DNA of 64,000 nucleotides from Gammaproteobacteria bacterium RIFCSPHIGHO2_12_FULL_41_20 (lineage in GTDB: Bacteria; Pseudomonadota; Gammaproteobacteria; DSM-16500). Positions 1-64,000 of the stretch are shown piece after piece. Below the pieces are notes generated by a model. That model made no database searches and was not told where the DNA came from. It worked only from the letters and a program-made list of their open reading frames with translations. The stretch spans positions 118,163 to 182,162 of the forward strand of contig MGYC01000038.1 of assembly GCA_001801575.1 (NCBI GenBank). Direction: 5' to 3'. A program made the translations under genes and the position numbers. Position 1 is the first letter of the stretch; each line of letters opens with the position of its first letter.

Positions 1-23
1 GCGGAAACCTTTTCAGATGTCAT
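1..23 (-). CDS. Start of an unidentified downstream gene (partial, 7 codons)
   Basis: On the minus strand an ATG at 23 follows an AGGA-type ribosome binding site five bases upstream, just past the stop of the glutamate dehydrogenase gene. The reading frame begins MTSEKVS and leaves the window at base 1. Too little is visible to name a product. The short spacing suggests it is cotranscribed with the dehydrogenase gene. Confidence 0.4.
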
Positions 24-31
24 ACTTATCC

Positions 32-3000
32 TCACGCTGCTTGTGCGAAATCAAATAATTCTCTTAATACGACAGAGTAAGTAACAAAACCAATAGCTTC
101 ACTTGACTTGATCTCAGCTAACAAACTCTGCCATCTCTCCATAAAGAAACTGTACTGCTTCATCCAGATATTAACGCGTTCTTCAATACTTTTCTCTTTT
201 ATATCTTTGTTCTTCAATTTTAACACCACCACACTTAACTTTCTTTGTACGCGGTCTAAATCGTCACGAAATCCCGCCCTCGCCAACTCATCCCATGGAT
301 TGTCCACTGTATAGCTATTCATAGAGTCACGCAGCCAATTTAACTCCAACCGGTTACCTAAAAGATAATATGTTTTTGCAACATCCATTAATTCCAATTG
401 ATGCTTTTTAGCTGCCTCGGCAATATCTAGTGAGGTAAATAGCACACTGGTTGCAGCAATACTTCTTGCTAATTGTTCAGAAACACCATGACTATGCAAT
501 AAATGCATCTCTTTATTTAGCATTTCTCTATCCGTATCTGTTAACAACTGCTCTAGTTTTTCAAGTAGCACGCTAATAGACGGGGAGAAATCATTGATAG
601 CACTTGAAATCTCTATATTAGGCTTGCGATTCCGCAAAAACCAACGAGTTGCGCGTCGCACTAAATAATAAATATATAACATCATTTTGTTTTGAATATC
701 CACGCCAATTAAACCATCCAGGCTTTCAACCTGCCGCCATAGATCCTCCATATGATAAATATCTTGAGCAATCACATAGGCACGCACTACAAACGCTACT
801 GGCGCCCCCGTTTCTCGTGCTAAGCGCTCAACAAAATTAATTCCCATGCGATCAGTGATGGTTTTACTTAACTGTGTGGCAATAATTTCACGTCGCAAAC
901 TATGCTGTTTAATCTCCTCTAAATAACTTTCTCGTAATGGCTTCGGAAATGCAGTAAGAAGATACTTAACAAAATAAGCATCTTCTGGAATGTTGCTAGC
1001 AAGAATATCTTGCTTAAGAAACATCTTACAATAAGCCAATAACATGGCTATTTCAGGCCGTGTTAACGGCTTACGATTAGCCTTGCGTTCTTGAAGAGTC
1101 TTATCATCTGGCAATGCCTCTAACTTTCTATCTAAATGCCCGCCAGCTTCCAATTCATTCATATAGCGTCTAAATAAATCCATAGTTTGTTCTGCTACCG
1201 ACGCTTCCAAACTTAACATTTGCGTTTGTTCGTAATTATCATACAATACCAATTCAGCAACCTCATTCGTCATTCTCTCAAGTAGCTGATCACGTTGGCT
1301 TAGCTCCATACGACCAATAGCGACTAATTTATTAAGCAAGACCTTAATATTCACCTCATGGTCAGAGCAATTTACACCTGCAGAATTATCTATAAAATCT
1401 GTATATAGAATACCCCCATTTAATGAATACTCAATGCGGGCTAACTGAGTTAACCCTAAATTCCCCCCTTCGGCAACAACTCGCACGGCCAACTCATTAC
1501 CATTAATACGAATCCCATCATTACTCCTGTCTCCCACATCCAGATGAGATTCATTACTTGACTTAATAAACGTACCAATTCCACCATTCCAGATTAATGT
1601 CACCGGTGCTTTTAGCATAGCTTTAATTAGCTCATTAGGTACAAGCACACCCTTATCTATTCCTAGCGTCTTTTGCACTTCGGGTGATAGACGAATAGAT
1701 TTTGCTGAGCGACTATATACCCCTCCCCCCTGGGAAATAAGTTGCGGGTTGTAATCCGTCCAACTTGAGCGTGGCAAATGAAATAAGCGTTTTCTTTCTT
1801 CAAAACTGCGCAAAGGGTCTGGATTGGGATCTAAAAAGATATGCTGATGGTTAAACGCGCCAACTAACAGGATGTGCTTAGATAACAGCATACCATTACC
1901 AAACACATCTCCGGCCATATCACCTATGCCAATAACGGTAAAATCATCTTTCTCGGGATTCAAATCTATACCACGAAAATGCCGCTTAACTGACTCCCAT
2001 ACTCCTCGTGACGTGATACCTATTTTTTTATGATCATAACCACTAGATCCCCCCGAGGCAAAAGCATCCCCTAGCCAAAAACCATATTCTTGCGAAATAG
2101 CATTAGCAATATCAGAGAAAGTAGCTGTACCCTTATCTGCAGCAACAACCATGTAAGGATCATCTTCATCATAGCGAATGACATTGGCTGGAGAAACCAC
2201 CTGATTATCACAAATATTATCGGTAATATCTAATATTCCGCGCATAAACGTCGAGTAACACTCAATGCCTCTCTGCATCGCTGCTTCCCGATTTCCTTCT
2301 GGAAGTGGTTGTTTAACCACAAAACCACCTTTAGCACCCACTGGCACAATAACAGAATTCTTGACTTGTTGCGCCTTCATCAAGCCAAGCACTTCCGTGC
2401 GATAATCCTCACGCCTATCTGACCAACGTATGCCGCCGCGCGCTACTTTTCCGCCGCGCAAATGCACTCCCTCAACACAAGGAGAATAGACAAAGATTTC
2501 ATACTTCGGCCGTGGCAATGGTAGATCGGAAATAACCTGAGGATCAAACTTAAATGAAATATAGGGTTTTATACTGCCATCAGCATACGTTTGAAAATAA
2601 TTCGTACGTAATGTAGCTAGTATAATTTCCAATATGCGTCGTAATATTCTATCTTCATCTAAACTTGACACATCATCAAAAGCACGTTCAATTCTAGCTA
2701 TAACTTCCTGGGCATTTTTTCGCTGCTCCCTGTCGTATTCCAGGGAAAACCGCAGCATAAAAAGTGCAACCAGGTCTTTTGCTATATGTGCATTAGTTAT
2801 AAATGCTTGCTCAATATAATGCTGACTAAACGTAAAGCCAGTTTGGCGCAAATACTTGGTATAAGCACGCAATATAGCAATTTCTCGCCACGTTAATTGT
2901 GCTTCCAAAACTAAGCGATTTAATCTATCATCTTCCGCCTCTCGAAACCAAACCTTAGTAAAGGCATCCTGAAAAATATTTTGCACCGCATGAATATCGA

Positions 3001-4882
3001 AATCCGTACGATCCGCTGTATATACCATATCAAAATCATTTATCCATACACTACCATTTCCCTTCAACCTCACCTCATGGGGACGCTCAGCAATAATGCG
3101 TAACCCCATATTTTCTAAGGTTGGCAATACATCTGATAGGGCGATAGTTTGTTCTGTATGAAATAACTTAAGACGTAGTGTTGTTTTTACATCATCAGTA
3201 GCCTTGTCAAATAACATCCCTAACGGTTGTTCTTTTGATAACAACTCTATTCTTTCGATATCACGGATAGCTTCGCGTGGTGAATAGTATTCTGTATAAC
3301 TTGCTGGAAATGCCTTACTATATTTAGCATAAAATTGCAATCCAAGCGCCTCTCCGAAAGCTTCAAGCAAATGATCTTTCAAATCATCTGACCAAGAACG
3401 TGCGACAATAATTAACTTCTTCTCTAACTCTGCAACGTCGTACTCTAGCAAGGTTTTAGGATTAACCCGGATCAAGTAATGAATTCGCGCCAAAACAGAG
3501 TCTGAAAAATAGGTAGTAAAACTTGACTCTAGCCCCTTAAAAGCCTGCATAAGCACTTCTTGCATAAGCAAAGCAAGTTCCGTATTAAATATTTCTCTTG
3601 GCACATAAGCTAAACAAGAAAAATAGCGATAATAAGCATCACGACGCACAAACAAACGAATACGCTTGCGCTCTTGTAAATATAAAATACCTAAAGTTAA
3701 TTCAAGCAACTCTTCATGAGATGCTTGCAGTAAATCATCGCGTGGTAATGTTTCTAAAAGATGAACAGCTTCTTTCCCATCATGGCTATCCGGCGGGAAA
3801 TGCAGATCTTGAATAACCTTTGCAACTTTTTGGCGTAAAAAGGGAATTTGGTACGGACTCGAATGATATGCTGAGGAGGTATATAATCCTATAAAACGTC
3901 GTTCGCCAATTAACTCTCCCTTATTGTTAAATCTTTTTACCCCGATATAATCAGTATAAGTTGCGCGATGTACAGTAGAAAGCGTATTAGTTTTAGCAAT
4001 AATTAAAATATTCCTAGATAACGCCATCTTGCGCGCCTGTGGCGGAAGCTCTGCATAAGCCTTGGATATTTTATTAGGATTGTCTTCGCGCAACACACCT
4101 AACCCAGAACCTGTTATTGTTTGCAGGGCGCGATTAGTCCCATTACCAATTAGTTTGTAATCACGACAGCCTAGAAAAGTGAAATTATTATTAATCAACC
4201 AACGTAAAAAATCCCGCGACTCAGCAATGTCTGCCGGATCAAGCGGTGGTGGATTTTGCTCTAACTCCACCAGGCATTCCTCTGCGCGATCCACCATTTT
4301 CCGCCAATCTGCAACAGCAATTCTTACATCCCCCAACACACGCTCAATATCCGCTCGTAAAACCTCTCTTGCACCTTCATCGGCAATACGATCAATCTCA
4401 ATATATATGGGAGCTTCTGTCGTCAGCTGTTCATCCTGAGCTCCAGGTGCGGGAATATCGATAATACAATATTGATCATCGCGTTTTACCTCGAGTCCGC
4501 CAATATGGATAATAAAGTGGATTTGATAATTATGTCGATTCAGCTCCATGCGCGTAGAATCAACAAGAAATGGGATATCATCGTGAGAAATCTCAATAAC
4601 AGTATGCGTCGAATACCATTTATCTTTTTCTAGATCGGGATTAAAAATACGGATTTTCACTTCCCCTGGCTTTCTTTGATAAATTAAATTCCAGTTCGAC
4701 ATTAAGATGGCATATAACTCATTTACAGGGTGAACGCAAAGATCTTCTGTAGCACAAGAAGTAAAATACCGTTGTGTAAATGTTTCTAATAATGCTGCTT
4801 GCTGCTCGGGTGCGTGACTATAAATATATTCTCGTAACTGGTCAATAATAGCCTGACGTTGATTGCCATTGGCATGATACAT
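32..4882 (-). CDS. gdhB: NAD-specific glutamate dehydrogenase, large (about 180 kDa) type
   Basis: The 1616-residue product matches the giant bacterial NAD-dependent glutamate dehydrogenases, which convert glutamate to 2-oxoglutarate and ammonium and feed amino-acid carbon into the TCA cycle. The N-terminal half is regulatory. The catalytic part is in the second half, with VHLRGGKVARGGIRWSDR, then VPVGAKGGFV carrying a catalytic-type lysine, and GIGDMAGDVFGNGM further on. Length is normal for the family and no frame break is visible. The ATG at 4882 has a GAGAGGGG ribosome binding site four bases away. The enzyme fits the window's other amino-acid catabolic genes (alanine and threonine dehydrogenases, peptidases). 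The family is certain; the symbol follows Pseudomonas usage. Confidence 0.95.
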   Translation of the reverse strand: MYHANGNQRQAIIDQLREYIYSHAPEQQAALLETFTQRYFTSCATEDLCVHPVNELYAILMSNWNLIYQRKPGEVKIRIFNPDLEKDKWYSTHTVIEISHDDIPFLVDSTRMELNRHNYQIHFIIHIGGLEVKRDDQYCIIDIPAPGAQDEQLTTEAPIYIEIDRIADEGAREVLRADIERVLGDVRIAVADWRKMVDRAEECLVELEQNPPPLDPADIAESRDFLRWLINNNFTFLGCRDYKLIGNGTNRALQTITGSGLGVLREDNPNKISKAYAELPPQARKMALSRNILIIAKTNTLSTVHRATYTDYIGVKRFNNKGELIGERRFIGLYTSSAYHSSPYQIPFLRQKVAKVIQDLHFPPDSHDGKEAVHLLETLPRDDLLQASHEELLELTLGILYLQERKRIRLFVRRDAYYRYFSCLAYVPREIFNTELALLMQEVLMQAFKGLESSFTTYFSDSVLARIHYLIRVNPKTLLEYDVAELEKKLIIVARSWSDDLKDHLLEAFGEALGLQFYAKYSKAFPASYTEYYSPREAIRDIERIELLSKEQPLGMLFDKATDDVKTTLRLKLFHTEQTIALSDVLPTLENMGLRIIAERPHEVRLKGNGSVWINDFDMVYTADRTDFDIHAVQNIFQDAFTKVWFREAEDDRLNRLVLEAQLTWREIAILRAYTKYLRQTGFTFSQHYIEQAFITNAHIAKDLVALFMLRFSLEYDREQRKNAQEVIARIERAFDDVSSLDEDRILRRILEIILATLRTNYFQTYADGSIKPYISFKFDPQVISDLPLPRPKYEIFVYSPCVEGVHLRGGKVARGGIRWSDRREDYRTEVLGLMKAQQVKNSVIVPVGAKGGFVVKQPLPEGNREAAMQRGIECYSTFMRGILDITDNICDNQVVSPANVIRYDEDDPYMVVAADKGTATFSDIANAISQEYGFWLGDAFASGGSSGYDHKKIGITSRGVWESVKRHFRGIDLNPEKDDFTVIGIGDMAGDVFGNGMLLSKHILLVGAFNHQHIFLDPNPDPLRSFEERKRLFHLPRSSWTDYNPQLISQGGGVYSRSAKSIRLSPEVQKTLGIDKGVLVPNELIKAMLKAPVTLIWNGGIGTFIKSSNESHLDVGDRSNDGIRINGNELAVRVVAEGGNLGLTQLARIEYSLNGGILYTDFIDNSAGVNCSDHEVNIKVLLNKLVAIGRMELSQRDQLLERMTNEVAELVLYDNYEQTQMLSLEASVAEQTMDLFRRYMNELEAGGHLDRKLEALPDDKTLQERKANRKPLTRPEIAMLLAYCKMFLKQDILASNIPEDAYFVKYLLTAFPKPLRESYLEEIKQHSLRREIIATQLSKTITDRMGINFVERLARETGAPVAFVVRAYVIAQDIYHMEDLWRQVESLDGLIGVDIQNKMMLYIYYLVRRATRWFLRNRKPNIEISSAINDFSPSISVLLEKLEQLLTDTDREMLNKEMHLLHSHGVSEQLARSIAATSVLFTSLDIAEAAKKHQLELMDVAKTYYLLGNRLELNWLRDSMNSYTVDNPWDELARAGFRDDLDRVQRKLSVVVLKLKNKDIKEKSIEERVNIWMKQYSFFMERWQSLLAEIKSSEAIGFVTYSVVLRELFDFAQAA

Positions 4883-5055
4883 AGACCCCTCTCTTCCATC
4901 TCTTCACTATGATGAATTTTAACGCTGTTGAGGTCTAGATACCACTATTACCAGGAGCTCCCACTGAAAAAGGATAAAAGCACAAATAAAGCGCAGAGGC
5001 TGGAAGCAATTGACGACAGGCCCTACAAAAAGGGGTGAATTGTAAACAGACCCCG

Positions 5056-5727
5056 CTACCGCAAATAAACCGGTAAAGCATCAATAGGAGAAACTGTTTG
5101 GCCATTATGGAAAGAAGTCCGCGCCAAAGATAATAGCGCTGAAGCATGTGGGAGTAAGGTTGAATCTATCATTGTCAGCATGTTTGTTCTATTTTTAATC
5201 GACTCTTCTTGCAATATCGGCCAACCATTTCCCACCCCACACCAATTTTCTCCCTCTGGAAAAACAATGTCGCCAGGCACGCAAACCTGTTCTTTTTCTA
5301 GTAAAACAACATTTTTCACGGATAACTTATCTTCTTGAGCAACCTGGTATAATGCCCAATACACTTGGCCAACGCGCGCGTCTACAGTAACCATCAGCTT
5401 TTGCCATCCATACTGCTGATAAGCGGTCTGCGCTAAAATAGCTAAAGAAGAAACAGGGATAATCGGTAAATTAGCTGCAAACCCCAAACCTTGCGCAATA
5501 CAACTGGCAATACGAATACCAGTAAAACTACCTGGCCCACATCCAAAGGCAATAGCATCCAGTTGAGATAATAGTAAAGGTGCGTTTTTTAATAGCTGCT
5601 CAATGAGGGGAAGAATAAGCCGCGTTTGTTGCATAGGCGCTATTCTATGCTCTACTTGAATTTTATCTTTAATAAGAAGTGCAACAGAACAAGCCTCTGA
5701 AGATGTATCAAAACCGAGAATATTCAA
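5056..5727 (-). CDS. tsaB: tRNA threonylcarbamoyladenosine biosynthesis protein TsaB
   Basis: This 223-residue protein starts MNILGFDTSSEACSVAL, the phosphate-1 type motif of the ASKHA fold in TsaB. GCGPGSFTGIRI near residue 67 is the family signature. TsaB is the inactive TsaD paralogue that holds together the TsaD-TsaE complex making t6A37 in tRNAs that read ANN codons. It is cytoplasmic and essential in most bacteria. Its start lies one base after the ferredoxin stop, so the two are probably cotranscribed. The roughly 170 bases downstream, before the dehydrogenase start, hold nothing I recognise. Confidence 0.93.
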   Translation of the reverse strand: MNILGFDTSSEACSVALLIKDKIQVEHRIAPMQQTRLILPLIEQLLKNAPLLLSQLDAIAFGCGPGSFTGIRIASCIAQGLGFAANLPIIPVSSLAILAQTAYQQYGWQKLMVTVDARVGQVYWALYQVAQEDKLSVKNVVLLEKEQVCVPGDIVFPEGENWCGVGNGWPILQEESIKNRTNMLTMIDSTLLPHASALLSLARTSFHNGQTVSPIDALPVYLR

Positions 5728-5728
5728 C

Positions 5729-6064
5729 TTATTTTTTCCACTCTTTCTCTAAGTATTGAAGCTTGCCTTCCGTATTTTGCCACTGATCTGCATCAGCTGG
5801 TGCTGCCTTCATGCGGGTTATATTTGGCCACGTCTCTGATAATCCCGCATTCAGTTGCAAAAATTCCCGATATTTTTCTGGTAAGTCATCCTCAGAATAA
5901 ATGGCATTCACTGGACACTCCGGCTCGCATAATGCACAGTCTATGCATTCGTCCGGATTAATAACAAGGAAGTTAGGTCCCTCATAAAAACAATCAACGG
6001 GGCAGACTTCCACACAATCTGTATATTTGCAACGGATGCATTGCTCAGTAACAACAAAAGTCAT
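5729..6064 (-). CDS. fdxA: 7Fe (3Fe-4S/4Fe-4S) ferredoxin FdxA
   Basis: The 111-residue protein carries the two cluster-binding segments of seven-iron ferredoxins. The first is [20 protein letters not shown], with the spacing of a 3Fe-4S site, and the second is [16 protein letters not shown] for a 4Fe-4S site. The charged C-terminal helix after residue 60 is typical of the Azotobacter FdI/FdxA type. It is a soluble low-potential electron carrier whose partner is not evident here. It sits directly upstream of tsaB and directly downstream of the tRNA-Leu gene. Confidence 0.93.
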
Positions 6065-6100
6065 GTGTAAAGTCTAACCCTTCTTTTCTGACCATGAAGA

Positions 6101-6189
6101 TGGTGCCCGAGGCCGGAATCGAACCGGCACGGAAGTTACCTTCCGAGGGATTTTAAGTCCCTTGCGTCTACCAGTTCCGCCACCCGGGC
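6101..6189 (-). tRNA. tRNA-Leu (anticodon TAA)
   Basis: Read on the minus strand this is an 89-nt class II tRNA. The acceptor arm GCCCGGG pairs with CTCGGGC, the variable arm is long, the T arm contains GGTTCGATTCC, and CCA is encoded. The anticodon loop CTTAAAA gives TAA, decoding UUA leucine codons. It is the last tRNA of a Gly-Cys-Leu cluster with the same order as E. coli glyW-cysT-leuZ downstream of pgsA. Confidence 0.95.
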
Positions 6190-6360
6190 ATTAAAAGCAA
6201 ACTGGTGATAGATACTAAACATTAAATGACCTATAAAAATCAACTAATATTTAGCCTCAATATGGCGTGAGCGTATCGAGGTTATTTCGGAAAATTGCAC
6301 AACAATTTATAAGTTGGGATCCACAAACTATACAATCTTACCGTGTTTAGCCCCTGAAAA

Positions 6361-6431
6361 AGGCTGGGGTCGGGATCGAACCGGCGTCCACGGCTTTGCA
6401 GGCCGCTGCATAACCACTCTGCCACCCAGCC
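6361..6431 (-). tRNA. tRNA-Cys (anticodon GCA)
   Basis: The minus strand folds into a tRNA with acceptor GGCTGGG pairing with CCCAGCC, a T arm containing GGTTCGATCCC, and anticodon GCA in the loop CTGCAAA. Position 73 is T, as expected for tRNA-Cys. No CCA is encoded: the next bases are TTT. The end must therefore be added by a CCA-adding enzyme, unlike the flanking Gly and Leu tRNAs. Confidence 0.95.
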
Positions 6432-6466
6432 GTTGTGCCATAACCCTATATAATGCAATTCCATCA

Positions 6467-6542
6467 TGGAGCGGGAAACGAGATTCGAACTCGCGACCCC
6501 AACCTTGGCAAGGTTGTGCTCTACCAGCTGAGCTATTCCCGC
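6467..6542 (-). tRNA. tRNA-Gly (anticodon GCC)
   Basis: A 76-nt minus-strand tRNA with acceptor GCGGGAA pairing with TTCCCGC, T arm GTTCGAATC, anticodon GCC and an encoded CCA. It is the first gene of the Gly-Cys-Leu cluster. In E. coli this cluster directly follows pgsA; here the aminotransferase gene lies between them on the other strand. Confidence 0.96.
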
Positions 6543-6740
6543 GTTACCAACTTGTGCAACGTCATTCTAATCAGGCATCCTTTTAAGTCAAGGAGATTTT
6601 AATAAACTCTTGTAATAAACCAATTATCCTAGATTCGCAGAGAAAAACGCCCTAGATAACCACTTGCGCCTCTATATCCTCTCATGTATGTTCTCACTAC
6701 CTTTTGTATTCGGAGTTAGCGCCTAAAAGGAGTGTATGCT

Positions 6741-8051
6741 ATGCCCATAACTGATTTAGATGCTTTTTGGATGCCATTTACTGCGAATCGCCAATTTAAA
6801 GCTAATGCGCAACTCGTTACCGCAGCTCAAGGCGTTTATTATACACTAGACAATGGGCATCAATTACTTGATGGCACGGCAGGACTGTGGTGTGTTAATG
6901 CAGGACATGCCCAACCCAAAATTACCGCCGCAATTCAAAAGCAAGCCGCGCAACTAGATTACGTCTCTAACTTTCAAATGGGGCACACTGGCGCATTCCA
7001 ACTCGCGCATAATCTCACTAAAATCCTGCCGTCACCATTAGGCCATATTTTCTTTACTAATTCTGGCTCGGAATCTGTAGATACAGCACTAAAAATTGCT
7101 ATTGCCTATCATGCATTACGCGGAGAAGGAACGCGAACACGATTAATCGGTCGGGAGCGTGCTTACCACGGTACGGGTTTTGGTGGTATCTCAGTCGGTG
7201 GCATTGTAAAAAACCGCATTCCCTTTGGACCCTTACTACCTGGTATAGATCATTTACCACATACCCATAACCTTGAAAAAGCGGCCTTCAGCCGTGGACA
7301 GCCTACATGGGGTGCAGCACTTGCTGACAATTTAGAACGTCTAGTTGAACTACATGATGCAAGTACCATTGCTGCTGTTATTGTTGAGCCCATGGCTGGC
7401 GCCACAGGGGTGTTAATTCCACCGCAAGGTTATTTAGAACGTTTACGCAGTATTTGTGATAAGTATAGCATCTTACTGATCTTTGACGAAGTTATCACTG
7501 GGTTTGGTCGTCTTGGCGCACCTTTTGCAGCCACTCTACTTGGTGTCACACCCGACATCATGGCATTAGCAAAAGGCTTAACTAATGGCGCAGTACCAGC
7601 AGGTGCCGTCGCCGTACATAACGAAATATATGATACCTTCATGAATAAAGCACCCAGAAACGGGATTGAATTCTTTCATGGTTATACTTACTCAGGCCAT
7701 CCACTCGCCATGGCTGCTGGATTAGCAACACTGGAGGTTTATCAAGAACAAGATATTTTTGGCCATGCCAAAGTTATTTCCGCGTACTGGGAAGACGCAG
7801 CGCATAGCTTGCGTGGTTTACCAGGCATCGTTGATATTCGCAATTTAGGCTTAGTAGCAGGCATTGAATTCGATAATAAAATAAAGGGTGTTTATGCACA
7901 TACTGCAAAAATTGCTGATGCTTGTTTTGAAAAAGGTATTCTTGTGCGTGCATTAGGAGCCAACCTTGTGCTATCACCACCTTTGATCATTGAGAAAAAA
8001 CATGTAGACCAATTATTTGGTACAATTGCGGATGCCATTAGGGTCTGTTGA
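6741..8051 (+). CDS. Class III aminotransferase, omega-amino acid:pyruvate type
   Basis: This is a PLP fold-type I transaminase of about 436 residues, resembling beta-alanine:pyruvate aminotransferases. The N-terminal FWMPFTANRQFK and GTAGLWCVNAGH segments, FFTNSGSESVDTALK, FDEVITGFGRLG (cofactor aspartate) and LAKGLTNGAVP (PLP lysine near residue 278) support this. It probably moves amino groups from beta-alanine or similar omega-amines to pyruvate. The ATG at 6741 has AAGGAG eight bases upstream and is preferred over the GTG at 6732. It is transcribed towards pgsA, and the two genes overlap tail to tail by 39 bp. It interrupts an otherwise conserved pgsA-tRNA arrangement, so it looks like a later insertion. 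Confidence 0.88.
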   Translation: MPITDLDAFWMPFTANRQFKANAQLVTAAQGVYYTLDNGHQLLDGTAGLWCVNAGHAQPKITAAIQKQAAQLDYVSNFQMGHTGAFQLAHNLTKILPSPLGHIFFTNSGSESVDTALKIAIAYHALRGEGTRTRLIGRERAYHGTGFGGISVGGIVKNRIPFGPLLPGIDHLPHTHNLEKAAFSRGQPTWGAALADNLERLVELHDASTIAAVIVEPMAGATGVLIPPQGYLERLRSICDKYSILLIFDEVITGFGRLGAPFAATLLGVTPDIMALAKGLTNGAVPAGAVAVHNEIYDTFMNKAPRNGIEFFHGYTYSGHPLAMAAGLATLEVYQEQDIFGHAKVISAYWEDAAHSLRGLPGIVDIRNLGLVAGIEFDNKIKGVYAHTAKIADACFEKGILVRALGANLVLSPPLIIEKKHVDQLFGTIADAIRVC

Positions 8052-8654
8052 CAACTCAACCCACGCAGCCTTTAAATATATCAACATAGACCATATGGTT
8101 AGTACTGCCGCAACATATAATAGCAGGTACCCTAAGAAAACAAAAAAAGCACTGGTTGTGCTATCACAATACAACAACACGATCATTGCCAACATTTGTA
8201 CTGTTGTTTTAATTTTCCCCAGGCTTGACACAGCGACCCGTGCACGTTTACCCAGCTCCGCCATCCACTCCCGCAAAGCAGAAACAATGATTTCACGACT
8301 TACAATAATAGCTGCAGGCATAGTAATTAACAAAGCGGGAACAGATAAAATCGCTGATGACACGCCGATATACTGAAAATGCGGCTCCGCAACAATAATA
8401 ATTAATGCAACACACACCAAAAGCTTATCTGCAACAGGATCCAAAAAAGCCCCTAATTTTGTGGTTTGTTGTAAACTACGCGCTAAATAACCATCTAACC
8501 AATCCATAGCAGAAGCACAAGCAAATATAATGGCTGCAAGCAAATGCCCCCAGTCTACTGGCAAATAATAAACAACTACTAATATAGGAATGACTGAGAT
8601 TCTAACAAAGGTCAGAATATTCGGTAAGTTAAAAATATATTTATAAGGCTGCAT
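8013..8654 (-). CDS. pgsA: CDP-diacylglycerol--glycerol-3-phosphate 3-phosphatidyltransferase
   Basis: PgsA makes phosphatidylglycerol phosphate, the committed step to phosphatidylglycerol and cardiolipin, in the inner membrane. The CDP-alcohol phosphotransferase motif reads DWLDGYLAR, then GAFLDPVADK, with the conserved aspartates in place. Several hydrophobic segments follow, and REWMAELGKR matches the E. coli enzyme closely. The ATG at 8654 gives MQPYKYIFNLPNILTF, aligning with the usual start; it lies inside the last codons of uvrC, so the genes are translationally linked. The 3' end overlaps the convergent aminotransferase gene, giving a slightly extended tail after WVELSTD. Confidence 0.95.
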   Translation of the reverse strand: MQPYKYIFNLPNILTFVRISVIPILVVVYYLPVDWGHLLAAIIFACASAMDWLDGYLARSLQQTTKLGAFLDPVADKLLVCVALIIIVAEPHFQYIGVSSAILSVPALLITMPAAIIVSREIIVSALREWMAELGKRARVAVSSLGKIKTTVQMLAMIVLLYCDSTTSAFFVFLGYLLLYVAAVLTIWSMLIYLKAAWVELSTDPNGIRNCTK

Positions 8655-10470
8655 GATGCAATGCCGCAAAAATACGTTCTGCCAAAGAGGAACTAATTCC
8701 CGGTACTCGCGTTAATTCCTCAAGACTAGCACGATTTAATCCTTGAATACCACCGAAGTAACGCAATAATTGCTGACGCCGTTTTAATCCAACCCCAGGA
8801 ATCGACTCTAACACAGAGGTTCTACGTATCTTATCACGCCGAGAACGATGTCGGGTAATTGCAAAGCGGTGTGCTTCATCGCGTATTTGCTGGATAAAAT
8901 GCAAAGCTAGTGAGTCAGCAGGTAATCGCAGCGCCTGACGATGAGTAAAATATAGAACTTCTTCTCCAGGCTTTCGCGCCACTCCCTTTGCCACTCCGAT
9001 TAGCATCACTGATGTAATACTTAACTCATTTAAAGCCCGCTGTGCTGCAGAAAGTTGCGGTAACCCACCATCAATCAATACCACATCAGGCAAGGCTATC
9101 TGTTCTTTCTGTAACCGTTTAAAACGACGCATTAATACCTGATGCATCGCTGCAATATCATCGCCAGGAGTAACATCAGAAATATTAAAATAACGATATT
9201 CACTGTTAACTGGCCCTTGCTTATTAAAAACCACACAAGATGCTACCGTCGCCTCTCCTTGGCTATGACTAATATCGAAGCACTCAATACGCTGAATTTT
9301 ACCGTGATAATGGATAGCTTGTTGCAATGCAGTCATACGCTCATGAATATTTGTTTTATTTAACAACTTTGCTGCTAAGGATTGTTGCGCACTGTTTTTA
9401 GCGATATCAAGCCACTTCTTTTGCCCACCACGTTTAGGGCGCACTATCATGACCTTATGCTGTGCTTTCTCTGCAAGCACCTGGCATAGTGATATAGCAT
9501 CGGGTAAATCAACGCTAACATGAATTTCCCTGGGTATGCTTGCTACATCCATTGCATCACTTAAATAATGCTGAGTGATAAAAGCAGTGTATAATTCTTC
9601 TAACGAACATGCGGTAGGAACATTGGGAAAGTATGAACGACTACCTAACATTCCACCATGACGAATAACAAGTAATTGTATACAAGTAACGCCGGCCTGT
9701 ATGGCAATACCAATGATATCAGCATAACCTTGTCCAACACTAACATATTGGCGTTCTTGTATTTCTCGCAATACAGCAATCTGATCGCGATAATGCGCTG
9801 CCAACTCATAATTTAGCATCTTAACCGCTTGCTCCATATGTTCTTGTAGCTCTGCAATAATTTCATCATTTTTCCCACGTAAGAACAGTGCCGCACGCTG
9901 CACATTTCTCTGATAATCTTCTTTAGAAATAAGTTGAGTACAAGGACCTGCGCAACGACCAATTTGATAGTGCAAACAAGGACGTGAACGCCCAGTAAAA
10001 AATGCATCTTGACATGTGCGTATTTGAAAGATCTTTTGTAATAGATGAATAGTTTCTCGCACTGCACTTACATGCGGATAAGGACCAAAATATAAACCAG
10101 GTTGCCGTTTCTTAGACCCCCGATAAAGATCGATACGAGGATAGGGATGCGCTTGAGTAATCACAATATATGGATAGCTTTTATCGTCACGTAACAGCAC
10201 ATTATAGCGAGGCTTATGCTTTTTAATTAAATTACATTCAAGTAAAATGGCCTCGTTTTCGCTGTGTGTTACGGTAATATCAATATCTTGGACATATTTA
10301 AGTAAAGAAATAGTTTTTACATCTTTTAGTTTAGCACTAAAATAACTAGTTAAACGCTTCCGCAAATCTCGCGCTTTTCCAACATACAGAACTTTCTTCT
10401 CCATCCCCAACATCTGATAAACACCTGGGGCATGAGGAAGATTACTTAAGAATGACTTGATATCGAACAT
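8641..10470 (-). CDS. uvrC: UvrABC system protein C (excinuclease subunit)
   Basis: UvrC makes both incisions in nucleotide excision repair. The product has an N-terminal GIY-YIG domain (APGVYQML, then VLYVGKARDLRKR), a Cys-rich segment (CLHYQIGRCAGPC), a UvrB-interacting region near residue 200, an RNase H-like domain (ECFDISHSQGE, LIDGGLPQL) and a C-terminal helix-hairpin-helix (ESIPGVGLKRR). About 609 residues is the normal length. ATG at 10470 gives MFDIKSFL. The upstream in-frame TTG lies inside repeat A, whose end supplies AAAGAGG as the nearest ribosome-binding-like sequence. The gene sits between uvrY and pgsA, as in E. coli. Confidence 0.96.
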   Translation of the reverse strand: MFDIKSFLSNLPHAPGVYQMLGMEKKVLYVGKARDLRKRLTSYFSAKLKDVKTISLLKYVQDIDITVTHSENEAILLECNLIKKHKPRYNVLLRDDKSYPYIVITQAHPYPRIDLYRGSKKRQPGLYFGPYPHVSAVRETIHLLQKIFQIRTCQDAFFTGRSRPCLHYQIGRCAGPCTQLISKEDYQRNVQRAALFLRGKNDEIIAELQEHMEQAVKMLNYELAAHYRDQIAVLREIQERQYVSVGQGYADIIGIAIQAGVTCIQLLVIRHGGMLGSRSYFPNVPTACSLEELYTAFITQHYLSDAMDVASIPREIHVSVDLPDAISLCQVLAEKAQHKVMIVRPKRGGQKKWLDIAKNSAQQSLAAKLLNKTNIHERMTALQQAIHYHGKIQRIECFDISHSQGEATVASCVVFNKQGPVNSEYRYFNISDVTPGDDIAAMHQVLMRRFKRLQKEQIALPDVVLIDGGLPQLSAAQRALNELSITSVMLIGVAKGVARKPGEEVLYFTHRQALRLPADSLALHFIQQIRDEAHRFAITRHRSRRDKIRRTSVLESIPGVGLKRRQQLLRYFGGIQGLNRASLEELTRVPGISSSLAERIFAALHHAAL

Positions 10471-10480
10471 AGGCTGTATT

Positions 10481-10623
10481 AGACCTCTTTCCAAACCTTG
10501 AGCAAAGAGACAAGGTCGAAGAAAAAATGAGTGAGAAACCGGAGTTTACATAGAAGTAAATGAGGATTTCGAGTGATTTTTTTCAAAGAGATTGGCCTTT
10601 GATCGAGGTTTGGAAAGAGGTCT
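10481..10623 (-). repeat. Palindromic repeat family A, copy 1 (143 bp)
   Basis: The element is bounded by an inverted repeat: AGACCTCTTTCCAAACCT on the left and its exact complement on the right. The interior (GAAGAAAAAATGA, GAAACCGGAGTTTACATA, AAATGAGGATTTCGAG) recurs in copies at 17302-17435 and 50385-50524. It fills the uvrY-uvrC gap. Only its end lies near a start codon, where it offers an AAAGAGG sequence for uvrC. It contains no open reading frame of interest. Confidence 0.85.
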
Positions 10624-10652
10624 ATTGAGTCTAAAGTGTAAAAGGAGAGTGT

Positions 10653-11312
10653 TTATTGCTCTTCTTCAGTAAACTTATGCTGCTCAAGTATCCCAAGACG
10701 CATAGCTAACAAAGTTAATTCCACATCGCTATCTATACCCAGCTTCTCAAAAATACGATACCGATAACTATTTACTGTCTTAGGACTTAAACAAAGTTTA
10801 TTAGAGATATCTTGGACCTTTTGACCATTAGTAATCATCAGCATAATTTGCAATTCACGCTCAGATAAGACATCCAATGGGGATTCTTCTGCCTTGGCAA
10901 AGCGTTTTAACGCCAACTGTTGCGCAATATCAGGGCTAATATAACGCTGCCCACTATAAATGGTACGTATTGCTCTTACCATTTCTTCTGCGTCGCATCC
11001 CTTCGTAATATAACCAGCTGCACCAGCCTGTAACACCCGAGAGGGATAAGGCTCATCTTCATAAACAGTTAAAGCAAGGATTTTAATATCTGGATTGTAA
11101 CGCAACATCTTACGTGTTGCCTCTAAACCACCAATTCCCGGCATTTGGATATCCATAACGACTACATCAGGGATCAATTCTTTAGCAAGTCGTACCGCCT
11201 CTTCTCCCGTACTTGCTTCACCAATAACCTTTAACCCCTGCACATCCTGAAGCAGTCGTTTAATGCCAACGCGGATTAATTCATGATCGTCCACCAATAA
11301 AACCTTTATCAA
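10653..11312 (-). CDS. uvrY: Two-component response regulator, UvrY/GacA/LetA type
   Basis: The 220-residue protein has an N-terminal receiver domain (VLLVDDHELIRVG, phosphoacceptor in VVMDIQMPG, KGCDAEE near the conserved lysine) and a C-terminal LuxR-type helix-turn-helix (LSERELQIMLMITNG, LSPKTVNSYRYRIFEKLGI). In gammaproteobacteria this regulator, paired with a BarA/GacS-type kinase, drives CsrA-binding small RNAs and, in Legionella and relatives, the switch to the transmissive state. The start is a TTG at 11312 with AGAGGGGG just upstream; a longer in-frame reading would run through the tRNA-Ser gene. Adjacency to uvrC supports the identity. The cognate kinase is not in the window. Confidence 0.93.
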   Translation of the reverse strand: MIKVLLVDDHELIRVGIKRLLQDVQGLKVIGEASTGEEAVRLAKELIPDVVVMDIQMPGIGGLEATRKMLRYNPDIKILALTVYEDEPYPSRVLQAGAAGYITKGCDAEEMVRAIRTIYSGQRYISPDIAQQLALKRFAKAEESPLDVLSERELQIMLMITNGQKVQDISNKLCLSPKTVNSYRYRIFEKLGIDSDVELTLLAMRLGILEQHKFTEEEQ

Positions 11313-11375
11313 AGAAGCCCCCTCTGCACACAGGAATCCTGCCCTGCGATTGTACATATCTACTAACCAGTTTAT

Positions 11376-11462
11376 CGGAGAGAGAGGGATTCGAACCCCC
11401 GGAGCCCGCAAGGACTCAACGGTTTTCAAGACCGCCGCTTTCGACCGCTCAGCCATCTCTCC
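11376..11462 (-). tRNA. tRNA-Ser (anticodon TGA)
   Basis: An 87-nt class II tRNA on the minus strand: acceptor GGAGAGA pairs with TCTCTCC, discriminator G, a long variable arm, T arm GGTTCGAATCC and anticodon TGA in CTTGAAA. CCA is not encoded (ATAA follows the discriminator). It lies about 60 bases upstream of uvrY on the same strand. Confidence 0.95.
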
Positions 11463-11564
11463 TGGAATATAAAAGATGTGTGGGAAATATTAGCTTTATT
11501 TTTTAAGCTCGTCTAGTTTATTTGGCAATCTGATCGCAAAAAAAGGAGATATTAATTAGATAGT

Positions 11565-11746
11565 TATACCCGAAGCGTTGCACTTTTAGGTGTTTAAAAT
11601 GACAGATTGCAAGAGATTGAAAAGGCTTTCTCGGGAAAAATGCTCGAAATACTACAAGTATTCCTCTACTTTTTCTCGAGAAAGCCTTTTCAAGGTCGCA
11701 GTAAGATGTCATTTTAAACACCTAAAAGTGCAACGCTTCGGGTATA
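11565..11746. repeat. Palindromic repeat family B, complete copy (182 bp)
   Basis: The outer 40 bases on each side are perfect inverted complements, starting TATACCCGAAGCGTTGCACT on the left. An inner stem (GAAAAGGCTTTCTCG against CGAGAAAGCCTTTTC) continues the pairing imperfectly around a loop near 11650. It begins about 100 bases from the tRNA-Ser 5' end and stops six bases from the dnaQ stop codon. A partial copy is at 12488-12549. The small open frames across it mirror the palindrome and are not genes. Confidence 0.88.
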
Positions 11747-11752
11747 GTAAAA

Positions 11753-12457
11753 TTACTCCAACCAACGGCAATTTTTTTGTTTGGCCATATTTTGCAAATA
11801 GTTTTCATGTTCTCTTTTTTCTTCATCCGTAGCAAACAATGTTCGTAAAGAATAGACTTTTTCTAGAGAAGCTTTATAATCCGTTTTTTTTTCAACTACA
11901 TTATCTTTTCCCTCTGACCAGGCATCAAACAAACTTCCCTGCCCTCCAGTCATCGCAAGATACACTTGCGTAAGAAGATACGCATCTAAAAGTGCACCAT
12001 GCAACTCTCTCTGAGAATTATCTATGTTATAGCGTTTACAAAGCGCATCAAGGTTATTACGTTGCCCAACATGTAACTGCCTAGCTAACTGCAATGTATC
12101 AATAATCCGACAATACTCTGCTATCGTCTTCCAATCTTTTTTAGTAAGGGCTAACTCACAGTTAATAAAACCAACGTCAAAAGGTGCATTATGAATAATT
12201 AGTTCCGCTCCCCGAATAAAACTCATAAACTCTTGTGAAATATCAACAAACAGCGGCTTATCTAAAAGGAATGTACTGGTAAGACCATGCACAGCCAATG
12301 CTCCCGCATCTACTTCGCGCTGCGGATTAATGTATTGATGATAGGTTTTACCCGTTAATTTGCGGTTTACTAACTCAACACAACCAATTTCAATAATCCG
12401 ATGTCCCTCATGCACATGAATGCCTGTTGTTTCTGTATCAAGCACCACTTGCCGCAT
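11753..12457 (-). CDS. dnaQ: DNA polymerase III epsilon subunit (3'-5' proofreading exonuclease)
   Basis: DnaQ supplies proofreading to the replicative polymerase. Exonuclease motifs are visible: ExoI LDTETTGI near residue 6, ExoII HNAPFDVGF near 95 and ExoIII HGALLDAYLL near 155. The C-terminal tail that binds the polymerase alpha subunit ends NCRWLE. At 234 residues it is close to E. coli (243). Here it is on the same strand as rnhA, with about 55 bases between them, most of which belongs to the partial repeat B copy. In E. coli the two genes are divergent, so the local arrangement differs. Confidence 0.95.
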   Translation of the reverse strand: MRQVVLDTETTGIHVHEGHRIIEIGCVELVNRKLTGKTYHQYINPQREVDAGALAVHGLTSTFLLDKPLFVDISQEFMSFIRGAELIIHNAPFDVGFINCELALTKKDWKTIAEYCRIIDTLQLARQLHVGQRNNLDALCKRYNIDNSQRELHGALLDAYLLTQVYLAMTGGQGSLFDAWSEGKDNVVEKKTDYKASLEKVYSLRTLFATDEEKREHENYLQNMAKQKNCRWLE

Positions 12458-12487
12458 AAAAATTTATCCTTATTAATTAACCTAAAA

Positions 12488-12549
12488 CCTTTTCAAGGTC
12501 GCAGTAAGATGTCATTTTAAACACCTAAAAGTGCAACGCTTCGGGTATA
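12488..12549. repeat. Repeat family B, solo right arm
   Basis: These 62 bases reproduce the right arm of the complete copy at 11686-11746, from TTTTCAAGGTCGCAGTAAGA to CAACGCTTCGGGTATA. No left arm is present. The arm runs into the 3' end of rnhA, encoding its last eleven residues and its stop. Together with the complete copy it brackets dnaQ. Confidence 0.85.
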
Positions 12550-12976
12550 AATCAGCAATCGCCTGCGTGGCTAGTGCATCGACCAAATCATTTTCCGGAT
12601 GATTACTATGCCCCTTTACCCAGTGCCAATGTATCTTATGACGTGACGCTTCTATATCTAATGCTTGCCAAAGATCTTGGTTCTTTACTGGCTTCTTGTC
12701 GGATTTTTTCCACTGGTTTTTTTTCCATTGTGGCAACCAAGTCATTACTCCCTGCTGTAAGTATTTTGAGTCCGTATAAAGCTCTACACTACAAGACTCG
12801 CGTAATACCGACAATGCCTTAATCGCTGCGGTTAACTCCATTCTATTATTTGTAGTTTTCTGTACCGCCCCTGACAAAGTTTTTTCACGATTATTATATC
12901 GCAATAAAACGCCCCACCCTCCTGGCCCTGGATTACCTTGGCATGCACCATCAGTATAAATCACCACCTTTTTCAT
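12512..12976 (-). CDS. rnhA: Ribonuclease HI, C-terminus rewritten by a repeat
   Basis: RNase HI removes RNA from RNA-DNA hybrids. The four catalytic acidic residues are in place: [37 protein letters not shown] and NDLVDALA. The ATG at 12976 overlaps the upstream methyltransferase stop (ATGA), implying translational coupling. The last eleven residues, [11 protein letters not shown], are encoded by the repeat B arm rather than family sequence, so the native tail was replaced. The catalytic core is complete, so the enzyme is probably active. Confidence 0.94.
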
Positions 12977-13722
12977 TTTGCATTTCTCACAATACGCCCC
13001 GTCATGGTAGTAGAGATACGGATTCCAGAAAGTTGTTGTTGCCACCTAAGGCGAATAGGAGTCAATGGAATAACTTTCGCTTTAGCTACTACCATATATA
13101 CCGATCCCAAAAACGGGCATACCCTGCCCAGCCCCTCTAAGAATTGGGTTTTTTTATACAGCTTTTGGTTTTGGATAGGGAAGCGATAAAGACAATTTAA
13201 TTGATTAACCATTTCAAAATCAGACAATAATAACCATTTCTTTATAGTATTAGCTTGAATAAAGTTATTTGACCAAGGGGTAATTTTTTTTCGAGAAAAT
13301 ACTTTTCTTAATCCCCACAAACCATATGGATTAAATCCAAGAATTAATATGCATCCCTCTGGTTTAACCACACGACATGCTTCTGTTAACACATGTTGCG
13401 GATTATCTACATACTCTAATGTATGAGGTAATACCACTAAATCCACACTCCCCGAATGGATAGGTAACTCATGAAAATTACCCTCAATATAGTGAGGGTA
13501 TTTAATTTTAGTAGGTAAAGGCGTGACTAAACATTGATATGGCATAACGCTAGATTGTAATAAAGAATATTGTTTGGGCACGCCCACAAGAAGAATATGT
13601 TTGCCAAAGTATTTCGGCAAACTATTTTTTAGTAAATGCTGCTCTGCTTCAAGAAGGTTACGCCCTAGAAAATGTTCCAACCATTGATCCCAATGATGTA
13701 TAGTACGGTAGGTATGCGCCAA
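12973..13722 (-). CDS. SAM-dependent methyltransferase, YafS-like
   Basis: The 249-residue product contains a class I methyltransferase core. ILLVGVPKQ is a weak motif I, followed by [41 protein letters not shown] with the post-motif architecture of methyltransf_11 proteins (quoted here only in part as [11 protein letters not shown] and VVKPEG). The start is TTG at 13722 behind AAGGA. The position upstream of and overlapping rnhA matches E. coli yafS, next to mltD. The substrate is unknown. The usual intervening gene gloB is absent here. Confidence 0.8.
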
Positions 13723-13868
13723 GGTGATCCTTCCTTTCTACTGCAACTGAATTTTGATAGTATATCATATCTTGGCAATGACAGCAGTCTTGCAATAACG
13801 GCTTCGCAAGCTTCTGCTGGTCCTGGATGATCTCGGCAAATAACCATAGTAATTAAGAGAACGTATAC

Positions 13869-15569
13869 GTGGTAAGCAAACATTCACAGTCTCAGTATAG
13901 ATTTTTTTTAATTAGCTTATTTATGTTGCTTTACCTTGCTGTCTCTAGTCAAGCTGGACTAGCTGCCTCTAATATAGAGGGCATTCAAGAATATCAAAAA
14001 AATCTTCATTTACATCCTGATCACAAACAAAAATTAGCTGACGATATTAATCGCTATCACCAAGCAGATAATTTATGGGATGTGCTAAGACAGCAGTTCT
14101 CTCTACCTCATTACGAGAACAATTATTATGTACAAGAACAAATAGACTGGCTAATGAACCACCAAGAATTTCTGTTGCGTTCAGCAACACGCGCGGCACC
14201 TTATCTTTTTTTTATTTTACAACAAGTAAAAAAACGTCATTTACCCACTGAATTAGTATTATTACCCATTATTGAAAGTGGCTACAATCCTTTTGCTTAT
14301 TCAACCGCTGGAGCAACCGGCATTTGGCAAATGATGCCAGATACCGCTTCTGGATACGGCATAAAACAAGACTGGTGGTATGATGGTAGGCGTGATGTCG
14401 TTGCATCCACTCGCGCTGCGCTTAACTATCTTGCCTATTTACAAAATTTCTTTGACGGTAATTGGCCATTAGCTATAGCGGCTTATAATTGTGGCGAAGG
14501 CTGCGTTCTATCTGCTATCCGAAAAAATATCCGCAATGGCGATAATGCCGATTTCTGGTCATTACCTTTGCCGCAAGAAACTCGTGATTATGTGCCGCGC
14601 CTATTAGCTTTAGCAGTTATAATTTCCCATCCTGATCGGTACCCTATCTATTTTCCTGCAGTACGCAATGCACCGTATTTAGCACAAGTTGAAATAAGTC
14701 GCCCAATTAATTTAAAGCTTGCTGCTTATTTCGCAGGTATCAGCTATAAAAAATTGATGCAACTTAACTCCGGGTTTAATCAATCATCTACATCACCAAA
14801 CCGCCCTTCTAAATTAGTTCTACCCATACAAAATATAGAGCAATTTAGTGAAAATATCGGGCGATTGCTGCGACATAACGTTATTAATTGGATACGTTAT
14901 AAAACAAAAGCAAAAGATACGTTACTCAGCATTGCCAAACAATTTCATACCACACCGGCCACTCTGCGTAGCCTAAACCGTTTAGCTACTAACCATCTTA
15001 AGCCACAGACTATTTTATTAATTCCCAACCCATCTTCTACCATGGGTACCAGCAATGAAAATATTCCTGCGGAAAAACATTTCGCCAAAAAAGGCAAAAA
15101 TAACAAGCGCTCATCCTATACGGATACAATTAGGATAACAAATAAAGATTTAGAACAAGTTACATCTCTAGCCAGTACCACAAATACCCCTGGCGCCCAT
15201 TACTATACTATGCAAGCAGGAGATACCATATACATGATCAGGGGGCACGATACGCTGGAGTCTATTGCGCAACGCTTTCATATACCAATAAAGGCATTGC
15301 AATTAGTTAATCGCATTACACATAAAAACATTGTTCCTGGGGCACAATTAATCATACCCACCCATCTTGCTCAATATGGGTCATCGCCTCATGACAAACT
15401 GTCGCCTGGCGATACTGTGTACATGGTAAGAAAAGGCGATACTATTGAAAAAATTGCTGATAAATTTCACACTTCATCCTCTGCTATCCGTGTGACAAAT
15501 CTATTAACCAGCAATCATTTGCAAGAAGGCGATCAATTAATTATCCCCACACACATTGCCATGCGATAA
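13869..15569 (+). CDS. mltD: Membrane-bound lytic murein transglycosylase D with three LysM domains
   Basis: MltD cleaves peptidoglycan glycan strands to anhydromuropeptides in the periplasm. A signal sequence (FFLISLFMLLYLAVSSQAG) is followed by the SLT domain, with ESGYNPFAYSTAGATGIWQM near residue 137 (catalytic glutamate first) and AIAAYNCGEG near 200. Three LysM peptidoglycan-binding units follow, near residues 345-390 (DTLLSIAKQFH), 455-495 (DTLESIAQRFH) and 520-560 (DTIEKIADKFH). The annotated start is GTG at 13869, which lacks a strong ribosome binding site. The gene is divergent from the methyltransferase, as in the E. coli mltD neighbourhood. Confidence 0.93.
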   Translation: MVSKHSQSQYRFFLISLFMLLYLAVSSQAGLAASNIEGIQEYQKNLHLHPDHKQKLADDINRYHQADNLWDVLRQQFSLPHYENNYYVQEQIDWLMNHQEFLLRSATRAAPYLFFILQQVKKRHLPTELVLLPIIESGYNPFAYSTAGATGIWQMMPDTASGYGIKQDWWYDGRRDVVASTRAALNYLAYLQNFFDGNWPLAIAAYNCGEGCVLSAIRKNIRNGDNADFWSLPLPQETRDYVPRLLALAVIISHPDRYPIYFPAVRNAPYLAQVEISRPINLKLAAYFAGISYKKLMQLNSGFNQSSTSPNRPSKLVLPIQNIEQFSENIGRLLRHNVINWIRYKTKAKDTLLSIAKQFHTTPATLRSLNRLATNHLKPQTILLIPNPSSTMGTSNENIPAEKHFAKKGKNNKRSSYTDTIRITNKDLEQVTSLASTTNTPGAHYYTMQAGDTIYMIRGHDTLESIAQRFHIPIKALQLVNRITHKNIVPGAQLIIPTHLAQYGSSPHDKLSPGDTVYMVRKGDTIEKIADKFHTSSSAIRVTNLLTSNHLQEGDQLIIPTHIAMR

Positions 15570-15574
15570 ATATG

Positions 15575-16120
15575 TTATTCACCGCCCACTTCCCACCAGC
15601 GCTGTCTTCCTGGTTGCACTGAAAATACTTTTTCAGCACATGCGGTATTTATTTCCGAAACTTTAGCGACGAGGCTTTGCAATAAAATACGGCTACTTTT
15701 ATCTTCCACCACTAGCAGAGAAATTTTATAATAGTCAACGCCACTAAAAACAGCACCATCTTGAATCATCGCACATGGATTATTCCCCATTGACTCTATA
15801 ACATAAAAATACCGCCATCTTGACACATGCCCCTCACATCCATAAGTATGCCACCAATCTAGTGACTGCTTAGATAAATTCACAACCATCATCGGGGTCA
15901 CCAAACAGTTGGGTATGTTCGGTTGTACAACTCTACGCTCTGCGTGTTGCAATACTCTCTCCGCAACCTCCAACAAAGCAACACGTTGCCAAACATGTTT
16001 GCTGATTTTTAATGCTAACAAACTATTCGTAAGCCCATACAAGCTTAAGATAGAAACCAATTGTAAGTACACTAAAGTAATAACCAAAATAAAGCCCCGA
16101 TTACCCCTGTAACGGCACAT
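15575..16120 (-). CDS. pilX: Type IV pilus minor pilin-like protein, PilX type
   Basis: The N-terminus NRGFILVITLVYLQLVSILS is a PilX-type leader plus hydrophobic helix, with a basic region and a glycine before the membrane segment. The rest (about 180 residues, several cysteines) is poorly conserved. It follows and overlaps pilW by about 20 bases, giving the pilV-pilW-pilX order of type IV pilus minor pilin operons. The ATG at 16120 gives MCRYRGNRG. Minor pilins prime pilus assembly in the inner membrane. The gene runs into the mltD 3' end six bases away, and the pilY1 and pilE genes usually found next are missing. Confidence 0.75.
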   Translation of the reverse strand: MCRYRGNRGFILVITLVYLQLVSILSLYGLTNSLLALKISKHVWQRVALLEVAERVLQHAERRVVQPNIPNCLVTPMMVVNLSKQSLDWWHTYGCEGHVSRWRYFYVIESMGNNPCAMIQDGAVFSGVDYYKISLLVVEDKSSRILLQSLVAKVSEINTACAEKVFSVQPGRQRWWEVGGE

Positions 16121-16955
16121 ACAAGCACCATGGACTTTGTAAAGAATAACCATGCAATAATAAGCATATAGATACACCTATGACTTTCTCTTTAGCATGT
16201 ATAGCAGATGACTGTGCTTGCATGACACTATCTCCTCTCTTTATTACATAACGCACATCCATTTGACTTATCCCATCCAGCAACTCTATATTTTCCCTAT
16301 ATATGTTTTTTTTATAGAGCGAATAAACCCATGCACCATTACTATCCTTCCTGTCTGTTTTAGCAATAAAATAAAAAGACTTTACCAACCTGCTTACTTC
16401 TGCACTCGTAGAGTAATGGTGTTGTAAAGGCGCATTAGTTTCGACATGTTGAGCATACTTACTACGCGTTAACATTTTTACCGTGAAAATTTCTGCATGC
16501 TGGCAATCTACTATCAATAATACATCATCCTTATAAAATACCGGGGTAGCAGATACATCTAAGATAGAAGAGGAATGCATGGCATTGAGCAGCCGCGCAG
16601 AAGGTATCTCAGCATGACAAGTGGTGAATGTATGCGCATCACCGTGTATTTTATTATCAAAAGATAGTGCTTCCTGTACATGAGAAAGAGCAGAAAATTC
16701 ATTGCCTAACGAAACACAACCGATATATCCCGTCAAGTGAATATCCTTCCATAGAATACGCGAAACAATGGCCTCCTTTTTCTGCAAGGTATTAAACACT
16801 ACTTGTCGTTGATAGTTGTGTTTAATAGCCAAGTAACAAATAAGCATTAAATTTAATAGCAACAGACTAATGACAATCGCCACCATGACTTCAAGCAGCA
16901 CAATACCCATGATGGGAGAATGAAAAATTATATTTTTATTACGTGACGTAAACAT
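16101..16955 (-). CDS. pilW: Type IV pilus minor pilin-like protein, PilW type
   Basis: The product has a prepilin-like leader, HSPIMG, followed by IVLLEVMVAIVISLLLLNLM with glutamate at mature position 5, then a 250-residue domain consistent with PilW (MDVRYVIKRG near residue 230). The start at 16955 overlaps the end of pilV by 28 bases, as is common in this operon. PilW acts with PilV and PilX in the pseudopilus-like priming complex. Length is typical. Sequence identity in this family is low, so the call rests on the leader and gene order. Confidence 0.78.
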   Translation of the reverse strand: MFTSRNKNIIFHSPIMGIVLLEVMVAIVISLLLLNLMLICYLAIKHNYQRQVVFNTLQKKEAIVSRILWKDIHLTGYIGCVSLGNEFSALSHVQEALSFDNKIHGDAHTFTTCHAEIPSARLLNAMHSSSILDVSATPVFYKDDVLLIVDCQHAEIFTVKMLTRSKYAQHVETNAPLQHHYSTSAEVSRLVKSFYFIAKTDRKDSNGAWVYSLYKKNIYRENIELLDGISQMDVRYVIKRGDSVMQAQSSAIHAKEKVIGVSICLLLHGYSLQSPWCLYVPLQG

Positions 16956-17326
16956 CCCGACAATCCAACTACCAGTGCCGAACAATCTTGTATAGACTTA
17001 TCTCCCCAGTAAACAGAGACAGTGTAAACAGGAAAAACACCTGTAATCACTCCCCGACCATATGGCAGTAATTTTTTATTTTCATTATTCCAAATAATAA
17101 TTTGCTCCTCCACTCCCGCGCTATCGCCTACGCTTTGTAAACGCCCCATTGCATTATTTAATTGCTGGGTAGCAATCTGAAAATAATAGGCCGATTCACT
17201 TTTATATAGAGATGCCACCAGCATGGCATCCACACCCAACAACAGAAAAGATAAAATAAATAAACTAATGACAGATTCAAGCAAGGTAAAGCCTGGTGAA
17301 ATTCCAAACCTCAGCCAAAACGACAA
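16928..17326 (-). CDS. pilV: Type IV pilus minor pilin-like protein, PilV type, 5' end altered by a repeat
   Basis: The mature part begins at about 17290 with FTLLESVISLFILSFLLLG, a canonical prepilin helix after a glycine, and continues about 120 residues in PilV style (QLNNAMGRLQSVGD). The native leader is not intact: upstream of ISPG the frame runs straight into family A repeat sequence. The best visible start is a TTG at 17326 inside the repeat, giving a short leader MSFWLRFGISPG that lacks the usual lysine/arginine-rich start. The gene may be expressed poorly or be decaying. An ATG at 17446 in the same frame would start in the serC 3' end and read through the whole repeat. Confidence 0.6.
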   Translation of the reverse strand: MSFWLRFGISPGFTLLESVISLFILSFLLLGVDAMLVASLYKSESAYYFQIATQQLNNAMGRLQSVGDSAGVEEQIIIWNNENKKLLPYGRGVITGVFPVYTVSVYWGDKSIQDCSALVVGLSGCLRHVIKI

Positions 17327-17435
17327 GGTTGAAGAAAAAATGAATGAAAAACCGGAGTTTGCATAGAGCAAATGAGGATTTCGAGAGATTTTTTTCAAAA
17401 AGATTGGCCTTTGGCCGAGGTTTGGAAAGAAGTCT
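17302..17435 (-). repeat. Palindromic repeat family A, copy 2
   Basis: This copy shares the interior GAAGAAAAAATGAATGA, AAACCGGAGTTTGCATA and CAAATGAGGATTTCGAG with the other A copies and ends AGGTTTGGAAAGAAGTCT. Its pilV-side terminus is shorter, beginning TTCCAAACCTC without the outer AGACTTCT, so the junction with pilV is truncated. It lies between the serC stop (three bases away) and pilV. Confidence 0.83.
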
Positions 17436-17438
17436 ATA

Positions 17439-18527
17439 TTATCCATGCCGCTGCAGAAAGTATTGCATAAACTCAATGAGCGTATCTACGCCGGCTTCCG
17501 GCATAGCATTATATATACTTGCACGTAATCCACCGATAATACGATGACCTTTTAAATTCGTTAAACCAGCCGCTTCTGCTGCAGATAAAAATACCGATCG
17601 CAATTCTTCATTAAGCAAATCAAAAACCACATTCATTTGCGAACGACACTCCGGATGAATACGCGTAATATAAAAACCCCGATGATTATCAAGATAATTA
17701 TACAATTTAGCAGCCTTGCGTTGACTAAGAGTTGCAAAATAACTCACGCCGCCTTGGCGCTTTACCCATGCCAATACCAACCCCATCATGTACCAACAAT
17801 ATGTGGGCGGTGTATTATAAAATGAGCCGTGTTCCACATAGATTTTATACTGATATAATGTAGGAGTACAAGGTAATGCATCAGCAAGTAAATCTTCGCG
17901 TAAGATAACTACGTTTATTCCTGCTGGCCCTAGGTTTTTTTGAGCCCCAGCATAAATAATACCATAATCATGCACATTGATAACCCGCGAGAGAATGGTT
18001 GAGGTCATATCGGCAACAAGCGGTATAGTTGCTGTTTTTGGCACCCAATGAAACTCTAATCCCTCAATGGTTTCATTAGGTGTATAGTGTATATAGGCAG
18101 CCTCTTCCCTTAAAGCCCACATGTCTTGAGGTGGAATAAACGCTAATCCATCGCGTGTCTGTACCGCCGCCGCAATATGCACATCTCCATAACGCCTTGC
18201 CTCTGCAATGGCCTTCTTTGACCATATTCCTGTGTCAATATAATCCGCTGTTTTTATCTTCCCATATAAGTTTAACGGTACCATAGCAAATTGTGTTGAA
18301 GCACCACCAGCAACAAACAGCACATGGTAATTCTTAGGAATCGCCATCAGCTCTCGTAAATCAGCTGCTGTTTGCTCAGCAACTTCTTTAAACTCAGCCC
18401 CTCGATGCCCTAATTCCATCATGGACATTCCTGTACCATGCCAATCTAACATTTCTTGCTGGGCCTGTCGCAACACTTCCTCTGGCAACATGGCTGGCCC
18501 AGCACTGAAGTTGAAAACTTTCCGCAT
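17439..18527 (-). CDS. serC: Phosphoserine aminotransferase
   Basis: SerC converts 3-phosphohydroxypyruvate to phosphoserine in serine synthesis and works in the pyridoxal phosphate pathway that also uses PdxJ (present at 48622). The 362-residue protein starts RKVFNFSAGPAMLPEEVL. It contains the PLP lysine in YAGAQKNLGPAG near residue 197 and the C-terminal GGLRASIYNAMPEAGV signature. The ribosome binding site AAGGAG overlaps the end of fumC (the stop TAA follows it), with five bases between genes. They are therefore probably transcribed together. Confidence 0.96.
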   Translation of the reverse strand: MRKVFNFSAGPAMLPEEVLRQAQQEMLDWHGTGMSMMELGHRGAEFKEVAEQTAADLRELMAIPKNYHVLFVAGGASTQFAMVPLNLYGKIKTADYIDTGIWSKKAIAEARRYGDVHIAAAVQTRDGLAFIPPQDMWALREEAAYIHYTPNETIEGLEFHWVPKTATIPLVADMTSTILSRVINVHDYGIIYAGAQKNLGPAGINVVILREDLLADALPCTPTLYQYKIYVEHGSFYNTPPTYCWYMMGLVLAWVKRQGGVSYFATLSQRKAAKLYNYLDNHRGFYITRIHPECRSQMNVVFDLLNEELRSVFLSAAEAAGLTNLKGHRIIGGLRASIYNAMPEAGVDTLIEFMQYFLQRHG

Positions 18528-18532
18528 GCTGC

Positions 18533-19942
18533 TTACTCCTTGGGCTCTAGCATTTGCTCAGGCCGAACTATTTCTTTAAATTCATCTGCTGATAAATATC
18601 CCAATGCAAGACAAGCATCTAATAAAGAAGTTCCATCCTCCCAGGCCTTATGAGCAATCTTTGCCGATTTGTCGTAGCCAATTTTTGGAGTTAATGCTGT
18701 AACCAACATAAGCGAGTTACTTACATAAGCATGAATACGTTTCTCATCAGCAGTGAGCCCTTCCACTAAATATTTAGTAAACATCCGCATAGAGTCGGAA
18801 AGCAAAGTAACAGAATGTAAGAGATTATAAATAATGACGGGTTTAAATACATTCAACTCAAAATTCCCTTGCGAACCAGCAAATCCAATCGCCATATCAT
18901 TGCCCATAACTTGCACGCATACCATAGTCATGGCCTCGCATTGCGTAGGGTTAATCTTACCCGGCATAATAGAGGAACCCGGTTCATTTGCCGGTAACAC
19001 CAACTCTCCCAGACCGCAGCGCGGCCCCGAACCTAACCAGCGAATATCATTAGCAATCTTCATCAAAGAGCAAGCCAATGTTTTCAAGGCTCCACTGACA
19101 AAAACCAAAGCATCATGCGCTGCAAGCGCTGCAAACTTATTAGGCGCGGATATAAATGGAAAACTGGTTAAATCAGCAATGGTTGCTGCAACTCGTACTG
19201 CAAACTGCGGATGGGTATTTAACCCCGTTCCTACTGCAGTACCGCCTATTGCCAATTCATACACATGAGCTAAAGAGTTACGAATGTTTTCCAAATCAGC
19301 ACCTAACTGCTGCACATAAGCTGAAAACTCTTGCCCCAAAGTAAGCGGTACTGCATCTTGCAAATGGGTGCGGCCAATTTTAATAATATGCGCGAAAGAG
19401 CGTTGTTTTTCAGCTAGCGCATCGCGCAATGCCTCCAGCGCTGGCAATAAATTTTTTTGTATTGCTTCTACTGTTGCAATATGCATTGCTGTGGGAAAAG
19501 TATCATTGGATGATTGCGAGCGATTCACATGATCATTAGGGTGAATGGGATTTTTTGAGCCTATCTTTCCACCCACCATCTCTATAGCACAGTTAGCAAT
19601 AACTTCGTTCACATTCATATTTGTTTGTGTACCACTTCCCGTCTGCCAAATACGCAACGGAAATTGGCCTTGCAACTTACCAGCAATCACTTCATCTGCA
19701 GCCGCAACAATTAATCGCATCTTATCTTCAGGTAGCAATCCAAGCTGATGATTTACCATTGCCGCGGCTTTTTTTAATATACCAAAAGCCCTAATTAATT
19801 CATTTGGCATAGTATCATGACCAATAGCAAAGTGTTCTAGCGACCGCTGTGTTTGCGCCCCCCAATAAACATGGGCCGGCACCTCAATATTACCCATGCT
19901 ATCTGATTCTGTGCGAGTCAATGATTTTATTTCTTGTTTCAC
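18533..19942 (-). CDS. fumC: Class II fumarate hydratase
   Basis: FumC hydrates fumarate to malate in the TCA cycle using an iron-free active site. [50 protein letters not shown] and [13 protein letters not shown] (the lyase superfamily signature loop) are all present in order. [12 protein letters not shown] near the start favours fumarase over aspartase. Length (469) is normal. The start is GTG at 19942 with AGGAG nine bases upstream. Confidence 0.95.
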
Positions 19943-19957
19943 AGTGTTCTTCTCCTA

Positions 19958-22597
19958 TCACAATAAACTCTTACTCGCCAATTCATATACATCTCTCGAA
20001 AGCGAGTTTTGCTTCACGATCATTTCTAGCTGCTCTTTCATAAGTTGCTGGCGATGCGCGTCATAGCGCCTCCACTCAGTTAATGGTTTTATCATACGCG
20101 CGGCTATTTGTGGGTTAAACTTATCTAGCTTTAAAATACACTCGCGCAGAAACACATAACCGTGCCCAGCACTAGCGTGAAAGTTAAATAAATTATTATT
20201 ACAAAATGTCCCTATCAAAGCATATACTTTATTCGGGTTCTTAATATCAAATGTCTCATGGTTAAACAAGCCTTGCACTTTAGATAAAGTACACGGTAAT
20301 TTTGAGCCCGCCTGTATAGCAAACCACTTATCAACAATCAATGCTGCTCGATGCCATGCAACATAAAACTCATCAATAGCGCTATCCACCACGGGATGAT
20401 CCAAGTCCACTAAAGCCTTAAAAGCAGCGACGGTATCTGTCATATTATGTAATAAGGATTCCTTGAATTGCTGCATCCCCAGGTAAATATACTCTTCTTC
20501 TGGTAACAACATTAAATAAGATAAGCAAGTATTTTTTAATCGCCGCTTCCCCATCTCTTCATTATTAAACTTATATGTATGCTGTGTCGAATAGTGTTTT
20601 TTATAGGTTTGCAGAAATACATATTGCAAAGCCTTAGCAAGCTCTAACAAAACATACTCACGTACTACATGAATAGCGGTAATGTCAATAATCGGCATTT
20701 GTTCAGCAAGATATTTTTCCGATGGCAAGACTAACATACTCGCCAATAAGTTATTCTCTATTTTTCCACTCTCCAATACCCGAATAAACATATCGCCTAG
20801 AGTGGTTGTTATCGCCAACGGCTTCTTATCTTGATAATCTGCAACGAGTCGCAACAAGACTCGCTCCATATATTTCTGCCCTGCTTCCCAACGATTAAAT
20901 CCATTACTATCATGGGAAAATAATAATATTAAATCTTCATCAGTATAGTTGTAATGTAACTTTACTGGAGCAGAAAAATCTCGCAGTAACGACGGTATAG
21001 GACGCGCTTGAATATGGGTAAACTCATACCGTTGCTCTATACTCTTTAATTGCAATACGGTATCCAGCATAGGCCCTTCATTATTAATGTATAGAGGAAT
21101 CGCTTCTCCCATAGAATCAAGCAAGCCCATTTTAATAGGAATATGCATGGGTTTTTTTTCTGATCGCTCTAAGGTTTGTTGCATCACTAAAGCATATGTT
21201 TGTTTTTTTTCATCATAGGTGGATTTTATGTTAAGCACGGGAGTCCCCGCTTGGCTATACCATAAGCGAAATTGAGTAAGATCAATGGCCGATACCTCCT
21301 CCATCACGCCAATAAAATTCTCAATAGTTACTGCTTGGCCATCATAACGAGAAAAATATAGATCCATCCCCTTGCGAAAAAGAACTTTACCCAATATGGT
21401 TTGTAACATACGAATAACTTCCGAGCCCTTATTGTAAACCGTCGTCGTATAAAAGTTATTAATCTCCATATAGGATTCTGGTCGTACTGAGTGTGCTAAA
21501 GGCCCCGCATCCTCAGGAAATTGTACCAATCGTAAATAATTCACATCGTGAATACGCGCAATATCAGTGGAGATACTATCTTGAGTAAAAGATTGATCAC
21601 GAAATATAGTTAGTCCTTCTTTTAAGCTTAACTGGAACCAATCCCGACACGTCACCCGATTACCAGACCAATTATGAAAATATTCATGCGCAACAACTGA
21701 TTCAATATGCACAAAGTCTTCGTCCGTCGCTGTCTTACCATCTGCCAAGATGTATTTTGTGTTAAAAATATTCAGCCCCTTATTCTCCATGGCGCCCATA
21801 TTAAAATCATCAACAGCAACAATCATATATATATCTAAGTCATACTCTCGGCCATAATTCTCCTCATCCCAGTGCATAGCTTTTTTTAAAGACTGCATAG
21901 CGTATTGACATTGATTGCTGTAACCCTTTTCTACGAAAATTTTTAATGTCACCGTTTTCCCAGAACAAGTAATAAACACATCTTCAACCACAGCAAAATC
22001 ACCCGCCACTAATGCAAATAAATAGCTAGGCTTTTTAAATGGATCTTCCCAGGTTACCCAATGCTTATTAGCGGCAAGCTCGCCTGAATGAATAGGATTT
22101 CCATTGGAAAGCAAGTATGGATAGCGCGTTTTATCTGCGACAATGGTTGTGGTAAATCGCGTTAATACATCGGGACGATCTAAAAAATACATGATACGGC
22201 GAAATCCTTCCGCCTCACATTGTGTACAAAAAAAATCCCTCGATCGATACAAACCACTCAGCTGCGTATTTTCTTGCGGTTTAAGGTATGTTCGAATTTC
22301 CAATTCAAAATGATCAGGTACCTGATAAATCACCAATCCTTGAACGCTAAGCGCATAACATGAATCATCTAAAACCTGTTTATTCAATGTGATATAGTCT
22401 AAAGTTAAATCTTCACCATATAAAACCAAATCTCGACTAGCTGCGCAGCGAGAAATATGCATATTAGCTTTTACAACAGTTACAACTTCTGTTAATTCAA
22501 AATGTAAGTCTATTTTATTAATGCAAAAACTAGGTGGCGTGTAGTCCTTTAAAAAAATAGCTTGGGGTAATGATTTTTTTTTAGATACAACAGACAT
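19958..22597 (-). CDS. pepN: Aminopeptidase N (M1 zinc metallopeptidase)
   Basis: PepN trims N-terminal residues from cytoplasmic peptides. The exopeptidase motif GAMENKGLNIFN (near residue 260) and the zinc site HEYFHNWSGNRVTCRDWFQL followed by LKEGLTIFRDQ are intact, and the four-domain length of about 880 residues matches E. coli PepN. ATG at 22597 is chosen over an in-frame TTG five codons upstream. The C-terminus ends in ELASKSLL. It ends 16 bases before fumC on the same strand. Confidence 0.95.
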   Translation of the reverse strand: MSVVSKKKSLPQAIFLKDYTPPSFCINKIDLHFELTEVVTVVKANMHISRCAASRDLVLYGEDLTLDYITLNKQVLDDSCYALSVQGLVIYQVPDHFELEIRTYLKPQENTQLSGLYRSRDFFCTQCEAEGFRRIMYFLDRPDVLTRFTTTIVADKTRYPYLLSNGNPIHSGELAANKHWVTWEDPFKKPSYLFALVAGDFAVVEDVFITCSGKTVTLKIFVEKGYSNQCQYAMQSLKKAMHWDEENYGREYDLDIYMIVAVDDFNMGAMENKGLNIFNTKYILADGKTATDEDFVHIESVVAHEYFHNWSGNRVTCRDWFQLSLKEGLTIFRDQSFTQDSISTDIARIHDVNYLRLVQFPEDAGPLAHSVRPESYMEINNFYTTTVYNKGSEVIRMLQTILGKVLFRKGMDLYFSRYDGQAVTIENFIGVMEEVSAIDLTQFRLWYSQAGTPVLNIKSTYDEKKQTYALVMQQTLERSEKKPMHIPIKMGLLDSMGEAIPLYINNEGPMLDTVLQLKSIEQRYEFTHIQARPIPSLLRDFSAPVKLHYNYTDEDLILLFSHDSNGFNRWEAGQKYMERVLLRLVADYQDKKPLAITTTLGDMFIRVLESGKIENNLLASMLVLPSEKYLAEQMPIIDITAIHVVREYVLLELAKALQYVFLQTYKKHYSTQHTYKFNNEEMGKRRLKNTCLSYLMLLPEEEYIYLGMQQFKESLLHNMTDTVAAFKALVDLDHPVVDSAIDEFYVAWHRAALIVDKWFAIQAGSKLPCTLSKVQGLFNHETFDIKNPNKVYALIGTFCNNNLFNFHASAGHGYVFLRECILKLDKFNPQIAARMIKPLTEWRRYDAHRQQLMKEQLEMIVKQNSLSRDVYELASKSLL

Positions 22598-22642
22598 GAA
22601 GTTATCGTCCAAGGTAAAAGTAAAGATAACTCTTTTTAGTTA

Positions 22643-23065
22643 TTATTTCTGCATGACAGATGCCGCGCCCACTGTACCACTACCACTGGTACCCACATTC
22701 GGTGCCGCGCCCACTACACCAGGAACCGGTTGCATAGGTGTTGTAGCTGGGGCATTAGAGGCTGGCTGTGCAGCACTGGCTGGCATATCGTTATTTGTAT
22801 TATTCGGTGTTGCTACCTCTCCCGCTGCTTGCTGCTGAGGCAACACTGTAGAGGATGGCGGTGGTACTGATGTTGATGGCGGTGTAGATGGTGACATTGA
22901 TTGCGGCTGATTCCCTTGATCCGCTGTTGATTGTGATTGAGCTGACAAGCTAGCTTGGTCAGCCGGCATGGTTGTTGTTGGATTCGTCGCCATATCTGTT
23001 TGTGCTACGGCATAAGTGCTTACGAGGCTAAATAAACAAGCTGAAACAAAATATCTTAATCTCAT
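22643..23065 (-). CDS. Small secreted Pro/Ser/Thr/Ala-rich protein of unknown function
   Basis: The 140-residue product starts with a clear Sec signal peptide (LRYFVSACLFSLVSTYAVAQ) and then consists of low-complexity Gln, Ser, Pro, Thr and Ala sequence such as PSTPPSTSVPPPSSTV, with no recognisable domain. It lies upstream of pepN on the same strand, about 45 bases away. It may be a periplasmic or surface linker-like protein. I do not recognise a family. The ATG at 23065 has AAGGAAAA-like sequence upstream. Confidence 0.65.
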   Translation of the reverse strand: MRLRYFVSACLFSLVSTYAVAQTDMATNPTTTMPADQASLSAQSQSTADQGNQPQSMSPSTPPSTSVPPPSSTVLPQQQAAGEVATPNNTNNDMPASAAQPASNAPATTPMQPVPGVVGAAPNVGTSGSGTVGAASVMQK

Positions 23066-23218
23066 AATGATTTTCCTTATTTAATACAGTTAACCCTATG
23101 TAAAGAGATCCATTCGTATCACATCTAAAGAGAGCTCCTGGGCAGAGGTTACTTGACTATACATAAATGATCCCGGATTATGATAAACACAATCATTCAC
23201 TACCTGCAAGAATCATCT

Positions 23219-23914
23219 ATGCAACAAAATGTCGATCAGCAAGAGATAGAAAAATTTGCCCGCTTAGCAGCGCAATGGTGGGACCCCAATGGCGACCTTA
23301 AGACTTTACATCAAATTAACCCTATAAGGCTTTCTTATATCTTAGAAAAAACTCCATTGAAAAATCAAACTATCCTTGATGTTGGCTGCGGGGGCGGGAT
23401 CTTAGCCGAGAGCTTAGCCCATCACGGCGCCCGAGTTACTGGCATTGATATGAATGCAGCAGCCATAAACGTCGCTAACTTACATCAAAAAGCCAATATG
23501 GGAATAGAGTATCTCACCATAACAGCAGAAGCGCTTACCCTAGAACGCCCTGCTGCATATGACATTGTTACGTGTTTTGAATTGCTTGAACACGTACCCC
23601 ACCCCATATCAATCATTAAAGCATGCTACAGCATAGCCAAACCCGGTGGACACATATTCTTTTCAACATTAAACCGCAATATAAAATCCTATTTATTTGC
23701 CATTATTGGCGCAGAATATTGCTTAAAACTCCTGCCTAAAAACACCCATGATTTTTCTAAGTTTATACGTCCATCAGAAATCGCCACATGGATAAGAGAT
23801 GCAGGGTTGCAACTTAACGAATTCAAAGGAATATCATATAATATCATTACTCAGCAATTTCACTTAACAAACTCTATTTCCGTGAATTACTTGTGCCATG
23901 CCAAACGTCCATAA
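23219..23914 (+). CDS. ubiG: Ubiquinone biosynthesis O-methyltransferase UbiG
   Basis: UbiG performs both O-methylations in ubiquinone synthesis. NVDQQEIEKFARLAAQWWDP at the start and LDVGCGGGILAESLAHHGA (SAM motif I) match the family, as does FELLEHVPHP. The start at 23219 (MQQNVDQQEI) aligns with known enzymes; an in-frame ATG at 23180 would add 13 residues and cannot be excluded. The 3' end overlaps the next gene by 17 bases. The pairing with a HAD phosphatase is the same as ubiG-mupP in pseudomonads. Confidence 0.93.
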   Translation: MQQNVDQQEIEKFARLAAQWWDPNGDLKTLHQINPIRLSYILEKTPLKNQTILDVGCGGGILAESLAHHGARVTGIDMNAAAINVANLHQKANMGIEYLTITAEALTLERPAAYDIVTCFELLEHVPHPISIIKACYSIAKPGGHIFFSTLNRNIKSYLFAIIGAEYCLKLLPKNTHDFSKFIRPSEIATWIRDAGLQLNEFKGISYNIITQQFHLTNSISVNYLCHAKRP

Positions 23915-24602
23915 AGAAAAAATTCAGTTATCCACAGTGCTATTTGACTTAGATGGGACATTATACGACACAGCACCGGATTTGGCTTTTGCATTAAATC
24001 AGCTGTGCCTAGCCCATCACGCTCCTGCTCTAGCCTTTAAGGATATTCGCCCTCACGCAGGGCACGGTAGCCATTCATTATTAAAGTTAGCTTTAAATAT
24101 TGATACAACACATCCCACCTTCCAACAACGGTATGAGCAATTTATTACGCTATATCAATCTCACATCAGCAAAACCACACAACTGTTTACTGGTGTAAAA
24201 CAAGTATTAACCTACCTGGAAGAGCACGCTATTCCGTGGGGAATTGTCACCAATAAGCCACAAAATCTAACCGACCAACTATTATCCATGGTGCCATTAC
24301 CTTATAAACCACATTGCTTAATTTATGGCAATTCACTTCCTAAGCGTAAACCCTTCCCAGATCCAATACTTTATGCCTGTCAACTATTAAAAAAAAATCC
24401 TTACCATTGTTTATATATTGGCGATACAGAAATTGACGTGCTAGCTAGTAAAGCAGCGGGAACACAATCCATGGTGGCCTTGTATGGGTATATAAGCCAA
24501 AGCGAAGATCCGTACTCTTGGCAAGCTGACGGTTACATTAAACACCCTATTGATATCATTACATGGCTGCAAAGCGTTGTAACACCCAGGAGTTTCTGCT
24601 GA
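23898..24602 (+). CDS. HAD phosphatase, MupP or phosphoglycolate phosphatase type
   Basis: The protein has HAD motifs FDLDGTLYDT (nucleophile aspartate near residue 17), a helical cap, VTNKP (motif II) and GDTEIDVLASKAAG (motif IV). Both Gph and MupP (MurNAc-6-phosphate phosphatase, cell-wall recycling) look like this. The overlap with ubiG favours MupP by gene order, while sequence alone cannot decide. The last residues, RSFC, are encoded by the end of repeat D1, which also supplies the TGA stop. The convergent gene pncA ends in the same RSFC. Confidence 0.85.
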   Translation: MPNVHKEKIQLSTVLFDLDGTLYDTAPDLAFALNQLCLAHHAPALAFKDIRPHAGHGSHSLLKLALNIDTTHPTFQQRYEQFITLYQSHISKTTQLFTGVKQVLTYLEEHAIPWGIVTNKPQNLTDQLLSMVPLPYKPHCLIYGNSLPKRKPFPDPILYACQLLKKNPYHCLYIGDTEIDVLASKAAGTQSMVALYGYISQSEDPYSWQADGYIKHPIDIITWLQSVVTPRSFC

Positions 24603-24754
24603 ATAAAGGATGACAAGCGCATGGATAGGTATAACGCACAATGGCTTCCCCGCTAAAAGCATGCGGGGACAAGCTGCTTCCAGCCTCCTGCGCTTTATTT
24701 GTGCTTTTATACCTATCCATGCGCTTGTCATCCTTTATTCAGCAGAAACTCCTG
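24587..24754. repeat. Palindromic repeat family D, copy 1 (168 bp)
   Basis: Arms of about 48 bases are perfect complements. The left begins CAGGAGTTTCTGCTGAATAA and the right ends TTATTCAGCAGAAACTCCTG. The interior contains a small GC-rich hairpin (CCCCGC, GCGGGG). It sits between two convergent genes and is read into by both, giving each a terminal RSFC and a TGA stop. It would also form a strong hairpin in either transcript, so it could end or stabilise both mRNAs. Copy 2 is at 58063-58203. Confidence 0.88.
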
Positions 24755-25371
24755 AGCAACACCTGCTTCGATTGAATAATGTTCGCTCCTGCTGCTTGCA
24801 TTTCCTCAATAGCCTTAGCTATATCTCCTGGATGCAATGCAACACCACGACAAGCATCTTCGATAATATTAACACGGTACCCTAAAGCCAAGGCATCCAA
24901 AGCGGTATACTTAACACAATAATCTGTAGCAAGCCCAGCCAAATAAAGCTCATCCACATGCCTATCATGCAAATAATCTTTTAATCCCGTCTCTCGCCTA
25001 TGGGCATTATCAAAAAAAGCACTGTAACTATCAATAGCCTTATCTGCGCCCTTAAAAATTATTTTGTTTATTTTTGACGTGTCTAATTGCACATGGAAGT
25101 CTGACCCGGGGGTATTTTGTATACAGTGACATGGCCATAAAACCTGGGGGATAGCATCGACGGTAACAACATCTCCAACCTTATAGCCAGGATGATTAGT
25201 GGCAAAGCTTGTATGGTCTTGAGGATGCCAATCTTTAGTAGCAATAATGAGATCAAAATAGGGTTGTAATTGATTGATAACAGGAATCACCGCATTAGCA
25301 TCAGGTACTGCTAAACTGCCGCCATGACAAAAATCATTCTGCAAATCCACTATAATGAATGCCTTTTTCAT
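24739..25371 (-). CDS. pncA: Nicotinamidase
   Basis: PncA deamidates nicotinamide to nicotinate for NAD salvage. The catalytic triad is visible: aspartate in VDLQNDFCHGG, lysine in ATKDWHPQDH and cysteine in LATDYCVKYTALDAL. Metal-binding histidines lie in the DWHPQDH segment. At 210 residues the length is normal. The second of two adjacent ATGs (25371) has better spacing from GGAGG. The C-terminus, LLRSFC, comes from repeat D1. NAD synthetase (nadE) is encoded nearby on the other strand. Confidence 0.93.
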   Translation of the reverse strand: MKKAFIIVDLQNDFCHGGSLAVPDANAVIPVINQLQPYFDLIIATKDWHPQDHTSFATNHPGYKVGDVVTVDAIPQVLWPCHCIQNTPGSDFHVQLDTSKINKIIFKGADKAIDSYSAFFDNAHRRETGLKDYLHDRHVDELYLAGLATDYCVKYTALDALALGYRVNIIEDACRGVALHPGDIAKAIEEMQAAGANIIQSKQVLLRSFC

Positions 25372-25505
25372 CATACCTCCGCCCCATCGCTTTATCTATT
25401 TTTATAGTAATAAATGGCTATTTCGCTATACGCTAATAACGATTTCTTATAGTATATAGTATAGTGAACCAAACTCTTAAAGCTATACGTTATGAATCGT
25501 CATTT

Positions 25506-26444
25506 ATGCGCAATAATATTAACAATCTGGTAGATAAGTTAACTTATATCAATTTACCTCGCTCTATTATAAAAATCACCGGAAAAGATGCAAAACTTTT
25601 TCTGCAAGGTCAGGTAACGTGTGACCTGAATGCCGCTTCGCCACAAACAAGCCTGCTCGGCGCCCATTGCAACCCACAAGGACGCATTGTTTTTTTATTT
25701 CGCCTTATACAATGCGATGAAGATTACTATCTTTTTTTACCTACAGAAATACTAACTATTGCTTTACACTCGCTGAAAAAGTATGCGGTTTTTTATAAAG
25801 TACAATTAACTCCTTTAGACACAGTAACAACTATTGGCCTATGGGGAGAACAAGCTAATGCATTTCTATCTACATCGGCTTTATCTATAAACACTATTGC
25901 AACCGATGCAGTGATTCACTGTAATAAAGCCATTGTTGTTCCGCTTGCCAGCAGTAAACTACGCTATTTAGTGATAGGTAACCCAGCAAATACCCTTATA
26001 CAGAAAATAACAACCATGGCTACTCTTGCATCTCTACAACAGTGGCAATACCTAGATATTCTTGCTGGCTTACCCACAATTTATCCCGAGACAACAGAAA
26101 AATTTCTGCCTCATGACATTAATTTACATCAAATCAATGGCATTAGTTTCCAAAAAGGCTGTTATACAGGTCAAGAAATCATCGCACGTATGCACTATAA
26201 AGGTAAGCTGAAAAATCATTTATATCATGCGCAGCTCATCACCACGGCCAACCTAGCAGCAGGCACCGAGTTATACAACTCCCCATCTCAAGACGCAACT
26301 TGGAGCGCAACTATCGTTAACATCATACAAGAAAAAAATAACTTCTATCTCGCTCTACTCACTGCAAACACAACACTGATAGAGCAAAATCAATTATTCG
26401 CTAACAAAGAAAAGGTTCGTATTCACCAAGTTTTGAACTTATAA
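25506..26444 (+). CDS. ygfZ: Folate-binding Fe-S cluster repair/tRNA-modification protein YgfZ
   Basis: YgfZ is a folate-dependent protein that helps maintain certain Fe-S enzymes. The signature KGCYTGQEIIARMHYKG is present near residue 230, with the essential cysteine, and LFLQGQVTCDL and GAHCNPQGRIVFLF near the start match the GcvT-like fold. The start is uncertain: an in-frame GTG lies at 25464, but a TATAGT-like -10 sequence just before it makes the ATG at 25506 more likely. In E. coli it sits beside sdhE-ygfX; here those genes are about 30 kb away. Confidence 0.9.
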   Translation: MRNNINNLVDKLTYINLPRSIIKITGKDAKLFLQGQVTCDLNAASPQTSLLGAHCNPQGRIVFLFRLIQCDEDYYLFLPTEILTIALHSLKKYAVFYKVQLTPLDTVTTIGLWGEQANAFLSTSALSINTIATDAVIHCNKAIVVPLASSKLRYLVIGNPANTLIQKITTMATLASLQQWQYLDILAGLPTIYPETTEKFLPHDINLHQINGISFQKGCYTGQEIIARMHYKGKLKNHLYHAQLITTANLAAGTELYNSPSQDATWSATIVNIIQEKNNFYLALLTANTTLIEQNQLFANKEKVRIHQVLNL

Positions 26445-26481
26445 TTTAAAGATAATTGATGTGGAACAACATGGAGATACC

Positions 26482-28104
26482 ATGATAAAAAAACTACGCA
26501 TTGCTCTAGTGCAAATGAATGCATTGGTTGGCGATATCGAAGGCAATCTCACGAAACACTTGGAAGCTATCCACTATGCTCAGCAAAAACTAAAAGCAAA
26601 CGCTATAGTATTTCCAGAGCTAAGCTTAACTGGCTATCCACCTGAAGATTTACTTTTTAGGAAAAACTTCATCCAAAAAACACAAGAAGCTCTACACACA
26701 CTAAAAAACCATGTTAAAGATATTTACTGTATTGTAGGCCATCCAAATCTAACGCCACAAGGGTTACAAAATGCTTGCTCTGTTATTTATCAAGAAAAAA
26801 CTCTAGGTCGCTATGCCAAGCAGTATCTGCCTAATTACGGTATTTTTGATGAAAATCGCTATTTTACTCCTGGCAATGATACCTGTGTTATTCCCATTCA
26901 TGGTGTTTCCGTCGGCATTATTATATGCGAAGATTTATGGCATCCCCTACCAATACAACAAGCAGCCGCCCATGGCGCACAATGTATAATTATTCCCAAT
27001 GCTTCTCCTTTTGAAATAAATAAACATGAGGAACGAACAGCCATATTAGCTGAGCGTGCGAAAACCCACCGACTACCCTTATGCTACGTTAATTGTATAG
27101 GTGGCCAAGATGAGTTGTTATTTGATGGGGGGTCCATGATAGTGAATGAAGCTGGTGAAATATGCGAAAATATCGGCTTTTTTACCGAATCTATTCACCC
27201 CGTGGATATGGAATTCACTCACAACCAAATACACATCGAAAAGAAGCCTTTAGCAATTCCCACGCCAATAGAAAGAATTTATCAGGGTTTAACTTTAGGC
27301 GTACGCGATTATGTTGAAAAAAACCATTTCTCTAGAGTATTACTTGGCTTGTCAGGTGGCATTGACTCAGCGCTCACTTTAGCAATCGCCGTAGATGCGC
27401 TAGGATCCGACCGTGTCACAGCTATCATTATGCCATCTCGTTATACAGCAGAAATGAGTATAGAAGATGCGAAAATATTAGCGAACAACCTAGGAGTTCG
27501 ATATGAAATATTATCGATAGAACCATCTTTCACTAGTTTTCTAGACACATTAACGCCCTTATTTGCCAGTAAAAAACCTAGTATTACTGAGGAAAATATT
27601 CAATCACGTTGTCGTGCGGTTTTGTTAATGGCTTTATCTAACGCCAGAGACGAACTATTGCTAGCTACGGGCAATCGTAGTGAATTTGCCGTGGGTTATA
27701 CTACGCTATACGGAGATATGGCCGGTGCACTAGCCGTATTAAAAGATGTACTGAAAACACAAGTCTACGAATTAGTTGCTTATCGTAATTACATACATCC
27801 CGCCATTCCACAGCGCATTATTGATCGTCCACCTTCGGCAGAATTAGCAATTAATCAAAAAGACGAAGACTCTCTACCTCCTTATCCAGTATTAGATAAG
27901 ATTCTTTGGCATTATCTTAACCAAGAGCAAAGCGCAGAAGACATTATCTCGCAAGGATTTTCGCCTGAAATTGTGGAAAAGGTTATCACGCTCATTAAAA
28001 ACAGTGAGTATAAACGACGCCAAGCTCCGCCAGGTATTCGTGTTAATCATAAAGCATTTGGACGTGATCGACGCTATCCAATTACTTCGGGATTTAAAGG
28101 GTAA
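26482..28104 (+). CDS. nadE: Glutamine-dependent NAD(+) synthetase
   Basis: This two-domain enzyme amidates deamido-NAD using ammonia from glutamine. The N-terminal nitrilase-like domain shows the Glu-Lys-Cys triad in FPELSLTGYPPEDLL, GRYAKQYLPNYG and IIICEDLWHP. The C-terminal synthetase domain has the ATP loop LGLSGGIDSALT and ATGNRSEFAVGYTTLYGD. The ATG at 26482 has GGAG six bases upstream. Length (541) is normal. It works in the same pathway as PncA, encoded nearby. Confidence 0.96.
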   Translation: MIKKLRIALVQMNALVGDIEGNLTKHLEAIHYAQQKLKANAIVFPELSLTGYPPEDLLFRKNFIQKTQEALHTLKNHVKDIYCIVGHPNLTPQGLQNACSVIYQEKTLGRYAKQYLPNYGIFDENRYFTPGNDTCVIPIHGVSVGIIICEDLWHPLPIQQAAAHGAQCIIIPNASPFEINKHEERTAILAERAKTHRLPLCYVNCIGGQDELLFDGGSMIVNEAGEICENIGFFTESIHPVDMEFTHNQIHIEKKPLAIPTPIERIYQGLTLGVRDYVEKNHFSRVLLGLSGGIDSALTLAIAVDALGSDRVTAIIMPSRYTAEMSIEDAKILANNLGVRYEILSIEPSFTSFLDTLTPLFASKKPSITEENIQSRCRAVLLMALSNARDELLLATGNRSEFAVGYTTLYGDMAGALAVLKDVLKTQVYELVAYRNYIHPAIPQRIIDRPPSAELAINQKDEDSLPPYPVLDKILWHYLNQEQSAEDIISQGFSPEIVEKVITLIKNSEYKRRQAPPGIRVNHKAFGRDRRYPITSGFKG

Positions 28105-28116
28105 ATCTCCTACGGT

Positions 28117-28896
28117 TTAATTCGCGACTGCACTCACATACTGTGAGTTCGGGAAGTTATACTGCAATACTGTCATCGCCTCTTTTTCCGCTTGCGCCAA
28201 ATGCAAATGCCGATATGATTTCACCATAATCACTAAAGCTTTAGGCACTGCCGGCGCACCCTCAAAATGACGTACAACTTCACTCGCACGGTTTGCTGCT
28301 GCAATATACGCTTTTCTAGCATAATAATATTCCGCCACAATTAACTCGTGATCCGCTAAAATATTACGTAGATAAATCATGTGCTGATGTGCTGCAGGAG
28401 TATAGCGGCTATTTGGAAAACGCTGTGTAAACTCGGAGAAATCCGCAAATGCTTTTTCTAAGTGAGTCAAATCACGGTTAGCCAAATTCACAGAAAATAC
28501 TCTCTCTAACATCCCAATGTTTTCATAATAATCTGCCATTCCTCGCATATAATAAGCATAATCCACATTCTTGCTAACAGGATGCAAACGAATAAATCGA
28601 TCCGCTGCCGCTACTGCAAGAGGATATTCTTCTTTTTTATAATAAGCATAGATGATATATAGCTGTGCAATCTCTGTATCTGCTCCAAATGGGTATTGCA
28701 CCTCGAGTGCTTCAAAGCGTTTAATAGCTTCACTATAATCTTTACCGCGCAATGCTTCCTCACCCTTTTGGAAGATTTCGTGTTCCGATTCACCCTGGTA
28801 TGCTTCCGACGCACCCTTCGTCGTAGAGCAAGAAGCTAATAATGCCAAACAAAAAATAAAACATGCTATTATAAACGCAACAAAAGTCTTCCTCAT
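28117..28896 (-). CDS. bamD: Outer membrane protein assembly factor BamD (lipoprotein)
   Basis: BamD is the essential lipoprotein partner of BamA in outer membrane beta-barrel insertion. A lipobox, LLASC, ends the signal peptide near residue 25, and five TPR-like repeats follow (GKDYSEAIKRFEALEVQYPFG, quoted in part as YSEAIKRFEALE). The start at 28896 (MRKTFVAF) is chosen because the upstream extension is not signal-like. The gene is divergent from rluD, the conserved arrangement in gammaproteobacteria. Confidence 0.94.
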   Translation of the reverse strand: MRKTFVAFIIACFIFCLALLASCSTTKGASEAYQGESEHEIFQKGEEALRGKDYSEAIKRFEALEVQYPFGADTEIAQLYIIYAYYKKEEYPLAVAAADRFIRLHPVSKNVDYAYYMRGMADYYENIGMLERVFSVNLANRDLTHLEKAFADFSEFTQRFPNSRYTPAAHQHMIYLRNILADHELIVAEYYYARKAYIAAANRASEVVRHFEGAPAVPKALVIMVKSYRHLHLAQAEKEAMTVLQYNFPNSQYVSAVAN

Positions 28897-28965
28897 AAAT
28901 ACACTACCTGCCGTGATATGATGGATGTGCATTGTATACGAATTCACGCAGAAGCCAAATTGATT

Positions 28966-29931
28966 ATGAATAAATTACACCACAAATTAACTATCCCTGT
29001 AGATATGCTAGGCTTACGGCTAGATCAAGCCTTAGTCAAATTATTACCTGACTATTCACGCACGCAAATCCAAGAGTGGATAAAAGATAGCGCTGTTACC
29101 GTCAATGGCCAAATAATCAAGACACGTATTCGCATGAAAGGTGGAGAGAAAATCGATATTCAATCCATATCTAAACCTCCACTTTCTTGGGAAGCGCAAG
29201 CTATCCCCTTGAATATTATTTACGAGGATGATGAGTTACTCGTTATTAATAAACCATCCGGCTTAGTAGTACACCCAGCAGCTGGCCACCAAGACCAAAC
29301 CTTACTCAATGCCTTGCTATACCATAATCCCCGTTCTAAAGATTTGCCTCGGGCTGGCATTGTACATCGTCTCGATAAAGACACGTCGGGATTGCTAGTG
29401 GTTGCAAAAACCAAATTAACTTTAATATCATTATATAAACAATTGAAAAAAAGGACTATTTCCAGGGAGTATCAAAGTATTGTGGTTGGTAACTTAATCA
29501 GTGGTGGCACTATTGACGAACCTATTGCACGACACCCTGTACATAGGAAACGCATGGCAGTAATCACTAATGGCCGCCCAGCCATTACACACTACCGAGT
29601 TATAGAAAAATATCGCCACCATACTCGGCTCAAAGTACAATTAGAAACTGGGCGCACTCATCAAATTCGTGTACACATGGCATATATTCGCCATCCCGTA
29701 GTAGGAGATGCCACCTATGGAGGGCGATTGTTCATTCCCCAGGGAGCCACGCCTGCGCTACGTCAGGCACTACAACAGTTCCGCCGTCAAGCATTACACG
29801 CATATGCTTTAGGCTGCACTCACCCCGTTACACAGGAGTTTATGCGCTGGGAAGTCGATCTTCCTGCTGATATGCAAGAGTTAATTAAACACCTAAAACA
29901 AGATAGCGCATCAGGAATTCTTGGTGAATAA
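28966..29931 (+). CDS. rluD: 23S rRNA pseudouridine synthase RluD
   Basis: RluD modifies uridines 1911, 1915 and 1917 of 23S rRNA. An N-terminal S4 domain (LGLRLDQALVKLLPDYSRTQ) precedes the catalytic domain, with the motif IVHRLDKDTSGLLVVAKT holding the catalytic aspartate, and GRTHQIRVHM. The start at 28966 (MNKLHHKL) fits the family better than upstream ATGs. The C-terminus, ending ILGE, and the stop TAA lie in repeat E. pgeF follows on the same strand as in E. coli. Confidence 0.94.
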   Translation: MNKLHHKLTIPVDMLGLRLDQALVKLLPDYSRTQIQEWIKDSAVTVNGQIIKTRIRMKGGEKIDIQSISKPPLSWEAQAIPLNIIYEDDELLVINKPSGLVVHPAAGHQDQTLLNALLYHNPRSKDLPRAGIVHRLDKDTSGLLVVAKTKLTLISLYKQLKKRTISREYQSIVVGNLISGGTIDEPIARHPVHRKRMAVITNGRPAITHYRVIEKYRHHTRLKVQLETGRTHQIRVHMAYIRHPVVGDATYGGRLFIPQGATPALRQALQQFRRQALHAYALGCTHPVTQEFMRWEVDLPADMQELIKHLKQDSASGILGE

Positions 29932-30011
29932 AGCAAGGGAGAGGGGTCAGACCCCGATAAAACTACGGGGTCTGACCCCTCTCCCTTGCTTTATTCACCA
30001 AGAATTCCTGA
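29911..30011. repeat. Perfect palindromic repeat E (101 bp)
   Basis: Two 46-base arms are exact complements around a nine-base centre, ATAAAACTA. The left arm begins TCAGGAATTCTTGGTGAATA and ends in GGGGTCAGACCCCG, itself a nested palindrome. It overlaps the rluD stop and lies just before pgeF. The outer bases resemble the family D termini (AGGA, then TGAATAAAG), so E is probably a relative of D. No second copy is present. Confidence 0.85.
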
Positions 30012-30040
30012 TAACGCACTAAAATAGGAATAAAACCAGC

Positions 30041-30703
30041 ATGCTTATTCGTCCCAATTGGCCAGCCCCAGATAACATCAAGGCCTGTACTACTTTACGG
30101 CACAGCCAAATTACTCGCGAATCCTGCAAGGAACAATTACTGCTCCCTAGCAATCCCATATGGATTCAACAAAAACATACTAATATTGCGGTAAAAGCTG
30201 CCACAGAAAATAATAACTGCATTGCAGATGCTGTATACACCGATGAACCAGAAAAAATATGTGCGGTACTGACCGCAGATTGTCTACCCATACTGTTATG
30301 TCACCAACAAGGAACCCTTATTGCCGCTATCCATGCGGGTTGGCGCGGATTAGCCCATGGCGTGATTGAGGCAACATTAACCGCCTTACCAGCACCCTCC
30401 CAGCAATTCTTAGCATGGCTAGGCCCGGCTATAGGACCTCAACGATTTGAGGTTAAAAGAGACGTGTATGATGCTTTCGTACAACACTCGCCAAGCGCAG
30501 TTCAGGCTTTCACACGTCACACACCCACATCCTGGCTGGCTAATCTTTACGAACTCGCTAAGCAGCGCCTGCAAGCGCAAGGGATACATAGAATTTATGG
30601 CGGCAATTTCTGCACTTACAGTGAAGAAGATAAGTTTTTCTCTTATCGACGTGATGCTGGACATACAGGCAGAATGATATCGTTAATCTGGAGAGAAAAG
30701 TAA
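30041..30703 (+). CDS. pgeF: Peptidoglycan editing factor PgeF (YfiH, laccase domain)
   Basis: The 220-residue protein belongs to the DUF152/laccase-fold family. Its metal-site residues are in VLTADCLPILLCHQQ, AAIHAGWRGLAHG and CTYSEEDKFFSYRRDAGHTGR. In E. coli PgeF removes wrongly inserted L-serine from peptidoglycan precursors; purine nucleoside activities are reported for relatives. It follows rluD, separated only by repeat E. The start ATG at 30041 has no strong ribosome binding site. Confidence 0.9.
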   Translation: MLIRPNWPAPDNIKACTTLRHSQITRESCKEQLLLPSNPIWIQQKHTNIAVKAATENNNCIADAVYTDEPEKICAVLTADCLPILLCHQQGTLIAAIHAGWRGLAHGVIEATLTALPAPSQQFLAWLGPAIGPQRFEVKRDVYDAFVQHSPSAVQAFTRHTPTSWLANLYELAKQRLQAQGIHRIYGGNFCTYSEEDKFFSYRRDAGHTGRMISLIWREK

Positions 30704-30727
30704 CTTTCTATAGTATGAGGCAATTCG

Positions 30728-30770
30728 TCGCACTTTGTTTTAGTGATAGCTGTCACTAACAAAGTGCGAA
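30728..30770. terminator. Stem-loop after pgeF, with nearby direct repeats
   Basis: TCGCACTTTGTT and AACAAAGTGCGA form a long stem with an inner stem AGTGA/TCACT. No T-tract follows, so termination is uncertain. TGCGAAACTCCTGT occurs at 30765-30778 and again at 30805-30818. The remainder of the gap before htrA shows nothing else clear. Confidence 0.5.
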
Positions 30771-30884
30771 ACTCCTGTGGTATACTTCTTGCGCATTAAT
30801 ACTATGCGAAACTCCTGTATGAGCCCAATATTTAAAATTACTAAGTAGGGTCTGTTTGAAGTTTTCATTGTGAGGAATACCTCT

Positions 30885-32243
30885 ATGAGATATGCATTAT
30901 CTTTTGTTTTTATTATGTTTTTTACATTACTTGCTTCCACCTCGCATGCTGCTGGTATACCCGCAAGCACTAACACCTTGGCTCCCTTATTACAGAAAGC
31001 GCTGCCCGCCATCGTCAACATTAAAGCACAAATTAAGGTAACCGATATTGACACATTAAAAGAATTACAAAAACAACGTAAACGGGAAGGTGACTCCGGT
31101 AACTTACCCCCCAATGTGGTTGTCTCGGTCGCGTCCGGTGTCATTGTTGAAGCTAAAAATGGCTATATTCTTACTAATGCACATGTGATTGAAGACGCCC
31201 AATCTATCACGGTCACCCTTGATGATGGTCGCCATTACAACGCCAAGTTAATTGGTAGTGACAAACCATCCGATATCGCTTTACTACAAATTAAAGCAAA
31301 AAACCTGACCGCTATTCCGATAGGAGATTCTAGCAAACTCAAGGTTGGTGACTTTGTCGCCGCCATTGGCAACCCTTTTGGTTTAAGCCAAACTGTCACC
31401 TCTGGCATTGTTAGTGCTTTAGAACGCACCTCACTAGGCATAGAACCTTATGAAAATTTTATCCAAACAGATGCGCCTATTAATCCTGGAAATTCAGGTG
31501 GTGCTTTAATTAATATGCAAGGAGAGTTAGTCGGTATTAATACAGCTATTCTCGCTCCTAGCCGTGGGAGTATTGGCATTGGTTTTGCTATTCCCGCTAA
31601 TATGGCAAAAAGCGTCATGGAGCAATTAATTAATTATGGTAATGTGCAACGCGGTGCTCTAGGTATCGGTGCACAAGATATTACGCCTGAGTTGGCTAGC
31701 GCATTTGATCTAGCCACCACAAAAGGTGCCGTAGTAACAACGGTTATCCCTGATTTTCCCGCCAAGCAAGCAGGTATCCAAGTAGGAGATGTCATTACTA
31801 AGGTCAATAATATGGAAATAAAAAATGCCAGTGACGTAGTCAATACCGTTGGGTTTTTGCGAGTTAATTCCAAGGTTAATATCAATTTACTACGCCACAA
31901 TAAATCCATCACCGTCTCAGCAGAATTAACTGATCCCAAAAAACGCAAACAGGCAGTTCAAGCCATGGATCCATTTTTATACGGGGTTGGGTTAAAGAAT
32001 CTCAGTTTATTAAGCCCTGTTCATGGTAAAGTGCTTGGCGTGCTGGTACTTTCTGTAGAAGAAGACAGCAATGCATGGCATGCAGATCTTCATGCAGGTG
32101 ACATTATTACTTCCGCGAATCAACAAACAATAACCAACATTGAAGATTTAAAAACTATTGCGGCGAAAGAAAATCGCAGTCTCTTGCTAAATGTATTACG
32201 TGGTCCCGGAGCTATTTTTTTAGTCATTAACAAAGAGTCTTAG
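30885..32243 (+). CDS. Periplasmic serine protease, HtrA/DegP/DegQ family
   Basis: The product has a signal peptide (RYALSFVFIMFFTLLASTSH), a trypsin-like domain with histidine in LTNAHVIEDA (about residue 98), aspartate in SDIALLQI (about 128) and serine in NPGNSGGAL (about 203), then two PDZ domains near residues 255-345 and 365-450. It degrades or chaperones misfolded envelope proteins. Sequence cannot separate DegP from DegQ. The ATG at 30885 lies behind a GAGG sequence. The RND genes begin three bases after its stop, so stress-linked coexpression with the pump is plausible. Confidence 0.93.
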   Translation: MRYALSFVFIMFFTLLASTSHAAGIPASTNTLAPLLQKALPAIVNIKAQIKVTDIDTLKELQKQRKREGDSGNLPPNVVVSVASGVIVEAKNGYILTNAHVIEDAQSITVTLDDGRHYNAKLIGSDKPSDIALLQIKAKNLTAIPIGDSSKLKVGDFVAAIGNPFGLSQTVTSGIVSALERTSLGIEPYENFIQTDAPINPGNSGGALINMQGELVGINTAILAPSRGSIGIGFAIPANMAKSVMEQLINYGNVQRGALGIGAQDITPELASAFDLATTKGAVVTTVIPDFPAKQAGIQVGDVITKVNNMEIKNASDVVNTVGFLRVNSKVNINLLRHNKSITVSAELTDPKKRKQAVQAMDPFLYGVGLKNLSLLSPVHGKVLGVLVLSVEEDSNAWHADLHAGDIITSANQQTITNIEDLKTIAAKENRSLLLNVLRGPGAIFLVINKES

Positions 32244-32246
32244 ATT

Positions 32247-33380
32247 GTGATCTTTGCAAAATTACGCCGTCATTATGTCACTGCCACTCCGATGAAAAAA
32301 ATGCTTATCCTCGTTGGAGTTATTTTAGCATTATTGTTTGGTTGGTATGGCCTTAAAAAAGTCGCATTTTTTTGGTATATGTCGCACTTTACATTACCTC
32401 CCGTGACTATTGCCAGTTCACAAGCCAAGGCAGAAAAATGGCAAGATTACCTGCCTTCCGTTGGCAGTCTCACTGCTATCAATGGCGTCGATGTTGCTCC
32501 TGAAGTATCTGGCATAGTGAAAGATATTCGTTTTTCTGCCGACCAATTAGTTAGAAAAGGTGACGCTCTTGTTATTCTTGATACAAGCGTTGAACAAGCT
32601 GAATTAAAGAGTAACTTAGCCAAGTTAAAGCTAGCGCAAATTAATCAAGAAAGAAACCAAAAACTTTTTCAACGTAATGCCATCTCGCAATCTGTATTAG
32701 ATACAACACTTGCTGAGCTACAACAAGCAGAAGCAGCTGTCGAAGTTGTACAAGCGCATATTAGCCAAAAAACCATTACTGCTGCTTTTGACGGTAAAGT
32801 AGGCATTCGATTAGTCGACATAGGTGAATACATTTCGCCAGGCAAGCCCATGGTAACATTACAAGCCTTAAATCCATTATTTGTTAACTTCTCATTGCCA
32901 GAACAATATGTCTCACATCTCTATTTACAACAGCCCATAGACGTAAATACAAATGGCGGAAAACCCATTCGTGGTTTTATTAGTGGAATTAATGCCAAAG
33001 TAGATCAAACCACTCGAAATATTCTCGTGCAAGCAACCATCCCCAATCCAACCCTTGCATTATATCCTGGTATGTTTGCTGTAATTAAAGTCTGGCTACC
33101 TGCTAAAAAGAACGTCATCACGTTACCACAAACTGCCATTGCTTACAGCCTACATGGAGATTATGTATTCGTCATCAAATCAGAGAAATCCTCTAAAAAA
33201 ACTCCTTCTCTACTAAAAGCATATCGTCAATATGTAACAGTCGGAGAGCAACGCAATAACAAGGTTGCTATTCTAAAAGGTGTCACTGCGGATGATTCTG
33301 TAGTCACTGCAGGTCAATTAAAACTGCAAAATGGGACAAGAGTGTTAATTAATAATGCGGTGGAGCTCTCGCCCCCATGA
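32247..33380 (+). CDS. RND efflux periplasmic adaptor (membrane fusion protein)
   Basis: A 377-residue adaptor that links an RND pump to an outer membrane channel. An N-terminal membrane anchor (LILVGVILALLFGWYGL) is followed by a lipoyl half (VAPEVSGIVKDIRF), a coiled-coil hairpin around residues 100-165 (NQERNQKLFQRNAISQ), the second lipoyl half (ITAAFDGKVGIRLVDIGEYI) and a beta-barrel. The start is GTG at 32247, three bases after htrA; ATG at 32292 is an alternative. It overlaps the pump gene by four bases. Confidence 0.9.
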   Translation: MIFAKLRRHYVTATPMKKMLILVGVILALLFGWYGLKKVAFFWYMSHFTLPPVTIASSQAKAEKWQDYLPSVGSLTAINGVDVAPEVSGIVKDIRFSADQLVRKGDALVILDTSVEQAELKSNLAKLKLAQINQERNQKLFQRNAISQSVLDTTLAELQQAEAAVEVVQAHISQKTITAAFDGKVGIRLVDIGEYISPGKPMVTLQALNPLFVNFSLPEQYVSHLYLQQPIDVNTNGGKPIRGFISGINAKVDQTTRNILVQATIPNPTLALYPGMFAVIKVWLPAKKNVITLPQTAIAYSLHGDYVFVIKSEKSSKKTPSLLKAYRQYVTVGEQRNNKVAILKGVTADDSVVTAGQLKLQNGTRVLINNAVELSPP

Positions 33381-36300
33381 TGTTTACAGATGTTTTTATT
33401 AAACGCCCTGTACTGGCTACAGTAGTAAGTTTGTTAATTTTATTACTGGGATTGCGCGCACTCAATAATCTACCCTTGCGTCAATTCCCGGAAATGCAAA
33501 ACACAGTTATTTCCATTACCACCTCCTATCCAGGTGCAAGCGCTGCACTCATACAGGGATTTATTACTTCACCAATAGAAAAAGTCGTAGCCAGTGCAAA
33601 TGGCGTGGATTATTTAACATCTGAAAGCGCAGATGGCACCAGCACTATCCATGCTTATATTCGTCTTAACTTTAATCCTAATGAAGCAATGACAGAAATC
33701 ACGACAAAAGTAGCACAAGTTAAGCATCTGATGCCAAAAGAAAGCAATCCGCCGGTTATCACTAAGGCAACTGGAGCGCAGATTGATTTAATGTACATTG
33801 GCTTCAGTAGCGCAGCAATGACTACGCAGCAAATAACAGATTATGTCTCACACGTTGTGCAACCCAAATTACAAACAGCCCCCGGGGTGGCTAATGCAGA
33901 AATATTAGGCGGATTTAATTATGCCATGCGTATCTGGCTCAATACAGAAAAAATGGCAGCTTTGCATATCACTCCTGATGAAGTAGCCACCGCATTACTT
34001 AATGAAAATGTACAAACCGCAGCTGGAGAAATTAAAGGAAATTATGTGTTATTTGCAATCAATGCAAAAACCAACTTGGAAACACCTGAGCAATTTAAAA
34101 ACATTGTTATAAAGCAACAAAACAATACCTTAATTCGCTTACAAGATATTGCACAAGTAGAATTAGGATCTGAATTTTATGATGCCTCGGTGGTTTTCAA
34201 TGGAAAAACAGCAGTATTCGTTGGCATTCAAAGCACACCCACTGCAAATCCACTCACTGTTATTGATAATGTAAAAAAGGTTTTACCTGAGTTATCTGTA
34301 AACTATCCGCCAGGGATGGAAAGTAAAATCGTTTATGACAGCACAGACTATATCCGTAGTTCGATTAACGAAGTAATACATAGCATTGTCGAAGCAACTT
34401 TAATAGTGATATTCGTTATTTTTATTTTTCTTGGCGCCATTCGTACTGTAACCATTCCCATAGTAACTATCCCACTTTCGTTAATTGGCGTATGTTCCTT
34501 GCTATTAGCAATGAATTACTCCATCAACTTGCTGACTTTACTTGCCCTAGTCATTGCCATAGGCTTAGTCGTCGATGATGCTATTGTTGTAGTAGAAAAT
34601 ATTTACCGTCATATTGAAAATGGCATGACACCAATAGAAGCAGCAACACGTGGGGCACGGGAAATTGCCACACCCATTATCTCCATGACTACCACCTTGG
34701 CTGCAGTCTATATACCTATTGGCTTTATGACTGGACTAACAGGGGCGCTATTCAAGGAGTTTGCTTTCACCCTGGCGTTTGCTGTCATCATATCGGGTAT
34801 TGTGGCTTTAACCTTATCGCCCATGATGTGCTCCAAGATTCTTACCCCCGCACTCACACAGCAACGCCTGGTCCATTACATTGATGAGCTATTTGAAAAG
34901 ATAAAATCTATTTATCAAATCTATTTAATGAAGGTATTAAATAATCGTCCAGTAGCTGGTGTATTTGCAATTATTGTGTTTCTTAGTTGTTTCTTAATGT
35001 TAATCACTACACCCACCGAGCTTGCGCCTACTGAAGATAAAAGCGTTTTATTTCTTTCATTAACTGCGCCTAAATCTACTAACTTTGCCTACCTTACTAA
35101 ATTCACTAACGAACTCAATAAGGTTTTCAAAAAGATTCCCGATACGCAAGATTATTTCATCATCAATGGTGCGGGAGAAGTAAATAATGCCATCGCTGGT
35201 TTAATTCTGAAACCTTGGGATAAACGTAAAAATAGCCAGGATAAAATTCACGGCCAAGTTCAACAAGCTATTTCGCAAATAGCTGGTGTGAATGCCGTTG
35301 CCTTCCCGCTACCCTCCATTCCTGGTTCCAATGATGGGTTACCATTGCAATTTGTGATTACTGCCACAGAAGATTATGCCATCATTGCACAAGTATTAGA
35401 AAAATTACAAACTGCTGCCATGCAAAGCGGTTTATTTATGTTTCTTGATGCGGACTTAAAGTTTGATAAACCCGTAGTGGATATCAATATTGATAGGGAC
35501 AAGGCGGGTAGCATTGGTCTGTCCATGCAAACAATCAGTAATGCTCTTACTATTTTATTTGGTGGTGGTAACATTAATCGGTTTAATTTGTACGGTAATA
35601 GTTATTATGTTATCCCCCAAGCACTCCAGGAATTCAGGATAACCCCACATAAAATTGATGATATTTATGTTTCTACCACACAAGGCCATAAAATACCGCT
35701 TTCTACTGTAGTCACATTAAAAATCAAAACTGACCCCAGCAAGCTTAATCAATTTCAGCAACTTAACTCTGCAACCCTACAAGGCATGATGATGCCAGGA
35801 AGAACGATAACAGAAGGATTAGAGTTTTTGCGTAATCAGGCCAAACAACTCTTTCCTATCGGTTTTAGTTACGATTATGCGGGACAATCGCGCCAAATTA
35901 TCCAAGAAGGATACTCCATGGTATACACCTTCTTTTTTGCATTAATTATTATTTATCTAGTCTTATCTGCGCAATTTGAAAGTTTCCGTGACCCATTTAT
36001 CATCCTCATTAGCGTACCGCTCTCCATTGCTGGTGCATTAATTCCTTTACATATTGGCTTAGCAACACTGAATATCTACACTGGTATAGGGTTAGTTACG
36101 TTGATAGGCTTGATCAGTAAACATGGAATCTTGATGGTAGATTTCGCAAACCACTTGCAACGAGAAGAAAATCTTTCTATCTTCGATGCCATTATTAAAT
36201 CTGCTTCCTTACGGTTGCGGCCTATTTTAATGACTACAGCGGCGATGATTCTTGGTGTTATCCCACTAATTACAGCTGCTGGTGCTGGCGCAGAAAGCCG

Positions 36301-36415
36301 TTTTAATATCGGGCTGGTCATTGCCTCTGGTATGCTTATTGGCACATGTTTTACGCTATTTATTGTGCCCACCATGTATACGTTTTTCGCGAAGAAGCTA
36401 GTTACAGCTGGTTAA
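33377..36415 (+). CDS. RND-family multidrug efflux transporter (inner membrane pump)
   Basis: This 1012-residue protein has the twelve-helix RND plan with two large periplasmic loops. FIKRPVLATVVSLLILLLGL is TM1. The proton relay aspartates are in GLVVDDAIVVVENI near residue 400, and FESFRDPFIILISVPLSIAG marks the second half. The nearest relatives by eye are HAE1 drug pumps. Its ATG overlaps the adaptor stop. No TolC-type gene is in the window. The last codons form one arm of a perfect palindrome. Confidence 0.92.
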   Translation: MMFTDVFIKRPVLATVVSLLILLLGLRALNNLPLRQFPEMQNTVISITTSYPGASAALIQGFITSPIEKVVASANGVDYLTSESADGTSTIHAYIRLNFNPNEAMTEITTKVAQVKHLMPKESNPPVITKATGAQIDLMYIGFSSAAMTTQQITDYVSHVVQPKLQTAPGVANAEILGGFNYAMRIWLNTEKMAALHITPDEVATALLNENVQTAAGEIKGNYVLFAINAKTNLETPEQFKNIVIKQQNNTLIRLQDIAQVELGSEFYDASVVFNGKTAVFVGIQSTPTANPLTVIDNVKKVLPELSVNYPPGMESKIVYDSTDYIRSSINEVIHSIVEATLIVIFVIFIFLGAIRTVTIPIVTIPLSLIGVCSLLLAMNYSINLLTLLALVIAIGLVVDDAIVVVENIYRHIENGMTPIEAATRGAREIATPIISMTTTLAAVYIPIGFMTGLTGALFKEFAFTLAFAVIISGIVALTLSPMMCSKILTPALTQQRLVHYIDELFEKIKSIYQIYLMKVLNNRPVAGVFAIIVFLSCFLMLITTPTELAPTEDKSVLFLSLTAPKSTNFAYLTKFTNELNKVFKKIPDTQDYFIINGAGEVNNAIAGLILKPWDKRKNSQDKIHGQVQQAISQIAGVNAVAFPLPSIPGSNDGLPLQFVITATEDYAIIAQVLEKLQTAAMQSGLFMFLDADLKFDKPVVDINIDRDKAGSIGLSMQTISNALTILFGGGNINRFNLYGNSYYVIPQALQEFRITPHKIDDIYVSTTQGHKIPLSTVVTLKIKTDPSKLNQFQQLNSATLQGMMMPGRTITEGLEFLRNQAKQLFPIGFSYDYAGQSRQIIQEGYSMVYTFFFALIIIYLVLSAQFESFRDPFIILISVPLSIAGALIPLHIGLATLNIYTGIGLVTLIGLISKHGILMVDFANHLQREENLSIFDAIIKSASLRLRPILMTTAAMILGVIPLITAAGAGAESRFNIGLVIASGMLIGTCFTLFIVPTMYTFFAKKLVTAG

Positions 36416-36436
36416 CCAGCTGTAACTAGCTTCTTC
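36391..36436. terminator. Perfect 46-bp palindrome, probable bidirectional terminator
   Basis: GAAGAAGCTAGTTACAGCTG, followed by GTT, is mirrored immediately by its exact complement. Each arm is 23 bases with no spacer. The left arm is the last 23 bases of the pump gene, stop included; a T-rich run follows on the plus strand. It separates two convergent transcription units, whose genes end 24 bases apart, and can form a hairpin in either RNA. Confidence 0.7.
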
Positions 36437-36439
36437 TTT

Positions 36440-38101
36440 TTATTTCACCGCATATTTATTCGCCTTCTCCACTACTGCGCCTAACTTAATTAATGTTTCA
36501 GGTGCATCCATTTTTTCCATCACTACCGTAATAAATGCCATTTTCCCAGCATGTTTTTTCCGATCCAACAACACTCTTTCTAACTCCTCCTCAGTCTTAA
36601 CACGTATAGACCAAGCCTCAGTACCAAATACCTTGGGTAAATCCACATAATTCCAATGTTGGATATCATTATAAGGCATGGTAGGACCATGAATTAAGCG
36701 CTCAACCGTATAGCCATCATTATCTAACAAAAATATAGTCGGTCTTAAATGATGACGCTCAATCGTGGATATTTCTTGCGCGGTTAATTGAAATGAGCCA
36801 TCACCGACAAATAAAACTGTTTGTCTATTTGGAGCCGCTACGCATGCCCCTAAAAGTGCCCCAACCGAATAACCAATTGACCCCCACAAACCCTGCGAAA
36901 TAAACGCCGAATCTTTGGGCATAAAGGTTTGCATAGCACCAAACATACTGGTTCCTGTTTCTGCTAATACAATTGCATCTCTCTCTAGAAGGTTTGTTAT
37001 ATGATTCCAAAAGTTCTTATGACGAATAGCCCCACGATAGGATTGATGCATTGCATGCTGAGGATGAATAATTGCTCCTTTATAACGATAATTAGCTGCC
37101 ACCTTAATTAAAGCAGGAATAGTGTCGCAGAATAACACATTGTCATACATGGATTGTCTTACTCGTGTATGATAACTATGCACTTCAATCGTCGCATTGG
37201 CATTAATTTTTGTTGAAAAACCACCGGTATTAAAATCAGATAACAGAGAACCAAACGTAATAATACAATCTGAGCTCTCCACTCGAGCTTGTACACCTTC
37301 GGTACTAAAATCTCCATTATAATTACCGATAAATTGTGGATGCGCTTCATCAAGAATCGCCTTACCCATATTCATAGTAGCAAAGGGAATACCGGTAATT
37401 TTAAGAAACTCCAAGATGAGCGGCTTCATGGGATGACGTTGCGCACACATGTCAACCAGCACAACAGGAGACTTCGCCTGCTCTAAAACTATCCCAGCAC
37501 GTTCAGCAAGCTCGCGTACCGCATCCATATTCGACTGAGGATAAGTTAAGTCTAATGGTTTGCGTGACGCCTCAATTTCACAGTAAGAAATATCAGAAGG
37601 TAAAGCAATATATACCGGACGTTTCTTTAACCAACATACGGTTAAAACACGATCAATCTCCGCCGCCGCATTATTTTCTGATAAAAGTGTTTGTGCCATG
37701 GTTATGTCTGCATACATATCAGAAAAAACGTTAAACCGTCCATCGCCTAAAGTATGGTGAACCATGGATTTATTAGCCCGTATCGATGTGGCTGGCACAC
37801 CTACAATGTGAACAACAGGTACATATTCAGCATAAGCCCCAGCAATACCATTGATAGCACTTAATTCGCCCACACCAAACGTGGTTACCAGCGCGCCTGC
37901 ACCTCTTATACGTGCATAACCATCGCTAGCGTAAGCCCCATTTAATTCATTACAGGTACCAATCCACTCTATCCCCTTATGCCTAACAATCTGATCAAGG
38001 AATCCCAAATTGTAATCACCAGGGACGCCAAACACGTGCTCAATACCTAATTCTTTAAGCCTTGACAATAAATAATCACCCACCGTTACTTTCTTAGACA
38101 T
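36440..38101 (-). CDS. ThDP-dependent decarboxylase, pyruvate/indolepyruvate decarboxylase family
   Basis: The 553-residue enzyme starts VGDYLLSRLKELGIEHVFGV. The cofactor-activating glutamate is in TCNELNGAYASDGYAR (near residue 51), HHTLGDG carries the paired histidines of decarboxylases, and the ThDP motif is GDGSFQLTAQEIS with DNDGYTVERLIHG. These suit a 2-oxo acid decarboxylase giving an aldehyde and CO2; pyruvate, indolepyruvate or another 2-oxo acid are possible. Its start overlaps the CoA-transferase stop by eight bases, so it is the last gene of a four-gene operon. Its role there is unclear; pyruvate would be one product of the lyase encoded upstream. Confidence 0.88.
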   Translation of the reverse strand: MSKKVTVGDYLLSRLKELGIEHVFGVPGDYNLGFLDQIVRHKGIEWIGTCNELNGAYASDGYARIRGAGALVTTFGVGELSAINGIAGAYAEYVPVVHIVGVPATSIRANKSMVHHTLGDGRFNVFSDMYADITMAQTLLSENNAAAEIDRVLTVCWLKKRPVYIALPSDISYCEIEASRKPLDLTYPQSNMDAVRELAERAGIVLEQAKSPVVLVDMCAQRHPMKPLILEFLKITGIPFATMNMGKAILDEAHPQFIGNYNGDFSTEGVQARVESSDCIITFGSLLSDFNTGGFSTKINANATIEVHSYHTRVRQSMYDNVLFCDTIPALIKVAANYRYKGAIIHPQHAMHQSYRGAIRHKNFWNHITNLLERDAIVLAETGTSMFGAMQTFMPKDSAFISQGLWGSIGYSVGALLGACVAAPNRQTVLFVGDGSFQLTAQEISTIERHHLRPTIFLLDNDGYTVERLIHGPTMPYNDIQHWNYVDLPKVFGTEAWSIRVKTEEELERVLLDRKKHAGKMAFITVVMEKMDAPETLIKLGAVVEKANKYAVK

Positions 38102-39407
38102 GACCCATCTCCTTCGCTTGTTGAAAAAGTTGATCTCGAAAATCCGGATGTGCTATTTGAATTAACGCCATGGCTCGCTCAGTAGTCGACTTCCCTTGCA
38201 AATTAACAACACCGTATTCAGTTACTACATATTGCGTATCTGCACGCGGATCGGTTGCTGGTCCCGATAATTTAGCAACAATACGTGATACTTTGCCATG
38301 CGCTGCAGTGGAGTAAGCAGTTAATATGGATTTCCCACCTGGAGAAATCTGTGCCCCACGGACAAAGTCAAGCTGCCCACCTGGCGCACTAAACTGTCTC
38401 CCCATCAAAAACTCCGCATTCACCTGTCCAGAAAGGTCTACCTCAATAAATGCATTGACTGATATCACATTATCATTTTGTCCAATCACATAAGGATTAT
38501 TTACGTAATACACCGGATAAGCTTCCATGCTGGAATTATTATTAAGAAACTCATACATGTCCTTATCACCCATCGCCAAGGTATATACATTTTTGTATCG
38601 ATTTATTTTTTTATATTTATTGGTTACAGCCCCAGACTGAATTAATTTTGCCAACCCTGGCGCCATTAATTCACTATGTACACCTAGATCTTTGTGATTC
38701 ACCAACATTTCACAAACTGCATTAGGAACACCACCCACTCCAAACTGGATGGTAGCGCGATCAGGAACCATCTCAATAATATATTTCCCTATTTTTTTAT
38801 CCATATCCGCACTAGGTCTAGAAGGAATTTCCACTAATGGACAAGCATTTTCAACAACAGCATCGACATCAGAAATATGTAAACAACAATCACCAAATAC
38901 ACGTGGCATTTGTGAGTTAACTTCAATAATTACCTTCTTAGCATTGCGTGCAGTAGGAATAGTATAATCAGCATTCGTGCCGCAGCTAAAATAACCCGCT
39001 TTATCCATGGGAGAAACAGTTAACAAGAATACATCTATACCAATTTCTTTTAAAATACCCGGAACACTACTAAAATTACCAGGCATGTAATAAATAACCT
39101 TTTTATTTTCTTTTAACCCTTGCTGTACTAATTCACGTTCTATGGCTCCCACATAAAATGGATAGGGTTTAATTTTATCCATATACTCGTACTTAAGAAT
39201 ACTGTCGTGCATAGGTTTTTCAGAATGCATATAATAAAATTTCAATTCCCGAATAGATCCAGAAAGAACACGCTTCTCTAATGCTTTCAAAATAGCCGGC
39301 GGTTCACTAGCCGCCATCCCCATAGAAATATTACCTGAAGCAGGGATTAATTCTGCTGCCTTATCCGCAGTGACAATCTTAGATTTGTATTCATCCTGAC
39401 AATTCAT
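38094..39407 (-). CDS. Class I CoA-transferase (acetyl-CoA hydrolase/4-hydroxybutyrate CoA-transferase family), itaconate CoA-transferase candidate
   Basis: The 437-residue protein matches the Cat1/4-hydroxybutyrate CoA-transferase fold, with N-terminal ISMGMAASEPPAILKAL and the C-terminal domain containing GGQLDFVRGAQISPGGKSI and ADTQYVVTEYGVVNLQGKS. Yersinia RipA, an itaconate CoA-transferase, belongs to this family. With the downstream hydratase-like and lyase-like genes the set matches the CoA activation, hydration and cleavage steps of itaconate degradation. The ATG at 39407 has AAGGAG seven bases upstream. Other acyl acceptors (mesaconate, 4-hydroxybutyrate, acetate) cannot be ruled out from sequence. 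Confidence 0.82.
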   Translation of the reverse strand: MNCQDEYKSKIVTADKAAELIPASGNISMGMAASEPPAILKALEKRVLSGSIRELKFYYMHSEKPMHDSILKYEYMDKIKPYPFYVGAIERELVQQGLKENKKVIYYMPGNFSSVPGILKEIGIDVFLLTVSPMDKAGYFSCGTNADYTIPTARNAKKVIIEVNSQMPRVFGDCCLHISDVDAVVENACPLVEIPSRPSADMDKKIGKYIIEMVPDRATIQFGVGGVPNAVCEMLVNHKDLGVHSELMAPGLAKLIQSGAVTNKYKKINRYKNVYTLAMGDKDMYEFLNNNSSMEAYPVYYVNNPYVIGQNDNVISVNAFIEVDLSGQVNAEFLMGRQFSAPGGQLDFVRGAQISPGGKSILTAYSTAAHGKVSRIVAKLSGPATDPRADTQYVVTEYGVVNLQGKSTTERAMALIQIAHPDFRDQLFQQAKEMGHV

Positions 39408-39476
39408 CACTCCACTCCTTTTTTATTTTTAGACAGGATTTTAGTGTTTATTTACAATTCAAATTCCAATATATCT

Positions 39477-40538
39477 CTAATACCCCGCCGCTTTATAAGG
39501 CCCCAGCCCTTTTCTATAAATAAGAAAATGTCGCTCGTAGGAACAAACTAATTCGCCTGCTTGATTAAAAGCTTTAGTGGTTGCTTCCATAATGCCCTCA
39601 GTAGGCCGTGACTTAGATTCTCGTTTCATTAAAATAGTTGATTCACAATGAATGGTATCACCAGCATAAATAATCTGCGGTAATTGAATATTCTTCCATT
39701 GCAAATTTGCAACAACGCGCCCAAAGGTACGCGTTGTTAATGCTGTTATAGCGCCGACTACATAGGTTTCATTAATAATAAATTTTCCACCATAATATTT
39801 TCCTATATATTCAGAATCCGCATAAAATGGATTCCACTCTAAAGAACGCAGTGAATGCAACCGAGATTCTTCAGCAACAAATGTTTTTGATGGAAAATGT
39901 TCATATGTTTCACCGATCAATAAATCCTCATAATAAATCCCCACCTCTTCTATGTAACTTCCATCCTCTAATTGCCTATGCAAGGAAAATTTCTGATCCG
40001 TTAAATTAAATGCATCCGCAGATAATGCTTTATCTAAAGGGTGTTTTCCTTTTTTATAAACTAATAACTGGTACTGAATTTTAGAAACAATTGCTCCATC
40101 CTGATTTACACCAGATGTCACCACTTGTACCACGCCGAAATTAGGATCAACTTTATATTCGTCTTTACTTATTACCTCTGACTCAGCATATAACGTATCC
40201 CCAGAAAATACCGGGTGCGTCATAGCTATATCATCAAAAGTGAGTACCCGATATCTTCTGCCAAATGTTTTCCAGGTGGCTCCCATGAGTTTTTGCAGTG
40301 TCAATGTACTGACGCCCAAACAATGCTTCCATTCTGTCTGTGCAGCATAATGCGCATCATAATGTAGTTGTGCGTTATTAAGCGTATCTAACGCTTCGTC
40401 TTTATTATCTTGCTGGCTAATAGTAACGCCAGGACGATGTTTAAATTTCTGTCCCACCATAAACTCTTCAAAGCTAAGCCCATAGTTTTCTCGGTAGCGA
40501 TTTTCACTTATTTTTACATACGCCTTAAAAGTTGACAT
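39477..40538 (-). CDS. Two-domain MaoC-like enoyl-CoA hydratase (itaconyl-/mesaconyl-CoA hydratase candidate)
   Basis: The 353-residue protein has two MaoC hot-dog segments: YGLSFEEFMVGQKFKHRPGV with VFSGDTLYAESEV near residues 20-165, and YEDLLIGETYEHFPSKTF with IIYAGDTIHCESTI near residues 200-345. The length and double-domain layout resemble mesaconyl-CoA hydratases. It would hydrate an unsaturated C5-dicarboxyl-CoA to citramalyl-CoA or beta-methylmalyl-CoA. The ATG at 40538 has GGAGG nine bases upstream and is preferred over 40547. It follows the lyase gene with a gap of about 20 bases. The substrate is inferred from context. Confidence 0.8.
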   Translation of the reverse strand: MSTFKAYVKISENRYRENYGLSFEEFMVGQKFKHRPGVTISQQDNKDEALDTLNNAQLHYDAHYAAQTEWKHCLGVSTLTLQKLMGATWKTFGRRYRVLTFDDIAMTHPVFSGDTLYAESEVISKDEYKVDPNFGVVQVVTSGVNQDGAIVSKIQYQLLVYKKGKHPLDKALSADAFNLTDQKFSLHRQLEDGSYIEEVGIYYEDLLIGETYEHFPSKTFVAEESRLHSLRSLEWNPFYADSEYIGKYYGGKFIINETYVVGAITALTTRTFGRVVANLQWKNIQLPQIIYAGDTIHCESTILMKRESKSRPTEGIMEATTKAFNQAGELVCSYERHFLIYRKGLGPYKAAGY

Positions 40539-40560
40539 CTTCCCCATCCTCCATCTTCAA

Positions 40561-41406
40561 TTAACTATGTTTTGCGATAGCTAATATACGCTCTGCAGAA
40601 CGTACAATCGGCACATCAATCATCTTCCCATCTATTTCACATACATCACCCTTGGCTTTGCTATATGCATCGATAATACGTTGTGCTTGCGACACTTCCT
40701 CTGCAGAAGGTGTAAATACTTCTAATATGGGTTTAATATGTTTAGGATGAATCGAGAATTTACCTGTATAACCTAATGCTTTTACGCGCCGAGTTTCCTC
40801 AATAATACCAGCATCGTCTGCATCGTGTAAATTGAGATAAGGTACATCAAAAATAGCAATACCCGCTATTGCTGCCGCGCGCACTAATAACGATCTTGCT
40901 ACTAACATTGGCTCCCAAGTAAGTGTCGCGCCTAAATCCGCAGCAAGATCACCTCCGCCAAAACAAATTGCCTGTAACTGCGGACTACAAGTCGCAATAT
41001 CATCAGCATGATGTAATCCTATAGCGGTTTCAATAAGCGCAACATAAGGGATTTTTTTCGGTTTTAATAGGGTATCTAAAATAATAATCTCAGCAGGATA
41101 CTCTGTCTTAGGGATAATGATAACATCAGGTGTAATATTGTTATCTAGTAACGCAGAAATATCCTTTAATCCCGCTGAGGTTTTAATGCTGTTGATACGT
41201 ATAGCGCGAATAAAATTTTTAATTGGTACAGATTGTTTAAAATAGTTAACAACTATATCACGTGCTTTATCTTTTTCTGGAAAAGAAATAGCATCTTCCA
41301 AGTCAATAACCACCCCATCAGCCCCTATCTCCTTGGCTTTTTCAAAGCGCTCAGGCCGATTCCCTGGGGTAAATAACATACATCTTACGCTTAGAAAACT
41401 GTTCAT
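40561..41406 (-). CDS. HpcH/HpaI family CoA-ester lyase, CitE-like (citramalyl-CoA lyase candidate)
   Basis: The 281-residue TIM-barrel protein has the CitE-like markers MLFTPGNRPERFEKAKEIG, GVVIDLEDAISFPEKDKAR, LIETAIGLHHADDI and CFGGGDLAADLGAT, with metal-binding glutamate and aspartate, and KFSIHPKHIKPI. Such enzymes cleave malyl-CoA, beta-methylmalyl-CoA or (S)-citramalyl-CoA; the last gives acetyl-CoA and pyruvate. It is the first gene of the operon, with AAAGGA ten bases before the ATG. Citrate lyase alpha and gamma genes are absent, which argues against a citrate lyase subunit. Confidence 0.85.
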   Translation of the reverse strand: MNSFLSVRCMLFTPGNRPERFEKAKEIGADGVVIDLEDAISFPEKDKARDIVVNYFKQSVPIKNFIRAIRINSIKTSAGLKDISALLDNNITPDVIIIPKTEYPAEIIILDTLLKPKKIPYVALIETAIGLHHADDIATCSPQLQAICFGGGDLAADLGATLTWEPMLVARSLLVRAAAIAGIAIFDVPYLNLHDADDAGIIEETRRVKALGYTGKFSIHPKHIKPILEVFTPSAEEVSQAQRIIDAYSKAKGDVCEIDGKMIDVPIVRSAERILAIAKHS

Positions 41407-41422
41407 AAGATTGCTATCCTTT

Positions 41423-41457
41423 TTAATAACTTATCCTGTACATAAATGAGTTATTAA
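41423..41457. promoter_or_regulatory. Inverted repeat ahead of the lyase operon, possible operator
   Basis: TTAATAACT at 41423-41431 is mirrored by AGTTATTAA at 41449-41457. It lies 17 bases upstream of the first operon gene, between it and a TATACT -10-like sequence at 41461-41466 (minus strand). The position fits a repressor or activator site. It is too AT-rich to be a strong terminator. No regulator gene lies beside it. Confidence 0.4.
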
Positions 41458-41483
41458 TAAAGTATAGCAGGTCGCCGGTTATT

Positions 41484-44400
41484 TTATGCCCTTACTTGTA
41501 AACAATCCGCTTCCACTGCACGCATTACCCTGCCTGTTCTGCCTGCAAAAAGGCGATAGTAAGTTTGCGGATTACTTTGTTTAGTACATCCTACAGCATG
41601 ATTAAATGGCATTTTTGTTATATTATCCCTAAAAACACTTAGCAAATGTAGCTTGGTCCTTTTTACCTTGTTAGGCAAGCAACTTGAATCTATTTCTGCA
41701 TTCAACTCCTCGATACGCGCATTAATACTTTGCAACCCCGTCTCCGAAATGGTAGCAGCCAAACGTGCAGGAGTAAAATCTATCAGTTTCCTTCCTCTGC
41801 GTTCTGGCAAGATTAATTCATCCAATTTCTTTAATTCAGCGATTAACTGTGTCTCATGAGAATCAATCGCATGGTAAGCGCTAACATCTCTTTTCTTTAC
41901 TTCATCTAAAGCGTCACGTATTGTATAACCTGACTTTCGATAAGCATCGCGCAATTGTGTTAAACCAAAAATAGTATTTTCTAGATTTAATCTATGCATG
42001 ATAACTCGGTCAGCACGTTCTTTCTTTAATTGTGCTAAACGCTCATCAATCAAAGCAAGGATAGAATCTTTAGAAATAACATGATCCTTTTGCTCGTCTG
42101 CATTAATAGAGTGTTGACTACTCGCTAACAAAGAGGTGCGTTCCTCTGTTTCATTCATATCTGCAACACCAGCACCAGCTACTGATGTTTCTTGTAATGG
42201 TTGCGCTACCATGTCAGAAACAGTAGCTGCTTGCTGTTCTTGCCTACGTAAAACTGCATCAGTTTCTTTTATACGTCTCTGCAAAAACTCTACTGCAACT
42301 GCCCTATTTTTTTCATCCACCTTGGATTGGGAAACACGCTCATCAGTAGGTGTCACCAACAAATCATCTGCTAATATCCTGTCTCGCTGCGCCTGTATTG
42401 CGCGTAAGTATGGAAAGCGTTCATCAGGATTAAATTCATAACCGCTATCCTCGATTGCTTGATGAAACCTCTCCAATAAAGAGTGCAAAGAAACGCCATG
42501 CAAACTTAACCTAGTAATATACCCCTCTCGTAAAAAAAACTCTGTCTCAAGCTTATCTGCGAGTAAGTAAATATCCCTGAAAAGTAAATTCACCTTCTGT
42601 AGCGTTGCCAATGTTTCTTCTCTTGCCGCTGTTACCAACAGGTCTTTTACCTGCGTCACATTTAACAAAATTGTAGCCAGCTGAAAAATGTGGCGAACCA
42701 CAAAGGATATTAATTTTGATTTAGCAATCTTATCTTCATTTAACTCTTGCATTGCATCCCGGTTTACTTGCGCAAGAAAACCAAGTGATATATCCACTAT
42801 ATTACGATCTATGGGATCTAAAGAAAATCTTTCAGAAGCATACTGATAAAATTCCTGGAGTTTTTGCATAACATAACTCGCCCTATCAGCACCACCTAAA
42901 CCACTGGCCAGCTCCCCTGCGTGCCGTTGTAAATGTTGCACCACTGGTAATTCCGTCACTACTCGATTCGCTAAAACCGTCAATGCTTCCACTGTGGATT
43001 TTAATCGCCTTGTTATATCCGGTGCAGCTCCTGATATAATTGGATTAGATAAAAGTAATTTAATCGCTTTCGCCAATTGAGCTAGATTATCTGTACACTG
43101 ATCTACTAAATTTATTAATGCAAGAATATTACTCTCTGGTGTTTCATCAGACATTCTAACTCGTGCTTTCTGTCTGCATTTTTCATACTCTTTCTGCAAG
43201 ATTTTTAGCCGTGCGAGAAACTCTTTAGCAAGTTTAAAGGTATTCCCTAGATCTTCTATCCATGAACTAGGCTCTGCAATTGTCGTTACTAACACAGGCC
43301 CAGCACTCCCAGATGAAGGACTAGCTGCAGTACTACCCGTAGCTGTTGAAAAATACCTCAAAAATATTTGCGTATCGATAGCTTTACTAAGCTCAGTTTC
43401 AAGTGCAGATAAATATTCTTGCAGCTCATCTACTATAGAAACAGATGATGAATGTGCCGAACCTGACATGAGTTCTTCAATAATACGCATAGATTTATTA
43501 GCTTGCGTCATTAGCGCATACATAATTTTATTCGTGTCAATACGAGAATCACGATTCTCTATCGGAATTTTGTGTTGCACTATTTGATCTTTAATGGATT
43601 GTATTTTACCCTGTAATCTATCGCGCAGTAATTGCCTTTTTTTATCTGCATGTTTAATCCGCCGTTGTAATGTAGAAAGATTTTCTCTTATATCATTAAT
43701 CAAGCTTCTGAGATGCTCGCTATTTTCTATAAGCTTTTTGCTACTGCTTTTATCACACAACAACTCATCTAAGAGTTTGGCGATATCTCCTCCATCACGC
43801 TCAAGCTCGCCTGTTAAAATCGTAAGGATATTTATCTTCTCTTTTCGGTTAGATTTTTCTGCTTGATAACGCACAAGCTGTGCTTTTACCATCTCCAGAT
43901 TGTCCAGCCGTGTACGCTCACACCATTCCCTTTGGCGTTCTTTATAACGTTGCTCATCTTGCTCCAGCTTTTTTAATTGCGCCTCTCTACTGCGCAATTT
44001 AGCTGCCGCATAAGGAAATGTTTCTACACAAGCAACCGCTAGGTAACCTTCACTCCGCATTCTCATTTCATAACCACGACCCACTCTTTCACACAGTCCC
44101 TTTAATGTCATTAAGCCGGCCTCTGTATGTTTAAAAGGAATCTGCAATGAAACACTTTCCAGCAAAGACCCTTCTTTCAGTGAGTATTCAATTTCTAGTT
44201 GATCTAATAATATGACTACCTCTGATAACTCAGACACAATCATACCTAGAAATGCTAAATCTACTGTACGCACGAAAGGGTCTAATTGAGAAAACAGTTG
44301 CATTCTATTACTATCATCCGACATGACTGTTTCAGCATGATCCACTACTATTTGCAAAAGCCTAGGAGCTATTTGCTCAATTAAACTCGATATTTTCTTC

Positions 44401-44864
44401 GCAACTGCCTGATGCATTTCCTCAAATGTTTTAGGCATTCCCTGCGTATAACTGCCAAGATCTAGCCGCTGAATAGCCTCGAGAAAATCAGGAATACTGA
44501 CAATAAAACTATTTAGCTTATGTACAATATCTTTGGTTGAACCACCTGTTTTATTTGCTTCTGCCATTAAAGCTTGCAATCTTTTAACACTCTCCTGCAA
44601 GTAAACCGCAAAATCTTTTAGATCTGTATCTTCTTCTGATGCTGATTTTTCGGTAAGCGTATTAATATGGCCAATAACATTTTCTAAGAATTTCACAAAA
44701 CCATCTAATTCTTTTTCTACACTTACAAACACAAGTTTTGCGCGGTTTTTAGCACTACTTATATTTTGCCTAAGGAGAAGAAGTTCTTTTATTAACCAAT
44801 GACTTGACTCATCCATTGTGCTAGTCGATGCTGTTGGCTGAGAATCTACAGATTGTCTTTGCAT
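41484..44864 (-). CDS. Large coiled-coil protein of unknown function with an internal duplication
   Basis: The 1126-residue product has no signal peptide, no membrane segment and no domain I recognise. It is helical and charged throughout. Two units about 535-545 residues apart resemble each other: DQLEIEYSLKEG (near 230) with DKLETEFFLREG (near 776), and ETFPYAAAKLRSREAQL (near 281) with DERFPYLRAIQAQRDRI (near 816). A Ser/Thr-rich N-terminus, Ser/Ala linkers near 520 and a basic C-terminus are also visible. The architecture and neighbouring SNARE-like gene suggest a host-directed protein, but that is inference. The start ATG at 44864 follows AAAGG by seven bases. Confidence 0.75.
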   Translation of the reverse strand: MQRQSVDSQPTASTSTMDESSHWLIKELLLLRQNISSAKNRAKLVFVSVEKELDGFVKFLENVIGHINTLTEKSASEEDTDLKDFAVYLQESVKRLQALMAEANKTGGSTKDIVHKLNSFIVSIPDFLEAIQRLDLGSYTQGMPKTFEEMHQAVAKKISSLIEQIAPRLLQIVVDHAETVMSDDSNRMQLFSQLDPFVRTVDLAFLGMIVSELSEVVILLDQLEIEYSLKEGSLLESVSLQIPFKHTEAGLMTLKGLCERVGRGYEMRMRSEGYLAVACVETFPYAAAKLRSREAQLKKLEQDEQRYKERQREWCERTRLDNLEMVKAQLVRYQAEKSNRKEKINILTILTGELERDGGDIAKLLDELLCDKSSSKKLIENSEHLRSLINDIRENLSTLQRRIKHADKKRQLLRDRLQGKIQSIKDQIVQHKIPIENRDSRIDTNKIMYALMTQANKSMRIIEELMSGSAHSSSVSIVDELQEYLSALETELSKAIDTQIFLRYFSTATGSTAASPSSGSAGPVLVTTIAEPSSWIEDLGNTFKLAKEFLARLKILQKEYEKCRQKARVRMSDETPESNILALINLVDQCTDNLAQLAKAIKLLLSNPIISGAAPDITRRLKSTVEALTVLANRVVTELPVVQHLQRHAGELASGLGGADRASYVMQKLQEFYQYASERFSLDPIDRNIVDISLGFLAQVNRDAMQELNEDKIAKSKLISFVVRHIFQLATILLNVTQVKDLLVTAAREETLATLQKVNLLFRDIYLLADKLETEFFLREGYITRLSLHGVSLHSLLERFHQAIEDSGYEFNPDERFPYLRAIQAQRDRILADDLLVTPTDERVSQSKVDEKNRAVAVEFLQRRIKETDAVLRRQEQQAATVSDMVAQPLQETSVAGAGVADMNETEERTSLLASSQHSINADEQKDHVISKDSILALIDERLAQLKKERADRVIMHRLNLENTIFGLTQLRDAYRKSGYTIRDALDEVKKRDVSAYHAIDSHETQLIAELKKLDELILPERRGRKLIDFTPARLAATISETGLQSINARIEELNAEIDSSCLPNKVKRTKLHLLSVFRDNITKMPFNHAVGCTKQSNPQTYYRLFAGRTGRVMRAVEADCLQVRA

Positions 44865-44899
44865 AGGCTAACCTTTAGATAATATGGAAATAAGCACTC

Positions 44900-44905
44900 A
44901 TTATA
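44900..44905 (-). promoter_or_regulatory. Probable -10 element for the 1126-residue protein gene
   Basis: A consensus TATAAT lies on the minus strand 35 bases upstream of the ATG, so transcription would begin near 44893. The -35 region is poor (TTTACT at a spacing of 15 bases). It suggests this gene has its own promoter rather than being read from the SNARE-like gene upstream. Confidence 0.5.
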
Positions 44906-45108
44906 GAGAATAAATTATTAAGTAAACATTAAACCTAGAGTTTTTGCGTAACTACTATTTCCACCCTTGATCACCTCTCCCGGAGCGTTTTTTGCGAGTG
45001 GGAAAGGTCGACACGCGTTGTTTGCGTGGCGGGTGAGGGTGCCCAATGTGGCCGCGGGCCAGCCGTGATATGTTGGAAATCAGGAAAACAGTCTGCAACA
45101 ATCCTAAT

Positions 45109-45678
45109 CTACCAGTGACAACACCCATTCAACTTCTTGGCTTCTCTCTTAAAACTCGTTGCTCCATTCGCCAAGTAATCCGTTTTTCTTACTAGCAATT
45201 CTATTCTCTCGCCACGATCAAGTAATTTCTCTAAGTTCTCCAACATGATTTCTTTTATTTCTTGTACTTTCTGCTTAAGTTGCGCAGTAACGATATCTCT
45301 TGCAATATAGTTAAGTGGATTAAGAATAATAGCATCCAATGTCACTGCAAGATTAGGTTTAGAATAAATCGTATGAATATTAGAAAATAAATAAGCTAGC
45401 TCCAACGGCTCTAACTTGTTTCTACTAACAATAGCAATAACGATGCCTTCTGCTGGATAGCGCTTTACGTAATGATATTCATCCTTATATGTAGCGCGGA
45501 AAGTCACATCTTGTTCAGGAGGAAGCGCTTTTAATGTATGTTTCTCTAAATTTTCCAATGGATCGGTACTAAATAATCCACTAAACCCTCCTTTGTTAGG
45601 TGGCGCTTTTTTCTTGAGTTGAAACTGAGGAGAATCTTCTTGGGTATATTCATAAATACCTATTGCATATAATCTCAT
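45109..45678 (-). CDS. Eukaryote-like longin/R-SNARE protein resembling Ykt6
   Basis: The 189-residue protein looks like a complete longin R-SNARE. The start MRLYAIGIYEY and EYHYVKRYPAEGIVIAIVSR fit the longin domain of Ykt6. The C-terminal segment, residues 132-185, aligns without gaps with the Ykt6 SNARE motif: ENLEKLLDRGERIELLVRKT holds Arg155 at the zero layer, and FKREAKKLNGCCHW ends in Cys186-Cys187, matching the Cys-Cys pair that is lipidated in Ykt6. The end CCHW is a CCXX tail rather than a standard CaaX box. No membrane span is present, again as in Ykt6. A strong ribosome binding site, AAGGGGGG, lies seven bases before the ATG. It probably acts on host vesicle fusion after delivery by a secretion system not seen here. 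A chance coiled coil is unlikely given the combined features. Confidence 0.85.
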   Translation of the reverse strand: MRLYAIGIYEYTQEDSPQFQLKKKAPPNKGGFSGLFSTDPLENLEKHTLKALPPEQDVTFRATYKDEYHYVKRYPAEGIVIAIVSRNKLEPLELAYLFSNIHTIYSKPNLAVTLDAIILNPLNYIARDIVTAQLKQKVQEIKEIMLENLEKLLDRGERIELLVRKTDYLANGATSFKREAKKLNGCCHW

Positions 45679-45762
45679 AAAATTACCCCCCTTCTATGCC
45701 AGGAAAAATCGTTATTGCTTCATCGTAAAAAATACTCCTCGCAATGCCAGCTTTTCCTGTAA

Positions 45763-47139
45763 TTATACATACTTCCACATGGTGCCTTGCGCAGTGTCCT
45801 CTAATTCCACCGACATGGCTAATAATTCAGAACGAATACGATCCGCCTCGGCCCAATTTTTTTGTTGCCGCGCCAATTGCCGCGCCGCGATTAAATTTTC
45901 AATCTTGCCAATATCTACATTGGCTACTGCAGACCGAAAGAACTCTTCCGGGTTTGTTTGTAGAATTCCTAAAATGCCACCCAGCTTTCTTAATAAAGCC
46001 CCACATTGCGCGGCAGTCGCTAGCTTCTTTTCGCGCAGCCGTTGTATCTCATGTGCTAATTCAAATAACACAGATAAGGCTAGCGGTGTATTAAAATCAT
46101 CATCCATGGCTGCGTAGAATTTTATTTCAATAGCGGTATTAACTTCTATATCAGCAGCCGGCAAAAATCGTAATGCTGTATACAAACGTTCTAGTGAATT
46201 CTTCGCTTGTTGCAGTAATTCAGCAGAGTATTGCAAAGGACTACGATAATGACTGGATATAAAAAAATAGCGCACCACTTCGGGAGCATACTGTGCTAAC
46301 ACATCCCGAATAGTAAAAAAGTTCCCTAAGGACTTCGACATTTTTTCTTTCGCAATTTGCAAATGCCCTGCATGCATCCAGGTTTTCACAAAAGTTGCTT
46401 GGGTTGCACCCTCCGATTGCGCCAGTTCATTTTCATGATGCGGGAAAACCAAATCTTTCCCTCCGCCATGAATGTCAAAGCACTCGCCTAACAATTGCAT
46501 AGACATAGCCGAACATTCTAAATGCCAACCAGGGCGACCCATCCCCCAGGGAGAATCCCACGCCGGCTCATGCGGTTTAGCTAATTTCCATAGGACAAAA
46601 TCCAATGGATCGCGTTTTGCATCTGCAATCTCTACCCGCGCACCACTTTCTAACTTGTCAATATCTCGATGCGATAAACAACCATACCTGGAAAATCTTC
46701 TTACCTCGTAATATACATCACCATTGCTCGCAATGTAGGCATAACCATTTGCCAATAACTTTTCGATTAATATTTGCATTACCGCAATATAATCCGTAGC
46801 ACGCGGCTCATAGTCCGGTATCAATAAACCTAAAGCATGAAAATCTTCTTGCATAGCCTGAATATAACGCTGCGTAAGCACAGTTATTTCTTCATGAGTG
46901 TCATTCGCTCGCTTAATGATTTTATCATCAATGTCGGTGATATTACGCACATACGTAACTTTATAGCCACAAGCACGTAAATAACGCACAACCACATCAA
47001 AAGCTATATAACAACGCGCATGCCCAAGATGACAATAATCATAGACGGTAACCCCACAAATATACATATTCACCTGCCCCGGAGTTATCGGTTGAAAAAC
47101 TTCCTTTTGTTGGGTAAGACTATTGTAAATCTTCAGCAT
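45763..47139 (-). CDS. cysS: Cysteinyl-tRNA synthetase
   Basis: CysRS charges tRNA-Cys. The class I motifs are HLGHARC (HIGH, near residue 36) and KEKMSKSLGN (KMSKS), with zinc-ligand residues in NMYICGVTVYD and WHLECSAMS, and HHENELAQSEG. At 458 residues it has the normal length. It is followed by the SNARE-like gene, 84 bases away, and preceded by a solo end of repeat A. The neighbourhood break between cysS and the accessory genes is sharp. Confidence 0.96.
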   Translation of the reverse strand: MLKIYNSLTQQKEVFQPITPGQVNMYICGVTVYDYCHLGHARCYIAFDVVVRYLRACGYKVTYVRNITDIDDKIIKRANDTHEEITVLTQRYIQAMQEDFHALGLLIPDYEPRATDYIAVMQILIEKLLANGYAYIASNGDVYYEVRRFSRYGCLSHRDIDKLESGARVEIADAKRDPLDFVLWKLAKPHEPAWDSPWGMGRPGWHLECSAMSMQLLGECFDIHGGGKDLVFPHHENELAQSEGATQATFVKTWMHAGHLQIAKEKMSKSLGNFFTIRDVLAQYAPEVVRYFFISSHYRSPLQYSAELLQQAKNSLERLYTALRFLPAADIEVNTAIEIKFYAAMDDDFNTPLALSVLFELAHEIQRLREKKLATAAQCGALLRKLGGILGILQTNPEEFFRSAVANVDIGKIENLIAARQLARQQKNWAEADRIRSELLAMSVELEDTAQGTMWKYV

Positions 47140-47173
47140 GTATAGCTTGCTCCTAACGATTCGCCCTTGCCCC

Positions 47174-47205
47174 TGTCGCTTTGGTCAAGGCTTGGAAAGA
47201 AGTCT
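47174..47205. repeat. Repeat family A, solo terminus
   Basis: TGTCGCTTTGGTCAAGGCTT followed by GGAAAGAAGTCT matches the outer 30 or so bases of copy 3 of family A, without the rest. It spans the end of gltX and supplies its last residues and stop. It may be the remains of an excised or decayed full element. Confidence 0.7.
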
Positions 47206-48615
47206 AATAAATTGCAAAGCTTGACCAAGCCGTTGCTGCATTTTTTTTACCCCTAATAGCTGGGCAATTAAAGCTAATTCAGGCCCATGAACTTTTCCAG
47301 TTAAAGCAATACGTAATGGCATAAACAAACGCTTGCCTGATATACCTAGTGCCTGTTTCATTTCTACCAGAATACGCGAAAAATCTGTGCCATAATTTTC
47401 TAAGGCTTGCTCTGCTATTATAAAAAACTGCTCTTTCGCATCACACAGCCAAGTTAAAGCCTCATGATCTAATTCCTCTAATTTCAAGCAATCACTAAAA
47501 AAAATCGCTGACCACATTGCAGCATCATGAGGAAAGGCAATATTAGGCTGTGTTGCACTCACAAATACATTTTGCATATTCTCTGGAATTTGCTTTTTAA
47601 TATCCTCACCAAGCCAATTCAAAAATCTATTTTTATCAAGTAATTGCACGGATATTTTCTGCCAATACATTATTTGATTGTGATCAAAATGCGCGGGAGA
47701 CCGGCTTAGCTTTTCCAGGTTAAAATGCATGGCTAATTCATCAAAATTTAATAGCTGCTGTACCTCACAGGTATGGCCTAGTCTAGCCAAGTAATTGATT
47801 ACCGCCTGCGGCAAAAAACCACGCCGCTGTAAGTCTTGCACACTAAAACTACCATGCCGCTTCGACAAGGGAGTGCCGTCATCCCCGGTAATTAACGATA
47901 AGTGCCCATATTGGGATAAGGGAAGGTTTAATGCTTGCAAAATCAATATCTGTCTTGGCGTATTGGTTAAGTGATCATCTCCGCGCAGCACATGGGTTAT
48001 TCGCATCAATGCATCATCAATGGCATTACAAAACAGAAAGGGTGAGGTTCCATCTGCACGGCGTACAATAAAATCCCCAATATCATTACTACTAAACCGC
48101 TGAGGACCTTTTACCAAATCCACAAACTCAATAACGGCATTCTCAGGAACTCGAAAACGCAAAGTGGGTTTTAATCCTCGCGCCTGACGATGCCCCACCT
48201 CCTCACTCGATAAATGACAGCAAGTGCCGGGATAACGGGGTGCTTGTCCACGAGACAATTGAACTTTTCTTGCTAGTGCTAATTCTTCTTCTGTACAAAA
48301 ACAAGGATAAACTAATTGTTTATCTAGCAGCTGCTGATAATAATGCGTATAAATACTCAAGCGCTGTGATTGCCAATACGGACCGTACTGACCATCCACA
48401 CCAGGTCCCTCTTGCCAAGCAATCCCCAACCAATGTAAATCTTGTTGGAGTGTTTCCACATGCTGCTCTGCCGAACGAGTTGCATCGGTATCTTCTATAC
48501 GTAAAACAAATACCCCCCGGTGTAAGCGTGCATATAGAGCACTGTATAAGGCTGCACGGGCATTGCCTATATGTAATAGGCCGGTAGGGCTGGGGGAAAA
48601 TCGGGTTCGTATCAT
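47185..48615 (-). CDS. gltX: Glutamyl-tRNA synthetase
   Basis: GluRS charges tRNA-Glu, and in some bacteria tRNA-Gln. The class I motif SPSPTGLLHIGNARAAL opens the protein and PLSKRHGSFSV is the KMSKS equivalent. CFCTEEELALARK and PRYPGTC mark the connecting region. The length, 476, is normal. The final RLLSKP and TGA come from the solo repeat A end rather than from family sequence, so the C-terminus was replaced. It starts six bases after pdxJ and is probably cotranscribed with it. Confidence 0.95.
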   Translation of the reverse strand: MIRTRFSPSPTGLLHIGNARAALYSALYARLHRGVFVLRIEDTDATRSAEQHVETLQQDLHWLGIAWQEGPGVDGQYGPYWQSQRLSIYTHYYQQLLDKQLVYPCFCTEEELALARKVQLSRGQAPRYPGTCCHLSSEEVGHRQARGLKPTLRFRVPENAVIEFVDLVKGPQRFSSNDIGDFIVRRADGTSPFLFCNAIDDALMRITHVLRGDDHLTNTPRQILILQALNLPLSQYGHLSLITGDDGTPLSKRHGSFSVQDLQRRGFLPQAVINYLARLGHTCEVQQLLNFDELAMHFNLEKLSRSPAHFDHNQIMYWQKISVQLLDKNRFLNWLGEDIKKQIPENMQNVFVSATQPNIAFPHDAAMWSAIFFSDCLKLEELDHEALTWLCDAKEQFFIIAEQALENYGTDFSRILVEMKQALGISGKRLFMPLRIALTGKVHGPELALIAQLLGVKKMQQRLGQALQFIRLLSKP

Positions 48616-48621
48616 AGAAGT

Positions 48622-49356
48622 CTACCCTCTAGCCTCTTGCATTAAACGTTTCATTTCACGAACGGCATGTTCTAAGCCAACAAATATCGCTTTTGCTACA
48701 ATCCCATGGCCAATATTTAATTCATTAATTTGCGGGATACATGCGATAGCTTGTACATTTTGATAATGTAACCCATGACCCGCATTTACCACCAGTCCTA
48801 AGCGCTGCGCTAACTCCGCAGCTTGAATAATGCGCTGCAATTCTTGTTGTTGATGCTTACTGTTTTGTGCATCCGCATAACCACCTGTATGAATTTCTAT
48901 TGTAGGCGCACCACAACGCGCCGCCGCTTCCACTTGCTTTACATCAGGATCGATGAACAAGGACACATCAATACCGGCCTCAGTTAACTGATGGCAGGCG
49001 GCTTTTATTTTTTTTTCTTGGCCTAAGACGTCTAGCCCGCCTTCAGTTGTTAATTCCGCACGTCGTTCTGGTACAAAACAACAATGCACAGGGCGTATTT
49101 TTTCAGCATAAACCAACATCTCAGCAGTCACTGCCATCTCTAAATTAAGCCGAGTTAATAGCACCTGTTGAATCAGCTCGATATCGCGCTCTTGGATATG
49201 CCGTCTATCTTCACGTAAATGTACCGTTATACCGTCTGCCCCACCATTTTCTGCTGCAAAAACTGCTTCGACTGGATCTGGATATCGAGTATGGCGTGCT
49301 TGGCGCAAGGTCGCCACGTGATCAATGTTTACTCCTAACAATGGGAAAAGATGCAT
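48622..49356 (-). CDS. pdxJ: Pyridoxine 5'-phosphate synthase
   Basis: PdxJ condenses deoxyxylulose 5-phosphate with aminoacetone phosphate in vitamin B6 synthesis. [15 protein letters not shown] at the start, [14 protein letters not shown] and LEMAVTAEM are family marks, as is [10 protein letters not shown] with the glycine-rich phosphate-binding end. The length, 244, is normal. It follows recO in the conserved era-recO-pdxJ order, but repeat C1 now lies in the gap. Confidence 0.95.
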
Positions 49357-49387
49357 ATAATGTACCTGAACATAGAGTGTACTATTA

Positions 49388-49555
49388 AACCTAGAAACGG
49401 CAGTTGATTCACGATTTTAAACGTAACACCTTGACTGACCTAGATCTTTCAAAAATTTTCGGATCACCAATCAGGTGACCGCTCAAATTTTTGAAAGATC
49501 TAGGTCAGTCAAGGTGTTACATTTAAAACTCGCGCCCAACTGCCGTTTCTAGGTT
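49388..49555. repeat. Palindromic repeat family C, copy 1 (168 bp)
   Basis: The outer arms AACCTAGAAACGGCAGTTG and their complement are perfect, the next nine or so bases mismatch, then a second perfect stem (AACACCTTGACTGACC and onward through CTTTCAAAAATTT) leads to a loop around CCAATCAGG. The same element is at 63581-63752 with different stem bases that still pair. The rest of the recO-pdxJ gap, 49556-49687, holds a fragment like its right end near 49611 and nothing else recognisable. Confidence 0.88.
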
Positions 49556-49687
49556 AAAGGCTTACTATAATAGTATCGATTTATTTTGTATAGGATTACT
49601 GGTTAAATCCATTTCAACTGCCGAATCTAGTTTTAATGAAGGAGCCCGGAAATTATTGGGAAATTTACGCGAGAATCCCTAAGAATT

Positions 49688-50383
49688 TTAACGTATAAAC
49701 AACTGGCGACTATATAAAGGCCGCCCACCGAGAAGTGGCTCCAACATTATCCGCACTAAACGTTTTGCATCTCGCAAGGTACAATCGTCGTGCCACGTTT
49801 CTAATGCAAATGCTAGCAAGCTTTTTCCAGAAAAAATGGGTTCACTTAAACTATCCGGCTCACACAAAATAAATCCTTGCTCAGATACAAATCGATAATA
49901 TTTATTAGGTAAAAATTCCTGGTGAACACGCGTTAACTGAGATAACACGCCATAGCCGAGCTCTTGTAATAGCCGCTTCTCAAACAAGCGCAATACACGT
50001 TGCTCTAGTGAGGAAGCTTGTAATTTGCGTAAGGTATCATGGTATAAAACATATAATTGAGAATGGGGATCAGATTTTTGTAAAAGACGCACCAATAACT
50101 CATTCAAATAAAAACCCGCTAATAAACCATCTCCTCGCAGCAAACCAATCGCCCCCTCTACTTCTATCTGCGTTAAAGTAACTAACTCCCCTCTTCCCTG
50201 CCAGGATAATAAAAATGGGGTGAATAATTCTAAGGGAGTTCGTGTCCGCGCACAACGCACACCGCGTGCCACCGCAGTCACACGCCCATAATCAACGGTG
50301 AAAAGCTCAACTAATAAACTAGTCTCTCTATACTTGCGACGATGCAATACAAAGGCTGGCTGTAACTGAACACGGGTGCTCAT
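49688..50383 (-). CDS. recO: DNA repair protein RecO
   Basis: RecO loads RecA with RecF and RecR at single-strand gaps. An N-terminal OB-fold (FVLHRRKYRETSLLVELFT) and the helical domain (FYLNELLVRLLQKSDPH) match the family; the zinc-finger cysteines are absent, as in many gammaproteobacteria. The ATG at 50383 lies two bases from the end of repeat A3, whose terminal AAAGAAG acts as the nearest ribosome binding site. Gene order with era and pdxJ is conserved. Confidence 0.92.
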   Translation of the reverse strand: MSTRVQLQPAFVLHRRKYRETSLLVELFTVDYGRVTAVARGVRCARTRTPLELFTPFLLSWQGRGELVTLTQIEVEGAIGLLRGDGLLAGFYLNELLVRLLQKSDPHSQLYVLYHDTLRKLQASSLEQRVLRLFEKRLLQELGYGVLSQLTRVHQEFLPNKYYRFVSEQGFILCEPDSLSEPIFSGKSLLAFALETWHDDCTLRDAKRLVRIMLEPLLGGRPLYSRQLFIR

Positions 50384-50384
50384 T

Positions 50385-50524
50385 AGACTTCTTTCCAAAC
50401 TTCGACCAAAGCGACAAAGTCGAAGAAAAAATGAATGAGAAACCGCAGTTTACATAGAGTAAATGAGGATTTCGAGAGAATTTTTTCAAAGAGATTGGCC
50501 TTTGGCCGAGGTTTGGAAAGAAGT
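50385..50524 (-). repeat. Palindromic repeat family A, copy 3 (140 bp)
   Basis: It starts AGACTTCTTTCCAAAC and ends GTTTGGAAAGAAGTTT, with the family interior (GAAGAAAAAATGAATGAG, AAATGAGGATTTCGAG). Compared with copy 1, the C/T change five bases from the left end is mirrored by an A/G change on the right. The whole element exactly fills the space between the era stop and the recO start. Confidence 0.85.
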
Positions 50525-51415
50525 TTATTCATATCCTAATGTTTTAAGCGCTTTATCATCATCCGTCCAACGTTCTTTCACTTTCACCCACAACCGTAGA
50601 TAAATTTTTTGCCCTAACAAAGATTCAATTTCTTTACGCGCACGAATACCAATTTGCTTTAAGCGCTCGCCCTTATGACCAACAATAATAATTTTTTGTC
50701 CTGAACGCTCCACCCAAATCACCGCGCTAATTTCTGTCTGTTTTTCTCCTGGCTGAAAACTTTCTATAGTCACCGTACTACTATAAGGAACTTCTTGTTC
50801 TGTGGCATAAATTAATTTTTCACGGATAATTTCCGCTATACGAAACCGCACACTTTTATCAGTTATTTCTCCCTCAGGATAAAAATGCACACCCTCAGGT
50901 AAAGCAGCCATAATTTGTTTCTCAAGCGCAACAAGATTGCTACCTTGCATAGCTGAAATAGGAATAATCTGTGTAAAAGAAAATTTGGTTTTTAGTACAT
51001 CAATAAATGGTAATAATGCAGTCTTGTCAGCAACCTTATCTACTTTATTAATTAACAAAAATACTGGCTTTGTCACGGTTTTTAGCCGCCCTAACACCCT
51101 CTCATCTTCTTCAGTCCAACGTAATGCTTCTATGACAAATAAAATTATATCAGCATCATGAATAAAAGTACCCGCTAATTTATTCATATAACGATTAATC
51201 GCACGCTTTTCTTCTTTATGTAATCCGGGTGTATCAATATATACAGCTTGAACGTTATCTTGCGTTTTTATACCTAATACTTGGCAACGAGTAGTCTGTG
51301 GCTTAGGTGAAGTAATACTGATTTTCTTTCCCAACAAACCATTCAATAAAGTGGATTTTCCTACATTAGGACGTCCGAGAATAGCAATATAACCACTGCG
51401 CGATGTTTCACTCAT
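50525..51415 (-). CDS. era: GTPase Era
   Basis: Era binds 16S rRNA and supports 30S assembly and cell-cycle progress. The G motifs are GRPNVGKSTLLN, the T in SPKPQTTR, DTPGLH and NKVD, then a KH domain near residues 200-290 (GERLKQIGIRARKEIESLLG). Length is normal. It overlaps rnc by eight bases, so the lepB-rnc-era series is one operon. Repeat A3 separates it from recO. Confidence 0.96.
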   Translation of the reverse strand: MSETSRSGYIAILGRPNVGKSTLLNGLLGKKISITSPKPQTTRCQVLGIKTQDNVQAVYIDTPGLHKEEKRAINRYMNKLAGTFIHDADIILFVIEALRWTEEDERVLGRLKTVTKPVFLLINKVDKVADKTALLPFIDVLKTKFSFTQIIPISAMQGSNLVALEKQIMAALPEGVHFYPEGEITDKSVRFRIAEIIREKLIYATEQEVPYSSTVTIESFQPGEKQTEISAVIWVERSGQKIIIVGHKGERLKQIGIRARKEIESLLGQKIYLRLWVKVKERWTDDDKALKTLGYE

Positions 51416-52076
51416 TATTTAATAACCTTAGCATACATTGTGCAGCATCTTGCTCAGCACGACGTCGACTCGTTCCTGTACCTAACGCTTCCATATCCGT
51501 GTCAGCAATATGACAAGTCACAGTAAAAAGCTGTTGATGCGCTTCACCTACAACCTTATCGATTCGATAAATAGGCAAGGGCATACGGCGACTCTGCAAA
51601 TACTCTTGCAACATGGTTTTAGGATCCTTATGACTTGCTGCACTGGATAATGATTTTAATAGGACCTCATACCAATCCATAAGACATGCTTGAATGGCGG
51701 TAAACCCCCCATCCAAATAAATAGCGCCAATAATGGCTTCCATGGTACAAGAAAGGATAGAATGGCGTTCACTACCTCCGCTTTTTTGCTCTCCAACGCC
51801 TAAACGCAAGTACTGGCCCAAGTCAAACTGGCGTGCTAACTCCCCTAACGTATCTCGATTAACTAACGTCGCACGCCAACGACTTAATTCGCCTTCTGTT
51901 GCCTGCGGGAACTGTTGATATAAAGCATCAGCAATAATAAAGTTAACTACTGCATCCCCTAAAAACTCTAATCGCTCGTTGTGATCACTACCCTTACTAC
52001 GATGCGTTAAAGCAATCTGCAACAACATAGGGTTCTGAAATTGATATTTTAACTTTTGTGACAACTCATCATTCAT
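51408..52076 (-). CDS. rnc: Ribonuclease III
   Basis: RNase III cuts double-stranded RNA in rRNA and mRNA processing. The catalytic motif NERLEFLGDAVVNFIIAD is near residue 35 and the second acidic cluster, in EAIIGAIYLDGGF, near 115. The C-terminal dsRNA-binding domain spans residues 150-220 (DPKTMLQEYLQSRRMPLP, GTSRRRAEQDAAQCML). The start is four bases after lepB. Palindromic transcripts from the repeats in this genome would be potential substrates, an inference only. Confidence 0.96.
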   Translation of the reverse strand: MNDELSQKLKYQFQNPMLLQIALTHRSKGSDHNERLEFLGDAVVNFIIADALYQQFPQATEGELSRWRATLVNRDTLGELARQFDLGQYLRLGVGEQKSGGSERHSILSCTMEAIIGAIYLDGGFTAIQACLMDWYEVLLKSLSSAASHKDPKTMLQEYLQSRRMPLPIYRIDKVVGEAHQQLFTVTCHIADTDMEALGTGTSRRRAEQDAAQCMLRLLNNE

Positions 52077-52080
52077 ATTG

Positions 52081-52893
52081 TTATTTCACACCTTTTATTA
52101 TTCTATGCCAACGTATCTTATGCGCAATAGAGTCCCAACTCATCCAAACTAGAATTGCCTTTCCTACTAAATTTCTTTCTGGCACAAAGCCCCAAAATCG
52201 GCTATCCGCACTATCATCGCGATTATCGCCCATCACAAAATACATTCCTTTAGGAACAATAATATCGTGAAAATCTGTCGCTTGCTTATTGGGGTCTTGA
52301 TAAATTTTATGCTTAACTCCTAATAAATTCTCTTCTTTCTCTACTACTGGAATATCAGCCCCATCTTGAACATAATTTTTTGTTTCCTTTAAAAATTCCT
52401 GATGTACCACATTCTCATTCACATATAACTCTTTGTTAATATAGCTGATATGATCGCCAGGTAACCCTATCACCCTTTTAATAAAATCTATAGATGGATT
52501 GGGCGGCCAACGAAAAATAGCAATATCACCGCGCTGCGGCTTTTCCATCGGGTAAATCTCTTTGTGCACCACCGGTAAGCGCACTCCATAATGAAATTTG
52601 TTCACTAAAATGAAGTCACCGGTTAATAGGGATGGCTCAAGGGAACCCGATGGAATCCGAAACGGCTCAACAATAAAAGAACGCAATAGGAAAACCAATA
52701 ATAAAACCGGAAAAAACGAGCGAGCATAATCAATAATAATAGGTAGCTTTACCTCCGACACAGCTACAGAGCGTTTAGTTAGCTCTGCATGCAATTGTTT
52801 ACGTTTCGGCGCTAGAAAAAGCATGTCCAATAAAGATATCAGCCCTGTTATCAGCACCGCATAAAATAAAATAAGTTCAAAATTAAAATGCAT
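52081..52893 (-). CDS. lepB: Signal peptidase I
   Basis: LepB cleaves Sec and Tat signal peptides at the outer face of the inner membrane. Two N-terminal membrane segments are present (ILFYAVLITGLISLLDMLFL and YARSFFPVLLLVFLLRSFIV). The serine is in RIPSGSLEPSLLTGD, where Leu replaces the common Met after Ser, and the lysine of the dyad in FIKRVIGLPGDHI; MGDNRDDSADSRFWGFVP is box E. Length is normal and gene order with lepA and rnc is conserved. Confidence 0.95.
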   Translation of the reverse strand: MHFNFELILFYAVLITGLISLLDMLFLAPKRKQLHAELTKRSVAVSEVKLPIIIDYARSFFPVLLLVFLLRSFIVEPFRIPSGSLEPSLLTGDFILVNKFHYGVRLPVVHKEIYPMEKPQRGDIAIFRWPPNPSIDFIKRVIGLPGDHISYINKELYVNENVVHQEFLKETKNYVQDGADIPVVEKEENLLGVKHKIYQDPNKQATDFHDIIVPKGMYFVMGDNRDDSADSRFWGFVPERNLVGKAILVWMSWDSIAHKIRWHRIIKGVK

Positions 52894-52961
52894 AAAAAAA
52901 CCTCTTTATAAGTTTAATCCATTGACCTTATGCGTGACATTAATCACAGGTCGCACCCCTT

Positions 52962-54755
52962 TTATTTTTTCTCAATTTTTAATATCGCTAAAAATGCCTC
53001 TTGTGGAATTTCCACATTACCTACTTGTTTCATACGTTTCTTTCCTTCTTTCTGTTTCTCCAATAACTTTCTTTTACGCGTTACGTCACCGCCATAACAT
53101 TTTGCTGTCACATTTTTTCTTAGTGCTTTCACCGTATGTCGCGCTATGATATGAGCACCGATAGCTGCTTGAATAGCAATATCAAACATTTGCCGCGGTA
53201 TTAATTCTTGCATTTTTTCAGTTAACTGTTTACCACGGCTATGGGCTTGATCTTTATGTACAATTGAAGCTAATGCATCCACCCTGTCACCATTAATTAA
53301 TAAATCTAATTTAACTAGTGGCGAGGATTGGAAATGCGAGAAATTATAGTCAAGTGAAGCATAGCCACGACTTACCGATTTTAATCGATCAAAAAAATCC
53401 AAAACAATTTCACTCATCGGCAATTCATACGTCAAAGCTACTTGGCTACCATGAAACATCATATTTTTTTGTGAACCACGTCGCTCTACGCATAAGTTAA
53501 TAACGTTCCCCAAATAGCTCTGCGGCACTAAAATATGTGCGCGCGCAATAGGTTCGCGAATATCGGCAATGTGGTTAATAATAGGTAATTTAGCAGGGCT
53601 ATCAATATAAACTACCTCCTCACTCGTTTTAACCACTTCATAAATCACTGTTGGCGCGGTGGTAATCAAATCCAGGTTATACTCGCGCTCTAAACGCTCT
53701 TGCACGATTTCCATATGCAACATGCCTAAAAAGCCACAGCGAAATCCAAACCCCAGCGCATCTGACGATTCTGGCTCATAAAATAAAGCCGCATCATTTA
53801 ACCGCAGTTTACCTAAGGCTTCACGGAAAGCTGGAAATTCTTCAGAATGAATAGGGTATAATCCCGCATAGACCTGTGGTTTTACCTTTTTAAATCCAGG
53901 CAAAACCTCAGCCGCTGGCTTATAAGCATGTGTTAATGTGTCGCCGACTGGGGCACCATTAATATCTTTAATACCTGCTACAACATATCCTACCTCGCCA
54001 GCACTAAGTCGCTCTTTAGCGAGGCGTTTAGGTGTGAAAATACCCATTCCCGTTATTTCATGATTTTTGCCAGTTGACATCACACGCATCACGTCGCCTA
54101 CACGTAACGCCCCATTTTTTACCCGCACTAGTGATACCACACCCAAATAACTATCAAACCAAGAATCAATAATTAGCGCTTGCAACGGTGCTTGGGGATC
54201 ACCTTCTGGCGCTGGAATATCAGCAATAATTTTTTCTAATAATACATCAATGCCTATCCCTTGTTTAGCACTAACTCCTAACGCATCTTTGGCGGGTAAG
54301 CCAATAATTTCCTCAATTTCTTGAATAACTCGCGAAGGATCTGCTTGTGGTAAATCTATCTTATTCAATACAGGTAGCACCTCTAACCCTTGCTCTATAG
54401 CTGTATAACAAACGGCAACCGTTTGCGCTTCCACACCTTGGGCGGCATCAACCACTAATAAAGCGCCCTCGCAGGCTGCTAAAGATCGAGATACCTCATA
54501 AGAAAAATCTACGTGACCAGGTGTGTCAATAAAATTCAACTGGTAGGTAACGCCATCCTGCGCAGTATAATGCAAGGTCACACTATGGGCTTTAATAGTA
54601 ATGCCGCGCTCTCGCTCCAAATCCATCGAGTCTAGCACCTGCGCTTGCATTTCACGCTCACTTAAACCGCCACAGAGCTGAATTAAACGATCAGCCAAAG
54701 TTGACTTTCCATGATCGATATGAGCAATAATAGAAAAGTTTCGAATGTTATGCAT
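52962..54755 (-). CDS. lepA: Elongation factor 4 (LepA)
   Basis: LepA is a ribosome-binding GTPase with roles in translation and 30S assembly. [36 protein letters not shown] and NKIDLP give the G domain, with the domain order of EF4 and the diagnostic C-terminal domain ([36 protein letters not shown]). The length is 597. There is no clear ribosome binding site. A 12-base palindrome, ACCTTGCAAGGT, lies just upstream at 54769-54780. Confidence 0.95.
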
Positions 54756-54840
54756 GATATATAGATAAACCTTGCAAGGTGCTTGATAGTAACGTATTTC
54801 CCTGGAAAAAACTACTAAATACCCTGTTTATCAGGAATTC

Positions 54841-55254
54841 CTATGCACAGAACCGCGCTTGCACTGTTAATTGACGATACGTATGTTTACCCAGTGCATC
54901 ATGAAATACCACACACGACACTGTGCAGTGACCATCCACTAAAAATCGCAATACACTTACCCACGTCGTCACCACACTATCTCCCAATAATACGGCATCC
55001 TGTAGCATTTGTTGGGATTGGCGTATTTTCCAACCGCCATCCACATAACAACGCAGATATACTATAGCGTATCGGCTTTTAAGCAACCCAAATCGCCATA
55101 GTAACCACGCCCCATAAATGCAACTGGTAAATGCAAACAGCCATTTAATTCCCATCGGTAATGATAAACAGGCACCCACACCTCCTAATGAAAATGCAAT
55201 GATCAGAATAATAAACTGTCGCGATGGTTTAAGATGAAAATCTTGATAATGCAT
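54841..55254 (-). CDS. YgfX-like (CptA) inner membrane protein
   Basis: The 137-residue protein has two membrane segments (FIILIIAFSLGGVGACLSL, WLFAFTSCIYGAWLLWRFGL) and a C-terminal soluble part. It overlaps the 3' end of sdhE by about 26 bases, the arrangement seen for sdhE-ygfX. YgfX proteins were reported as toxins (CptA) or flavinylation helpers; sequence conservation is weak, so the call rests mainly on the gene pair. Confidence 0.7.
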   Translation of the reverse strand: MHYQDFHLKPSRQFIILIIAFSLGGVGACLSLPMGIKWLFAFTSCIYGAWLLWRFGLLKSRYAIVYLRCYVDGGWKIRQSQQMLQDAVLLGDSVVTTWVSVLRFLVDGHCTVSCVVFHDALGKHTYRQLTVQARFCA

Positions 55255-55492
55255 AAAAACGTATTTTCTCTATAATAGCTTGAAATTTTTCTGTAGGCTG
55301 GGTTTCATTACTAAATATCCAACGAAACAAGTCTTGATCCTGGCTGGTTAATAGCAGAGCAAATAGCTCTTGTTCTTCGGGTAATAATTGACAGTAACCA
55401 TTTTCCAAAAAATGTGTTAATACTATATCTAACTCTAGCATGCCGCGCCGGCATGCCCAACGTAGATGAGGAGAAATAGCTTGCTGTTCCAT
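55229..55492 (-). CDS. sdhE: FAD assembly factor SdhE
   Basis: SdhE helps attach FAD covalently to the succinate dehydrogenase flavoprotein. The signature RWACRRGMLELD near residue 12 holds the RGMLELD core, followed by the acidic LLPEEQELFALLL and the DLFRWI segment. At 87 residues it has the normal length. The ATG at 55492 is used; an upstream TTG in frame is a weaker option. It forms an operon with ygfX. Confidence 0.93.
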   Translation of the reverse strand: MEQQAISPHLRWACRRGMLELDIVLTHFLENGYCQLLPEEQELFALLLTSQDQDLFRWIFSNETQPTEKFQAIIEKIRFYALSRFSS

Positions 55493-55544
55493 AATATGTT
55501 TATCCAAGTGCTATAATAATTAAAGAAATACTATAGAGAGTGCC

Positions 55545-55823
55545 ATGCAAACTACGGATTTTAAACAGGAATTAGTAGCCGCACTTGCGCAACTGATGCC
55601 ACAAGCATCGCGCGCGCATACCACCCGATTAAAAGCAATCCACAAGGCTCTTTCTCAAGCAACCATTCCCCAGGATGACTATTTTAGAATAGCCGTTTTT
55701 ATTTTTCTTTTATATGTAGAAATGCCATCCACTATAAGACTTAGCCAAGCACTCAGGCAACTTTTTCTAATGTGCAATGATGAGTTAGCCAGAAGGAACA
55801 AGCCAGCTCCACCTAGCAAGTAA
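55545..55823 (+). CDS. Small protein of unknown function (92 residues)
   Basis: This frame begins ATG, MQTTDFKQELVAALAQLM, and is a mixed helical, mildly basic sequence with a short hydrophobic stretch (IAVFIFLLYVEM). It is divergent from sdhE and 20 bases before kbl, so it may share the kbl-tdh promoter. No family is recognised and a shadow reading is possible. The upstream ribosome binding site is weak. Confidence 0.5.
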   Translation: MQTTDFKQELVAALAQLMPQASRAHTTRLKAIHKALSQATIPQDDYFRIAVFIFLLYVEMPSTIRLSQALRQLFLMCNDELARRNKPAPPSK

Positions 55824-55843
55824 AATAAACAAGGAATGCCCTC

Positions 55844-57040
55844 ATGTTTAAAAAAGCCGATTTTCTTAATCATCTCGCTAATGAGATCCAAAAACTCAAA
55901 GAAACTGGCTTGTATAAAGCAGAGCGAGTCATCACTTCGCCACAACAAGCCGTCATTCGTCTCAGCAACAGCACAGAAGTAATCAATCTTTGCGCTAATA
56001 ATTACTTAGGCTTAGCAAATCATCCTGAGTTAATTGCCGAAGCAAGATGTGCCTTAGCGCATTACGGTTTTGGGCTATCTTCGGTACGCTTTATTTGTGG
56101 CACACAATCCATTCATAAGGCGCTAGAAAAACGTCTTAGCCAGTTTTTATCCATGGAAGACACTATTCTGTACTCTTCCTGCTTTGATGCTAACGGTGGT
56201 TTATTCGAAACATTACTTGGCCCAGAAGACGCCATCATTAGCGACGCCCTCAATCATGCCAGTATTATTGATGGGATCCGGCTTTGTAAAGCAAAACGGT
56301 TTCGTTATAACAATAATGATATGGCTGATCTTAAACGGCAATTACAAGAAGCGCAACACTGCCGTATGCGTTTAATTGCTACAGATGGGGTGTTTTCTAT
56401 GGATGGCATTATTGCCAACCTACCTGCAATTTGTGATCTTGCGGATAAATATCATGCCATGGTAATGGTCGATGATTCACATGCCGTTGGTTTTATGGGA
56501 GCGCATGGTAAAGGCACGCCTGAATATCACCAAGTCATGGATCGCATTGACCTTTTAACGGGTACACTTGGCAAAGCTTTGGGTGGCGCCTCTGGCGGCT
56601 ATACAAGCGGAAAAAAAGAAATCATTAATTGGCTACGCCAGCGTTCACGTCCCTACTTATTTTCTAATACTCTAGCTCCGGTAATTGCAGCGACTTCCAT
56701 CAAGGTCATTGACCTGCTAGAGTCCAACTCGGCACTTATTAAAAAACTACACGAAAACAGTACTTATTTTCGCCGCGGCATGGAACAACTTGGTTTTACA
56801 TTAATTCCTGGTGAGCATCCTATTATCCCAGTAATGCTAGGGGATGCTAAATTAGCCACCGCCATGGCAGATGCCCTATTAAAGGAAGGGATTTATGTGA
56901 TCGGTTTCTCTTACCCCGTGGTTCCACAAGGGCAAGCGAGAATTCGTGTACAAATGTCTGCCGCACATGAAAAACAACATTTAGACAAGGCATTATCAGC
57001 CTTTTCTAAAGTTAAAAAAGAACTAAGGATCTCTCCATGA
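55844..57040 (+). CDS. kbl: 2-amino-3-ketobutyrate coenzyme A ligase (glycine C-acetyltransferase)
   Basis: Kbl splits 2-amino-3-ketobutyrate with CoA into glycine and acetyl-CoA, the second step of threonine breakdown. [16 protein letters not shown] opens the PLP domain. The substrate histidine is in [16 protein letters not shown] and the PLP lysine is in [18 protein letters not shown] near residue 240. The ATG follows AAGGA. The stop overlaps the tdh start by four bases (ATGA). Confidence 0.96.
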
Positions 57041-58062
57041 AAGCTTTGGTTAAACGCAATCCCGAACCAGGTATCTGGCTAGAGGATGTTCCCGTACCGA
57101 CTTTAGGCCCTAATGATGTATTGATTAAAATCAAACAAACAGCGATTTGCGGTACAGATATCCACATTTACAATTGGGATGCCTGGGCGCAACAAACCAT
57201 TCCCATTCCATTAGTGATTGGCCATGAATTTGTTGGTGAAGTTGTTGATAAAGGCAAAGAAGTAAAAGGCTTTACTATTGGCGACCGTGTATCAGGCGAA
57301 GGACACATTGCCTGCGGTCATTGCCGAAATTGCCGCGCAGGACGTTCGCACTTATGTCGAAAAAATGCTAGTGCTGGTGTCACCCGCCCCGGTTGCTTTG
57401 CTGAATATTTAGCCCTTCCTGCCGCTAATGCCTATCCTCTCCCCCCTGCACTCAGCGATCAACAAGCCGCCATTCTTGACCCCCTCGGCAATGCTACACA
57501 TACAGCCCTGTCATTTGATATGGTAGGTGAAGATGTATTGATCACGGGAGCAGGCCCTGTCGGCATAATGGCTGCGGCCATTGCTCGGCATGTCGGCGCT
57601 CGATATGTTGTCATCACAGATACCAATGAATACCGATTAGCCTTAGCAAAAAGCATAGGGGTATCACTCGCTATTAACCCCACGAAAAACACTTTACAAG
57701 CAGCCATGTCACAATTAGGTATGACTGAAGGGTTTGATGTAGGACTGGAAATGTCAGGGAATAGCACTGCCTTTCAAGATATGATCGCGCATATGAATCA
57801 TGCTGGGAAAGTAGCTTTATTAGGCTTTCTGCCACGCGATACCACCATTGATTGGAGCATGGTCATCATGAAAGGGTTAACATTAAAAGGCATTTACGGT
57901 CGTGAAATGTTCGATACCTGGTATAAAATGATTTGCATGCTGCAAAGTGGCTTAAAGGTCGAGCCAGTCATTACCCACCATTTTACTATCGATGAATATA
58001 AGAAAGCCTTCGAAATTATGCGCACCGGGCAATGCGGTAAGGTGGTAATGAGCTGGAAGTAA
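57037..58062 (+). CDS. tdh: L-threonine 3-dehydrogenase
   Basis: Tdh oxidises threonine to 2-amino-3-ketobutyrate. It is a zinc-dependent medium-chain dehydrogenase: catalytic zinc residues are in [16 protein letters not shown] and [10 protein letters not shown], the structural zinc cysteines in [15 protein letters not shown], and the nucleotide loop in [13 protein letters not shown]. It is 341 residues, like E. coli Tdh. It overlaps kbl and ends at repeat D2. Confidence 0.96.
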
Positions 58063-58203
58063 GGAGTTCCCGCTGAATAAAGTATGACAAGCGCATGGAT
58101 AGCTATAAAAGCACAATGGCTCGTCGGCTTCCAGCCTCCTGCGCTTTATTTGTGCTTTTATAGCTATCCATGCGCTTGTCATACTTTATTCAGCGGGAAC
58201 TCC
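58063..58203. repeat. Palindromic repeat family D, copy 2 (141 bp)
   Basis: Arms begin GGAGTTCCCGCTGAATAAAG on the left and end with the exact complement on the right, pairing for about 54 bases to AAAAGCACAA/TTTGTGCTTTT. Compared with copy 1 at 24587, four positions differ in the left arm and each is matched by the complementary change in the right arm. It directly follows the tdh stop and precedes the convergent aminopeptidase gene. Confidence 0.88.
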
Positions 58204-58256
58204 CGAGCTAGGAGTAAGAGTCTGTAATGGTTTGGTAAAAACATTCTTGGATTTAC

Positions 58257-59630
58257 TTACCGTATAGCCCATGCCTTTAAGTAACTAAACAATGCCCGCA
58301 GTCCCATGGCTTCGCCTCCTTGTGGGCGCCCTGGCCGGGCTTTGAGATTCCAGGCCATTAAATCAAAATGGAGCCAAGGAATGTCATCAGGCACAAACTC
58401 TTTTAAAAACAACGCGGCGGCAATGGCACCGCCATACGAGGAAGCGGAGTCGTTATTAATATCGGCAATAGTGCTATTTAGCATATCGCGATACAAACTA
58501 AACAGCGGTAGTCGCCATACTGGATCTTGTTGTCGTTGTGCATGGTGAATAGCTGCATTGGCTATGTCGTCATTATTCGCAAACATCGCGGGTAATTCAG
58601 TGCCTAAGGCCACGCGAGCTGCACCGGTTAAGGTGGCAATGTCGATAAGTAAATCAGGTTTGTCACTGACTGCCTCAGCCAGTGCATCAGCTAACACTAC
58701 TCGGCCTTCTGCATCCGTATTGCCGATTTCAATAGTCAGCCCTTTACGGCTACGGATAACATCGCCAGGGCGATAAGCATTGCCAGCAATCGCATTTTCA
58801 ACAACAGGCATCAATACCCGCAATTGAATGGGTAATTGGGCTTGCATAATCATGCGTGCTAATCCTAATGTGTGTGCAGCGCCACCCATATCTTTCTTCA
58901 TCAACGCCATATAAGAAGATGGTTTGATATCTAAGCCGCCCGTATCAAAACATACCCCCTTCCCTACTAGGGTTAATTTCGGATGCTTCTTATCACCCCA
59001 ACGTATATCAATTAACCTGGGCGCATCGTCACTGGCCCTACCTACCGCATGGATAGCCGCGTAATTCTGCAGCAACAAATCGTCACCGACGATTTGTTTG
59101 ACTTTAGCGCCGAACTCTTTACCTATCTTCACCGCTTCTGCAGCGAATTCAGAAGGCCCCATATTATCAGTGGGCGTATTAATCCAGTCACGCACATAAT
59201 AAATAGAACTAACCAGATTATTTATTTCAGCTAATTGGCAAGTGGCAGGCAGTACTAAGTTAGCTGGAGGACGGGATGGTTTCTTGTAAAGGGTAAATTG
59301 GTATGCGCCTAGTCCCCAGGCAATGGCAAAGCGTGAGTAATTTATTTCGGGTATATCAAGAAGGTAATCACCCTCAGGCAATGCAAAAGGTAGTGCCCCT
59401 ACTCCCCAAAGATCGTCAGCATCAGCAATACAGCAGATTACTAAAGATAACTTTCCACTGGGGTCAGGCAGCAAGCAAAAAGCCCCTGATTTAGCACAAA
59501 ATTGTGTGGTAGTGAGCCATTGCTTTATTTGTATTGATTGATTTGCTAGCCATTTGTCAAAGTCATTTAGCTGAATGACGGTGATAGGCGTTGAGTTGCT
59601 TGATGATACCGTATTAAAACAGGTGAGCAC
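58257..59630 (-). CDS. M17 leucyl aminopeptidase family protein
   Basis: A two-zinc cytosolic aminopeptidase. LTLVGKGVCFDTGGLDIKPS (lysine and aspartate ligands), MKKDMGGAAHTLG and the signature NTDAEGRVVLADAL are present in the C-terminal domain after residue 190. The N-terminal domain is divergent and the total length, 457, is slightly short. This is closer to PepB-like or single-domain relatives than to E. coli PepA. The start is GTG at 59630 behind AAGGA. Confidence 0.9.
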   Translation of the reverse strand: MLTCFNTVSSSNSTPITVIQLNDFDKWLANQSIQIKQWLTTTQFCAKSGAFCLLPDPSGKLSLVICCIADADDLWGVGALPFALPEGDYLLDIPEINYSRFAIAWGLGAYQFTLYKKPSRPPANLVLPATCQLAEINNLVSSIYYVRDWINTPTDNMGPSEFAAEAVKIGKEFGAKVKQIVGDDLLLQNYAAIHAVGRASDDAPRLIDIRWGDKKHPKLTLVGKGVCFDTGGLDIKPSSYMALMKKDMGGAAHTLGLARMIMQAQLPIQLRVLMPVVENAIAGNAYRPGDVIRSRKGLTIEIGNTDAEGRVVLADALAEAVSDKPDLLIDIATLTGAARVALGTELPAMFANNDDIANAAIHHAQRQQDPVWRLPLFSLYRDMLNSTIADINNDSASSYGGAIAAALFLKEFVPDDIPWLHFDLMAWNLKARPGRPQGGEAMGLRALFSYLKAWAIR

Positions 59631-59659
59631 GAAATATATCCTTCATAGTTAGCTGATGA

Positions 59660-59725
59660 AAAGAAGACTGTAAGCATCTCTCCCCCACCCTAGCCCTCCC
59701 ACAAAACGGGGGGAGGGAATTTAAG
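59660..59725. repeat. C-rich/G-rich inverted segment between ald and the aminopeptidase
   Basis: Between the two minus-strand genes, CCCTCCCACAAAACGGGGGG, followed by AGGG, forms a possible hairpin with GGGAGGG. It is unusually GC-rich for this genome. It may end transcription after ald, though no T-tract follows. The remaining bases of the gap show nothing else. Confidence 0.45.
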
Positions 59726-59755
59726 TCCCCTTTATCCACCTGACTCGTTTAGAAA

Positions 59756-60868
59756 TTACAGAACATCTTCTGCGGGCGTATAATTTTCACGTAAAGCTTC
59801 CGCCACAGCTTTATGTGTAATCTTGCCGCGATAAATATTTAAACCATCCAGCAAGTGCGCATCCTGTTGCAGTGCTTTTTTATACCCCTCACTTGCTAAC
59901 GCTAACACAAAAGGTAATGTGGCGTTATTCAAGGCAACAGCAGATGTACGCGGTACTGCGCCTGGCATGTTAGTCACGCAGTAATGCACCACACCATCCA
60001 CCACATAAGTCGGTTTATCATGCGTAGTTGGACGGCTAGTTTCGAAACATCCTCCTTGATCAATGGAAACATCTACCATTACCGATCCTGGACGCATCCG
60101 ATTTAAAATGTGACGTGTTACTAATTTAGGTGCTGAAGCCCCAGGGATTAATACAGCACCAATTACTAAATCTGCGGTAGTAACGTGTTGCTCAATGGAG
60201 TCCGTTGTAGAGTAAATAGTATTGAGCTTAGAACCAAATTGTAAATCCAAGTGATACAAACGCTCTAATGATTTATCAATAACTACTACATGTGCACCCA
60301 TGCCCATAGCCATACGCACAGCATTGGTGCCCACAACTCCGCCCCCAAGAACGACAACTTTGGCTGGTGCTACGCCAGGAACGCCGCCCAATAGAATACC
60401 ACTGCCGCCTTGTTTGATTTCCAAGCTGGTTGCGCCAGCTTGAATTGACATACGTCCAGCTACTTCACTCATGGGTGATAATAATGGTAACCCACCTTGC
60501 TTACCCGTCACCGTTTCATAAGCAATCGCAATACATCTTGATTCTTGTAATAATTTAGCTTGTTCAGGATCTGGTGCTAAATGTAAGTACGTAAAAATAA
60601 CTTGGCCTTCTCGCAACATGCGACACTCAACTGGCTGCGGTTCTTTCACCTTCACTATCAGCTCAGCTTGCTGAAAAATCTCCTCCGCTGTGTCAATAAT
60701 CTTGGCACCGACACGCTCATAGGTGACGTCGTCAAAACCAATTTTCTCGCCTGCATGATGCTGCACCAATACGGTATGGCCACGTGTTGTAAGTTCTCTT
60801 ACACTGCTAGGTACCAAGCCAACACGATATTCGTAACTCTTAAGCTCTTTTGGAACGCCAATTAACAT
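59756..60868 (-). CDS. ald: Alanine dehydrogenase
   Basis: Ald interconverts L-alanine and pyruvate plus ammonium with NAD. The start [18 protein letters not shown], the active-site region KVKEPQPVE, the Rossmann loop [20 protein letters not shown] and [19 protein letters not shown] match the family, and the length, 370, is normal. It fits an amino-acid-based metabolism together with GDH. It is on the same strand as htpG, 88 bases downstream. Confidence 0.96.
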
Positions 60869-60955
60869 ATATTCCTACTCCAACCTATAAACGCGAGTTC
60901 CGGCTGAGCATTAGCCTGTCATCCTAAGTACCAGCGAAGGAGTATAAACTGATGC

Positions 60956-62893
60956 TTAACTCAACATTTCTGCCCACAATTGGTTAATGCGCTGCACAAA
61001 AGCAGCGGGATCCTGTAATTGCCCACCTTCAGATAAAATAGCTTGATCAAGAAGAATTTGCGCCCATATTTTTAACTGTGACTCATCGTGCTCTGCCTGT
61101 AAACGTTTTACTAAGGTATGTTCAGGATTCAACTCTAAAATAGGTTTAGCCTCTTCTACTGGTTGCCCCGCTGCTTTCAGTAAACGCTCCATTTGTGGAC
61201 CCAAAGCACTTGCGTCTCGCACTAAACAAGCAGGTGAAAAAGTGAGTCGATGAGAAAGCCGCACATCCTTCACTTGTGAACCTAACAGAGCTTTTACTTT
61301 ACCAATAAATATGCCGAAAGTTTCAGCAAGTTTCTTATCTTGCGCTTGTTGCTGTTCTTTCTCAGATTTATTATCCGTTAATTCATCTAGCTCTAAATCA
61401 CCCTTTGCGGCAGACTGAAAAGACTTCCCAGCAAACTCACTCAGATGTCCAATCAACCATTCATCAATACGGTCATTCAATAGTAAAACTTCAATATTAT
61501 TTTTTCTAAAAATTTCAAGTTGCGGACTGGATTTTGCCGCATTAAAAGTTTCAGCCGTAATATAATAAATCTTCTTTTGTTCTGGCCGCATACGTTTAAC
61601 ATAATCTTCCAATGATACTGTTTGTTGCATTACATCTGCATGCGTGGAAGAAAAACGCAAAAGCTTAGCAATTTTTTCGCGATTCGCAAAATCTTCGGCC
61701 GGGCCTTCCTTTAGTACATTACCAAATTGCTCCCAAAATTTGCTGTACTTCTCTGCATCCTCATTAGCTAGTTTCTCCAATAAATCCAGCACTCGCTTTG
61801 TCAACGCCGAGCGTAACTTAGCCACAGCAGGATGATCTTGCAAAATCTCTCGTGAGATATTCAAAGGCAAAACACTGGTATCAATAATTCCGCGGATAAA
61901 ACGCAAATAATACGGCATGAATTGTTCAACATGATCCATAATAAAAACACGTTGCACATAGAGTTTTAAGCCGTGCGGTTTATCGCGATGCCATAAGTCC
62001 ATAGGAGCATGTGCCGGAACGAATAAAACACTAATGTAATCGATACTTTCTCCCTCGACCTTATTATGCGCCCATAACAATGGCTCAGCAAAATCATGGG
62101 AAATATGTTTGTAAAACTCTTTATACTGCTCTTGGGTAATGGATGCTTTGGGGAGCGTCCATAGTGCTGTTGCTTTATTTACGGTTTCCCATTCCTGAGC
62201 CGCTTTATCTTTTTTATTTTCCTCTTTACCTTCCTCTGCATCAGATAGCTTAGGCATCAAAATAGGAATATTAATATGATCGGAATATTTAGTGATAATA
62301 CTGCGTAATCGCCACTCTGTAAGAAACTCATCCTCCCCTTCTTTTAGGTGAAGAACAATATCCGTGCCACGCGTTGCCTTTTCCATGTTAGCAATGATGT
62401 ATTCTCCATCCCCTGAAGATTCCCAACGCACACCATGTTCTGCGGTCAAACCTGCACGCCGAGTAATGACTGTTACCTTACCCGCAACAATAAAGGCAGA
62501 ATAAAAACCCACACCAAACTGACCAATTAAATGCGCATCCTTTTTGCTATCACCAGTTAATTTGGCAAGAAATTCCCGCGTGCCTGATTTCGCTATTGTT
62601 CCCAAGTTATCGATGACTTCCTCTCGACTCATACCAATCCCATTGTCACGAATAGTAATAGTTCGAGCATTTTTATCCACCGCAACATGAATAGCTAAAT
62701 CAGGATTTGCTTCATATAAAGCCGGATCAGATAAAGCTTCAAATCGCAACTTATCTGCCGCATCCGACGCATTTGAAATTAATTCACGCAAAAATATTTC
62801 TTTGTTGCTATATAGAGAATGCACAACAAGTTGAAGTAATTGTTTCACCTCTGTTTGAAAACTTAATTTCTCTTGATGTGCATCAACAGTCAT
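60956..62893 (-). CDS. htpG: Chaperone HtpG (Hsp90)
   Basis: HtpG is the bacterial Hsp90. The N-terminal GHKL ATPase shows [30 protein letters not shown] and [17 protein letters not shown], the middle domain has ISREILQDH, and the C-terminal dimerisation part follows to residue 645. The length is normal. ATG at 62893 has AGGAG five bases away. It follows the small secreted protein gene by 23 bases and is probably cotranscribed from the promoter at 63414-63442; no sigma-32-like promoter was found. Confidence 0.96.
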
Positions 62894-62916
62894 AATATCT
62901 CCTCTTTAATAATTTA

Positions 62917-63378
62917 TTATTTCTTTCGTAAATGCATGCTTTCTATATTCGCAATAACGTATTGACCTAATACATCTACCCCGACAGTACCGCTCAGGTC
63001 AGCCGATCGACCATCTGCGGAAACCGTACCGTTAATATTTGCATCTTCCACCTCTAAATGCAGCTTCCCATTTCTGCAGGTACCATGGACTGAAAATGAC
63101 TTGCCCTCTGGACAAAACCCAGATTCTTTGGTCATTTGAATGTCCATAGAGAGCTCTCCAGATTCAGCAATATATGGCACTTGCGCTTCACCATGATAGA
63201 CACAGTCAATAGGCATACCCATTATTTCTGTGGTTACTCTTCCCCTGCCAGACCAAGCACCTTGTGCGCTCTGACAAGGATCCACAAAACCCTGAGTAGG
63301 CAACGTAATCACTGCATCAGCCCAAGCTAAGTTAGCTGCTAATAAAAATGTTGCTCCCAGTAAGCTTTTTTTCATCAT
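62917..63378 (-). CDS. Small secreted protein of unknown function
   Basis: The 153-residue product has a Sec signal peptide (MKKSLLGATFLLAANLAWAD) and a mature domain with four cysteines, probably two disulfides, and a beta-rich pattern (GKLHLEVEDANINGTVSADG). Function is unknown. Two ATGs in tandem (63378, 63375) follow AAAGGAG; the first has the better spacing. It lies upstream of htpG and may be expressed with it. Confidence 0.75.
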   Translation of the reverse strand: MMKKSLLGATFLLAANLAWADAVITLPTQGFVDPCQSAQGAWSGRGRVTTEIMGMPIDCVYHGEAQVPYIAESGELSMDIQMTKESGFCPEGKSFSVHGTCRNGKLHLEVEDANINGTVSADGRSADLSGTVGVDVLGQYVIANIESMHLRKK

Positions 63379-63413
63379 GAAAAAATCTCCTTTAAGTAAA
63401 TAAATTCTTAGGG

Positions 63414-63442
63414 ATTACATACTTTTTTAATAAGCGAGTCAA
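63414..63442 (-). promoter_or_regulatory. Sigma-70 type promoter for the secreted protein and htpG
   Basis: On the minus strand TTGACT (63437-63442) and TGTAAT (63414-63419) are separated by 17 bases, one mismatch from consensus in each box. Transcription would start near 63406, about 28 bases before the ATG. Confidence 0.65.
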
Positions 63443-63580
63443 CTAGGTGAACACCAGGCGCAGAAAATACATCCTAGTTTGGATTAATTTACTACGTCAA
63501 ACCCCATCACAAATGCGAGGTAATAAAGTAAAATCCACAATATTTCCAATTGATTACTTCACGTCCAGGCAAAACTGATG

Positions 63581-63752
63581 TTTAACCTAGAAACGGCAGT
63601 TGGGCGCGAGTTTTAAACGTAACAGATTGATTGAGATAGGCTTTCAAAAATTTTCGGATCACCAATCAGGTGACCGCTCAAATTTTTGAAAGCCTATCTC
63701 AATCAATCTGTTACGTTTAAAACTCGCGCCCAACTGCCGTTTCTAGGTTAAA
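63581..63752. repeat. Palindromic repeat family C, copy 2 (172 bp)
   Basis: About 72 bases on each side pair perfectly, from TTTAACCTAGAAACGGCAGT on the left to its complement on the right, around the same loop as copy 1. The middle stem reads GATTGATTGAGATAGGC here against CCTTGACTGACCTAGATC in copy 1, and each version pairs with its own partner arm. It fills much of the gap between the secreted protein gene and the last gene; the bases before it, 63443-63580, show nothing recognisable. Confidence 0.88.
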
Positions 63753-63835
63753 TAGCCCCTTATCCACACTTGACAGACTGCTCCAAATTAGCTCTAAATG
63801 AGAAAATTAACTATCAAAAAAAACAGGGGTGATCT

Positions 63836-64000
63836 ATGGCGGCAACTCGGAGGCAAGAATCTACACCTTTACTGGCAGCTACGTTCAGCTATGGCACAAC
63901 AACAAGCACTCCAGCTGCTGCTCCTGCAGTAGCACCGCCAGCCACTCCAGCTGCTGCTCCTGCAGTAGCACCGCCAGCCACTCCAGCTGCTGCTCCTGCA
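63836..64000 (+). CDS. Protein with Ala/Pro tandem repeat, partial (runs off the window)
   Basis: ATG at 63836 follows AGGGGTG with a six-base spacing. The frame reads MAATRRQESTPLLAATFSYG, then a repeating ATPAAAPAVAPP unit. From 63908 the DNA repeats with a period of 36 bases for about 2.6 copies to the window end. No signal peptide is visible. The start is plausible for a cytoplasmic or secreted host-directed protein but function is unknown. Confidence 0.6.
   Translation, partial: MAATRRQESTPLLAATFSYGTTTSTPAAAPAVAPPATPAAAPAVAPPATPAAAPA
63908..64000. repeat. 36-bp in-frame tandem repeat (incomplete)
   Basis: Units starting ACTCCAGCTGCTGCTCCTGC are identical for the copies visible, encoding ATPAAAPAVAPP-like dodecapeptides. 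The identity suggests recent expansion. The total copy number lies outside the window. Confidence 0.85.

What the first reader, a model, noticed from the sequence alone, without database searches (positions are those of the whole stretch)
45109..45678. Bacterial gene for a complete Ykt6-like longin R-SNARE
Seen: a 189-residue protein with a longin-like N-terminus, an ungapped C-terminal SNARE motif carrying zero-layer Arg155 in LLDRGE, no membrane span and a terminal Cys-Cys pair (CCHW). Known: Ykt6 is the eukaryotic R-SNARE with exactly this plan and is lipidated on its C-terminal Cys-Cys. Bacterial SNARE mimics known to me (such as Chlamydia IncA and Legionella LegC/LseA types) are Q-SNARE-like or only motif-like, not full longin R-SNAREs. 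Inference: the gene was acquired from a eukaryote and the product redirects host vesicle fusion.
Basis: partly seen in the sequence, partly recalled or inferred. Interest (0 to 1): 0.95.

Follow-up and report, generated by a model that had tools for sequence, protein, structure and literature searches.

The report
Bacterial Ykt6-like membrane-fusion protein
A bacterium related to Aquicella lusitana carries a gene for a protein with an R-SNARE motif, a predicted longin fold and two cysteines at its end, the plan of the eukaryotic membrane-fusion protein Ykt6, so it is likely injected into host cells to steer their vesicle fusion.

The parts
45109..45678 (-). whole coding sequence, 189 aa, ATG to stop
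   Evidence: relatives with the same layout
45319..45678 (-). predicted longin domain, residues 1-120 (strand-strand-helix-strand-strand-strand-helix-helix)
45127..45285 (-). R-SNARE (synaptobrevin) motif, residues 132-184
   Evidence: PF00957 E 1.1e-16; PDB sequence matches Nyv1, VAMP4, VAMP7, Ykt6
45214..45216 (-). zero-layer Arg155 codon
   Evidence: layer register; column invariant in A3, at least 90% in A6
45112..45123 (-). C-terminal tail CCHW; Cys186-Cys187 codons at 45118-45123, predicted lipid anchor
   Evidence: sequence; in register with the Cys-Cys of mammalian Ykt6; tails of relatives
45686..45691 (-). candidate ribosome-binding G run, seven bases before the ATG
   Evidence: function not tested

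Best explanation
The gene encodes a bacterial protein with an R-SNARE motif, a predicted longin fold and a Cys-Cys tail, the Ykt6 plan, which likely enters the eukaryotic host cell through the Dot/Icm secretion system and would act there as a surrogate R-SNARE. Shown: the motif with its zero-layer arginine, the missing membrane span, the end cysteines in register with those of Ykt6, relatives in other genomes of its order (Aquicella lusitana among them) and of a second order, and Dot/Icm genes in the same genome. Predicted: the longin fold. Inferred: host enzymes would attach prenyl and/or palmitoyl groups to Cys186/187, as they do to Ykt6. The longin domain would fold back on the SNARE helix and keep the lipids hidden until the protein reaches a membrane. 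The open helix would then supply the fourth, arginine-bearing strand to a host Qa-Qb-Qc bundle and bring host vesicles to the bacterial vacuole, or to an organelle the bacterium exploits.
Against: No PF13774 match for the window protein; PF13774 is not among the 25 families shown of 86 for the 28 relatives. By single sequence the motif is nearest Nyv1 and VAMP4, and the profile of ten rows, nine of them from the window's order or group, favours VAMP4. The structural lead of Ykt6 over VAMP7 and Sec22b is under one Z unit. Foldseek gives nothing at E <= 0.001; the model rests on six rows, pTM 0.57. CCHW is one residue shorter than Ykt6's CC-aaX and ends in Trp, an unusual CaaX end (recalled). 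Four of the six aligned relatives of its order lack end cysteines. The DotG match is below its cut-off. No secretion signal was tested; delivery, lipidation and partners were not tested.
Confidence: 0.62

Rival explanations
1. Inhibitory SNARE: it is delivered and lipidated as above but forms dead-end bundles with host Q-SNAREs, blocking for example lysosome fusion instead of driving fusion.
For: LegC3, a Legionella effector suggested to be a SNARE mimic, inhibits yeast vacuole fusion (PMC3577674, passages). The window's motif is near the vacuolar/endosomal R-SNAREs Nyv1, VAMP4 and VAMP7. A lipid-only anchor is weaker than a membrane span (general knowledge).
Against: The layers keep residues typical of working R-SNAREs (typical residues recalled), and Ykt6 itself has a lipid anchor only (PMC12001115, passages).
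Confidence: 0.22
2. A synaptobrevin motif joined to an unrelated bacterial domain: the longin-like fold is convergence or a prediction artefact, and the protein is no Ykt6 relative.
Against: The family profile aligns colinearly with Ykt6 from residue 1 to the Cys-Cys. Folding alone and with six rows gave the same order of main strands and helices. Cysteines are in register.
Confidence: 0.06
3. Not injected: the protein works inside the bacterium, in its own envelope or cytoplasm.
For: No secretion signal was tested; the gene sits beside a cysS-like gene, in a housekeeping neighbourhood.
Against: The sequence relatives found are eukaryotic SNAREs and proteins of gammaproteobacterial genomes of a few orders; bacterial SNARE bundles or protein prenylation are not known to me; no Q-SNARE match over the cut-off in the order.
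Confidence: 0.06
4. Assembly contamination: a eukaryotic fragment in a bacterial bin.
For: Only one copy in the genome, and no relative but itself by single-sequence search of 5.8 billion proteins.
Against: It lies inside a 299,866-base contig between bacterial genes, is an open frame with a bacterial layout, and groups with its own order's sequences, 97/94 support.
Confidence: 0.01

Closest known systems
Ykt6, eukaryotic longin R-SNARE with a Cys-Cys lipid tail
   Same: length (189 against a 199-residue PDB chain), longin fold (predicted), R-SNARE motif, no membrane span, Cys-Cys at the same distance from the motif
   Different: about a third identical in the motif; tail CCHW instead of CC-aaX; encoded by a bacterium
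Legionella 'Synaptobrevin/V-snare' proteins lha0498 and lfa3165 (PMC4256840, passages)
   Same: bacterial synaptobrevin-domain proteins; lha0498 is listed in that paper's section on horizontally transferred genes
   Different: their letters were not available by name, so whether they are among the relatives found here is not shown
LseA, Legionella Qc-SNARE-like effector with a CAAX tail (PMC7542358, passages)
   Same: bacterial SNARE mimic; C-terminal CAAX motif, predicted there to be needed for binding host organelles
   Different: Q-type, related to syntaxin-6; no longin domain mentioned in the passages
YlfA/YlfB/LegC3 (PMC7542358, passages) and Chlamydia IncA-type proteins (PMC2265411, listing with start of abstract; IncA recalled)
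   Same: bacterial proteins that act on host SNAREs
   Different: coiled-coil, Q-SNARE-like rather than longin R-SNAREs
SNARE-motif proteins with a hydrophobic segment and no longin domain in the order of G355
   Same: PF00957 over the cut-off in bacterial genomes (7 of 14)
   Different: hydrophobic segment after the motif instead of a lipid tail; no N-terminal domain

Membership tests
R-SNARE (synaptobrevin) superfamily | SNARE motif profile PF00957 over the curated cut-off | tested here: met
   60.8 bits against 26.4
R-SNARE (synaptobrevin) superfamily | arginine at the zero layer, heptad layers without gaps | tested here: met
   Arg155 column invariant in A3
R-SNARE (synaptobrevin) superfamily | forms a four-helix bundle with three Q-SNAREs | not testable with these tools
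   needs purified proteins
Longin-domain proteins | PF13774 profile match | tested here: not met
   not listed at E up to 10 for the window protein
Longin-domain proteins | longin fold | tested here: met
Ykt6 | no transmembrane segment | tested here: met
   hydropathy scan
Ykt6 | tandem cysteine followed by three residues (CC-aaX) | tested here: not met
   CC followed by two residues (CCHW); its close relative L008 has CC followed by three, CCRYW
Ykt6 | sequence closer to Ykt6 than to other R-SNAREs | tested here: inconclusive
   window alone: Nyv1 first; ten-row profile A3: VAMP4 first; 28-row bacterial profile A6: Ykt6 first, full length
Ykt6 | placed among Ykt6 proteins in a tree | tested here: inconclusive
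   only three eukaryotic rows, midpoint root; bacterial rows fall outside them, 85/73
Dot/Icm effectors | genome has the Dot/Icm system | tested here: met
   DotI/IcmL x3 over the Pfam cut-off, DotM/IcmP over cut-off, DotG C-terminal part below cut-off; DotI/IcmL in 31 of 36 genomes of the order; not every component was sought
Dot/Icm effectors | translocation into host cells | not testable with these tools
   experiment needed; no secretion signal was tested

The most novel reading that the evidence does not exclude
Legionellales captured a Ykt6-type SNARE from a protist host long ago and have kept it as their own R-SNARE. The window's clade has rebuilt its tail from a CaaX box into Rab-type double-cysteine endings (CCHW, CRC, CCRYW), so that the host's Rab-type geranylgeranyl transferases, rather than farnesyltransferase, would charge it with two lipids.
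Probability: 0.25. Interest if true: 0.82.

Novelty: new variant of a known kind. Interest (0 to 1): 0.62.

Why it matters
If right, some intracellular bacteria carry a complete fusion strand of the host's own design, longin brake and lipid anchor included. The family gives about thirty natural variants of the Ykt6 plan with different tails, which would make two questions testable: what the longin domain and the Cys-Cys tail are each needed for, and whether a bacterium can supply a working R-SNARE to a host fusion complex. It also corrects the view that bacterial SNARE mimics are only Q-like or motif-like.

Tried and rejected
Eukaryotic contamination: rejected (long bacterial contig, kin in five other genomes of the order). 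Generic coiled coil: rejected (PF00957 E 1.1e-16, layers, shuffles). In the PF00957 searches the control of 14 well-known genomes rang once, below the cut-off. Plasmid origin: no tblastn match in 72,556 plasmid records. Protein database: only the protein itself by single sequence, five hits for each of two profiles. Class-wide hits G107, G131 and G174 were read and look like chance: a sulfate-transporter-like protein, a short coiled coil and a chemotaxis-receptor-like region with stops in the frame (names recalled); G174 is nevertheless just over the cut-off, 27.9 bits. L072 (G549) looks like GrpE (recalled) and was discounted. Of the 27 matching genomes, 21 were aligned and counted; dropped: L054 (near copy of L053), L058 (505-aa protein), L059/L066 and L060/L065 (longer proteins with two SNARE-like stretches), L063 (no covering ORF read), L064 (114 aa). 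L006 (G022), a 279-aa protein with a bare SNARE stretch, was dropped after A1. L019 (157 aa) ends inside the motif; it was used in A3 and, as P0006, in A5, but not in A6. L009/L020 and L016 (G014, G002), further weak matches, are coiled-coil neighbours and were not aligned. Donor of the gene: not resolved. Viral contigs, metagenome contigs and E. coli genomes were not searched. Literature: ten searches, some capped lists, showed no paper on longin R-SNAREs in bacteria; the library lacks most subscription papers, and the most relevant one (recalled, Curr Biol 2020) is not held.

Full report
What was checked. The ORF at 45109-45678 is on the minus strand, ATG start, 189 aa, with six G ending seven bases before the ATG. 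Its upstream neighbour, on the same strand, looks like cysS, and next come genes that look like gltX, pdxJ, recO, era and rnc (names recalled from the translations). On the other side lies a 1126-aa coiled-coil ORF. The nine other ORFs scanned are bacterial (among them glutamate dehydrogenase, uvrC, an AcrB-type pump). The window is part of a 299,866-base contig in a 2.03-Mb genome with completeness 100 and contamination 0.27. This is a bacterial gene.

The motif. PF00957 matches residues 132-184 at E 1.1e-16. Among solved structures the window protein alone matches Nyv1 (1e-7), VAMP4 (1.1e-6), VAMP7 (6e-6) and Ykt6 (1.2e-5), all in the motif. Taking Arg155 as layer zero and the synaptobrevin spacing (recalled), the layers are filled by residues usual in R-SNAREs, Asn at -2 and Phe at +6 included. 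Against mammalian Ykt6, residues 132-187 align without any gap, so the Cys-Cys pair lies at the same distance from layer zero in both. The score is 104; 1000 shuffles of the window's C-terminal part average 23.9 and reach at most 51.

Relatives in its own order. Among 36 genomes of the order, the window's included, PF00957 matches in 7, over the cut-off in 6; a profile of seven of the proteins matches in 8 of 36, two of them weakly. The clear ones besides the window's are G001 (two genes), G003, G005, G014 and G017. One contig of G001 is identical over 8000 bases and in length to plasmid NZ_LR699116.1 of Aquicella lusitana, so that species carries two such genes; NCBI places it in Legionellales, Coxiellaceae. 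The window's genome is in the same family but another genus. The six aligned relatives are 20-40% identical to the window protein; Arg155, Leu162, Leu169 and Phe176 are among the seven invariant columns. In G001 and G014 the gene sits between tgt and an mgtC-like gene (gene names recalled), and a shorter copy in G005 (157 aa, ends inside the motif) does too; in G002 no such gene lies between them.

Relatives elsewhere. Of 369 genomes drawn from the class, 7 match, 5 over the cut-off: the window's own, G076, G355 and G140 are convincing; G107, G131 and G174 look like chance, although G174 is just over the cut-off. In the order of G076, 27 of 143 genomes match, 24 over the cut-off. The ORFs were read and 21 aligned: proteins of 171-217 aa, most with an N-terminus like MKCYALGT, the R-SNARE motif and an end such as SCWPSCVLI or NSCCILL. 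21 of 21 have Cys four residues from the end; in the window's order 2 of 7 do (window and L008), L004 ends in CRC, and four have longer tails, two of them with internal Cys clusters. In the order of G355, 8 of 14 match, 7 over the cut-off; those seven have the motif near the N-terminus, then a hydrophobic stretch, and no longin domain, while the eighth, L072, looks like GrpE. Which named species G076 and G355 are was not established; that the order of G076 is that of Legionella is a guess from genome size and from the 2014 paper.

Is it Ykt6? A profile of the 28 aligned bacterial proteins finds Ykt6 first among PDB sequences, E 1e-18 over profile positions 1-176, running from the first residue through the Cys-Cys, ahead of VAMP4 (7.9e-16), VAMP8 (1.3e-13), VAMP7 (9.1e-13) and Sec22b (1.4e-10). 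VAMP7 and Sec22b chains also contain longin domains, so this is not only a matter of construct length; the VAMP4 and VAMP8 chains are short. Against this, the profile of ten rows with only one from the order of G076 prefers VAMP4 (1.1e-15) over Ykt6 (2.7e-12), and the window alone prefers Nyv1. In a tree of 32 rows the eight rows of the window's group form one clade (97/94), and window, L004 and L008 another inside it (100/91); the rows from the order of G076 need two changes because L045, a long branch, stands apart; the three eukaryotic rows fall together (85/73). With three eukaryotic rows and midpoint rooting this cannot show a donor, nor whether capture happened once or twice. So it works like Ykt6 by plan; membership in the strict sense is not settled, and the strict CC-aaX tail is not met.

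The tail. Mammalian Ykt6 ends in CCAIM; the second cysteine is farnesylated, the first geranylgeranylated by GGT3, and Rab proteins end in CXC, CC or CCXX and are geranylgeranylated by GGT2 with an escort protein (PMC12001115, passages). The window's CCHW fits CCXX, L004's CRC fits CXC, and L008's CCRYW has the Ykt6 spacing. These three are exactly the sub-clade found. That Rab-type enzymes use them is a guess.

How it most likely works. Dot/Icm genes are in the genome: three DotI/IcmL copies, DotM/IcmP over its cut-off, a DotG C-terminal part below its cut-off. DotI/IcmL occurs in 31 of 36 genomes of the order. No Q-SNARE profile match passes the cut-off in those 36, one lies below it. Six close pairs of relatives from the order of G076 show dN/dS of 0.08-0.30, so the family is under selection as a protein; this was not measured for the window's gene itself. 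Together with the eukaryotic kinship this points to an injected R-SNARE. Delivery, lipidation, partners and outcome (fusion or block) are inferred.

Known or new. Legionella synaptobrevin-domain proteins are in print (PMC4256840, passages), as are LseA, a Qc-type SNARE with a CAAX tail, and YlfA/YlfB/LegC3, which bind VAMP4 (PMC7542358, passages). A 2020 Current Biology paper reporting SNARE genes in Legionellales is recalled and not held, and may include some of these proteins. What I did not find in print, in the ten searches listed under Tried and rejected, is the longin-plus-lipid-tail plan in bacteria or the tail switch. I call it a new variant of a known kind.

Noticed in passing
window 44940-45105: GC-rich stretch just past the 3' end of the SNARE gene; pieces of it recur at 10 further places in the genome at 84-98% identity, so it is an interspersed repeat.
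   Followed up: partly
window 41484-44864, minus strand: 1126-aa coiled-coil ORF next to the SNARE gene, with no Pfam match over a cut-off; possibly another effector.
   Followed up: no
L032 6907-8339, L033 5776-7176, L031 7089-7727, L038 499-1011: Beside the SNARE place in the Aquicella-type genomes lie small proteins, coiled-coil by eye, five of the six with clustered cysteines near the C-terminus (such as FFSCFPCCGG); two of six score weakly for synaptobrevin, below the cut-off.
   Followed up: partly
L059, L060: 244- and 261-aa relatives with two SNARE-like stretches in a row, ending in CNLI.
   Followed up: no
L024, L026, L067-L071: A second kind of bacterial SNARE-motif protein: motif followed by a hydrophobic stretch, no longin domain; L067 holds two motifs.
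   Followed up: partly
L019 (G005) and P0007: Short longin-SNARE proteins of 156-157 aa that end inside the SNARE motif, in two different sources.
   Followed up: no
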